From Paracyclopina nana (taxonomy: Eukaryota > Arthropoda > Copepoda > Cyclopoida > Cyclopettidae), in the NCBI GenBank assembly GCA_019096065.1, contig JAGUCH010000001.1, forward strand, positions 5,332,001 to 5,396,000: a DNA stretch of 64,000 bases, written 5' to 3'. The notes below the pieces were generated by a model. That model searched no databases, was not told the origin of the DNA, and saw only the letters and a program-made list of their open reading frames with translations. Positions within the stretch are counted from its first letter, which is position 1. Each line of letters begins with the position of its first letter. The position numbers were made by a program, and so were the translations under genes. Of this stretch, positions 1 to 64,000 are shown in pieces.

Positions 1-325
1 AAGGAAACTTTTATTCCTCCATCAACACTGTGTGGCACACAACAACCACGTGCTTTTTCCCAAGGCATTAGCAGTACCATCACGACCCTTTTCACTTGCA
101 AAACAAGTCGCAAAACCATCGATGCCCTGATACACATTCCCAAATTCGAAATAATTTGGCCTTTTTGCTTTAGAAAAATTCCAAACTCGGGATTGATATA
201 GTACAACTTTGCTTGTGATTGACAAACAGTGGTCAAGAGAACGAACAACATTTGGACTCGGCCAGTAGCCAAATAAGCAGGCGACTCGTTGTTGGCGATA
301 TCAATCATTTTTATGATTAACCTAC
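1..325 (-). other. intron of the sodium channel gene running off the window
   Basis: This follows the donor after the repeat I S6 exon. No coding exon of the repeat I-II linker was recognised here. Confidence 0.5.
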
Positions 326-3300
326 CGCATTATTTGCCTCAGCCTCCTCCTCGTAGCTCATAGCGACTACGGCTAGCATAAGGTTGATGAGGTAAAAGGA
401 GCCGAAAAAGACAACGATAGTAAAAAATATCACATGCATTGGTCCGCCCGTTGCAACCACCTGAAATGATTTTTTGCAATGCAATAACTCTTCGTCGTCA
501 TCACTACGCTTGTTTCCTTACCATGTTGTAGACATTTTCCCAATAATCGAGAGTAATAAGTTGAAAGGTTGTTAGCATTGACCACAGTAGGTTGTCAAAA
601 CTGGTAAACCCATAGTTGGGGTTATCTCCAACATGAGGTAAGCACACGTAGCCGTCAGGACATAGCCTACAAAATAAGGGGTCATTCTTAATTAAGTATC
701 AATCAGCCTGGGCCCTATAATGATAATACCTTGCTCCGCTGACATTCCCACAAAGAAGGGCTTTATTGGAGCCAGTCATGTACCAATGATTGCTATCAAG
801 AACCCATTCTGTCCAATTACGTACTCCACTTTCCACTCCAGGCCATTCTAAAACACACTTGTTTCGCAGTTGGCCCATATAAACCTAGAAGTTGAGAATG
901 GGTGAAAGAAGTGCAATTTTTGTTGCATCGAGAGCAATCCTATAACTCAACTGCAAACCAGACGAGAGACTGATGCACTTACAGCAGTCAGCTATATTTT
1001 ACGTAATTCCTTGTACTCGAAAAAGTTGCTCAACTACAAATACTGTTGGTACCCTCACCAAAAATTGATATTGTAAGATTTAACAAGCAGAAAAAACCTG
1101 CTTGCAAAACCACGTACCACCAGCACACACAATCAAAAGCAAACAAGGCTTTAACAGCAGTGAAGTCTCTGAATAAAGGCAGCCTTTGCGCTCATATTCT
1201 CGAAATTTCGCTAGATGCTGCTCGTGATAGATAATCGTGTTCGCCAAATTCATCCAAGAATGAGTATGACAAATTGAGCAAAGTCGTCATGATTCCACGG
1301 GAAATTTGCTTTGGAAGATTGATGGAGTTAGCAACTTTAATAATAGATGCATCCTCCACGCAGTGCCCCACTATTAAAAAGCGAACGCTCGCTTTGAATA
1401 GCTAGGGAAGAGCAAATCCGTTGTTGGCTTTTCACGTTGCCTGGTGAGTGCTTGTGGCCCTCAAACGGTCAGTAGAATCTTTGGGGAAAAGTTGGTTTAC
1501 CTGCAGAGCAAACAATGCGAAGACCATGAGGCAAAATATGGTGAGAGTCATGACCTCGGCCAATTGTTTTACTGCATTTAGCAGAGCGTTGATGATAGTC
1601 TTCAGACCTAAAAGGAAAGTATACATTCTTCATTCTCGTCATCGCTTTCTCCTTTTGTCATAAGAGTGGAATAGTAGCAGCAAGCACTGCCGCAGTGGAG
1701 GCAGCTCTTGAAGAAGGTAAAGCTTTCACTTCTCTCACTACTACTAGCAACAGACCTTGCACGGTGGGCTTAAAAACAATTTGCTTGGGGAATTCCATCA
1801 CACCTATGCAGTAGCAGGGTTATGGGCCTATCATCTATTCTGGCCGGGGGAAAAGCAAAGCCACTGCATTATGCTTGCTGCACAAAATGACAGTCGTAGT
1901 TCGATCTAAAGAGCGCTACATGAAAGATAATTGTGTAGCTAACTCAATTCAGTCTGCCAATTATTTTGGGGGGCACTATTTCGAAGCCCACCGTGGCCTT
2001 CGCAGGGCCCGACGAAGAAAAGCAGCTTTCTCTCCCAGCTACTACATTTGGGGTGTCCCACAAATCTGCTACTTTAGCGAAAGAGGATTTGAGTTGAGGC
2101 TGTTGCAATGTTGCGCCTAGATCTCACTGAACCCCTTGACACGTCAAGCAGAAGTCAGAAGCTGCTGAACAACAACGAAGTGAGGTGTGCTGCATAGACG
2201 AGGCATCAAAAGCGATTTTCAGCCATGTGGAAAATCTGTCGGGCATGCGATGAAAAGTGGCTCGCTTACTTGGCAAGATGGCTATAGTTTTGAGAGCACG
2301 GAGGACCCGGAAGGTTCGAAGGCCTGCAAGGTTGCCCATTTCGATGAAACTAGTGAGGTACCCAGAGAATATCACAAGAAAATCGAGCCAATTCCACGGC
2401 GTCCGCAGATAAGTGTAGTTGTTCAGAATGAATCCTTTGGCAACAACCTTGATGCTCATCTCGAGCGAGTAGATGCCGAGGAAAATGTACCTAATAAAAA
2501 GGAAACATTAGTGTGCAAGGAATTTGCATATTCAGATATGGCTGCTACAGCTGCTCGGGGCCCCACGTTGCGCATTGGCAACCAACTCATTAATTGGATC
2601 AGATGCAGCTTGATGGCAGCTATTTTCATTTTCGGGCGGGTTTTTGTGGTGTGCTTTGTATAGCTTTGCTACGTACGAGTATATATTGATTGTGTAGCAC
2701 AGTGTACTTACTCGACCTCATCAATGTTCTCTGGCATGGCGAGAAACACACAGTTGACCAAAATGGTGAGCATTACCACGTAATCGAAGTATTGATTTGT
2801 GGATAGGAAGACCTGAAGGCATCGAAACTTGTTCCATGGCGCAAAAATGAACATGGACCTTGTAGCCGAGAACCTCTGGACGTAGTGCTTGTTGAAGCGT
2901 CTCGACACAACGCAAAATGTCTGCAAAACAGAAAAACATCAGTTAACATCATGTGAAATACTTTTGTGCTTTTCCATAATGCTTTATCAAATCTTTTCTG
3001 TAGTTTCTGCTGAGCCACCTACATAGAAGACAGGCTGGACAAAACAATTTCTTGCTAGACAAATGATACGACTTCGCTCTGTTTTTATGGTAGCTAACCT
3101 CGCATGACTCACTTTGGCTCTTGGAAATACAGACAGACAAGTACAGAATCGAAGAAAACTGCTTCCACAAAAAAGCCCACAACTTCAGTTTGTCCTTGTA
3201 CACCCCAGCCGCAGATGATTGGCACAAAGCTAATTATTGAGCATGAGAAACTTCTTCTGATGCGTTGGCCCAAATTATGCACTCGATTGTGGGCCAAACA

Positions 3301-6300
3301 CATCATTCTTGGCCGAAGCACAGACAGCAGACCCTCAAGGAAAAGAAATACTAATAGGCACTCGATTTAAATGGAGTGCTGGAGCAAAAAACAAAAAGGG
3401 ACTGCCAAAAATGCCTACTTTCAGCCAACAGTAGTAATTGTCATCCCCAACAAAGATAAATCATGATCGAGGAGGAAAGACAATTAGATTACGCCTGACC
3501 TTGCAAAGAATAGTGATTTCTGTGTAAAACCTGCAGGTCTCCTCTTCCAATGCAAAGTCAGCAGAAAAGGATGGAAAGAGCACCATTCATACTTTTCCAA
3601 TCTCGTTATTTCTGTGGAGCAAAAGCAAGGGAAAGCAAAAAGCGCATGGGATGACTACAAAGCATCGATATTGGGAGAAAAGATCAGCTGGGCCATATTT
3701 TCTGCGGACATCTCAATTACTTACCACCAAAAAACACTGCATATAACCTTTTCAACAATAAAGAAATTGCTTGCACTAGCTACTTAGCCCATCCTTGAAT
3801 TAAAAGTTTGGACGAGTGGCATTTTTGTAGGCACTAGCTACAAAGTAGCGCAGTGGGCTCACAATGATAGTGGTGAGCTGCAGAATAAATCTATAATGGT
3901 AGAATCCCTTTTGCTCTCCAAGCAAGACGGCCTCGAGCAGTCACTAGTAATGGCCGCAAAAAAGGAAGGAAATAAAATCCATTTTCAATATGGACACTCA
4001 AGATAGAAGAACATTCCCAGATAATTATGTTAAACACACGGTTCAGCTCCAGAATGCCACATAACATCAAAATGAATAGTTATTTATTTCGAGCTGGGGC
4101 ACGTAAAGTAGGGTCATTAAATAGCTGAGCGAGGATTTTAAAATGGGAAAACTCGAGTACAGCTTTACTAGCCCGAGCCTGCAAGGGCTGTAATTGTACG
4201 AGTGTTTTTCCATTTTAAAATCCGAGTTCAGCTATTTAATGACTCAATTTTACGTGCCCCAGCTCGAAATATACAATTTTATATTCTGTAATACGATTTT
4301 TGAGTGTTTTAATCAAGTTACCGGGCTGCCCTGTGCCCTAGAAAATACTGCTCGGTTTTTAGTTGCTATGTGAATATCACTGGCTCTCATGAGCTAGCAT
4401 CCAGTGGTTTGTGAGCAATAAAATAGACTTTTAAAATGTGTTTCTTTTGAGGTGCTCCTATTGCAAAATGGTTACAGCGCTAGGCTCTTGATTCAGCAGT
4501 CTAGGGTCCAAACCCCAGTCATTCCTAAACTTTTTTTGATTTCTTTTTCTGGCTTAAATTATGGTAAAGTCCTATACATAGCATGCAATTTCATGATGTT
4601 TCCCTAGCTCTGTGGTTAGAGCATTGGAATGCTAATCCAACTTTTCTGGGGTTCGAATTTAGGTAATTCCTCTCTTTTTCCAACTTCTTTGGAATTTGGA
4701 TTAGTTCCATGGAATATGAGGGGCATTAAATTACTTAAAATCCCTCAAATTTGATTCGAGGGCTGTTAAGTGTTTAATATCCCCCAAATTGCTTAGAAAG
4801 AACTGTGATATAAAAGAGCTGAGTTGGATCGGTAAACTGAATTATAACACGAGGAAATCGTATTACAGTATATAAAAATATTATGCTCATCTTCTCTTTT
4901 TTCTAAGACTGCCAGGATATGTGTTTATTTTTTTCCGAGCATGGGGCTATCTATCAACAGAAGCCGGTTGCAATAACAGAAAAAAGTTGAGTTTAAGCAC
5001 TATTAATCAGCAAAGAATGGTGGAGCTGAGCGCTCGAGTTGGCACAGATCATACTTTACTAATTAAGTAAAACGTCCATTTTTACTGATGCTCATTGTTG
5101 GAACCGGCTAGAGAGGCTCCTACCCGACGGCCAATGTTTAAATTAATCTCGGTGAGTGGTATGGAATAAAATTAGAGCCCAGCCTGTTTGCTAAAGTGAC
5201 TCTTCTGCTTCTCGATTGTAAAACTAGCACACATTTCGCGAAAGCAGAAGGCATTGTTAGCGACTACTATACAAAATGAACTCCAGCCCGTTCAGCAATC
5301 ATTCATTGTTCGCAAACGACAACTTTTAGCTAGAAATCAATTCCTCTTTTGCACAAATGCTTGAAAGCAGCGCAAAATTTAGTTTGGAACAAACTCATTT
5401 GTCACTTAGGTTCAAAAGAGCCCTTTCATCTGCGACGAAGATGTCCTCTTCGGCACTCTTTGAGTTTTGCTTTTTTGTTCGTGCCCGAAGAGTCAGAGGC
5501 CCTTTGCTAAAAGCGTTTGGAATGATGCTGTGAGATGGTTGCCTTCCCCGTTCAGAAAAGCCAGGAACTGTTCAGACAAACAAAAATCAACGGTGGTTGA
5601 GGTTGGAAAAGTGAGCGCATCTACTTATTGTCCAGGGTGACTTTCTTTCAGATGTAACAAGAAGGTAGGTTAAGCATAATGAGCCTAAGCCCTTCCGAAC
5701 ACAATTAGGTTAAAGACCAACCCAATAAAACACTTTTGGCACACGTCAAGGCTGGAAAAAAATTACCTCCTCATTATCCGAGCACTTAGCTTAATTGTTC
5801 TGAAATCGACATTTCCTAGTTCACTTGTTCCAGTTGTTTGCCACATCGCACACGGGAATGGCAGCACAAAATAATTAGATGCAGCTTTTTTCGTAGCATT
5901 GGCGCTTTTGCACTAGAAATAGTTGCATGTCAAACAAGGTTTTGTGGATTATTGCAAGATAGAGATAAGAAAGGAAAAGGCTGTTTGTGACATTTGTAGC
6001 CGAGGAGCCACTCTGATTATGGTAAGTGTGTACAAAATTACTGCAGTATTATTACGGAGACAATGAAAAACAACAATATTGAACGAGGCAGTCGTGGAGC
6101 CCCTAAAAAAGTATCACAGCGGCTAGCTAGGCCTTCAAGTTGAGAAGCAATTGCTTCTGGGCATGTGTTGGAAATTTCATGGCCTCGAGACCACCGAGTC
6201 TGCTGCAATAACAACCAAGCCTCGGGCAAATGCTCAACAGATGCACTTGTGGACATATTTATTTGGACATTTCACTAGATACGCGGGGTATAAACGCAAA

Positions 6301-9300
6301 TTATAAAAACACTTGCTTTGACCGCAGCAACATCGACCAAATTAGCTGTAGAAAGCCCGCGCGGCACCATCATATGCCAAAGCCATTTCCAGCAAACTTT
6401 TTCCATTTGTGAAATGATACACGAGGCAAGTGCAACTCGCGCACTTTGCATACATATGGAGGCCCAAAAGGAATTTTATATGGCGCACGATGTGTTATAA
6501 AGTGTTTTTGGCCGAATAGAGCGCGCGTTGACTCTTCTTGGCAATTTAACGGCGAATGTTGCCAGGGCTTGGAGAGAGAGAGAGGGAAAAGTTTTCAAAA
6601 GGTTCATTAGTCGTTATCGTAGGAGCTGATCGCTAAGCAGCCTAACCAAAAGCCGAAAAGTTACCAGCTAAAGCAGTATATCGAAAGCCTCGATTTGTTA
6701 TAGTTCACCCATATTCTATACATAGAGAGAGAGGAGTATTGACTGGGCCACAAGGTAAAAGTGAAAGCCAAAAACCGTGTCTAGGTACAACAAGAGTATT
6801 TGGTCCGAAATTGGGTCAGAGCTAGGCCAAAAGTGTTCCTTTCTACAAGAAAAGTATGGCCAACTTGTCATGCACTATGACTCGCGGCTCAGCAGCTGCT
6901 ACAACTGTAGCCGTAGTAAATAGTACGCGAGTCCTCATCAGAGCGACTTTCGTGTCGTCGGGTCTTTTTTTTCGGGACTCTCCTTCTTAGACTCAGTGCT
7001 GCTCTCTTGTAGCTCACGGTTGTTGTAGCAGCTCCCTCCCCCTCTTTTGCTAGAGTCAAGTAACTCAAAGGCCAGCTTGCCCGTGGCAGAGCGAGCAACA
7101 AATGGAAACCTCGACATGTTTCAAGCACATTTCGCAGTCGCAGCTCGCAACTCGTTTGTTTGGCCAAAAGCGACTGAATATTTAGTGCCAACATGTCCCT
7201 TTGTAATTAGAGTAATGGAGGCGCAGAGGGTACCAATTGCACAGAGGGAGAAGATGTGACCATCTAGTTTCAATTAGAGCTAGAGCTGCCCATGGTGGAA
7301 CATGCTTGCCTCGACGCCATAACAACGGCGGCAGAGGAGAATTCCGTCGCCGAAGTCATCATCAAATGATCATCATCTCTATATGCTTATCAAGCAGCAT
7401 GGCTCGAGCAATTTCCCCCGAGACTTGGCACTGTAGAAGCTGTCGCATTTAGGCCTTATCGCTCGCCGCGTTCGAGTATGAGGCATCATATAGCACGCTT
7501 GTCCTGCTGCTGCTGCTGCTGAGGAGAAAAATTGTCGTGAAATCCGGCCGTCACCTAACCTGAACTATCAATGTTCTTGCAGCCAGTGCGTGCGTGTGAT
7601 TTGTAAAAAACTCACGTGTGAATGTAGGATATGTACTACTCCGTATGTAGAGAGCCTCTGCTTCTCTTTGCTACCCCGCATTAGGTTGAAAAGAAAAAGA
7701 GAATCAACAGCGGCCTTGGAGTTCATCTTACTTTATCTCAAATAATGCTATATGCGTACAAGAAGCCTATGATGTTGATGGATGATGCTGATGCTACTTT
7801 CTACAAACATGTAGCATTTTCCACTCACGCAAGCCAAAACGCCAATTTTCATGCTACCGCACTCATTTGTGCTTCTCAAATCAAGCTAATTTTGCTTGAA
7901 GCTACCAAGAAGAAGAGAGCATTTTCAAAAAGCACATTGATGATGAGCATGATACGGGCTACTCACTCAGTGCAAATGCACTAAATACGCCAGTGATGGA
8001 TCCATTTAGCTTTATAAAGCCAATATCACAGCCGCTCCACCTACATCTCCTTACGAGTCGCGGAAAAATGATGATGGCTGGCTATGCTTTTCATGTACTA
8101 TGATAGAGCCAAAAATGATCACTAGCAGCTGCGAACGAACGAGGGGAGCTGCTGACGGGTGGCGTTGATAACTTGTGTGATAAAGTTGGCAGAAAAAGGA
8201 ATGCATTCGAAAAAACTGTGGTAGAAAGGTGTGTGTGTGTAGTGCTGTTCTCAATGGGGGAAAAAACCCGACGAAGAAAGTACCAGGCGGCTGAGCCATC
8301 GAAGCCACTACGTCTTCTCCTCTATGGTCTTGGCTTTCTCTATTCTGGTTGTTGTGGAGGGCCATTGTTGTTATCTTTGGAAGACCAAGCTTGCCACTTG
8401 TGAACGCCCTTTTGCATTTACTCGCAAGCCAGAAAGCAGCATTGAAAAGGTTATTATTTGTGTGTAGCTACTACAAGGAGGATCTAGGAGAGCTGTGCTT
8501 CGTCAAGAGTAGTGGCATTTGGCGCCTAATCACGGAGTTGGGATCCTCAAGACGAGGAGCTGAGGAGAGTCTCTCGCGTGACTCATCACTGGCCTTCATA
8601 GTCCTCAAAAAGGTGCGTTTTCTTCGAATATCACTCACGACACTGCGAGGGCTGTGAGCTGGATGAATCCATCTCGGCAAGGAAATGAGATGCGTTGCCA
8701 ATCATCGATGCTACATGATACGTAGCTGATGGGCGCAAGGATATTACCTTTTAGCCGGCGGAGCTGGCTAAAAAATAAGTCGTCATCATCATCATCACGA
8801 TGATTGCTCTAGCCACTCTCTCCAAATGGTCATCATGTCAAGAAGTTGCCGGTATCTTTCAAGCTCGACGCTAATGTATACAATATATAATAATATACAA
8901 GTACCGTAAAAACCCAATGTGGTGATGAAGGAGCAGCGGTGCACAGCTACTTTATTGAGTTCTACAACAACAACATGATCATTATGCCGCCGTATAGCCA
9001 TTATGCGAAGCGCTTTTCTTTCTCCTCAACTACCACAACACTCCGGGAGAGAAAATCAACAGTAAAAATACCACCCAGCTCTGTGCCAACTCACTATGGA
9101 CATGAGCCAAGTTTTTTCAAGCCTCTGGCGCTGCTTGCCGACAATTTGGCTCAATTAAATGGGCGCGCACTACAAAAGGCGTCGTTGCATTGGAAATTGG
9201 CGTCGTAAATATCGAGCAAACCCTTGAAATCGCTAACCCATTCAACAAGCTTCCTCGAATGCATGCAACAAACGGAACAAGGCGGAAAATTTTCTCTCCC

Positions 9301-9916
9301 ACAAGATATGGACGCTTTGAATACAAATCATCTCGGCTACTGACTCAAGAACCAGAGCGGCCTTGATTTTGTTCTTCTAATGCCCGAAAACAATTTTCCA
9401 TAGGGGGGAAAAGGGCCAGTTTTTGTGGTGGTGTACTACAAGATGGCCTTGATCAGACGTGAGTTGCTTGTGTAATTGCTTCCTCTGCTGCACCGAACAT
9501 TCACGTAGCGCATATCGTTGTACGTATTCTGTTTCCCGATCATATCCTCTCAGAGAGTGACAAAAAGATCCCTTTTCTAATTTGCGCGAGAATTGAAAAT
9601 GACTTACCTTTTCGTAGACATACTGGTCAATTTCCTCGACAGGTTTACCCAGCAATTCGGGCGGAAATGGCTCGTACTTAGCTGGCAATTCCGCCCCATC
9701 CAACAGATTGGGCTTTCGTTTGGGCAAGAAACCGTAATCACGAATCAAATTGCTCGTTCTCAGATTAATCTTTTCGAGCGATTCTTTGGTGAAGGGTCGC
9801 ACTTCGTACGCGATTTTCGGCTTGTTGGCAGCCTTCTCGGCCTTGGCAGCGGAAACGGCCGCCTGAGCCACGGAGGCCACCCCCGCGGCTGTCAGGCTGA
9901 GTTCGCCGCCTCCCAT
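1..9916 (-). CDS. NaV2/60E-type voltage-gated sodium channel alpha subunit, 5' part (N-terminus and repeat I)
   Basis: Seven exons on the minus strand, in coding order: 9608-9916, 2712-2920, 2270-2490, 1501-1607, 730-884, 522-666 and 326-460. All have GT-AG borders and phases that join without a stop. The cytoplasmic N-terminus ends in the typical [19 protein letters not shown] stretch. S1 is in exon 2, S2-S4 in exon 3 (S4 charges in [13 protein letters not shown]), S5 in exon 4, the extracellular pore turret in exons 5-6, the pore loop [13 protein letters not shown] in exon 6 and S6 in exon 7. The repeat I selectivity residue is Asp. The wording of the pore and S6 ([23 protein letters not shown]) fits the invertebrate NaV2/DSC1/60E branch better than para. 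In that family the DEEA filter gives a calcium-preferring channel, but repeats II-IV lie outside the window so this cannot be checked. I chose the ATG at 9916; the frame stays open upstream of it, so the true N-terminus may be longer. Introns range from 55 bp to 6.7 kb. Confidence 0.88.
4081..4275. mobile_element. foldback (long inverted repeat) element
   Basis: Two imperfect inverted arms of about 80 nt, 4081-4161 and 4196-4275, can pair over nearly their whole length. Their outer ends read TTTCGAGCTGGGGCACGTAA and its complement. The inner parts (AAATAGCTGA followed by GATTTTAAAATGG) recur beside the foldback at 26566-26737. No ORF lies inside. The short spacer and long arms suggest a MITE or foldback element. 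I could not define a clean target-site duplication. Confidence 0.6.
4440..4882 (+). repeat. tRNA-derived SINE, copy A
   Basis: The 5' part looks tRNA-like. Around 4605-4665 there is a D-arm-like segment (TAGCTCTGTGGTTAGAGCA), an anticodon-arm-like hairpin (TTGGAATGCTAATCCAA) and a B-box-like GGTTCGAAT. A second, more degenerate tRNA-like stretch lies at about 4450-4530. The body from about 4640 to 4880 is repeated in inverted orientation at 27228-27566, including the marks GGAATTTGGATTAGTTCCAT and GATATAAAAGAGCTGAGTT. Both copies diverge in the tRNA head. A 3' AT-rich tail follows. Neither tRNA-like head folds into a convincing functional tRNA. Confidence 0.65.
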
Positions 9917-12900
9917 CGCGCGGTTGCGGATCAAATTGTTCTGCAGCTCAAGCCTCCTGGTTTCGCCAAGCCGAGAGCAGTCACCACATTGAAAGCAATG
10001 GTAGCGGCAGAGGAGGCCAGAGTTGAAGCAGCAGCACCACCTTGGCCTCCGGGGTCATCAACAACCATGGTAGCATCACTTTTAGCCCATTTCGCGCTCG
10101 TCTTCAATGCTCTGGGTGATCTGCAACCAACACAAAAAGAAATCTTTTACACAGTTGCAGCTCTCCCGTGCTCGCTGCTGACAACTAGGTGTCGTCAATC
10201 TTGGCGCTTCCTTCCGACCATTTGTCTTCTCATCCATGAGAAGTCATACGTTTCTACATTTCCACACAGTGAAGATGGTGCAACTGCCATGTGTGGCCTC
10301 TGCAGGAGGTGAAAACGCTAGAAGAACGCGTGGTTAACCAACTATGACTTACAGCCCGTCCCTAATGTCATCTGAGGCCGGAGCAAGGCTGTTGCCAGTA
10401 TACGATCACTGCCAAAAAAAGGCAACAGCCCAAAACTTTCCACGAGAAAAGTTTATATGTGGCGGTTCTGCGAAACAGCAACCACACGCGTACCTCATCA
10501 TCGCATTTGTAGCTGCTGTTCAGCTCCTCAAATGAAAAAATATGTAGTAGCATAAACTTCTTGAGTGGTTTTCCCCCCCAAGCCATTAACGAGGCTTTGA
10601 TAGATGTATCAGAAGTCACTTCAAGCTGCTTTGGCTGACGCCATAGGCAACACAACATGTGTTGTTGTTTTCAACAAGGCCAATCCATAAGGTTGTTGCT
10701 ATTAACGATGATGTTAAGTGCTCTTTCTTTGCTTCCAACACAAATGTAGCAAGAATTTTTACAGCAACCTTCATCGTCGTCCCCTTGAAGCCTGCACATT
10801 AGGAGTCCGTTGGGAGCACATCAATCACTTTAGAAAACTCGGGAAATTATGTTACGATTTGCTCTAGCTTTTTTCCTTCTGTGGCTGTTGCCTACACATG
10901 CTAAAGAAATGCTGCTTTCAACTTTGGCCCTGTTTTGATGATGGCTCAAAACTCAACCACCGCACGTCTACTAGGAAGCATCAGCCAAGCTGCCCTCACA
11001 GCAGCAGCAGTGCGAAAAGTTTGCAAGTATGTGACAAAAAAGGAAAGCCATTCCCATGTGGAGGAACAGTTAAGCCGAGAATCAACCATAAAGCAATAGA
11101 AACTCAGCAGTGAAACATAGCACACATCTAATTGCCGCACAATAAGTTTCTCCAGCGGAGCGAGGCAAAAAGCTTTCACTTGAGCCAACATCATTTTGAG
11201 TGAATGAAGCAATTCTATTAGCCGAGCGGCTGGCTGTTACCTTCGAAGGTGGAGCAGTTGGTGCTGCACTGGCTGAGCTTGAATCTCCTCACTCACTAAT
11301 TGGTGCAATTTTTTCTTCGCTTCACATGAATTCACGACACACCAAGACTTCTCCAGAGCGACTACTGCTCCTACCTTCAAGTTGCTCGACTTCGACGGCG
11401 AAGAGAGGGAGAAGAAGAAGTAGGAGAGCAAGGAGGAGAACCTCGTAGCAGTCGTCGTCGTCGTCGTCGACAAGGTTGGCTATACTACTATTTGGAGACT
11501 TCCAGGGGAAGAAGAGAGCTCAGTAGCACGCCACTGTGCGCACCAGCTCAAGCCTTCAAAGCTACAGCAGTAGCGGCCTTCATAGCGCCCGCGGAGTCGA
11601 CTGGTCACGGTGGGCAAACAAGCCTCGATAATGCAAACCAAGAAGTAGCAGCTCTCGGCTTAGCAGTAGCGAACGCTAATAAATTTTTCAGTCGGCAGCT
11701 TATATGCCCCAATCTTCGTTGCCAAATGATCAGCCGCAAGTAACGAATTTCTGATGCACGCTAGACTGAGTTATCGAGATGCCTGAGGTTGAGCACCAAG
11801 GCAAAAGGCTGCAAAAATTGGCTTTTGTCACGCTGACACCACAGTAGAGCTACATGTAGCTTGAGAAATCTTGCAAGGGAGCCTTTCCTCCATATTTACT
11901 AGGCTCAACAGCCTGAAGACACTCTAATTATAAAAAGTTCAGATTAAGCCTAAGCTATGAGAGGCGAGGGAGAGCAGTATCATCAGATTGAGGAAATAAA
12001 TGGCCCATCTGTTTCAGGCGTTGAGTACTGAATAATAGCGCTACATGATGACAAGGCTTTTTTGTTATGCTAATTCCTATATCCCAATAGCCCTTCTAGC
12101 TTTGAATGCGGCGCAGGGACAGTTTTGCCTTAATACTTCGTTCTGCCAAACTTTTGCCAGAACATGTCGAGAATGAGGGATAACTTTTACTACATGTAAT
12201 AGTCGCGAATAGTAGTAGGTAGGGTATTGACAAAGTTGGAGAAGAGTTGTGCTCCGACTACTATGCTGTGTATTACTGCTACGTATTATAGCATATCTAT
12301 ATTCTTGCTCGTCAAGTATTGTGGTTTTCTTCTGCTGCTACTATAACAGTGAAACTTGCTCGCTAGCTGACGTCAAAAGGCAAAACGCCTTCCGGCGACC
12401 TCACCAGCCTCGAGTATGAGGCCGCCCTTCTTTGGCTTTGTTTTGCAAAGAAAATCACCATCCTTTCAATACTACGTACTACCACAATACAAGAAAGTTC
12501 TTGAAGCAACCCAATTAAATAGGGGGAACTGGTTGAACAATTCAATTGCTGTCTTCCCAAAGCCGAATGTAAATATTACACGATGCTTTCACGTTTCTGT
12601 TTGTGACCACGCACATTCACACACAAACAGTCATCTCCCCATTCTGGACTACTGCTAAGGCTCATAATGGAAAGACCTCAGGAGGGTTCCACCTTTGTTA
12701 ATGTGAACAGCTAAGACGTCGGCAACAATTGTTTCTTTGTCAATATTAGAAATGTCCATCGAAAAAAGGAGCCATTGCTATAACTGCGGCATGGGCTAAA
12801 TCGACCGAAAAGAAATTGCTTCTGCACTAGCAAGTTGTGGACTAAATATAGAGTACCAATTTGCTCAGTGAGAGATGCTGAGTAGTCACAGGTACTTTCA

Positions 12901-14641
12901 ATAAGGAAAAACCCATACGAAAAACGCAAGTGAAGAAGTCTGATGACGAAACTAGTAGTAAGCGCCCGCCTTCATCCAACTCGAGCATAATCTTATTTCA
13001 CCAAGATTTCAATGCATCAAGTCTTTTCTATCGCCTTGATTGAGTTTGAAAAGAGTGCTAACAACGTACGAAAGTTGATGGATCCATCAGAGCAAAATAA
13101 TATGCCAATACTTTTGGGGAGCAAAAGAAACCCCAATCCAATTCATTCGCAAGGCGGTTTTGCAACTGGCACCAATCACGAAAAATTGTGCTTCAACGAC
13201 CGAGCTCAAGTTGAGATGCGTTAAAGCAGCAAAATTAGCACTTCCCCGAAACCTACATAGCGGAATCGACAGGTCCAAAAAAATTAACGCTACTTACTGT
13301 AGTCCGATGGGAGACGAGACTTTGAATTAGGCATGGCTCGTTTTGCCACCGATGAACAGGAGCAGAACAAGTCTTTATTCCAGAATTGCCGCTCCATCTT
13401 CTTCCAAAGCAACGCCAACAAGCAACAACTGAACGGTTCATTCAGGATTTCTAATTTCACAATAATTAACTCAGCACGGTGAGACACGAACTGAACATCA
13501 GAAGCGACCAAGTGACTGAACGGCCAGATGCCTCGGAATCCAAAGTGGCCGAAAAGTTTTGAAAAACGCCAAAGTAGACACTTTTTAGGCCGTAACTGAA
13601 AAACCCAGTGATGCATCGCCAACCTGAAAATCTTGAGTCTTCAACAGCTGACTGCAATTGGTAGACCGAGTTTTTAGACTTCTTCAAAGTATCCTCGTTG
13701 GAAACGGAAAACACCATTTTCCACGGCGACCGAGGAAAAACACGTCAGAAAAAGTGCGGGAATGAAATATACCTTTTCCACGTAAGTGCTTCTTTTCCCC
13801 TCTTTTTTGCTCGAATCCTATGAAAGAGCCGAAGTCGGAGAGGCCAACTTGGACTTTTCAAATTAAAGTGGGATTTGAAAATTCCCATGGCGCATCAACA
13901 TGATTCCCGAAAAGCTGGCCAAAAAAACATCAAGAACGAAGAGAGCGAGCGAGCGCGTTCTAATTAGAGGTGGCTTCGTGTTAATGATGACTTAATGCGT
14001 TTGCCCGTGACGCGGTAGAAATATTTTGAGTTAGCGGGATACTGAAGTACGGCGTGAAACGTGAGGGCTTTCCTCGTGGCCTTTCTTGACATGAGCTCTG
14101 CAGTAGCAAAGGTTGCGCGATTTCTCATCCGAGTTCCCGCTGATTGAGGCAGCGCCGAACGAGTCAAGCGCTAGTAATGGCACATCCAGACTTTATATGC
14201 TTGAAAATGGGGGTTTGAAAATGTATGGCATATGATAGATAGTTGATGGGCTTCCGTCCACGCGTAGCAGGTACTCATAAATAATAATATCCACCAACGC
14301 ACTCACGCCTCTTGCATGCGCGGGAATGCAAATAGCCTTAGTGGAACTTAGTTGCGGTATTTTAGCACAGAGTGGCGCCTCAGTCGATCATCCGGGCAGT
14401 TGGAAAAAAAGTCGCTAAAACTCGGTTTACAATTAGCTAATAATGCCAAACCCCCTTCTATGCGTGGAAATATCATCAAGTTTGCCTTAAAAGTCCATTA
14501 AAACCCACTGAAACCCTTGAATTTGGAAAATAATCTGCCCCGATGGAGCTCCCAGCGCCATCTCGTGTAAGAATTATCCCTACTCAAAGCTGTTGTTCCA
14601 CTAAGGCTATTGAGCTGAATTTGACCAAAGCGCCCTGTTGC
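9917..14641. other. intergenic region between neurofibromin 3' end and sodium channel 5' end
   Basis: I recognised no gene. The part next to 9917 should hold the sodium channel 5' UTR, promoter and possibly an upstream coding exon (see findings). There is a GTC trinucleotide run at 11451-11469. Many short open frames on both strands have low-complexity or shadow-like translations. A minus-strand ATG frame at 13466-13717 is open but matches no family I know. Confidence 0.5.
11451..11469. repeat. GTC trinucleotide microsatellite
   Basis: About six uninterrupted GTC units in non-coding DNA. Confidence 0.9.
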
Positions 14642-14827
14642 TCAAATGTGAAATATCTGGTTGCTCTCGTCCTCGTCCTCCAACTCTTCCTCGTCCTCCG
14701 TTTGCTGCTGAGCTTGCTGGTACTGCACGTACTTGTCCGGGTTTTTGGCCAGGGCGTAGTAGGCTCCCCGCTTGTCCAACCGTGAGTCGTCCATCGAGCC
14801 GAAGTTCGCGACGGCGGCGATTGGCAT
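14642..14827 (-). CDS. possible alternative C-terminal exon of neurofibromin
   Basis: An open minus-strand frame of 61 codons starts just below the neurofibromin stop codon. It has a clean, non-repetitive composition and an acidic tail (TEDEEELEDEDESNQIFHI, then stop). The frame is open back to about 14842. A possible join runs from the donor after codon ACG in the last exon (ACG/GTGAAG) to an AG before GGCTTCATG, with matching phase 0 and an intron near 90 bp. Insect neurofibromin is known to have two C-terminal isoforms made by alternative splicing of the last exons, so a second end is plausible. I did not recognise the peptide itself. Confidence 0.35.
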   Translation of the reverse strand: MPIAAVANFGSMDDSRLDKRGAYYALAKNPDKYVQYQQAQQQTEDEEELEDEDESNQIFHI

Positions 14828-14857
14828 GAAGCCCTTATCGTCGCCGTCTAGCGAATA

Positions 14858-25335
<10,478 letters not shown>

Positions 25336-26565
25336 TATGTTGTCTCAGAGTAAGGTCGGACTTGCAAAAATCAGATTAGTCTCCGAAAGAGGCCTCCATC
25401 CTTTACAAAACTGCAAGGAGGCCTCAGAGAAGACTTGCTCCTCTGCCTATGTTTCTCTTCCCAAGGCTTCTGTCATGGCCTCAAAAGTTTGCTTTCTCAC
25501 AACGAGGCCGCTATGCCGGGCCTGTAGCCGAAAAAGCTCCAACAGAGCTAGCCTCAATTGCTCTCGCATTCATTCATTCATTCTTTTTGGTTCCCAATGC
25601 TGGAAGTCATTTCAAAAGCTAGGTTTTAGCTTTAATGGCAGAGTGGCCACTTCTCTGTACATTTTTAAGAGCGTTTGCCCTAGGGGCAGAACATCCATTC
25701 TCCATTAAACTTGATGCTGAATGCGAGAGAAAGGTCTTGCTCTCCCACTCCTGTCGCAGTAGACTTTTTAAATAATTTGTTACAGGCTAATGTGGTTGAT
25801 TACATGTAAAGGTTGAAAGACATCTAAGATCCAAGATAGACAATCGGGGCGCTAAATACGCTGAACCAATTGAAAATCTAATATAAAATTAAATATTTCA
25901 AACCAGTCAATGCTACTTTAAGCAAAGATAAGCTTCATGGAAAAAATAAAGCAACCTATACACACGCCCGTGAGTTATACAGTATGCTAGTGGGTCCAAT
26001 TTGCTGAAAGATTTACAGAAATATAAGTAATCTGAAGATGTTGCTACAATAGAAGGAAAGGTTGAGAGAGTAAAACTTTTTAAATATTTAATACTGTTGG
26101 AGCATGAGCCGTTTTTTATTCTGGCACTGCGGAAGCAAGCTAATAGCTAAAAAGGGTGCCAGCTTTGATATTGTGATAATATGAAGATATTATTTACGAA
26201 ATTAATTGAAGTATCCTTACATGCTGACTTCTATTAAAGTAGGCTTGGACCTTTGAACAATTTATGAAGATAGTAAAGTAATGCTTCCAAATGCGACTTT
26301 AAAATCTTTATTGGTGATTTTGAATGAGCTTTCTAATGCCACGTTGTGCCCAGTTTGACAGTTTTTTATTGAGCATTTTATATCAAACAAAGGTTACAGT
26401 TACATTTCAGGCAGCTAAAAATTGAAGCAATTACATATTGATCAACTAAGTGAGACTCGTCAATTTTGATAAAATATAGTGCTAAGATTTTATTTTGTTA
26501 CATTGATATTGATCTGGGGAACATGAAGTTGGGAGGGATAGCATTACTAGCCGAGCTTGCGAGGG

Positions 26566-26737
26566 GTAAAAGGGGATGTCTCAAAATCGGGATTTGGCGC
26601 GCGGGATTTCTCCGCGTGTACATAAGGTCAGTAGCGAGGCTGCAGCAGCAGCTCGCTAAACTTCGCTTCTGTCCTCTTATGCATATGTGGAGAAATCCCG
26701 CGCGCCAAATGCCGATTGTGAGACATCCCCTTTTACT
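26566..26737. mobile_element. foldback element, second copy of a related family
   Basis: Inverted arms 26566-26626 and 26675-26737 pair over about 60 nt with few mismatches. The shared core is GGCGCGCGGGATTTCTCC, flanked by AAAAGGGGATGTCTCA. The sequence just outside the second arm (TTTTCCAATTTAAAATTC, then CAGCTATTTGACAGCTC) resembles the inner arm of the foldback at 4081-4275, so the two appear related. Confidence 0.6.
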
Positions 26738-27227
26738 AGCGTTTTTCCAATTTAAAATTCAAAGTCAGCTATTTGACAGCTCAGTAGATACATTTTTGTA
26801 TAAGCCTTGCATTTGAGCGTAGGAAAATATAGAGGGAGCTCATTTCCTGCGTTTCTGAAAATTCCTCCGCTGATCTTAGGCCTCTGAATGCAGCACCTTT
26901 TCCATTTGCTTTCATATAAAAACTGATGATATTGTAGCATAAAACCAAAACATGAGCAGTCATTTGAAGACATTTGCAAAATGTTAGTGTTTTCAGAGAA
27001 TTTTCTTTTTGCCAAAAGCATAGTTCCAATTGATATTGAGTTCTTGGGTGAATATGCCATGCACAAACAGAGATTTTTTACCAAAATTGTTGTTGATAAA
27101 AATACTAATAAGTTTACTTTCATCATTTTCGAAAATACTCCATAGGTCTCAAGAAAAACTCAAAAATCCTTATTTCCCTTTGCTACGCCGCTGCGTTGAT
27201 ACTAGCTCTATTCTCACAATAGGGGGC

Positions 27228-27566
27228 GCTATTTACCCTCGACGGCAGGGGCTATACTGTAATACTATTTCCTCGGTTTATAATTCAGTTTACCTATCAA
27301 ACTCAGCTCTTTTATATCACAGATCTTTCAAAGTGTATTTGGGGGATATTAAATTCTTAATGGCCCTGGAGTCAAATTTGAGGGATTTAAAGTAATTTTA
27401 TGACCCTCATATTCCATGGAACTAATCCAAATTCCGAAGAAGTGAAAAAAGAGAGGAAATACCTAGATTCGAACCTCTGACAGTTGGATTAGTTGAGCCA
27501 ATCCAATTTCCAAAGATTTGAGATTTGAACCTCAGATAGTTGCATTAAGATATCAACAGAGCTATT
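27228..27566 (-). repeat. tRNA-derived SINE, copy B (inverted relative to copy A)
   Basis: Read on the minus strand, this matches the body of copy A (about 4640-4880) from the B-box-like GAGGTTCGAATCTAGG through GATATAAAAGAGCTGAGTT to the 3' end. Similarity is high but has many substitutions and small indels, so both copies are old. At its 5' end a second tRNA-like segment (AGCTCTGTTGATATC, then GAGGTTCAAATC) suggests a partly duplicated head. Confidence 0.65.
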
Positions 27567-28503
27567 GAGACTTCGTGTAATTGAGTTGTTATTATAGGAC
27601 TGTTTTAACTTTATTTAGCCAGATGATGAAAATAGGAAAAGCTAAAAGCATACTTGGGATTTTTTGAATTTCATATGACTGAATTTATCTATTACTATAT
27701 GTAAACAATTTACAAAACTTTGACGGACAATATTTGGCTCCAAACAAAAATAGACCATTTTTTTATTTGAAAGTACTCATTTTTGACTTACTCTGTGCAA
27801 AAAATGAGCAAAATTCATCCGGGGGAAGTTACCTCAATTTTGCTCCAAAGTTAACCCCTAAAATTCACATTTTGCCACTTGGAGCACAGTGGGCATGCAA
27901 GGCGACAACTTTTATCCCATTTCTAAAGACACCCTCAGGGGGCCTAACAATGGCCTAAAAAGGGGTGGATTAAAGTTGCTTCATTGGCTGTGAGAGAAGT
28001 CCAAAGTTATGCTTAAATAAGAATTTCCCAAAACTTTGAGGGCCAATATCTCCCCTCCCAGGGGCCCAAGAGCAAACCACTTTGGTATGGTGACTATGAT
28101 GGCCCATTAGATTTTCAAAAAGCTCTCGTTGCCACTAGAGTCATTATTGAAAATTCTGCGAAGGCTTCCCTTAAGATCTTAAATTTCAGTTTGGTTTGTA
28201 GGCCATGCTTTTAGATGTTTTATGTTATGGGAAGAGCCAGGCCAGGATTTTTTAACTACCCTCAAACAAACCCTTGGGAGAATATATAGGTTTAGGGGTG
28301 GTTGACGAAGTCTAGGTTAGGTTTTCTCTCAAGTCAATGTGCTCTCTTAGGGCGCTCCTCAAGTACACTTATAGATCATAAACACTGATTGTGATCTAAA
28401 TATGAATCTCTGTTTTAACTAAATAGAAAATGTCCATACATAGATCATCAGCTTTGCTAGTTCGTCCACCACTGTGATCTAAATATTAACAAAAATGTCC
28501 ATT

Positions 28504-28558
28504 TATAGATCACAAAGATCAGTGATCTTTACGATCTGTATGATCTTTGTGATCTATA
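28504..28558. repeat. perfect 18-bp inverted repeat rich in GATC
   Basis: TATAGATCACAAAGATCA at 28504-28521 is exactly reverse-complemented at 28541-28558, with a 19-nt spacer that also contains GATC units. Related GATC words (TATAGATCAT, GTGATCTAAATAT) recur from about 28370 upward, so the palindrome may be the dense end of a decayed satellite or MITE. Confidence 0.75.
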
Positions 28559-29424
28559 TATCAATAGTGCGAGCCATTATGCAATGGTATATTACAAATT
28601 ATATTAATAAATCTTGGATTTGAGAAACAGGCCATGGCCATAGGTAGACTTGTAAAACGTTGCAGCATGGCATGGTCGAAAAAAAGTCGCGTGTTGTGCC
28701 CAACAGCATTTTTTAAATGCATGCTTCTGATGCAGCTGAGCAAGCCCTATAAGAGACGAACTGAGTCAATAAATGGCATGATTTTGCAGTACATTTCTGG
28801 TAACTCAACTGTTCTACAAGCAGCACGAAGCAGCGAAGACTTTAAAAAAGCGCGTGGGGACCACGCGAGCAAGAACTGTGCAAACTCCAAAGCCAGATAC
28901 TGCAGCTGGAGGATTGCTGAAAAACGCCACAATTGTATTGATTGCATGAACGCCAATTGGCGATTCCCGTTAAAATAAATTCCCCAGCATGGCCAACGCA
29001 GGCGTATGCATTGAATTAAACAGGATTATTATCCGCCAAACTTTGTTTACATTTCAGTGTTAGGTTTTTAGTAGTCTGGCTGCGCTGGTCACGCCAGCAA
29101 GCTTAGTTGTTGTTGAGCAGCTGAGTTTTGTGGCCGCTCGCGATCCGGCCGGTCCCTCCTTTGTGTCGGCTAAGATCAGACTTCCTCTCCGGGACCTGCA
29201 CGTTGAACTGCTACTGCTGCTGCATCCTCACAAGCCTCGCTGCGACTTCTGCTAGAAAGCCAAAGGAAAGCCGGAGAAAGTAGACTGGGCTGCGCAGTCG
29301 TTGTTCACCTTGGAGTCAGAGCCAGAAGATCAAGGAGGTGGGACACCATCAAGAAGAAAGATTTGAAGACGCACCGAGCGACCGGCACCAGCAAGGCATA
29401 ATTCACCTCAATTTAGTGGCTGTG

Positions 29425-31557
29425 ATGCCCGCTAGTCTATACCCGAACCCGGCCTCCCTCTGCCTGGGCAACCTCGACCTCATCATGATGGAATCTTCCA
29501 ACAACTCGGCCGTGGCCATGTCGTCGTCCAACTCGATGTTCGACTCCAACACGGCGGCCGAGCAAATTGCGCTGCAACTGGCTCTGTTGCAGCAGCAGTC
29601 CGGCGGGGGGATGTCGTCGTCGTCGTCGGGAGGCTGCCATGACCCTGCTCACATGGCCTCCACGGCCTCGAACGTGGACCTCGTCAACAACTACGGTGCC
29701 CCGGGCTCGTTGGAGGACCTGAGGAATTCGCAGCGGAAGAGCCAGAACATGACGGAGTGCGTGCCGGTGCCCTCCTCGGAGCACGTGGCTGAAATCGTGG
29801 GGAGACAAGGTAAAAGAAGCGAAGTTGTTTCATGTTATTATCATTAGTAGTTAGCTCAGCCGGTGAAGAAAGCCGGTGGTGGAACCAACGCCGCTCAATA
29901 CTGTGCTATTGATTCCACGTCGGAAGCCGGCTGCTGCGAAAAGAAAGCCCTCGTGGCCTCGGCTGCCGAAACCAGCCTTCTTGCTAGAGGGTGGCAAAAA
30001 GAGGCCAAAGAAACGAGGACACACCCACCCTCTTTCCACGAGAAAGACGCTCCATTTTTTCTTTCAACCATGCTGCTCGCTCGTCTAGGGGCGCGCGGAA
30101 TAAGGTCAACGCAGTGGTGGTTGTTTTATTGTAGCACCATTGAACAGCTGGCCAAGGTAGCAGCAGCATTCCAGCCAACGGCCAATGGTAGGGGGGATAC
30201 CTTTGAAAGCTGTTAGGGTGGTGGAATCAGTCAGGAAAGCTAGCTCCCCCTCATCATTTTGCGGATCGATGCCATCACTCTCCTTTTCGTTGCAGGATGC
30301 AAGATCAAAGCGCTGCGCGCAAAGACCAACACGTACATTAAAACGCCGGTCAGGGGCGAGGAGCCGGTGTTCGTTGTCACCGGCCGCAAAGAAGACGTGG
30401 CCCTCGCCAAAAGGGAAATCCTCTCGGCTGCCGACCACTTCTCTCAGATTCGTGCCTCGCGCAAGTCCAACATCAACTCCACGCTGGCCTTCGGTCAGCT
30501 CATGGCCAACACGCCGGGTCAGACGACCGTGCAAGTACGCGTGCCCTACCGTGTTGTTGGCCTCGTCGTCGGACCCAAAGGGGCCACCATCAAGAGGATC
30601 CAGCAACAGACGCACACCTACATTGTGACTCCCTCGAGGGACAAGGAGCCCATCTTCGAAGTGACCGGCCTGCCCGAGAACGTGGACGCTGCTCGCAAGG
30701 AGATCGAGGCCCACATCGCCATTCGAACCGGAACCTCTGCCTCTGGAGACTTCAACAGCCTCCAGGGCTCCTCAGGATACTTCAACTTGAACGACAATGG
30801 CGCCAACGATGACCTCTTTTCCGCCTCGGGCGGGCTCAACTCCCCCTTCTCGTCGTCAAGCGGAAACCTCGACCACGTGACCAACAGTATTTTGAACAAC
30901 GATTTCAAGTCGTCAACCACTACCACGCATCATGGCATCACTCTGGCTAATTTGTTGCAAGACAGCAGCAATAACTTCGAGCTGTCCTCGTCAAGGAGCA
31001 TGGCATGGAGCAATGGCACGGACTCGCACGACTCCGGCATCGGGCATTCTCCCCCTTTCGACCACGGTGGCATTGGATCTGAGTCTGGCTCTTCGGCCTT
31101 CAAGTCCTTCAATTTGCCGAGTCAGGCAACCTCCGCAAATAACCATGACCCAACCCTCACCGGGATTTGGAACGAGTTAAACAAGGTCCTGGGTGGCCTT
31201 GATCTGAACAATGGGGATGGGATGTCGGGCTCTAGCGAGATTAACAAGCAATTTCTGAGCATCGGCTCTCGCTCTTCCTTGGACTTGGGCACCTTGGGCC
31301 GTTGTGGAGGTGCCGAGGCGACGTCTTCGTCCTCGTCTGCGTCCTCAATGAACACTGCCAATTCAACGACGTCCTCCTGCATTGGGAGGCAATTGTCTCT
31401 GCCCACGGAGGGCCTGTCGCCTAGTAACTCTCTTCCAGGATTCAATGGCATTCTTTCCAATTCATCATCCAATCAGCTTGACTTGAACAACATCTCCGAG
31501 GCCAAGGCAAGGATGAAACTTTCCAAGGCCTCCTCCGCCGAGGCTCTGAACGAGTGA
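29425..31557 (+). CDS. MEX3-like RNA-binding protein with two KH domains
   Basis: Two exons, 29425-29809 and 30296-31557, join inside the first KH domain (phase 1) to give 548 aa. The start is the ATG of MPASLYPNP; the frame is open upstream but that start looks family-like. An N-terminal Ser/Asn/Gln-rich region leads to the MEX3 signature [21 protein letters not shown]1 (about residues 115-185) has its GXXG loop as GRQG and KH2 (about 210-285) as GPKG, and both are near identical in wording to animal MEX3 proteins. MEX3 proteins bind 3' UTR elements and repress or destabilise target mRNAs in the cytoplasm. The remaining 250 residues are low-complexity, rich in Ser, Asn and Gly. No C-terminal RING finger, as found in vertebrate MEX3A-D, is encoded before the stop. 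Confidence 0.92.
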
Positions 31558-32692
31558 AAAGCATTTTTCTTGGGCCAGGTAGATCAAGACCATCATCATT
31601 AACAATACAAAAAAAAGAAATATGGCTCTGAGCTGTGCTGGAGATTTTTTATCTTTTGCTATGCTACTACTACAACAACTAATACCAAATATTTAATTTT
31701 TCATAGATTTGCAAAGCGTTGCGAAGCCCCCCCTTCCCATAAGCCAGCCCCTATTATCCCTTTCCAAAAGATCATCACGAATTTTAGATTTGTTACTACG
31801 TTCGTAAACTACAGTAATATAAGAAGAAGATTTTGCTATATTCATCATGATGCTAGTGTGAGAAATCTACTACTCAACAGTGTTGATACTACAACTATAT
31901 TATTATAATTCCCATCAAATTACGCTGAAAAATGGGGCTGCTCCTCCAGCAAGTCGTCGATTATTGATTATTTTGTACTACTGCTAAGACTTTTAAAAAT
32001 ATTAGGGCATAAATTGAGCTGCAAACTTGACCTGAGACCGAAAAAGTGTTCTTTGACGACTAAATATTCCTAATCAGTTAAAGAAATGATCTACCGACTA
32101 GCAACCAAAAAACCATACTTAAAAAATTCTATAAATATTCTATATACTATATATATTGCAAGAAGTGTACAATGTTTGCATGTAGAAAATTGTGTGAGTT
32201 TGTATACATGGATGTGTCAATGTTAGATTCCCACCACTTCAATGAGAAGAAGACATCACCCTTTTTTATAAACCTTAAATACGATATATTCATCCCTAAT
32301 AGAATGATAAAAGAACGAATACTATATCAAATTTGAGTTTATATTATTATCACCAGATTTATCTATATTGTTTTTACTACGATACCCCTCCCTCCTCAAC
32401 AAGAAAAAAGCATACACAAACTGTTAGCTAAAATGGAGTGTTCATCATTGCTACTTCTATATTGAAAAAATTCTCCCAAAGACAGCCATTTTTAGCTAGT
32501 TCATTGCATCATTATCAAAAAGCTCTTATTTTTTATATAATTAATACTACTGATATCATCATCATCATCCAAAGTCTCTAAAATCAATAAATATAGATGA
32601 ATTTCGTGTACAAATTCCTCCTCGCCGTGGCTACATTTGAGAGAAACTGAAATTAATAATGCACCACCACTACTATACTACCAATTGAAAAT

Positions 32693-32711
32693 ACTATATA
32701 TATATATATAT
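32693..32711. repeat. TA dinucleotide microsatellite
   Basis: Uninterrupted alternating T and A in the presumed 3' UTR region. Confidence 0.85.
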
Positions 32712-32905
32712 TACTACAACTATCATCCCCCCAGAAAAAAGTAGCTCAATTTCTATGATCGTCATCACTATTCTTGTTTTCCGTTTGGAACATGCCACTG
32801 CAGCTTCTTTGACGGCTCATCATACGTTCTATATTTTTCACTGTACAATATGAAAAATCTATTACCACACTACATATACCAGTAAGTCGCTGTATTCGTC
32901 ATATC

Positions 32906-32922
32906 CACACACACACACACAT
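32906..32922. repeat. CA dinucleotide microsatellite
   Basis: About eight CA units in the presumed 3' UTR region. Confidence 0.85.
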
Positions 32923-33573
32923 AAAAATCAAAATTATTATTACAATTAGTCTTGGATTGTGTCATGTATCTAATGTGTCAATTGTCTATGCAATTGTTTG
33001 ACAATTTAAGGGCAATTAATTAGTTCGATCCCCGAAATCATGCATTAATAAATACAATATAAGTGTGTATCTCCCACCCCCAAAATTTAAGAAAAAGTTA
33101 CCCACAACTGATATATAATGTCAAAATAATGTTTGGCCACCAAACAAACAAAAAAATTAAAAAGCACTTATACTTTTTTACTATTACTCATGAAATACTT
33201 CTGTATAACAAAAATGTTCATCTTTCATCCAAAATAACCGAAGGTCGATGAAAATCTTCTATTACGGCAAGTCAATGATTGTTCAAGTACCATTATAAAA
33301 TACACTTAGTATAAAGTTCTCTATCATGAAATTATTGAAGAAATAAATTTGCATTCTTCTAAGATATGTTGGCTTCATCTCCTTTATTGATACGACTAAT
33401 CAGCACAAATGATGAAAGGCGACCTCAAAGCCATTGTGGTTTAGCTAAATCCGAACGCAAATGAAGCGGAAGGTCGATAAAAGTGGCTCCTTCCTTGTAA
33501 GAAGTTGATCGCTTGAGAATTGGATTAGGGTTGTCAGCTTGAATGAGCAAAGTACGGTTGTTCGCGCATTTCT

Positions 33574-35492
33574 TTAGCAATCCTGCTCGGTGTATGACCA
33601 TAACTCCTTTTCGTAGCCTTCGTGGACATGGGCAAGCAAAACTTTCCGACGATTGTCACAATACCTACAAATATAACAGTAGTCCTTGAGGATGATTCAT
33701 GGAAGTTGAATGTTAAGGCTTACCTATACTTGTCTTGGACCTTCTGCTTAATGTCAACTAAGTTTGCAGCGCTGATGTCACGTTCAAGATATTCTGACAA
33801 TGTCTCGGTGGCATTTTCTAGATCTTTTTGGTTGTCCTGCGTCAAAAAAGAAAAAAATAAGAGATCGACTAATAGCAAGAGCATTTCATTGAAAAATCAC
33901 CTCAAATATTTCACTTTGATTGTTTTTGCAGAGATAGTAGGCAAAGACGTATGTGTACATCAGAGTCCTCCGACATTCACACAAAATGTCGACGGCCTTC
34001 TTTAAGAATTGCACCTCGATCCAGGACATGTTGTGCTGCTGCATTTCCTCCATTTTTTCCTATCAGCAAAAAAATTAAACATGCTTCGCATAAGTTGGTA
34101 CCAGTGACGGAGATGATACCTTGACCATCGTATACAACTTGTTTTCGAACTTCAAAGATTGTAAATGATTCATGTATCTGTTGCAATAGAAAAGATATCT
34201 TTGCAAAGCTGATCTAGACTTCTCCTGGCCCTCTCGTGCCTGCTTAGCCTCCTCTTCGTCGTATCGGTTGCAGTTGTACCAAGAGCTTCCATGCGGCTCC
34301 CACGGCCCAAGGCAGACCCAACAAAAATCAGCCTTGCACGACTGGTTCTTGCAGATCATGTGGTTACAACCTCCGTCTTTTTCAATGGTTGCCCCACAGT
34401 TTGGACACTCCTTGGTATTGGCTGATATCCAATTAGACGTTTCCGAGTCGTCGTCACATTTTTTGATCCACTTCTTGATCAAGTGACATCGAACGGGATC
34501 GTGCCAGTTTTCTGAGCATGCAAAGCAAAACGAGTGCCCACAACGACATTTGACAGGTCTAGCCTCCACATGGGTGACTCTCACCGCATTGGAACAATTG
34601 GGAGCAGAGCACCATCTCATCAACCGATTACACTAATGACGATCAGCATTAAAAATATTTAGTTGGCATCACAGAATGGCTAGGGTACCTGGACGAAGCT
34701 GTTGGTGATTAGATGTTGATACTTTAGCTTCACTTTGGGATCCTTGACAAGCTTCATGACGGTCTGATCGTCGACAAGAATGTCGCACTTGCTGCCTGGG
34801 CACTCAATCATTTGACTTGCACCTTCATCCATGATCTTGGTGGACAAATATTCGGTCCAGCACGAGGTGCAATACAAGTGCCCACATTCAAGCCCGGTCA
34901 TCATCTAGAAAAAAAGACAACAGTTACATAGCATGTCTCTTCAGCTTTACAAGACGTTTCCTACAGCTCTCGGCAAATGGAGGTAGCAAATTTCGCACTC
35001 AAATGATGTCGAAGAGCCAGCGCTGGACTTGGACGAGAATGCCGATTTGAAGGTTATCTTTCTGTTTGGTGATACAACTTTTGCTTCAGAGAACATTGCT
35101 TCTTGGTCATCTGAATAGTAGCGCTCCATGAGCTTTTCTTTGTCCCATTTGAAGTGGTTGAGCAAAATTCTCACTGTCGTCGTTGGAATCTGGCGAAGAA
35201 AAGGAGCAATTAGCACCGATAACTAGGCCTTGAGTCGGCCAACGATTACCTGAATCACAGAATTGACCTCCTTTATACACTCAACCATGTGTTGGACTAT
35301 TTGCTCCGTTGAAAGAACTTCAAAAGGATACTCCTCTTCATTTCGTGGGTCATTTTTCGACGTACTCGGCTCTTCGCCGAGCCCGATGTCGACACCATAG
35401 TCGAGGTCGTCGTCGTCTTCTTGGCCAGGCTCAGGTGAAACGTTGCCAGAGTCAGATTGGTCATCATAAGAAATGTATTCGTCGTCCGACAT
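33574..35492 (-). CDS. ari-1: Ariadne-1 type RBR E3 ubiquitin ligase
   Basis: Seven exons: 35250-35492, 34965-35189, 34689-34904, 34120-34632, 33901-34059, 33724-33836 and 33574-33664. They total 1560 nt and 519 aa, and all phases agree. Order of parts: an acidic N-terminus (1-60), the UBA-like region with [18 protein letters not shown] and [18 protein letters not shown]1 (CEICYL...[13 protein letters not shown], about 147-195), the IBR zinc-binding domain, then RING2/Rcat with [19 protein letters not shown]. In that motif the Cys of GGCNHM (about residue 317) is the expected catalytic thioester cysteine. The C-terminal Ariadne domain follows ([11 protein letters not shown] to [11 protein letters not shown]). 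The enzyme takes ubiquitin from its E2 onto RING2 and works with neddylated cullin-RING ligases. Length is close to other Ariadne-1 proteins. Confidence 0.96.
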
Positions 35493-36358
35493 CCCTGAAT
35501 TAAGCTAGAGGTCAGGATTTGGCGCTATTTCAAGGGAATCAGCTCACCTGTGCCTTTTTCAGTGTATCACAGCGAAAAAAGCGTTGCAAAACGTAACTAA
35601 AGTGGTCGAGGAACTGGAGGCTTCGCGTCAAACTTTTGAGGCAGGATCATCAGCTGATTGACTCACAAAGGAAAACTACGATTCATTTCACTGCACTTCT
35701 GGGAATTTTCAGTCAACTCAAGTCGACCCGTTCATTTGGCGGAAAAGACGACTTTGGCAAAAATCTCAATTCTTCCAATTCTCATTTCGTGCTCCAAAAA
35801 AATTGAGCCTTTCTTTCTTTTTCTTTTGTATCAACGACAACTACACAAACATGTCCCCTGCGCTGTCGTGTCCTCTAGGAGGTATCTAACAAACTTGTTT
35901 ACAATTGTAAAGATTAGTGATTGATAAGAAAGTAATTCACAAGCGAAAGAAGTACTTTTTTAATCGGCCCAGGTGAATGTTGCTGTGAGTGGCGGGAAAA
36001 TTCAAACTATGTTTACACGAAATTTATGGTGTCGAAGATGGGATTGACACCGGATTTACATTCCTGCCAATTATTCGGGAAGTTTCAAACATTGGAGCGT
36101 TCCAAGGCCTGTTTATCCGCAATAGCAAAGGCGGTGAGAGATGTTTATTTACGCTTTCCATGTGTGCAAGTCGATGTACATTGAGTGTATTCCTTTGAAA
36201 GCACTCTTCATTACAAAGGGTATTACGAAATGTCTCAATTGTTGATCATGAGATGATCGCGTTACAATTCAACTAAATTCGGCCATTTCAATTTTTTTAA
36301 GTGTTTGCAAACTTGCGGGGCTTCAATCACTTTTGCCCGACCCTGTTTTCATTGCAGC
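35493..36358. other. head-to-head intergenic region between Ariadne-1 and the GPCR gene
   Basis: This is a presumed bidirectional promoter region of under 0.9 kb. No additional gene was recognised, and short plus-strand frames at 35658-35924 and 35989-36198 look random. Confidence 0.45.
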
Positions 36359-38103
36359 ATGTTCTGCCTACTTTCTCTGCTTTCGTATCAGTTTATTTCG
36401 CAGACTAATCAGGTGAATATGTCTTCGATCATTTCCTGCAAATTAGAAAATGGCACTCAAGTCCTCATGGATTACAATCTCTCCAATAACGAGACGTTTA
36501 TCGAGAGTTCCGTCAAGTAAGCACTAATCTGCTAATAGAGCGCGCGATCTATAATTTGGGTGGCATTCTTGCAGAATTGGGCTTGCCATCCTTTCTGGCA
36601 CCATCAGCATTATCACCGTATCAGGCAACTTACTCGTGCTAGCAGCCATTTTCTGCAAACCCTCCCTTAGGAGCATGAGATCCAACACTTTTATTGCCTC
36701 TCTAGGTAAAGTCCTATTTCAACTAATCATTTCTGGCTAGTTATTAAAAGTATGGTCTTATATGGAAGCTTTCACTGATCTCATCGTTGGAGCCATCGTT
36801 ATGCCATTCAGCATTCAATATTACTACTTTAATTCACATTGGACCTATTCGGAACCTATGTGCCACTTCTGGATATTTTCCGATAACATTTCCTGCACGG
36901 CGTCAATATGGACTTTGGTGGCAATAGCTGTCGATCGTTGGCTGGTAAATTCGTGGGAACTTTCGATCACGTTGAAATTTCATTGCGCTATCGCAGGCTG
37001 TTCACCAACCTGTCACCTATATGGGACTGCAGCGGTGTTCAAGCGTTCTGACAGTTCTTGGCATTTGGATCATGAGCATCTCCATTTGCATTCCCACCGC
37101 CATCGACCTCGTCGCGTTTGAGTGCTACTGCCAGTCAACGCAGTCAGACTTTCACTTTTTCTGGACGGTTGCCCTGGTCTTTTGCGTACCAGCAGCGCTC
37201 ATCATATTCTGCTACGCTTGCATATTTGTCAAGCTCCGCCAGAAAATGATGAAAAAGCGGCAAAGCAGAGCGAACGCGCGGAGCATCGAAATGGTGGCAT
37301 TGGACGTCTCCCACGACGATCTAGACACTTTGAACAACACCGCATCGTGGAAGGTGGTGAGGAATTGGATCCGCCAAAAGTCGTTCTACTACGAGCAAGA
37401 CACTACTAGTCCAGATGGGCTCGTATCAAGGAAGACAAGCTCCACGTACCTCAGTCCCGAAATGCACGGACTTGCCCGCTCTCCCCCGCCCTCCCCAAGG
37501 CCCTCCTCACCGATCAATGTCAATGAGATTAGCGTCAGGAGCAACATGCAGGAGGAGCCGCAAGATAACGAAGCCAGCCCCGCGGAACCTCGAAAGCCCA
37601 CCAAAGTGAGCTTCAAAGAAAGCTTCAGAACGAGGTGAGTTTACCGCTCTCCAAATTCATGCTAAGCAAGGCTGCTTTTTATGCGGCTTTTCTGCGTGTA
37701 GAAGGCAAAAGATGCTGAATAGTGGTGCATCATCTGGCCCAAGCTCCTCGGACGTGGCTGAAACGCGAGAAAAACGGGTCCTCGTCCAGATGAGCATCCT
37801 GGTCCTCGTCTTTGTCGTATGCTGGCTACCTTTTTGGTCAGCCTTTTCTGCGTTGCATCTCTGCCACTATCTTTGGGCGGATGGAGCAGTGAGAATTCTG
37901 CCTAGTTCTCGTTAGCCCATTATTAATGCTACCTATTTTTATAGTACTGCGACAGCTACAGCGCGGGCCCAGTTGTCGTTACTTTGCTGCAGTGGTTGGG
38001 CTACGCCAACTCTTTGGTGAATCCTTTCTTGTACAATGCCTTCAACCGCGAGTTCCGCATCGGCTTTGCTGAAATCTTTGTCTGCTGTACGTCAAACGGA
38101 TGA
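36359..38103 (+). CDS. class A G-protein-coupled receptor, biogenic-amine type
   Basis: Six exons: 36359-36516, 36575-36705, 36769-36944, 36997-37634, 37702-37888 and 37945-38103. They total 1449 nt and 482 aa. The N-terminus has three N-glycosylation sequons. TM1 has SGNLLVL, TM2 AFTDLIVGAIVMPF and TM3 CHFWIFSDNISCTASI. The TM3 Asp falls seven residues after the conserved Cys, the amine-anchoring position 3.32. TM5 carries its Pro in FCVPAALII, TM6 reads VCWLPFW and TM7 WLGYANSLVNPFLY. The third intracellular loop is long (about 160 residues), as in many amine receptors. These marks point to a plasma-membrane receptor for an amine, but the subtype (dopamine, octopamine, serotonin or orphan) is not clear. 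The DRY motif reads DRW. The third exon uses a weak acceptor (ATATGGAAG/CT), supported by frame and homology. An AATAAA overlaps the stop codon at 38103-38108. Confidence 0.85.
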
Positions 38104-38322
38104 ATAAAGCTGAGTTCTCACACAGAGAGCTCTTCCTAAAAAAAGTCCCGCCTTTGTAACTCCGCCTACTGCGGCAATGGCGGCTGCGTCGTCGTCGACG
38201 ACGTTGCCGACGTCGACATGGTCCTCAGTGTTGTTCCCATTGTGCTGCCACAATGACCATCAGGATTAGTTCACAATAGGATTCTCTAACTCAATTGAGC
38301 TTCAGCACTCTGGCTTCAAAGC

Positions 38323-41300
38323 ATGATCACCACGCAGGTTAACAACAACGGTAGCAGCTACAGCAGCAGCAGCAACAACAACAGCAATAACAACAACGAG
38401 GTTGCTGCGGTAGCAAACGGTAGCCCTCCCCTCGAGGGCCTCAATTTGTCAAGGAAGTCAGCCTCGGAGGACAAAATGCCGACCACGGCCACAAAGTGCA
38501 AGTCCTCCCACTCCATTGATGCCATTCTCGGCCTCAGGGCTGCGGCCGCGGCGGCGGCTGCTGCCGGAGGTCAGCACTTTGAAGCGACCGGACGCAAATC
38601 CGCGATTCATATGTACCAAAACGCACCACGAAGTCAGCAGCAGCAGTCCGGTATGAACTTTTTTCAGTACATGCGCGCCTTTGCCCCCCAATTAGCCCAA
38701 TTAGGGGTGAAAGCATTTCAAATAAGATTTGTCCACGCGAGAACGCGAAGGGAGCCGTAGCTGTCATGTCAACTAATGGAAAAGCGGCTTATTCTTCTCG
38801 AGTTTCTGATTTTCAAATGCTATACATATACTATACACTGACTGAGTGTGCATGATAACGATCGCAAATACTACTGCGTGGACCATTGCGAGGAAGCTTT
38901 GACAATTTAGCATTGCTCATAAAATTATGGAAGCCTGAATAACATTCGAAAGGCATGATTTTTGTATACTTTATTTTATTGGGGCTAATTGGAAAACTAA
39001 AATTAGAGGTATACATTAGATTAATTTCCTTCGCATTTGAGTAGCGTGCAATTACCTCGGAAATCTTGATTAGCATATGCGACAAGTAAAATTACTCTAT
39101 ACGCACGTTTGCGCATTACGACATTTTGTGATTAAAAGCGAGAGCAATTCGTAATTGGCCGCAGAGATCAATCTACTGATTATAAGCGCTCGCAATAATA
39201 TCGTATATGCTAACTAATTTAGATTGGAAAGCTGCCTTACGCTTCCAGCCCAACTAATTACTCTCTCACTTGTAGTATTTGCACTTTTCCCTGCTTTAGC
39301 TTTCGTTTAAAAAAGCTCTAGAATTATCCAGCCAAAGTACAAAATTTATGAATCTAAAATAAGCCTTGCAATTTCTTGGATCACGCATGACCCCATATTT
39401 TACTTACGCTAATGATACAAGGTTTTGTATTTGAAGAACAATTGTTGAAAAAAATATATGGCCTTTAAAAATGATTGATAATATCTGCCAGAAAATCTCG
39501 TCAATTAGCTAATCAATTTATGCATTATCTTCTTCGTTGACGCTTTGAAGTATAATTGAAAAAAAAAAAAAACCCAGCCGTAGTTGCAACATATGGGGGT
39601 CCCACTTAACTACATAAAAGAGCCTCAATTATCGCTCTTTACCATCTAAATTAGATTATAACAGATTTTCCACGACAGATGTCGAATATTTTTTTCTTTT
39701 AGACTCGCTCTCGACAATGTCGGATCCCAGGAACCTCTGCAACAGCCTCGGAGGTCATTCCTCGGTGACCTCGACGTCCGCCATGAGCGCCAACTCCGCA
39801 AACAACGCAGGATCGTCTGATAACGATGTTGGCGAGGACGACGACGATGAACTTGTCAACGATCATGTAATTTGATTTCGTTTTCAATTTTCTATCCGGA
39901 TTTTGGCCTGACAAAAACAACATTTCTAGATTGAGTTGTTATTGACTGGCGCGCAAATTGCAAAAATCTGTAAACCCTTGCAACATTTTTGTAATTACAA
40001 TTTTAGAATAAGCTGGTATTGCCTTTTTTCCACTTATCAAAGCTGGGCTTTATTGTTGATAAGACTGAAAACTTTCATTCATAACCGCTTGCAGTAATTT
40101 TTTATGAGAAAAAATAAAAAGGCGTCTTTTTAATTCAAGCCTTACGTTGGAGGTATTTTATGAGAAAAAGTTCAAGAGTGTCTAAAGTGGCATTAATCAG
40201 AGATGGCGCCGGGTCTAAGACAAAACTAACTAATTGTACTTACCTAATTCTAAGTGATTGACTTCAATGTTCTCAAAAAATTTCTGAATTTCATATTTTT
40301 TATGATGAAAAGCTAGGAACTATGAAAATGTTTGGCCGTTGTCATATCGCAGTTTGGTTTTTAGTTAAGCCACACTGATCTGGTTAAACTAAACACTACA
40401 AGAATGATAACTTTTGTCCGGACAAAAGTCAGTTTGGGCTAACCAGTATCAGTTTTGGTTAAACTAAAATGCGATATGAGAACTACAGAATCTGCTTAAT
40501 GAGAGCTTTCCAAAGGTGTAGTTATTGTTGCTGAAGCCTTCATATTCATAGCAATTGAATGCAAAAATTATGAGAGGGTGGTTTGAGAAAATTGGATTAG
40601 CTCTACTGAAGGGAGCAGGCCTATCAGAATGTTATATTATAGCACTAATTAGCGGGGAAGAGTGTATTAATTTGCTGAACAAGCCATAAAGTTGAAAGCT
40701 CCGTGATTTTTTGTTAGCTTTCTATTATTTTTGCTATCTTGCTGAAATAACGTTTTCAATTTCAGGATTCTGATAGCTCAAAGAAGAAGCACCGGCGGAA
40801 TCGAACGACGTTTACCACGTACCAACTCCACGAATTGGAGCGAGCTTTCGAAAAATCTCATTATCCCGACGTCTACTCCAGAGAAGAGCTAGCCATGAAA
40901 GTCAATTTGCCGGAGGTTCGAGTGCAGGTCCGTCCAATAATCATTTGATTGCCCGCAGGCTCAAGATGTGATTTTCAAAGCCTTTGTGCAGCTCAAATTG
41001 AATCTATTCCTCGTTCGTCGCATTATTAGCTTTGAGTGGCACAAAAGAGGCCAAATGAGGTTAAGGTGCTATTCTACTCCACAATAGTTCTCCTAGTACT
41101 CCCACTTGGGGGAGATCTTCTTTTTTTTCAACAAGACGGGATAAAAGAAACGACGACCAACCAAGAATGGAGAACATTTGCTTGGAGCCCCCCCAAAGTA
41201 CGACTTTTTGGGCTAAGCTACTATTTTTCGGTGGGTTATTTAGTTGAGTGTTCATTGGCCGGAGTCTAATTTCGGCCGAAGGGTGACGGCACACCACGGT

Positions 41301-42537
41301 CTTTTGATCGTTGGCTGCGTAGCTATTTTAATTAAAGTTTTCAATCACTAAACGGGCGACTTAAGCTGCATTTAGCGTGAACAGTGTTCAATATGTGAAA
41401 TTGGTTTTTGTTAGCCAGTGAGCTCTCGTGTCCCATCCAATTCTTTTAGAGTAGGTGGAAATATCATCGGGATAAAGCGGGTGTAATTCGCAATTGAAAG
41501 CACACACGCGAGCTAGGTAGCAGCCATTCAATTCTCGGTTAATGGCGGCCGCATAAAGCCTTATGGTAGAGTTATTGGGTGATGAACCATGTATTTTGGT
41601 AGCGGCAAATGATCCCCATGATCCTTATAGCCATCTTACAAAAGCTTTCTTCTGCCATAAACCAGATGGAGCATTTCCCACCGTCGTCTCCTCTAATGGA
41701 GATCCATTCCTGCCCAGCTAATCTAATATCTTTTCGGGGCACTTGTTGTTGCGAGCATCATTATTGCGCCAAACCGGAACTAATTGATCATGAATTCATA
41801 CGTTACCGCAGGTCTGGTTCCAAAACAGAAGAGCCAAGTGGCGAAGGCAGGAGAAGATGGAGGCTGCGAGGCTGGGCCTGCATGACTTCCCACTGTCTGC
41901 CCTGGGAGGTCGTTGCCCTCCCGGCAGCCTCGGCGGCCTCAGCCCTGAGCCATGGGCGGCCGCGGCCGCGGCGGCAGCCTCGTTGCAAGTACCGACGTCA
42001 TTGGCCTCTCTAACGCACGCATTACCGGGATTCTTGTCCCATCCTCAAGTACGTACATGCCAGCTGTATTTTCCTTTGCATTTTGCTAACGAGTGTTCTG
42101 CTTAGGCTGCCTATGCCTCCTACTTGACCTCGCCCTCGGGCTACAGCCTACTGGGCCCAGCAATATCCTCGTTACCGCCCACGTCATCCCCACCTAGCAA
42201 CTTTTCAACCTCCCGGCTGACGCCGAAGCAGGAGGAGGAAATGGTGGCCTCGCTGAGCTTGCCGCCGCCACTTGCGCAAAACCATCATCACCCCTCGCAG
42301 CAGCAACATTCGGACGACGAGGACTTGAAGAAATCCTCCCTGTTTTCGAGCTTCCTGCCCATCCGTCACCTCCGGCTTCGAGCTCAGGAGCATTTGGAGG
42401 CTGCGGCCGCGGCTGCTGCAGCCAATTCGATCAATAAAGAAAATGGATTTGACAGCTCATCATCGCCAGGAAGAGGAGCGCTGGGACCTAATGGCAGTCC
42501 TGCTGCTGCTGCTGCATCGCAACAATCACAGCTATAA
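38323..42537 (+). CDS. Rx: retinal homeobox (Rx/RAX) paired-like transcription factor
   Basis: Five exons: 38323-38650, 39703-39866, 40766-40927, 41812-42048 and 42106-42537. They total 1323 nt and 440 aa. The N-terminal octapeptide-like motif HSIDAILGL (about residue 67) is typical of Rx. The homeodomain (about 172-231) reads [20 protein letters not shown] then [16 protein letters not shown] and [12 protein letters not shown], with Gln at position 50 of the homeodomain as in Rx proteins. It is split by an intron after RVQ, a common position in paired-like genes. The C-terminal [11 protein letters not shown] is a recognisable OAR-type tail motif. Poly-Ala tracts occur in exons 1, 4 and 5. Rx proteins act in the nucleus in eye-field and anterior brain development. 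A poly(A) signal AATAAA lies at 42616-42621, 79 nt after the stop. Exon 3 uses a donor with GTCCGT. Confidence 0.94.
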
Positions 42538-44674
42538 TCATTCAGTTCTTTTTACGCCGCGGCAAACTACTCTATTAGTCGATCTGCTTACTACAATACA
42601 ACCGATCCTTGCGTTAATAAAAGTCCATGCAGTGAAATCCGCGTCGCATCAGCTTAACAAACATGCTTCCTGTCGTCCGGTCCATTACGATCGAGTGTAG
42701 CGAAAACGGTGGCGGCGAAAAACTTTGACTACTGCCAATAGTACTGTTCTTCTTCCTCTTCAGTAGTAGGGTGTGAATTGTAGAATAACAAAGGGATCAA
42801 GCTGTCTCTTTGTTAGCTCTATTATGTCCCCTCCTCGCGCGAAACACGGTTGGATGCCAAACTGCTATTCTTGAGAGCTTCCAAATACCATGTAATATTG
42901 GATAGCACATTCATTGTCCGAAATCATGTGTCTTTTCACATTAGGGCATCTGCAGCGAAGCCCAAACCACTCCTGATGCGATGGTAAGTATGCTGAGGCT
43001 ACAGAGCTAATAGAGCAGATGGCTTGGTTAATATAATGCCATGCAAGGAATGCACATTGCATCGGATTTCAACAAGAATTAAGACTTCTCCACATAGTAC
43101 CATATTCGTGGCCTTGTTTTCTCCCTTTTTTCACCGGAATGGCGTGTCTCCGCGTTTGATGATTGCATGATTGTGAATTGATTACTCGCAGCGGGAAACT
43201 GACATGATTTGACAAACTGTTTTCGTGCTCAATTCCAACTCGCGAGAATAATGCATGCGTGGTTAAATGCTGTGTAGCGCGCTACCTAGTGCTGAAACCT
43301 CGCGGCAATGATTGCTACTTAAGATTATCTTGTCAGTTTTGACAGGGAATCTTCTTGTTATTAGCAGCGAAAAGAAGTCCCAATCAATTATCAATTCAAG
43401 TAGCAGTGGCCAGTGAATAGTTGCTTTATCTGATTGATTTCCACTTAGCAAAGCTCACAATGCTCCTGCCCACACAATCGCTCGCTGTATAGGGGCGATA
43501 ATTGAAGCCATTATTGGCCCTGACAAACCTACTCTTGACCAATTACTTTTTTTTCTGTCGCGGCAAAAATTGCTTCCAATAAGCATTACGCGAGTGGTGG
43601 AAAAAATTCTCCGAGTAGCGTAGGCTTGTGGCAATGCGAGATGAAGTCGCTAAAAAATGCTCGTTTGGAATGTCGAAATCGGATTATGGCAAAATCTGTT
43701 CGCTGAGATTTGACAATGTCATGTCGTCTTGGTGAACAAAGGCTCAAGGCGGATAGTGTTTCCTACGTGACAAACTAATAGGCTTATACCACTGCTTCTA
43801 TTACTTCAGCGTCTTTTTCTCTCTCTAGTGTGTGCATTCAAGACTAATAGTCCAAGCCCAAATCCATTTAGAGAGGGAACAACATGGAAAAAGGATTGGT
43901 AAATAGGTTGGTTATTGGCCTGTCACTCCGTAGAGGGAAATCAATTTCCTTAATAACCGGGAACGACAGCAGCCAATTACAAACTGTAATCATGCAATGC
44001 AATGTGTGTTGACCTCTAATCAAACCTCTATGTCGCACATTAATTAGCATTCGATCCTAGGTCGAGACAGTTAATAAAATGGTAATTATGTTTGCTCGCT
44101 GCTAATCTCACTGCGACGCCACGTGGCGCTGACTGATATTTACAGAGGTGGTGCATGCAGCACCAGCTCCCCCAATCCCCACTTCACCAGACTTGTGACC
44201 CCGAAGAACTAAATTGTCATCATCGAGGAAATGCCTACAGGCTAAAAGACCCTTCTCAACTGAAAACGAGCACCCCAAAAAAGGAAGTGCAATTTATACA
44301 AATGCTGTACAGTTAGTATTGTAATTAATTCCCTTGCAGCACGCTTGCGAGGAACTGTCAACAGTCAGCAATCATTATCTCTGCTAATTGATTTAATTAT
44401 TAACTGTCCAATTTGTGCGCACCAATCTAGTACGTTCGCGTGTAATTGCTCCAGTTATGTTCGATTTGAACATTTTCCCCAATTGAGCTATACTCGTCAA
44501 CAAAATTGAGCTAACCAGTTTTAATTGGCCTCTTAAAATGGCCGCTTTCATAAAGTCTCAAAAGACTTTTCATTTAATGTGGGTAAATTAGCACAAGCGG
44601 TCTCTTTAGTCCACCCGCGGCGGGGCAAATTAGCGAGCCTAACAGACATGTGCATCAGATGAGATTGGCGAATC

Positions 44675-44693
44675 CTTCTTCTTCTTCTTCTTC
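44675..44693. repeat. CTT trinucleotide microsatellite
   Basis: About six CTT units in intergenic DNA. Confidence 0.85.
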
Positions 44694-44894
44694 CATATCC
44701 ATGTGAAGCCTGAGAAAGCTTCCTGGGTTTGTTTCACGCCTGGTGGAATGGCAAACAGAGCAACACATTATCTAGGGACGTAATGCAATAACGTCGCATT
44801 AGTTTTGCATGACTGCCCAACTTTGCCCAACTCGCGCACCGCAGAAAAATGCTGGGATCCTTTTATACTCGTCGAAAACTTTTAAATGAATTCA

Positions 44895-45083
44895 TCATTT
44901 CTCTGTTAGAGCTGCAGAAGTAATTGAAGAGAAAAACTCCTCACTGGAGTTGGAAGTCAACTCGCCGACTTGGGAAAAGTTTCCACCAAGATCAAATACC
45001 ACTCCATCCATCTCAGCAATTGTAACATTTTCATTCAAAAGATGGCCAATTAGCAGGTCTTGCTCGTGATTTGGCTCGAGCAC
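44895..45083 (-). CDS. unassigned exon-like open frame
   Basis: A minus-strand frame of about 63 codons has balanced composition and an acidic, Ser-rich end (SSEEFFSSITSAALTEK, then stop). It is preceded by a possible acceptor (AAAGCTGAG). It lies downstream of the cryptochrome stop on the same strand, so it could be an alternative last exon of that gene or part of another transcript. No family was recognised. It may also be a chance frame. Confidence 0.2.
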   Translation of the reverse strand: MLEPNHEQDLLIGHLLNENVTIAEMDGVVFDLGGNFSQVGELTSNSSEEFFSSITSAALTEK

Positions 45084-45405
45084 CGGAGCTCAGCTTTAAG
45101 ACAATGCAGTGGGGGTTGTATTTCATTGAAAATTGGTCAATACATTAAGAAATGGCACGCAGAGCAAACGCTTTTTTTTCAACACCGGAGCTGCAAGATA
45201 TTTGATAACGCAAAGTTTTGAACACATTTACAAGAGACACCAGATAAGCATGATATCGTAGTAGAAGTACACATTACCAACCTTTTTGCAACCGAACTTT
45301 AAAATAATAATATTTCACTTTTGTTTTCCTGTTAAACGATGAGGGACAGTTCGATCTATAATCGATTCAGGTACACTTTTGGTAGGGATGCCTTGAGAAG
45401 ATGAT

Positions 45406-47865
45406 CTACTTTTGGTGAACCGATTCCATAAATCCAGCTTCACTGTGATACATTTCCATTTCCTGATTTCGAGATCCTATCATTGGCTCCTTCAGAAGCG
45501 CATCGCGTTTTAGGGTTTCAGTCACAACTTGAGGCTGATAATTGTTGATAGACGGAGTCAGAGCATCCACTTCAAGGGCCTGATCATCGTCGCCGGTTCC
45601 AGAGGGCAAATCAGGAGTGGACCTTTGCCTTTGAGGGACTAGCATAGGCGCTGGCATGAGCTGTTGCTGCTCCTTCTTCTGCTGCAGCGTCAGGTTGGCC
45701 GTCGAATATTTGTTGGAGGATATTGTGGAAACAGTTGGAGATGCAGAAGATGTATTCTTGAGGCTGTCAGCTTCCTCGGGAGTTTTGATATTTCTGTACG
45801 TTGATAGTTGCTGATAGACTTGACGCATTCTCTCTTGGTTTTGCTTCGCAGCCATCTCGTGGTCAATCATCGGCTTTGGATAGTCAATACCCACAATACA
45901 CTTAGCAGCTCGTTGGACCTGTTCTGGAGCTTTCCACGGCTCGTGGATATAGTTGATGGGGTAGTTCTTCAACACAGGAATGTATTTTCTGCGGAGAGAA
46001 AAACACTGGTTCAAAACTGTCTTGCAAGGTTTAGTGAGCTGCTAGCCACACTTGCCGCTAGGAAAGAGAGATCAACTAACCTAATATAGTCTCCGTTTGG
46101 ATCAGCCTTTCGGCCAAATTTGACAGGATCGTATAAGGGGAAAAACTGCGTGAAAAACGAAGAACATGACAGCCACATCCAAGTCCCTGCGTTAACAGAC
46201 CAATCGGCATCCAGAAGAAGCTCATCAAACACCTGCAGAAACAAATAATCACTTCTGTTCGTCTTTTAGGTAACCTCAACTTTCACCTTCATTCCTTCCT
46301 CCCATGAGATCCACAAGTGTCCTCGGGTAAGGAAGCAGGCCACCGAATGTCTTGCCAAGTGATGAATCCAGCCCTCTTCGCGAAGCTGCGTCATGATTGC
46401 ATCGATCCAGGGAAAGCCGGTCTTTCCGCTTGCCCATTTGGCGAGTGCCTCGGAGTTGTCGTCCCATGGAATCTGGACACAGATGGGGTTTCCAAACATG
46501 CGATCAAAATTAGGGTTCCTCGTGGCCGCTGTATAGAAGAATTCCCTCCAAAGAAGCTGACCAAATGTTGACATGGGAGGCGGGGTTTCTTTGATCTAAG
46601 CAAATATCCATGTTATGAGCCATCATCAAAATAATGCAGTCTGTACTCTAAGGATTACGATAGCACTAAAAATCTTATTGGTAATAAGGCCCTCGTGTAG
46701 TATAAGAGATATTATAAAATGTTATTCTGCACGCCATTCATGTACAAAGCAGTCCCTTTTTTTACTTTTAAGTTAGACCTAAAATTTAAAAGAAAATCGT
46801 CATAGAATTTTCCCCACCTTTTGATAGAGGTCACCCAAGAGGTGATAAAAGAGTCTGGTGGACAAGCACCCAAATCTAAGGTAGGGACTCAAGCCTGCTG
46901 GACTCGCGTACAATGACTGAGGAGTCATTTTGGGCTTGCCAAACGAGGCTACCCAAGCCTTCCTCTCAAGATGCCTGTCAAGCCTGAGGAGTGCCTCTGT
47001 CTCCCCTCCAATCCATTTAGGCGACTGGATGTTGTCTGTATCAAAGCCCAGCTCAGCCAAGGTTGGGACGCCCCAAAGCTCATCGTGGTCCTCCGACACG
47101 GGAGTGGATCCGCAGTCTTTTATTTTTGCACTGACGTGAGGGACTGGCAGGTGTGGAGGTTTCATTTTTGAGATGATATTGATAAATTGCCTATAGGTAG
47201 CTGGAGCTTTCCCCTCATTGGCCTCAATTATCCTATCAAGTTGTGGGGAATTACGGTCAAGTGATTGTACTCATGAGATCCTTCGCTACTCACTTGTTCA
47301 AATCATAGAGGGTATGGCTTTTCTCTGTGACGACTTTTATGCCCATTTCTTTACACATAGCCATGATGTTTTGATCACGAATTTTGCCAAAGGGCTCAGG
47401 ATCTTCCTCAAATGACAAGTAGGTTGTATTCCACTGCTTGAACAGGTTGGGCAGCGAATCTGCAGGCTGGCCCCTGACCACAAACAGCCTTGAATTGAGC
47501 TTGCGCAGACCCTGATCAATGTCCTCGAGGCATTGGAGAAGGAACCTCCATTTGTTCACGCCCTGGTTGGAGGAGCCTGCAAACCAGGGGTCCAAAATGA
47601 AGATGCACCTCCACGTGTCAGAGTTGTTCATGGCTCGACGAAGGGCAGGGTTGTCGGAGAGCCGAAGGCCTTTCCGAAACCAGTGGACTGCGTGTTTGGG
47701 TCTGTGGTGATGCTGGTAGTGTTGATGGTGATGCCTGCTGCTGCTGCCATGATGCCGTTGAGATTGAGATTGATTGTTGGAGCTGTTACTCATTGCTCCG
47801 CTGCCCGAAGGCCCCGACGACGAGTTGTCTCCCCTATTGTAGTGTTTGTTGCCTGCTAATGCCAT
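45406..47865 (-). CDS. cryptochrome, vertebrate-type (CRY2-like) circadian repressor
   Basis: Five exons: 47294-47865, 46818-47232, 46287-46595, 46081-46232 and 45406-45988. They total 2031 nt and 676 aa. After a 57-residue Ser/His-rich extension, the photolyase alpha/beta domain starts at [19 protein letters not shown]. The FAD-binding helical domain includes [68 protein letters not shown] and [20 protein letters not shown]. The domain ends at [11 protein letters not shown]. The wording is that of the transcriptional-repressor cryptochromes of vertebrates and many arthropods, not the Drosophila-type photoreceptor. In that class the protein inhibits CLOCK:BMAL1 (CYC). The C-terminal tail of about 150 residues is Gln/Ser-rich and variable, as usual in the family. 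Confidence 0.95.
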
Positions 47866-48293
47866 GGCCAGACCAGAGAGAAGAGTATGTACTAGGAGGA
47901 GGCCTCAAACAATTGCTGGAGGATCTAGGGCTGTTGTCACATTTCTTGACATGTGAGCAGAGCTCAGTGCGCATACGCTCTAGCGAGAGCACTGCTGTGA
48001 TAGATCGAAAGCTGGTACAAGCCATGAAAAACTTGAGCACTTTTTGATAAACTATCTTTAAATGTACCGTTAACAAACCAAGCAATTGAACTATTTCTGT
48101 GCTTCTATTAAGATGTTCCATATTTATTTATTGTCCACTATTCAATGAAGCATATTTGAGTGATGTAAACGCTACTGTAAGGCTAAAATTGAACAGTTCG
48201 ACTTCTTCGTCGTGGATTACACAGAGAAGCGCAATAGCGCGCTCGTCATTGAGGGTTGGTAACTTTTTTGAAATACTGCATAAGAGCGCTCGC
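47866..48293. other. upstream region of the cryptochrome gene
   Basis: Presumed 5' UTR and promoter of the cryptochrome gene. No other gene recognised. Confidence 0.4.
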
Positions 48294-48738
48294 CAGGGTG
48301 ACCAGATGTGGCTATTTATAGCCAAAGTGGCTATTTTTGACCCATGTGTGGCTACGCAAATTTAGGCCGAATAGCCATAGCCATTTGTGGCTATTTTTGA
48401 AAAGCCCGAAAATTTGATATTTTTACTTAATAAACGCTTGAAATTCTGCAAAAAAGTTAAGAAAAAAATTGAATTTGCAAAAACGGCAGACTTTTTTATA
48501 TCTTTTGCCAACCAAAAAAAAAGGCGAAAATCATCATTTCACTTTTGATTTCAGCTACAAAAATCCTAAAAATTGGATCAAATTTTCATAATAATTATTA
48601 TTATCATGAAAATTCTTAAAAATGTGGCTATTTTTTGGCAATTTGTGGCTATTTTGAGTCTTTTTTCTGAGATAGCCAAATGTGGCTATTTTAGAGAGAA
48701 ATCTGGCTACAGCCCGCTCAAATTTTCTGGTCACCCTG
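48294..48738. mobile_element. hAT-type MITE with 8-bp target-site duplication
   Basis: The terminal inverted repeats are CAGGGTGACCAGA (48294-48306) and its exact complement (48726-48738). The flanking 8-bp duplication GCGCTCGC is perfect at 48286-48293 and 48739-48746. The 445-bp body is AT-rich, has no transposase frame and repeats the word TGGCTATTT at least six times in one orientation. An 8-bp duplication and CAGGG-type ends fit the hAT superfamily. Intact ends and duplication suggest a fairly young insertion. Confidence 0.88.
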
Positions 48739-48746
48739 GCGCTCGC

Positions 48747-49603
48747 GGAAGGCTGATCATGATTGGGCTGAGGCCGACTTTTAAGCTATTCAACCTCTAA
48801 ATGCTTTGATCTGGGCCCAAAGTATTACGAATAAAGTTTACTGAACTAAGAATGCTCCTTTTTTCTAATGAAGTCAAAATTCAGTGCTTTTTATGTGGAA
48901 ACAAAAATTGGAACATGTCGCTACCAGATTGGCTTTTTTTATTTAACACATCAATAAATAGGCAATAAGAACACAATATTTGGCTGTATTTTGTTTGAGA
49001 CAACTTTCAACGCATTAGCGGGAACTCTGCATGGCAATTTTTTGGAAGCACGGGCGCGGGATTGCGCTTCTCGTCAAAGTGAAGTTCTATAGAGCGCGCT
49101 CCAACCTTGTTTACATCAGACATCAGAGTTTATACGACAACTCAGCAAATTACGCGAAATGGAAGTGTCAATTTTCGAAAGAGGTGATTCAAGAGATTGA
49201 CTCGATAAAATTCCTCGGAGCTGCATTATCAGCAAACAAGGCAATTTTGGACTTTTTCAAGGCTGCTGACGTCTAATCACTTAAGTGAGTGCTTGGAAAG
49301 AGCAAAAAAGAGCGTGCACTCTAGACTTTGTTGCATAATCGAGGAATGTTACGTTACTGCGTTAGCTAGCTGGCCGAGCGTAGAGAAAAAATCCTTGGAG
49401 TAAAACACTATATAGCCTAAGCCTTACACTGCACGAGTGAAAATTCGAGAATTTGTTAATATGAAGTCAAGAAACAGGGTGCGCTTTGACGAAATGATTA
49501 AAAAAGTCAAATGTTGATAGAGCTCGATGCAATTCTGATAAAGGGACAAATATTATTACATTTTTTTGTGATATCATTAATTTTGATGTAACTGTTACTA
49601 TTT
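48747..49603. other. intergenic DNA between the MITE and the LTR element
   Basis: No recognisable gene. A plus frame at 49031-49276 is open but matches nothing I know. Confidence 0.4.
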
Positions 49604-50162
49604 TGTCGTGGCCCGCAATCAACAAGAAGGTTGCCCTCAAAATGTCAGTGGGGATCGCAATGCGATGGACCTTAGCAATGCTAAGTGAACCTTCAAAAAC
49701 CAGGAAAAAGACAAGGCCCAGATGTGAATCCAATCAATCCTGGGTCAGGATCAAGCCAAATGGAAATCCACTGGAATCCTGGATGACAATGATGCTAGCA
49801 ACAAATGGAAGACTGAGCAATGCTCTAATCTAATCCAAGGACAAGTATGACTTGCCACTAAATCCAAACACAGAATTGACAATAAATAGATCTGAATCCT
49901 CAAAAGCAAGCTTCTAAGAGACTCAAAACATCAAACAAAGGCAGTACACTGAAATAAAAGAGAATAAAAGACACAGTCACGAAATAAATGAGATCAGACA
50001 AGTAAATTTGGCAGAGAAACAAATTGAAGTTCTATTTTCGGTGGAATTCTTGGAGCAACTGACAAATTCTTATAATGGCGGTGAAATCAGCAGACTTGGC
50101 GTCCTTTTTTGAGGGTGCGCGCGCGTGCGCAATGCGCAGCGTTGCCAGGGCAGAACACAACA
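49604..50162 (-). repeat. 3' LTR of the BEL/Pao element
   Basis: 559 bp, low-coordinate copy. It carries four of the short palindromes, at 49654-49666, 49671-49685, 49815-49825 and 50126-50138. Confidence 0.95.
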
Positions 50163-50177
50163 GCTGTCCCCCCTTGG
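50163..50177 (-). promoter_or_regulatory. polypurine tract of the BEL/Pao element
   Basis: On the coding strand the sequence CCAAGGGGGGACAGC abuts the 3' LTR. This is the expected place for the plus-strand primer. Confidence 0.75.
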
Positions 50178-50202
50178 AGGCCGTAGAGGCCAAGACCAGT
50201 GC

Positions 50203-51894
50203 CTAAGGCCACGAGGTCGTAAAGGCCACGCATCGGTCCTCCAACACATATCGGGTGGAGGCTCCTTCTTGGATGACCTTATTGTAGGGGACAAGGGCGA
50301 GGCGGTCTTCCTGGCGGGCGAGGTGAAGGCCAAGTCCCTCGTGCAGGCGGAAAAGCTCCAGGTGGAGCACGCTGCACAAGGCTGTTTCCTCCAGGATCTG
50401 CAGAAAGGGCTTGGCTGAGATGGAGGGCTTGTGGTGGGAGGAGTGATGCCCCAGCTCCTGACAGTATGAGCAACGCTCAGTGAGGCTGTCGCACACGAAA
50501 ACTGTGTGACGATGTGGGGTGCCGCATTGCGTGTTGATGCAAAACACCGGTCCAGCATCGCACTCATCTTTCAAGTGGTCGAAAGATCCGCACCGACGAC
50601 AAAAGTGCGGCGCAATGCGCCCACCTTTGAATATGACGTCAAGGACGTCGCTCCACATCAGCTTGCCTGGGGCCTTCCTAACAATGGACATGAAGGCCAA
50701 GGCCAGATCCCTGGAAACGAGGTGCAGATCAATAGCATATGGCCTGCCCTTGCGGAAGTAATTCCTGGTGGCGCTGACACTGTTGATGGCTTGCGAGTCA
50801 TTGTCCAAAAGCCACATCCACTCAGCAAACACACCATCCTCGCCATGCGAGGTGGTGGTGCTTGGCTCCACCTTGTTGAATGGCCTCAGGTTCTCGTCGG
50901 TCTTCTTAAGTTGGCCAGAAGCCCTGAGGTTGCGGATCCTGTCCAAGGCCAGATGAATGTGACGCAATGCGTCACATTTTGGCCCAAGACCGTGTCGTCT
51001 GAGGCCTCTCTGCACGAGAGTGAGGATGGACCCAAACGTGAGGGCGTGGTTCATCCACACAAACATTTGTTGCTTGGCGGTCCAGGATTTTGTGGGGAGG
51101 CTGAGGTCGTCATCTTCGCGGTGATATTCGAACCTCACCTGGTTGCCCTTGAGGACCACGTGCTTGTTCCCAATGCGCTTGGCGCTCTTCTGGACTGGCA
51201 CGCCCTCGGTTCCAAGCCGCTCTGCCATATAAGTCACATTGGACTTCATTTCTGCTGCTTTCACGCCCGCTTGTGGAAACAGCAGCAGAGTCACCGTATT
51301 GACGTCACAACGTGCTCTGATGTCGATGCCAAGATTCGCATATCTTCTTTCTTGATCGATGTTGAAGCCTGCCACCCGCATGGCGGGGGCTTCAAGCAGC
51401 GCGATGATCTCCTTGGGAATTTTTGCACCCTTGAAGACTCCATTTCCTCCTTCACCACCGTAATTGCTTTGAATGATGAGCAGGGTGCTGAGGCTGCCAA
51501 CGGCAAGGACGGTGAAACATCCTTCGGTCGGCTTGCCATTGGACGCCATCTTGGCCTTCTCCAGTGCCTTGACGGTCCAACTGTAGAGGTGGCTGGAGAC
51601 GAGGTTCAAGTACTTGGCCTCGCGGAAATATCCCAGTCGCTCCAGCTTGACCTTGACGGCGATCCATTGCTCATCTTTTTCCAGCACGACTACGTTCCTC
51701 GATGCATTGTTGAGGCGGCAATCCAGAGGCCCTTCTCGCATCTTGATGTGCTCCTCAAGCTGCTCCAGGAAGTATGCCGAGTAGCACAACTCTCCATCCT
51801 TGCCTCGAACAATGGCGTCAAGTGGGCCCTCCTCAAACCTTCTGAGGACGCACTCAAGAAGGCTGCATGAGTCTTCCTCGCGGTCATCGAGCAA
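50203..51894 (-). CDS. extra ORF of the BEL/Pao element, 3' half (zinc-knuckle protein)
   Basis: About 563 codons end 40 nt before the 3' LTR. The last third has CRRCGSFDHLKDEC, an exact CX2CX4HX4C zinc knuckle, followed by a Cys/His-rich stretch with CSYCQELGHHSSHH (CX2CX4HX4H). Such knuckles bind nucleic acid in retroelement gag and LINE ORF1 proteins. I saw no signal peptide or membrane segment, so it does not look like an envelope gene. The frame has no natural ATG near its start. It overlaps the preceding ORF in another frame and is probably expressed as the C-terminal part of the same protein (see the homopolymer finding). I know no established BEL/Pao gene of this kind. Confidence 0.75.
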   Translation of the reverse strand: MLDDREEDSCSLLECVLRRFEEGPLDAIVRGKDGELCYSAYFLEQLEEHIKMREGPLDCRLNNASRNVVVLEKDEQWIAVKVKLERLGYFREAKYLNLVSSHLYSWTVKALEKAKMASNGKPTEGCFTVLAVGSLSTLLIIQSNYGGEGGNGVFKGAKIPKEIIALLEAPAMRVAGFNIDQERRYANLGIDIRARCDVNTVTLLLFPQAGVKAAEMKSNVTYMAERLGTEGVPVQKSAKRIGNKHVVLKGNQVRFEYHREDDDLSLPTKSWTAKQQMFVWMNHALTFGSILTLVQRGLRRHGLGPKCDALRHIHLALDRIRNLRASGQLKKTDENLRPFNKVEPSTTTSHGEDGVFAEWMWLLDNDSQAINSVSATRNYFRKGRPYAIDLHLVSRDLALAFMSIVRKAPGKLMWSDVLDVIFKGGRIAPHFCRRCGSFDHLKDECDAGPVFCINTQCGTPHRHTVFVCDSLTERCSYCQELGHHSSHHKPSISAKPFLQILEETALCSVLHLELFRLHEGLGLHLARQEDRLALVPYNKVIQEGASTRYVLEDRCVAFTTSWP

Positions 51895-53642
51895 GGCTCG
51901 AACCCGAGGGCAGGGGGGGGGGGGTCGTAGGTGGTGTTTGATGGAGGTGGTGGGCGGACTGCGGGCGAGATGAGTCCGGTGCTCCGCAATGCGGAGGCCA
52001 TGGTTGGGTTGGTGGCGTCAAAGGGGTCGGCGAGGCTGGCGATGTCGGGCTTCTTGTTGAAGTGCCACCAATAGCGTTGAAGCCACTCCGGTACCTGATG
52101 TGGCTCTGCGGCTGGGCCCATCGCCAGAACTTGCTGCAGGCACTGATCTTCGGTGGGAGGGGCTTCGCCAAAGGTGCCAAGCACCACGACTTTGGCAAAT
52201 CTCTTGCGGACAGCCCACGCCCTCTTCGCGGCCCCCAAGTCGTGGCCTTCCAGGCAGCCTCGCTTCAACGGCACGACACGAGGGTTGGAAAAGAGGCACC
52301 TCAACTCATAGGAGTCGTAGACATCGAGGGCCTCGGGGTGGCAGACGCCCATGACGTAGAGGGGTGCTCTACCATCAGAAAGAGCAGCGATGCGGGTGTG
52401 GTCTTGACGAGACGCCTTGGCAGCTGCTGCGGCTCGGGTGGGCTCGTCACGTGGGTCGTCCTCGGGGGAGTGGGGCCCATAGGAGAGGGTGTGGCCCAGA
52501 AATGCCACCTTCGGATCGCAATACTTCCGAAGCAGCAGGTCGCCTTCCATATCCATGGCCTCGTCCTCAAAGATGACCTCCTCGACTTGGAGTGCCTCGC
52601 GCAGGACTCGGATGTGGGGGGCGAGCATGGCTCTCCTCTCCACATGCTTGCGTGGCAAGTTGAGTCCTGAAAATAATGACAATAAATTATTAGCGTCTTC
52701 ATCAGAGGCATGTGGGTGGGACATAAAATTGCTACTCCCAAAAACCTGTCCGATGGAGATCTCTTCTGGAATAGGGGAGAGTTTGGTGGTTGGCGGTGAC
52801 GATCTAGCTCTGCCAAGCCGAGAATGTATTGAACTTCTGGAGCTAGAACTGAAGCGTGATCGAGACGAGGACAAGGAGCTAGAACTTCGCGAGCCTGGCC
52901 TCTTTATTTTCAGCGACCGTCGAGAATGATTTTCAACACTTGAGCTCCGTGAGGAGGACGAGCTCCGCGAAGTCGAGGACGAAGAGGACGTGCTTCTCGA
53001 GGTGGAGGCAGACGACGCATGACGATCCCGCCCACGTTCATTGTCGCCAGAATTTTCGGGAGCTGTGATTCGGGTTCGGGTTTTTGGTGTTGGGGGTGGT
53101 GGCATGGCCACGGGTGAAGTAGCGACCTTAGGTGGGCTACTGGAAGTGTCCATGTCCATTCTTTTCACGGCCTCGAGGTCAAGCATCAGAACATCCCCAG
53201 ACCTGAGCGCGCGCCCAGATCGTGGAGACTCAGCTAAAAGTTGCTCATGCTCATCCGCATGTATGATGATGGCCTCGTCTCCGTCCATTGATCCGAGAAG
53301 GCTGACTCCAGACTCACTTGGTGGTCCTCCCATTTGGCCGGGGGGTGATCGAAACGAGGACGCCACTGAGGCTCGGTCATCCTCGATCTCCATGGCTTCA
53401 GTTGGGGACGTGACGTGGGAGTTGGCATGAGTAGCAATGCTAGACTCATTATTACCTGTAGCAGCATGGCTGCTGGTGGCGATGTCCATGAGGGCGTCGT
53501 AGTCCGACAAGTCGATGTTGGGCCGGGGTTGTTCGGCCTTGGGGGCATCGCTGGGTGGTGTCACGGGTTGCAGTGGAGGCTCAACCATTGTTGAAGCCTC
53601 CGACACGGTCTCGTCGAGAATATTTTGAACGATTTCACTCAT
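51690..53642 (-). CDS. extra ORF of the BEL/Pao element, 5' half (RS-rich protein)
   Basis: The frame opens with ATG at 53642, about 330 nt after the pol stop. Residues 1-200 are acidic and Pro/Ser-rich. About 205-300 form a dense Arg/Ser region with runs such as STSRSTSSSSSTSRSSSSSR, similar in composition to RS domains of splicing factors. About 300-573 are a more ordered region of unknown fold. At 51913-51924 a run of 12 identical bases is crossed. The frame downstream of it looks non-native, while the frame of the next ORF looks protein-like, so meaningful coding probably ends near residue 573. The function is unknown. RNA binding or nuclear transport is an inference from composition only. 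Confidence 0.72.
   Translation of the reverse strand: MSEIVQNILDETVSEASTMVEPPLQPVTPPSDAPKAEQPRPNIDLSDYDALMDIATSSHAATGNNESSIATHANSHVTSPTEAMEIEDDRASVASSFRSPPGQMGGPPSESGVSLLGSMDGDEAIIIHADEHEQLLAESPRSGRALRSGDVLMLDLEAVKRMDMDTSSSPPKVATSPVAMPPPPTPKTRTRITAPENSGDNERGRDRHASSASTSRSTSSSSSTSRSSSSSRSSSVENHSRRSLKIKRPGSRSSSSLSSSRSRFSSSSRSSIHSRLGRARSSPPTTKLSPIPEEISIGQVFGSSNFMSHPHASDEDANNLLSLFSGLNLPRKHVERRAMLAPHIRVLREALQVEEVIFEDEAMDMEGDLLLRKYCDPKVAFLGHTLSYGPHSPEDDPRDEPTRAAAAAKASRQDHTRIAALSDGRAPLYVMGVCHPEALDVYDSYELRCLFSNPRVVPLKRGCLEGHDLGAAKRAWAVRKRFAKVVVLGTFGEAPPTEDQCLQQVLAMGPAAEPHQVPEWLQRYWWHFNKKPDIASLADPFDATNPTMASALRSTGLISPAVRPPPPSNTTYDPPPPALGFEPCSMTARKTHAAFLSASSEGLRRAHLTPLFEARMESCATRHTSWSSLRSTSRCEKGLWIAASTMHRGT
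51913..51924 (-). other. 12-base homopolymer at the frame switch between the two halves of the extra ORF
   Basis: Twelve G on the plus strand (C on the coding strand) sit where the upstream frame stops looking protein-like and the downstream frame begins. One added base, or a minus-1 slip by the ribosome or polymerase, would join the two frames. Confidence 0.8.
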
Positions 53643-53971
53643 TTTTTTTAAGGCACACTTTTTGTTTTGAAACGTTGCGCTCCGGAATTTTACATCGGAA
53701 ATGGAAGCTGAGACAGCAGCTCGAAACTAGTTGAGCGAAGAGTGGCCGCAGTGGCAGCAGCGCATGGCGCGTTGGGCTGCTTCGGCAGAGAAGACGTGAA
53801 GAAATGCGTGCGCAACAAAATTGCTAAAAAGCGCAACCTCATTACTTGAATTTTTTCCGCGATACGTGGGATCGCATGGCGAGGGTATAATGCTATTTTG
53901 ACTAGAAAATTGAGTTTTGGGCGCATGGCGCTAATTTTCGCGTTGCGAATAGTTGATGTGGTTATAGTTAC
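53643..53971 (-). other. spacer between pol and the extra ORF of the BEL/Pao element
   Basis: About 330 nt without coding, holding three of the short palindromes with an ATG loop (53760-53770, 53872-53882, 53921-53931). An internal promoter, splice acceptor or reinitiation signal for the extra ORF would have to lie here or upstream. None was recognised. Confidence 0.5.
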
Positions 53972-56900
53972 TCACAATTTTCCCTTCCTTACTGTGCGAT
54001 TGGAGGTGATTGGCAACGGGCAATCCTCTTCGCCTTTTCTTGAGAACATTGTAAGGTTTTGATAATACCTTCCAAGTTCTGGGCTTGAATCAGCCAGGTC
54101 ATGTTGCAGGCGCAGTTGCTCGAGGTTTGGTTGCTCGTCATCCTCTCCCGCTTTGTTGTAGACCATAAACTCGTCAGAATCTTTGAACACATTCAGTGGT
54201 ATGAGGTAACGAGTGGATTTTTCGTAGTATACAGGCTCATCTTCTCCGGTGGGGACCATTTTGACAATTGCCCTTCTACACTCTCCATCCTGGTCACGAA
54301 TGGCCTTATGAATGATGCCGAGTGGCCAGCAGTACCTGCGATGGAAGTGAGGCCTCTCCAGCACTGCCACCACGTCGCCATGCGACAAAGTCCTCCGATG
54401 ATGTTGCCAAATTGGCATTTTTCGTATGTGCTCCACGAGCTCGAGAGACCAAAAATCCCAGAGCGCCTGCAATGCAGATTCAATAAGGTGATACCTTTTC
54501 TCAAGGGAACTAAGAGCCTCTGGATCGATCACGGGTACAACATCACCAGGAGGCCCTCGGGTCAGAAAATGATTGGGAGTGAGAAAATGACCCTCGAGTT
54601 CTCCAATTGGTCTTCCGTTGATAAAGCCTTCGGATTTGATGACGCAGTATCTGAAGTCCTCCAGATTGGTGACAGTGGTCCCCCCAAACTGGCGATACAA
54701 GGCTTTCTTAAATATCTTGACAGCGGCCTCCGATAAACCATTGAAGTTCGGGGAGAAAGGCGGTGAAAGCGTCCAATTGACAACGCCAATTTTGCCGGCA
54801 AACTGTCGCAACTCATCCCAGTTGACCACTTGTAGTTTTTCGAGCATCTCCTTGTACTGTGGGTTGACTCGAATGTCTTCTCGAACACCAATGAAATTGC
54901 TTCCATTGTCGCTCCTCAGGGTGTGTGGACAGCCTCTTCTTGCGACAAACATCTCCAGAGCCCTCATCAAGGAGGCAGAGGTCATATCATAGACCTCTTC
55001 GCAATGAATTGCTTTCGAGTGCATGCAAATAAAAATGATCACATACATCTTGTACTCGCTGCGATTGAAGTTGGTGATGAAGGGGCCGCACATGTCGAAA
55101 GATGTGTAGCGAAATGGCAAGAATTCAGTCAGAGGGACTGCGTGGGGTGGCAATGCCACGAGTTTGTGCCTGGCACACATCGCGCAGTTATTTAATATCT
55201 CAGTCATAATGCGCTTACCACCGGGAATGCAAAACTTAAGCTGAGCCTCGCTCAAATACCTAAGTCTGCCGAGGCCATGCCCCAATTTTCGATGAAAATC
55301 CTCGAGAACCAACCTGCAACCCTCGCCTGGAATTATGAGCTGACGGCGGCCGATCCACTGAACTGGAGTGGAATCCAGGCGTCCTTTGGTGCGTAGCTCG
55401 CCTTGCGAGTATAGCACTGGATCAATCTTTGCCAATCGACTTCCCCTGGGCCACATGTTGTGGACAAAGAAATAATCAAGCTCACGAGCATACTCTTTTT
55501 GTTGCAGCCAAATAGCAATGCTATTTTCTGCGAAGGCATATTCTTCGGGGGTGATGTCGCCCTGGTTGACCGCATCAGAGCAATATCGGATGATCAGGGC
55601 CCATCTTCGTGCATGGCACAAGGCTCGCACAGCTCGCTCCCATGAATTGAGTTTGGACAGATCAACATGGCAAGTGGTGTACCTCATATAATGCCATTTT
55701 GCTCGAGTTTCGGCGGAGGCTCGTAGATGTTCAGGGACTTGATAGCCTCCCATTCTTGTGAATTGAGCCACGAGAAGTTCTTTAAGCTTGACTTTCCTGG
55801 CCTTTCTTCCCCCTTCTCCAGTTCGCTCGTATCTTTCCAAGGCAGCTCGTTCGTCATCGGTGACATTGGGAACCCATTTGGGGAACTTGTTTTCCGGTCC
55901 CCTCAGAAACCTGGGTCCATGGATCCAGAGGTCTGAATCTGCCAACTCAGCAATGCTGAGTCCACGCGAAACTAAATCCGCAGGATTCATCTTCCCTGGA
56001 ACATGATGCCATCGGTGGTTGATTGTTTTCTCCACGATAGCAGTGACACGGCGTCCAACCCACTTTTTCCATAGAGTGGATGGTTTACTGATCCATGTGA
56101 GAGTGCACTGTGAATCAGTCCACAAATGCACCTCATCCAGTCGACCTAGTACATTGACCAGATCCTCACAGAGTTCAGCTCCAATAACGCAACCTTCTAA
56201 TTCCATTTCGGGCATCGATCGGGTGGAAGAAATGGAAGCTACCTTCATTCGAGAGGCAAGCAGAGTGCAATCATACACTCCATCTTCGTACAAGACGCGA
56301 ACATATGCACAGGCTCCTTTTGCGACCTCGCTCGCATCGGAGAAAATGTGCAGTGAGATGTGTGCAGCCGGTCGAGAGCGCATGGCGCGAGGAATGCGAA
56401 CAAGCTCGACTTGATCGACTTCCTTGACATATTGATGCCAGTCTTGTAGAATGTGGTCGATTTCTCTTGAGTCCAGCATCTCAAGGGCTGTGTCCCAATC
56501 GATGCCATATAAGGTGCGAAGAACATTGACGCGTTGAATGAGAAGTCTGCCTCTGATGATGAGAGGTGCCATTAATCCTAGAGGGTCGAACAGCCTTGGC
56601 ACGAACTGGCACATAAGACGAAGTGTCACTGGCGCATTGCGCATGAAATCGGTGTTTGGTGGCTGATACACGATTTGATCGCCTTCGCAATCGATGTACA
56701 TGCCGAGTGCTTTCGTTGTATCAGCATTTTCAGAGGAGACCGCGAATCCAGGCAATCTCAAGTCTTCATCGACGTCTTCGAGAACTGGAGCAGCATTGCT
56801 GCCCCATTTTCGAAATGGCATATTTCCCAACTCCCCAAGTTCCATAATTTGCCTGACAGTTTCTTTTCCTTCGGCAATGTTCTCCACCGAGGCAAAAACG

Positions 56901-59900
56901 TCGTCAACATAGAGTGCTGTGTCAAGGACCTTGAATCCAAGGGGATGTGATTCCTGATATTTTGAGATGTGGTGCTTCACCGCAAAACTTGCCATGCAAG
57001 GTGCACTGGTCGTGCCGAAGACTACAGAGTTAGCTTCGTAATGCACGCCATTCCAGACGAAGCGGTGAAATTTTCGCGAAGCGGGGTCGAGTTTAAATCG
57101 CAAAAACATCTTACTAATATCGGTGACGATGATGATGGGCTTTTCACGTGCTCCAACCAGAATGTCGAACACATCTTTTTGGAGCTTGGGTCCAGGCAGG
57201 AGAGCATCATTAAGACTTTTTCCGTTGTGCTTCCTTGATCCATCGAAGACCACCCGAACTGGCATCGAAGGCTTGTCGCGTCGCTCGACCAGCAGCCAGT
57301 CCAAGTAGTAGCCGTCATTGATGTCATCGATCTCGGGGTCCAATTCGCGAATGAAGCCCAATTCAAGCCAATCCTTGAGCTCTTGAGTCGCCTTCTCATA
57401 TGTGGGCAGATCAAATAACCGAAGTCTTCGCTCCACGGCGGCAGTGGATCGAAGCACCGCAAGGCGGTTGCAAGTGAAGTTGGGCTCGTACTCCGCCCAC
57501 ATTGGACTCATCTGATAGTCCTTGTTGTCAAGTTGGCTAATGGTTTGAGTAAGGATGTCAAGAGCCCGCTTGTCATTGATGCTGAGCATGGCTCTGGGTG
57601 AGAGTTTGTTGGTGGGGAAATCAGCCTCCCAAAGTGCTTTCAGTAACTCAGAAGGAGGAGGAATATCTCGTCCGAAACAGTTGCCGCATTGCGGTGGCTG
57701 CGATGGTGGCTCATCCGGTTGTTCTTGATCCGATCGAGGCAATCCTACGGTTCCCATCATAACCCCATAGTGAGAAGCCATCTTGACTTGTTCAGGGGTG
57801 TAATACGTCACGACGCGACCGAGAGGACAATCATAGACATAAGGTTCACCTTCTTTCTTGTGGACAATCTTGTCAGGCAAAATGAGGTTGTAATAATCGA
57901 TACCAATGAGCAGGTCTGGGCAGGGTGGTGACGCATAGGTTGGGAGATTCAGATGCTTCAAATACTCAAATTTCTTTTTCAGTCGTTCAAGCGGAGGCAC
58001 TGATACAGAAGATGGCAGATCATGAATAGTGTGGAGCAAGAGATCCTGATGTGGTCCCCCCGTCAGGGGTTTGACGCGTAGAGTCACAGCATCGCTGATG
58101 ACGTTGACGGTGGTGGCGATCATTTTCAGGACTTGATCATCGGAAACTCCGTCCAGGTCCAACTTTTTCGAAAGTGAAGCTGAGATCATGGAGAGCTGAG
58201 CACCAGTATCCAGGAAAGCATTCACTTTGATGTAGGTGTCAGGCCGCTTAGGATTGGCGACCAAAATGGGCACCACACAGAAACTGAGTAGATCTCTTCG
58301 TCCTTCATGTTTGGGTGATGCGCCATGCGCTTGCACCACTGATCGACCATCGGATGTGACTCTCATGGTGGAGGGAGGCTCGACTGCTAGTGATGTCCCA
58401 GGAACTGGCGAGCAGCCTCTGGTGGACAGCCTGGCCTCGAGGATGGCAGGGTCACTAGCCAGCAGACTCAGATCGTGTTGACGAGTAAGTGGTCCCGCTA
58501 CTTCTTCGCGGAAAGTTTCACTGTCAGCAATGCTGCCAGGAGGGGAATCAGTGTTGGCCACATCATCTTCATCGTCATCAGAAAGGAACTGGCTCTGATC
58601 ATCATTAGGTCGATTCAAGGGCAGAGAAGTGAAATGCATGAAGTTGGCTCCATCGTTCTTGGGAGCCCCGAGTTCTTCCTTCAGGGGATCGATTGCTTGG
58701 TCTCCAGCATTGCTGGACCGAGCGGCAAGACCGAACTGCTGAATGACCTGAGTCAGTGAAGAGACGGCCTTTTCTAGACTTGAAGTGGCATTGCCACCGG
58801 AGTCCCCCCGTGGAGGTGGCGAGGGCGTGGAAGGTTCATTGGCATCAGGTTTGTCCTTGTGATCCCAGGCTCCATGCAATCGGGTGTGGTGACTTTCAGA
58901 CTGACACTTATCGCATTTCCAGTTTCGAATACACTCCTTGGTGGTGTGCATTCCAGCCATGCAACGCAGGCAGGCCTTGAACTTGAAGCACTTCACAGCT
59001 TGGCCACGCGGAGTCATAGCCAAAATACTCGGACAATTGTAAAATCGATGCTCCGTGGAGCCGCATTCGGGACATTTCGTGAAATACTTTTGATCGGTCT
59101 TGGTCACGGTAAGAACAATAAATGACTCACCTCCGCCTTGCGGAATCAATACCTCCTCATCGTTGTCATCTTCGTTTGGTGGAGGATCATTGGTGTCGTC
59201 TGCATGGCAGGATACCTGGAAATGGTGCACTGGCTCTGTCTGCAGATGTTGTGGATGCGGTGAATAAGTCTCGAACTGATTCACAGCAGCTTTGGCTCGA
59301 GGTCTGGCAGACTGGACGGCCGGGTTGGCAATGGAGTGAGACCTGAGGATGCTGAGTCTCCGATTGCACCACTGGTCAAACAATTCACTCGTCATATAGG
59401 TAAGTGCGCCATCTCCTCTGGAACTCAGATAGCGGTCGATGTCATCTCGCGTGGCGAGTGTCATCGGCAGGGTCCTGAATATGTAGGAGTCATGCAAATC
59501 CATGGGCACATTCAGACTTGGGTGGCCCCAATGACTTCTGACATGGCGGTAGATGTTGGCGACCAACAGCTTGGCTGCCATGACACTAGTGGAACTCAGA
59601 TAGTCCAGTGGAGTCATGTTGGTCATCTTCTGAATCAAGCAATCCATTTGTAGCTTTGGACAGCCATAATCATTTTGGAGGACCTCCAGACACAGAAGGT
59701 AGCTTTCTTCTGTTTGAGGTTGACTGGCTACGAAGTCTCCAGCCGGTCCTCCACGGGTCAGATCCATAAGTCGATTGAACTTTTCTGGCCAAGAGCTTGC
59801 CGGGTTTTCATGCACCAGGGCCCTAAATTGGTCTCGAAAAGTCACGAAAGTTGAAATGTCTTCACCTGTGAATCGTGCGAGGTTGACAGCAGGCAGTTTC

Positions 59901-62638
59901 GCTCCAAATCGGGCTGCCAGGCTTGGGTGATTGACCACAAGGTTCTGGTAAAGGTGGGGTGCCATGTAGGTGCCAAAACCGGGTGTCGAGGGCAGATTGA
60001 TGGGCGGTGCCGTAGGTGGGGCAACACCAGCATGGCTGGTTTGCTGCTGCTGAACAAGACGTGGCATATCGTCTCCAGGTACTTGATTCCTGGCGTGCTG
60101 AGTTGATCCAGTATAGTGGTCCGGTGCAGCTTGGGGCGGCATGGCCGGGAACTGAGGCATGGCCTGGAAACCTGGTTGATATGATTGATAATGGGGTACC
60201 TGTGGCCGGGCTTGAGCTTGGACGGGTTGCATTGCCGGCCTCCAAGGTTCACTTGTTGCTCGAGGCAGCGCGGTTCCCACGGGTTGTGACAATCCAGGAT
60301 GATGAATATGTCTTTCCCCAGCTGATGATCCGGACTGACCCCAGGCGTTCTGAGGTTGGCCTGGTTGACCATGCACCCCATCGTTCGGGTTGATCCCCGA
60401 GAAGATCGGTGCGCCATGCGCGTTGGTGACGTGGGTGTTGCCCCCCGAGCCCGTGCGTCCATCAGAGGTTCTCATCCATGGCAGGTTGGACTGGTGGTTT
60501 TGGCGTACCAAATTGGGCTCAGACACGGTTGAAGGGGGTTGCGCATGGCGCTGGTAGACATTATTGACTACCTCACCTCGGATCGGTGGTGGCCTTACTT
60601 GAGGTGGCGGCTCGTTAAGGTTGGGCAGCCGGAATTGCTGCTGAGCAGGAGGTGGGCGTGACTGAGTCATGAGTGGCACCGTAGTGGTTGAAGGCAGGGG
60701 CTGGTAGCCCGGGGGTGGCCTCAAGGTTCCGTCCTCGTAGCTTCTTCTCACCCCGATTTCAACATCCTCCAAGGCTCTCGTGGCCCTGACATAAATGTCC
60801 TCGTTTCGTGTTGGAGTGACACCTCCAGCCGAGCAGTACCGATCCTTGGCGCGTGAGTATTCATCCAAAGCTACCGCAAGGCGGTGTTTCAGATTGCTCC
60901 ACTCGACTCCAGTCGGGCCTTCAGCAATGTCTTCAACAGCATCTTGAAGCACTTGTCTCAGATACATCGCGGTGGCACCATATTCCATTCCAAGCTCCAG
61001 TAGTTCAGAGCTATCAGCGGCAGCGGCGGTTGTGGTGACAGGTGGATTTGCCGTAGCTGAAGTTCCGATGGGCTGACCGTGCGCCGTAGAGCCGACAACA
61101 TGAGAAGTCGCGGGCGCGGTGGTGGGCATAGCAGCTGAAACGGCCGAATCAAGCGGGATCAAAGTACCAGCCCTCACCTGCAGCTGACGATTAAGCCAAT
61201 CAGCTGTTGCTTGCTGGGAGACTTCTTCAGCTGTCAAATCATAGATTTCACCAGTTGGCATGGCCACCCGGCAGCCTCCAGTGGCCTCATTGACCTCGAC
61301 ACGAGCTAGTTCGCCCAGGGCGCTTGCATCAGAGTCAGACTGCAGACTCGTATTTGGTTGAGGTCGAAAAGCCGGAGGAGGATTCAATCCAGAGGCTGCT
61401 CCGCCATGCGGTTGACCTTGCGGCCTTTGACCAGATGCGAGCACACGCAATATCTCGTCAGCAGCGTAGAGCAGTGCTTGGCACTGACTGTAGCACTTCC
61501 CAAATTCAGACTTCAAATCCTTGGAAGGCTGGAGTCGTGCTTCAGCGACGGCGGCATCGTAGAGTCCTTGCAACCTGTCAAATTCTTTGAGATAATACTT
61601 TAAGTGTTGCTTCACCTCGTTTGCCTGAGCCTTGGACACTTGTTCAGTCTCCCCAAGAAAGGCTGTTCGGTGACGCTTGATGAATGGCTTGGTGAGGTCA
61701 AAAAGCTGCTGCAAAGACTCAGTGTGCCGGATAGCGTCCAGCTCCGCCGTTTTCATGGCCTCGATCCTCTTCGGGGTCCTCTTGGCAGAGTCAGGTCTCG
61801 ATCGAGTTCCAGTGGGAACATATTCCCCACCAGAAGCGTGGGTTTTCTTTTTGCCGGAAGCCCTCTTCTTGGCTCCAGCACTGAGGCTGTGGGTGCGTGA
61901 TCGAATGCCAACAGAGGATTGGGATCGGGCGTCATCTTCCTGGGAAGACGGCATGGCCGTGTCGCCAGGGTTAGGTCTCAAGGTTGAGTCACCACCGGTA
62001 GCCTCCGTTTGTTGGTCGGGAGGTTGATTGGTGACAGCATGCATGCCCATGTGAGCAGGGGTCGAATGTGGGGGATGACCAGAGAGACCTGCCGCTCCAC
62101 CGCTTGGCGGCGGGTAGGGTGGTACTAGAGGACCAACCTGCCCTGGTGGGGTCCGATACAAGGACTTCCCAGGGGGGAGCATGGCTCCAGAGCCTGACCT
62201 CCGTGAGTTGTCAGGCATGGGAGTTCCAGGGATCAGTGACTGATCCGGATTGGGAGCGTTGGAATCTCCGGGGATAGTTGTTGGCGGCCTCTGCATACTG
62301 GTAGAGATGCTGAGGTCAAAGGACAGTCTTCTCCTAGACTCGTGAACGTCGCAGGTGGTTCCTGTGTGAGATTTTCTGGGAGTTTCTCGGTTACCGTGAG
62401 CCGGAGTTTCGTGGATCTCGGTGACCTTCTCAGGATTTTCAGGACTGACTATTTGATGCTGGTCAGGCAGCAATGCTGCGTGCTTGGATTGTTGCAAAAG
62501 AAGGTTCTGCCGACGCAGGGCTTCGTGATACGGGGATAGTTCAAGGTTGATAGCCTCCTGACTTTGATAAGGCTTTTTACCCTGATTCCGCTTACTTTTT
62601 CTGGTGGGGTGTTGCGGAGATTTTCCCTTTTTCGGCAT
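53972..62638 (-). CDS. gag-pol polyprotein of the BEL/Pao element
   Basis: A single 2888-codon frame starts with ATG at 62638, 43 nt after the primer-binding site. Residues 1-1150 are a long, Pro/Gln/Ser-rich gag. About 1188-1255 form a Cys/His cluster (CPECGSTEHRFYNC, CDKCQSESHH). The aspartic protease has FLDTGAQLSMIS near 1474. Reverse transcriptase has the catalytic YVDD near 1909. RNase H has LWTDSQCTLTW. A zinc-binding integrase N-terminus (CAMCARHKL) and the DDE core (DMCGPFI, RSDNGSNF) follow at about 2450-2620. A BEL/Pao-type C-terminal domain with PNHFLTRG follows at about 2695. There is no internal stop or frameshift, so the polyprotein looks intact. Products would copy the element RNA into cDNA in cytoplasmic particles and insert it in the genome. 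Confidence 0.95.
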   Translation of the reverse strand: MPKKGKSPQHPTRKSKRNQGKKPYQSQEAINLELSPYHEALRRQNLLLQQSKHAALLPDQHQIVSPENPEKVTEIHETPAHGNRETPRKSHTGTTCDVHESRRRLSFDLSISTSMQRPPTTIPGDSNAPNPDQSLIPGTPMPDNSRRSGSGAMLPPGKSLYRTPPGQVGPLVPPYPPPSGGAAGLSGHPPHSTPAHMGMHAVTNQPPDQQTEATGGDSTLRPNPGDTAMPSSQEDDARSQSSVGIRSRTHSLSAGAKKRASGKKKTHASGGEYVPTGTRSRPDSAKRTPKRIEAMKTAELDAIRHTESLQQLFDLTKPFIKRHRTAFLGETEQVSKAQANEVKQHLKYYLKEFDRLQGLYDAAVAEARLQPSKDLKSEFGKCYSQCQALLYAADEILRVLASGQRPQGQPHGGAASGLNPPPAFRPQPNTSLQSDSDASALGELARVEVNEATGGCRVAMPTGEIYDLTAEEVSQQATADWLNRQLQVRAGTLIPLDSAVSAAMPTTAPATSHVVGSTAHGQPIGTSATANPPVTTTAAAADSSELLELGMEYGATAMYLRQVLQDAVEDIAEGPTGVEWSNLKHRLAVALDEYSRAKDRYCSAGGVTPTRNEDIYVRATRALEDVEIGVRRSYEDGTLRPPPGYQPLPSTTTVPLMTQSRPPPAQQQFRLPNLNEPPPQVRPPPIRGEVVNNVYQRHAQPPSTVSEPNLVRQNHQSNLPWMRTSDGRTGSGGNTHVTNAHGAPIFSGINPNDGVHGQPGQPQNAWGQSGSSAGERHIHHPGLSQPVGTALPRATSEPWRPAMQPVQAQARPQVPHYQSYQPGFQAMPQFPAMPPQAAPDHYTGSTQHARNQVPGDDMPRLVQQQQTSHAGVAPPTAPPINLPSTPGFGTYMAPHLYQNLVVNHPSLAARFGAKLPAVNLARFTGEDISTFVTFRDQFRALVHENPASSWPEKFNRLMDLTRGGPAGDFVASQPQTEESYLLCLEVLQNDYGCPKLQMDCLIQKMTNMTPLDYLSSTSVMAAKLLVANIYRHVRSHWGHPSLNVPMDLHDSYIFRTLPMTLATRDDIDRYLSSRGDGALTYMTSELFDQWCNRRLSILRSHSIANPAVQSARPRAKAAVNQFETYSPHPQHLQTEPVHHFQVSCHADDTNDPPPNEDDNDEEVLIPQGGGESFIVLTVTKTDQKYFTKCPECGSTEHRFYNCPSILAMTPRGQAVKCFKFKACLRCMAGMHTTKECIRNWKCDKCQSESHHTRLHGAWDHKDKPDANEPSTPSPPPRGDSGGNATSSLEKAVSSLTQVIQQFGLAARSSNAGDQAIDPLKEELGAPKNDGANFMHFTSLPLNRPNDDQSQFLSDDDEDDVANTDSPPGSIADSETFREEVAGPLTRQHDLSLLASDPAILEARLSTRGCSPVPGTSLAVEPPSTMRVTSDGRSVVQAHGASPKHEGRRDLLSFCVVPILVANPKRPDTYIKVNAFLDTGAQLSMISASLSKKLDLDGVSDDQVLKMIATTVNVISDAVTLRVKPLTGGPHQDLLLHTIHDLPSSVSVPPLERLKKKFEYLKHLNLPTYASPPCPDLLIGIDYYNLILPDKIVHKKEGEPYVYDCPLGRVVTYYTPEQVKMASHYGVMMGTVGLPRSDQEQPDEPPSQPPQCGNCFGRDIPPPSELLKALWEADFPTNKLSPRAMLSINDKRALDILTQTISQLDNKDYQMSPMWAEYEPNFTCNRLAVLRSTAAVERRLRLFDLPTYEKATQELKDWLELGFIRELDPEIDDINDGYYLDWLLVERRDKPSMPVRVVFDGSRKHNGKSLNDALLPGPKLQKDVFDILVGAREKPIIIVTDISKMFLRFKLDPASRKFHRFVWNGVHYEANSVVFGTTSAPCMASFAVKHHISKYQESHPLGFKVLDTALYVDDVFASVENIAEGKETVRQIMELGELGNMPFRKWGSNAAPVLEDVDEDLRLPGFAVSSENADTTKALGMYIDCEGDQIVYQPPNTDFMRNAPVTLRLMCQFVPRLFDPLGLMAPLIIRGRLLIQRVNVLRTLYGIDWDTALEMLDSREIDHILQDWHQYVKEVDQVELVRIPRAMRSRPAAHISLHIFSDASEVAKGACAYVRVLYEDGVYDCTLLASRMKVASISSTRSMPEMELEGCVIGAELCEDLVNVLGRLDEVHLWTDSQCTLTWISKPSTLWKKWVGRRVTAIVEKTINHRWHHVPGKMNPADLVSRGLSIAELADSDLWIHGPRFLRGPENKFPKWVPNVTDDERAALERYERTGEGGRKARKVKLKELLVAQFTRMGGYQVPEHLRASAETRAKWHYMRYTTCHVDLSKLNSWERAVRALCHARRWALIIRYCSDAVNQGDITPEEYAFAENSIAIWLQQKEYARELDYFFVHNMWPRGSRLAKIDPVLYSQGELRTKGRLDSTPVQWIGRRQLIIPGEGCRLVLEDFHRKLGHGLGRLRYLSEAQLKFCIPGGKRIMTEILNNCAMCARHKLVALPPHAVPLTEFLPFRYTSFDMCGPFITNFNRSEYKMYVIIFICMHSKAIHCEEVYDMTSASLMRALEMFVARRGCPHTLRSDNGSNFIGVREDIRVNPQYKEMLEKLQVVNWDELRQFAGKIGVVNWTLSPPFSPNFNGLSEAAVKIFKKALYRQFGGTTVTNLEDFRYCVIKSEGFINGRPIGELEGHFLTPNHFLTRGPPGDVVPVIDPEALSSLEKRYHLIESALQALWDFWSLELVEHIRKMPIWQHHRRTLSHGDVVAVLERPHFHRRYCWPLGIIHKAIRDQDGECRRAIVKMVPTGEDEPVYYEKSTRYLIPLNVFKDSDEFMVYNKAGEDDEQPNLEQLRLQHDLADSSPELGRYYQNLTMFSRKGEEDCPLPITSNRTVRKGKL

Positions 62639-62680
62639 GAGATGTGGATGGGTGTCGGGTATCTAGGGTGGGGTGAACGG

Positions 62681-62697
62681 CCCCACGTTGGGCGCCA
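62681..62697 (-). promoter_or_regulatory. primer-binding site of the BEL/Pao element
   Basis: On the coding strand, TGGCGCCCAACGTGGGG starts 3 nt after the 5' LTR. It begins with TGG, as expected for complementarity to a tRNA CCA end. I did not assign the tRNA. Confidence 0.8.
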
Positions 62698-62700
62698 AGT

Positions 62701-63259
62701 TGTCGTGGCCCGCAATCAACAAGAAGGTTGCCCTCAAAATGTCAGTGGGGATCGCAATGCGATGGACCTTAGCAATGCTAAGTGAACCTTCAAAAACCAG
62801 GAAAAAGACAAGGCCCAGATGTGAATCCAATCAATCCTGGGTCAGGATCAAGCCAAATGGAAATCCACTGGAATCCTGGATGACAATGATGCTAGCAACA
62901 AATGGAAGACTGAGCAATGCTCTAATCTAATCCAAGGACAAGTATGACTTGCCACTAAATCCAAACACAGAATTGACAATAAATAGATCTGAATCCTCAA
63001 AAGCAAGCTTCTAAGAGACTCAAAACATCAAACAAAGGCAGTACACTGAAATAAAAGAGAATAAAAGACACAGTCACGAAATAAATGAGATCAGACAAGT
63101 AAATTTGGCAGAGAAACAAATTGAAGTTCTATTTTCGGTGGAATTCTTGGAGCAACTGACAAATTCTTATAATGGCGGTGAAATCAGCAGACTTGGCGTC
63201 CTTTTTTGAGGGTGCGCGCGCGTGCGCAATGCGCAGCGTTGCCAGGGCAGAACACAACA
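62701..63259 (-). repeat. 5' LTR of the BEL/Pao element
   Basis: 559 bp, high-coordinate copy, matching the copy at 49604-50162. It carries the element's own promoter, reading away from the neighbouring phosphodiesterase gene. Confidence 0.95.
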
Positions 63260-63334
63260 ATTTGGGTTGTGGCTAAAAAGTGCCCGTTACTTTTAAATAG
63301 GCATTTTGTTATGAAACACAAGGCCTACATTTAG

Positions 63335-63987
63335 ATGATAGCGATGCTCCTTCAACAAATATCTTGTCTGAGAACGAAGTTGAGGTCACTCAGGACAGTT
63401 TCATCTGCCATGTTTGTCATTGCCGCACTTGCCTTCTTTTCCGCATCTTCATCGGCCAAATCTGAGTGTCCAATTGTCCTAGGACACCGTGGAGCGGCTG
63501 GGGTGTTTCCGGAACACACTGTGATTGCATACGAAGAAGGATCTAAATATTCCGATTACATTGAGTGCGATGTACAAATATCAAAAGTGAGCAAAGTTTA
63601 AATCGGCACTCTCATGCATTTATTTAACTAAATGCTTTATTATGGCAGGATCTGGAACTCGTGTGTTCCCATGAGGCCTGGATAAAGGAGGTTTGTGATG
63701 TAGAAGATCATCCGGAATTCTTGAATAGATTAGCCACTTACAACTTCGATGATGACGATCCAGATTTTGATTGGAATGATAAAGGCGACATCTCTAACAA
63801 CTTCTTCACTTTTGATTTCACTCTCGAAGAGTTGAGGACGTTTAAACGACATCAAGTCAATCCGAAGAGAGACCCAAATTACAACGGAAAATTTTCATTT
63901 GTCTCCTTCGATGAGTTTGTGGCCATTGCAAAAACTAAGAATGTTGGTATTGCTCCCGAATTAAAGTCTCCTACTGCTATGAACAAG
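63335..63987 (+). CDS. glycerophosphodiester phosphodiesterase, secreted GlpQ-type, 5' part
   Basis: Exons 63335-63586 and 63649-63987 join in phase 0 and give the first 197 residues. The gene continues past the window from a GT donor after AMNK. A hydrophobic stretch (about residues 24-42) followed by SSSAKSECP looks like a signal peptide. The catalytic start LGHRGAAGVFPEHT, then YIECDVQ and LVCSHEAW, carry the His/Arg, acidic metal-binding and second His positions of the GDPD TIM barrel. The long insertion before DFTLEELRTFK fits the GlpQ-like branch. The enzyme hydrolyses glycerophosphodiesters to glycerol 3-phosphate and an alcohol. The LTR element ends only 75 bp before the ATG, so the insertion lies in the 5' UTR or core promoter, or an upstream start has been cut off. 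Confidence 0.85.
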
Positions 63988-64000
63988 GTATGTAATTAGC

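Follow-up and report, generated by a model that had tools for sequence, protein, structure and literature searches.

The retroviral psi signal is concentrated near the 5' end, and constitutive decay elements of the Roquin type combine a short stem with a C-G closure and a triloop. The means by which an LTR retrotransposon selects its own RNA among that of the many related elements in the cell are, to our knowledge, still poorly understood, and because dispersed packaging signals are faint, they are hard to see in most genomes. For the ssRNA viruses (MS2 and others), packaging signals are described as many short stem-loops with a shared recognition motif, distributed genome-wide (PMC6281560). 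In this work, an LTR retrotransposon was found that is comparable with that description, since it also carries many short stem-loops with a common motif along its length. As expected of packaging signals, they exceed chance (shuffles, loop scan) and are conserved beyond coding (retention, third positions, pair changes). Unlike those systems, the carrier is not an icosahedral RNA virus, a triloop with a fixed GC closure recurs once per ~210 nt, and the core varies by family within one host genome. The likeness to retroviral psi and dimerisation signals lies in hairpins presumably recognized by a zinc-knuckle protein; however, the hairpins are found in the LTRs, pol, the gap, and the downstream frame. 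A psi-like concentration in the 5' leader was rejected, because the sites are element-wide and the 61-nt leader has none. In contrast to Roquin-type elements, there are dozens of hairpins per RNA, their loop sequence depends on the family, and the host flank has no excess. No published description of such an array was found in the literature listings searched, one of which covered a small share of the matching papers, named BEL/Pao in none of them, and carries little weight.

The element and its hairpin array

The element occupies 13.7 kb on the minus strand of the window, which is the whole stretch of 64,000 nt that was analysed (Table 1). ATTT flanks it on either side and reads as a 4-bp target-site duplication, and the two LTRs are 100% identical across 560 bp. 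It belongs to BEL/Pao by the ordered matches between the LTRs to PF05380 (E 1.9e-32), PF00078, PF17921, PF00665, and PF18701; the matches to PF00665, PF17921, and PF03564 score under the curated cut-offs. The domain order (DUF1759, DUF1758, RT, Peptidase_A17, integrase, DUF5641) is that of BEL/Pao elements, from which it differs in its length, the long downstream frame, and the hairpin array. The Gag-Pol frame holds a zinc-knuckle array (taken from the translation, with no family match behind it), protease, RT, Peptidase_A17, integrase, and DUF5641. The best-scoring protein for the RT region, from Cordylochernes scorpioides, is 32% identical. The downstream frame exceeds 1,000 aa in most of the relatives measured, and a large protein database contained no homologue of it at E 0.001. 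Its first part (ORF2) had no Pfam match. The zinc-knuckle-like array of the second part (ORF3) matched zf-CCHC with E 0.0061, under the family's cut-off; ORF3 is a candidate hairpin binder. No known RNA family reached the Rfam gathering score in the window, one 2-kb piece used as query gave 0 matches in a phage collection, and no relatives were confirmed among viral contigs.

Table 1. Positions of the element, its parts, and individual hairpins in the window
Feature	Position	Strand	Observation
BEL/Pao LTR retrotransposon with hairpin array	49604..63259	-	66 GC-nnn-GC hairpins, stems 4-10; Peptidase_A17 E 1.9e-32
5' LTR (sense)	62700..63259	-	4 hairpins, sense loop ATT in all 4
3' LTR (sense)	49603..50162	-	same 4 hairpins: 49654-49666, 49671-49685, 49815-49825, 50126-50138
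Gag-Pol polyprotein frame, 2888 aa	53972..62638	-	40 hairpins
Non-coding gap, pol to downstream frame	53643..53971	-	4 hairpins in 329 nt; sense loops CAT, CAT, CAT, AAC
Downstream frame, first part (ORF2), 650 aa	51690..53642	-	8 hairpins
Downstream frame, second part (ORF3)	50203..51894	-	6 hairpins; zinc-knuckle-like array
Longest hairpin, 10-bp stem, sense loop ATT	50956..50978	-	identical in relative A
Hairpin AAATAGCATTGCTATTT (sense)	55510..55526	-	retained with two-sided changes in C, H, I, J, K, L (A-T to G-C, A-T to C-G, T-A to C-G); broken in B
Hairpin ACTCAGCATTGCTGAGT (sense)	55945..55961	-	pairs altered on both sides in relatives C, L
Hairpin GCAGCAATGCTGC (sense)	56790..56802	-	one pair C-G to G-C in relatives H, J, K
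Hairpin GAGCCATGCTC (sense)	57584..57594	-	outer G-C to T-A, loop CAT to AAT, in relatives H, K, L
Hairpin TCCGCAAGGCGGA (sense)	59132..59144	-	outer T-A to A-T in relative B

A hairpin was counted as a perfect palindrome GC-nnn-GC with a stem of at least 4. Counting the identical LTRs only once reduces the 66 hairpins to 62; the initial annotation had counted about 53, so the excess it described is real and stronger than stated. As it also described, they occur in both LTRs, gag-pol, the spacer, and the extra ORF. The polyprotein frame contains 40 hairpins against a mean of 3.35 (sd 1.77, maximum 10) in 1000 synonymous-codon shuffles, the check that the annotation had itself proposed. Synonymous shuffles of ORF2 (8 hairpins) and ORF3 (6 hairpins) gave means of 1.57 and 0.85 and maxima of 6 and 5, respectively (500 shuffles each). 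The LTR, with 4 hairpins, compares with a dinucleotide-shuffle mean of 0.13, and the pol-ORF2 gap, also with 4, with a mean of 0.20 (maximum 2 and 300 shuffles in both cases). The dinucleotide and synonymous-codon shuffles rule out chance or base composition as the source. Codon or amino-acid bias is ruled out as well, the hairpins lying in all three codon phases (17, 14, 9). Outside the element 12 sites were found, all in the left flank of 49.6 kb, so the single comparable site that the annotation had noticed there is an undercount; this number equals chance (mean 12.1 in 50 dinucleotide shuffles), and the flanking host DNA therefore shows no excess. Neither in this flank nor in four other retroelement pieces (L047-L050) was the excess seen as a property of host DNA; the four pieces came from reverse-transcriptase matches, are absent among the 150 Peptidase_A17 places listed, and are otherwise unclassified.

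The plan of the hairpin is narrow. GC-closed palindromes with a loop of 3 gave 62 extended sites against 7.1 expected, while GC-closed loops of 0-2 and 4-12 stayed at expectation and no other closing combination of a 3-nt loop reached a comparable excess. Plus-strand cores lay within stems of at least 4 in 18/18 cases for GCATGGC, 14/14 for GCAATGC, 6/8 for GCCATGC, and 5/7 for GCATTGC, and the sense loops are mostly [A/C][A/T]T. The arms vary between sites, with all four pair types at pair positions 4, 5, and 6, so that a structure rather than a unit is repeated, in agreement with the annotation. Insertion of a mobile hairpin as a unit, which it had already thought unlikely, was rejected on these differing arms and on the largely gap-free alignment of relative A (48/50 examined sites ungapped; 44 kept, 4 lost, 2 gapped). 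The sites are spread along the whole element, with a largest distance between hairpin centres of 681 nt, and their spacing is more even than random (CV 0.73 vs 0.97; 0.48% of 5000 simulations were equally even).

Such spacing would suit in-register dimerisation, in which two identical genomic RNAs pair site by site, the hairpin being the closed form and the intermolecular duplex the open one. Since the two arms of a palindrome complement each other, identical RNAs could pair along their full length; as the arms differ by site, the best partner is the same site on the sister RNA, and the loop ends, complementary in most families, would leave one central mismatch. However, the commonest sense loop of the window element, CAT (18), gives a 3x3 mismatch in the dimer, and the fixed GC closure would be superfluous. 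Even palindromes, which are ideal for dimers, are not enriched in the window element, B, C, and H (4, 8, 11, and 11 vs 8.1, 8.4, 8.2, and 8.8 expected, respectively), and we consider dimerisation very improbable. A suspected depletion of even palindromes was not confirmed in the same counts.

Conservation and turnover in relatives

The array is common to the relatives, with 2.1-5.6 hairpins per kb aligned in 20 stretches; the 15-kb stretches of A, B, C, and H, including flanks and both LTRs, hold 61, 70, 59, and 48 hairpins, respectively. Of the thirteen copies fetched, nine were used for retention and eight for codon positions: the near-copies of C (D, E, F, and G) served in neither count, and M in the former only. 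Hairpins were retained in 226/352 ungapped comparisons, a hairpin present in both members of a pair being counted once from each side, against 15-20% for clean control palindromes (loop 4, 72/377; loop 6, 56/336; loop 8, 62/406; other-closure triloops, 86/433). Palindromes with loops of 5 and 7 (183/620 and 97/445 kept) partly contain hairpins themselves, and therefore only the even loops and other-closure triloops serve as clean controls. Third-codon-position identity was higher in stems than in the rest in 8/8 relatives (0.99/0.78, 0.77/0.46, 0.68/0.45, 0.59/0.44, 0.72/0.43, 0.59/0.38, 0.56/0.45, and 0.54/0.44). At first and second positions, stems and rest were about equal (largest differences 0.90 vs 0.84 and 0.77 vs 0.88), so the pattern is not amino-acid conservation. 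The stems are thus conserved by selection beyond the coding constraint, and the hairpin sites show partial turnover among relatives.

Pairs altered on both sides were still Watson-Crick in 35/56 cases, compared with 195/486 in the clean controls. A search of aligned copies for compensatory stem changes, as the annotation had suggested, gave five sites with pairs changed in both arms (Table 1). Because of the double counting and the non-independent relatives, the Fisher values (0.0016, 0.0002) are indicative only.

The annotation had also considered a mutational origin by template snap-back of the reverse transcriptase. In the form examined here, the enzyme would fold back at GC..GC and copy the arm just made, so that perfect palindromes arise and persist with no function. 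The self-complementary GC could prime such snap-back, and template switching would likewise give concerted two-sided changes. However, the stems evolve more slowly than adjacent synonymous sites, a pattern that unbiased arm copying does not give. The cores are in excess themselves, with particular loops and jointly with the arms, GC-closed loops other than 3 are not in excess, and families whose reverse transcriptases are related carry different cores or lack them. Hairpin retention, synonymous conservation of stems, and two-sided changes together therefore disfavour snap-back mutation, which we find scarcely credible.

Cores of co-resident families and the strand of action

Among 18 other BEL/Pao loci of the same genome, some carry different cores: CCWGG in L039/L040, GCGNCGC in L042, and CAG/CTG triloops in L032, L034, L035, and L037. 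No clear hairpin excess was found in 8/18 loci (L029, L030, L031, L033, L036, L038, L044, L045); the triloop count of L031 was matched by 5/100 shuffles. L037, L040, L041, and L043 also have an increased number of loops of 2 and 4. The CAG/CTG triloops of L032/L034/L035/L037 and L046 were kept in 47/81 ungapped comparisons vs 10/76 for other triloops; loops of 5 and 7, which partly contain hairpins, were kept in 45/158 and 23/82. L039 and L040 have the core in common and mostly not the sites (2/17 ungapped kept), and core-to-core conversion at the same place between families was seen in isolated cases only. In most families the loop ends are complementary (A-n-T, C-n-G, G-n-C); a hairpin loop would not require this.

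The different cores have a bearing on host-factor sites, according to which host RNA-binding proteins (decay, transport, translation control) bind the hairpins and the element uses or tolerates them. By analogy, the size and C-G closed triloop plan resemble the Roquin triloop elements recognized by the host, and selection on RNA hairpins fits equally well. On the other hand, the cores differ among families in one genome, 8/18 loci have no clear excess, and neither the flank (12 vs 12.1) nor L047-L050 show any. If one host factor acted on all families, they should have the same core; an element-encoded reader is favoured, and host-factor sites appear unlikely.

The loops of the window element are biased by strand, with 32 in the sense-favoured forms (CAT, ATT) vs 11 reversed (25:11 in coding and 7:0 in non-coding sequence). 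The relatives deviate in the same direction (A 29:15, B 28:19, C 26:17, H 22:17), and their LTR hairpins have the loop ATT 4, 3, 3, and 2 times in B, C, F, and H, respectively, and AAT 0 times. In the post-pol stretch of A, B, C, and H, favoured and reversed loops number 8 and 6, and therefore the strict non-coding bias of the window element is not general. Its stems fold more readily in the sense than in the antisense direction (0.64 vs 0.51, p 0.004); A, C, and H follow the same direction (p 0.06-0.09), and B has no such preference (0.58 vs 0.60). The sense context was better than shuffled flanks in A and C alone (p 0.02 and 0.04) and no better in the window element, B, and H. The strand bias of the loops is moderate evidence for action in the sense RNA, tempered by the mixed non-coding loops of the relatives. 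Single changes gave G-U 61 times vs A-C 50 times (controls 0.83 to 1.3 : 1), a weak contrast that does not speak for RNA. The minus-strand orientation of the element, its strand-biased sense loops, the array in relatives, and the other cores of some sister families go beyond the initial annotation.

A function at the DNA level, in the cDNA or after integration, would involve hairpins of single-stranded cDNA, cruciforms, or symmetric sites to which an integrase or nucleocapsid dimer could bind. The lack of a clear preference for G-U over A-C is in line with it, as are the 8:6 mixture of non-coding loops in the relatives and the symmetry of most families' cores about a central base (GCANTGC, CCWGG, GCGNCGC, CNG). 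L042 has no strand bias either (loops GAC 3, GTC 3, GCC 2, GGC 2). However, arms that are variable yet complementary demand pairing and not sequence half-sites, and a duplex site cannot prefer a strand, yet the bias is 32:11 in the window element and CAG 18 to CTG 4 among the C-closed one-base-loop palindromes of L039/L040. Action on DNA is thus rather unlikely.

Proposed function of the array

We hypothesize, with confidence evenly balanced between right and wrong, that the dispersed hairpins are bound by the element's own protein for recognition and packaging of its own RNA. Binding of RNA hairpins by an element protein, which the annotation had listed among possible meanings, is the best reading left; that the array works at the RNA level, that the element encodes the binder, and that packaging is the purpose are inferences. 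Counting against the hypothesis are the lack of a clear G-U preference, the uneven sense folding and mixed non-coding loops of the relatives, the complementary loop ends, the loci with no clear excess or with increased loops of 2 and 4, and the few sites common to L039 and L040. The array would consist of dispersed, redundant cis-acting hairpins maintained by selection in this BEL/Pao lineage. Each unit would combine a fixed GC closure and a family-specific triloop with a stem of at least 4-5 bp whose outer sequence is free. The site of action would most likely be the genomic RNA, where many copies may be bound by the Gag zinc-knuckle part. The downstream zinc-knuckle protein would be a less likely binder: its frame also adjoins the hairpin-poor families L033 and L038, and among the 84 matches listed for it none lies near L032, L034, L035, L037, or L046, so it is unlikely to be a general binder. 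The outcome would be that the element recognizes, condenses, and packages its own RNA amid many other BEL/Pao families.

The differing cores look like a family-specific label and may serve self-recognition of RNA. It is possible, rather than probable, that each co-resident family marks its RNA over the full length with a core code of its own (GC-closed [A/C][A/T]T; CCWGG; GCGNCGC; CAG/CTG), which its own protein reads. Cross-packaging would thereby be avoided, and new families would arise through joint change of code and reader. The signal is strong, dense, conserved against the synonymous background, and different between families, and a self-recognition code is therefore directly testable in these elements.

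Hairpin array of the element

In this analysis, 66 perfect GC-nnn-GC palindromes with a stem of at least 4 bp (hereafter hairpins) were counted in the BEL/Pao element, compared with 12 in the remaining window. The contrast between element and flank described in the initial annotation is thus upheld, but the single comparable site it had seen in the flank is not, as the 12 sites there equal the shuffle mean (12.1). With one LTR excluded, there are 62 hairpins in 13,097 bp. The polyprotein frame contains 40, whereas 1000 shuffles keeping the protein and codon usage gave a mean of 3.35 and a maximum of 10. In the two parts of the frame downstream of pol, ORF2 has 8 hairpins and ORF3 has 6, against synonymous-shuffle maxima of 6 and 5, respectively; under dinucleotide shuffling, the ORF3 count was matched at least once in 300. 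The LTR contains 4, as does the stretch separating pol from ORF2, and the dinucleotide-shuffle maximum was 2 for both. The hairpin plan is narrow, with one loop length and one closure: GC-closed palindromes with a loop of 3 form 62 extended sites vs 7.1 expected, while within the element those with loops of 0–2 and 4–12 match expectation and no other closing combination shows an excess comparable to the GC triloops. The spacing along the element is evener than random placement, and the sense loops are CAT (18), ATT (14), ATG (6), AAT (5), CAA (4), CTT (3), plus rarer ones.

The LTRs are completely identical over 560 bp and ATTT flanks the element on both sides, which marks a recent insertion. 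A host frame nearby is neurofibromin. Among named proteins it is most similar to one from an insect (76% identity), and unnamed proteins reach 92% identity over part of this frame; the host is therefore probably an arthropod.

Coordinates of the element, its parts and the loci located in the same genome (G000)
Feature	Position	Strand	Remark
BEL/Pao LTR retrotransposon	49604-63259	minus	Peptidase_A17, E 1.9e-32
Putative primer-binding site	62680-62697		likely, in sense reading; 18-base GCCCCACGTTGGGCGCCA beside 5' LTR (from sequence)
ORF2	51690-53642	minus	part of downstream frame
ORF3	50203-51894	minus	part of downstream frame
Downstream frame, window copy	50203-53642		split over two overlapping reading frames
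Best site of two-sided change	55510-55526		three kinds of pair exchange
L043	G000:C2:12859700-12864200		BEL/Pao locus
L028	G000:C4:4140322-4150321		65% relative

Retention and turnover in related copies

The genome (92 Mb, 10 contigs), of which the window is one stretch, was searched for relatives, and copies with 95%, 71% and ~66% identity to a 2-kb query were found. Hairpin density in 20 fetched stretches was 2.1–5.6 per kb aligned to the element. In two-way comparisons of the window element with nine relatives, 226 of the 352 ungapped hairpin cases were retained and 53 further cases were gapped; control palindromes were retained in 72/377 (loop 4), 56/336 (loop 6), 62/406 (loop 8) and 86/433 (triloops with another closure). 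Among the distinct sites of the window element, 49 of 62 align ungapped to at least one relative, and 34 do so with relatives beyond A, of which 28 are still hairpins in one or more of these. At third codon positions of the polyprotein frame, conservation is higher inside stems than outside them in each of the 8 relatives measured, and at positions 1 and 2 stems are close to the rest. Pairs changed on both sides are still Watson-Crick in 35/56 hairpin cases vs 195/486 in clean controls (even loops, or triloops with another closure), and five sites of the window element show such changes within a kept hairpin.

The more distant relatives kept 11/23 (C and G), 8/19 (H), 7/14 (I), 4/13 (J), 6/15 (K), 5/15 (L) and 1/5 (M) of the ungapped sites of the window element. 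Relatives C, H, I, J, K, L and M have their own hairpins elsewhere in the aligned stretches (23, 18, 11, 8, 9, 12 and 6) vs 27, 25, 18, 16, 18, 20 and 5 for the window element in the corresponding stretches, counted with slightly different alignment block settings. Whole 15-kb stretches, flanks and both LTRs included, contain 61 (A), 70 (B), 59 (C) and 48 (H) hairpins. This turnover, with a lower coding-part density in some relatives, fits redundant, replaceable sites.

Cores of other BEL/Pao families

In its 92 Mb the genome harbours many BEL/Pao families side by side, with at least 150 Peptidase_A17 matches (150 of the 243 candidates were scored). From the scored matches, 18 more loci of 4.5 kb apiece were chosen by hand and compared with 100 synonymous shuffles each. 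The triloop count was matched by 0 or 1 shuffle in L032, L034, L035, L037, L039, L040 and L043, and L041 and L046 had a marginal excess. L042 has an excess of one-base loops (15 vs 4.5; core GCGNCGC). In L043, unlike the window family, loops 1 to 4 are raised alike (loops 2 and 4, 21 vs 10.7); L037, L040 and L041 share the raised counts at loops 2 and 4. No clear excess was found with these shuffles in L029, L030, L031 (triloop count matched by 5/100), L033, L036, L038, L044 and L045, nor any hairpin excess in four other retroelement pieces (L047–L050). L030 and L031 have AAA triloops at 3 and 4 sites, all CG-closed in L030; these may be a sparse code specific to each family.

L039 and L040 have the core CCWGG in common but mostly not the sites, as 2/17 ungapped are kept. 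L032, L034, L035 and L037 have CAG or CTG triloops with longer stems. In these four and L046, palindromes whose loop is C-n-G and whose stem is at least 5 long were kept in 47/81 ungapped cases, vs 10/76 for other triloops and 3/47, 7/67 and 7/59 for loops 2, 4 and 6; two-sided changes were Watson-Crick in 28/42 vs 37/114. L028 has six hairpins in its aligned part, with plus-strand loops CTG (3), ATG (2) and GAG (1), in sense CAG, CAT and CTC, and may be intermediate between the code of the window family and that with CCWGG.

Strand preference and candidate readers

Favoured loops outnumber reversed ones 32 to 11 in the sense strand of the window element (coding 25 to 11, p 0.03; non-coding 7 to 0, p 0.016), and the preference recurs in A (29 to 15), B (28 to 19), C (26 to 17) and H (22 to 17). 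LTR hairpins have ATT loops four times in B, three times each in C and F and twice in H, and AAT in none of them. Stems of the window element form more in sense (0.64) than in antisense (0.51, p 0.004). A, C and H lean the same way, with p from 0.06 to 0.09; B has no such advantage. These observations are on the side of RNA. Against it are the mixed loops in the 455–474 nt that follow pol in A, B, C and H (favoured 8 to 6 only), single changes that give G-U hardly more than A-C (61 vs 50, controls similar), and a sense context that beats shuffled flanks in A and C only. Taken together, the evidence moderately favours the RNA level over the DNA level.

The downstream frame is uninterrupted over more than 1,000 aa in A, B, G and H and split into two frames in C and F; its zinc-knuckle match is weak, and no homologue was found in a large protein database. 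It adjoins the hairpin-poor L033 and L038, and none of the 84 matches listed (79/194 candidates scored) is near the CAG/CTG-type loci or L046. Its product is therefore unlikely to be a general hairpin reader, and we infer that Gag is the better candidate.

In the portions available of the matches listed, retrotransposon and BEL/Pao literature on packaging signals, hairpins, palindromes and RNA structure gave no description of such an array; the nearest idea is the dispersed packaging signals of RNA viruses (PMC6281560). Complementary but variable arms point to pairing, a fixed closure and loop to recognition, and redundancy with turnover to many interchangeable sites. Because the core changes with the element family, the reader is most likely the element's own. 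In the simplest mechanism, Gag or the downstream zinc-knuckle protein would recognise the element's own RNA at many sites, and this would serve packaging.
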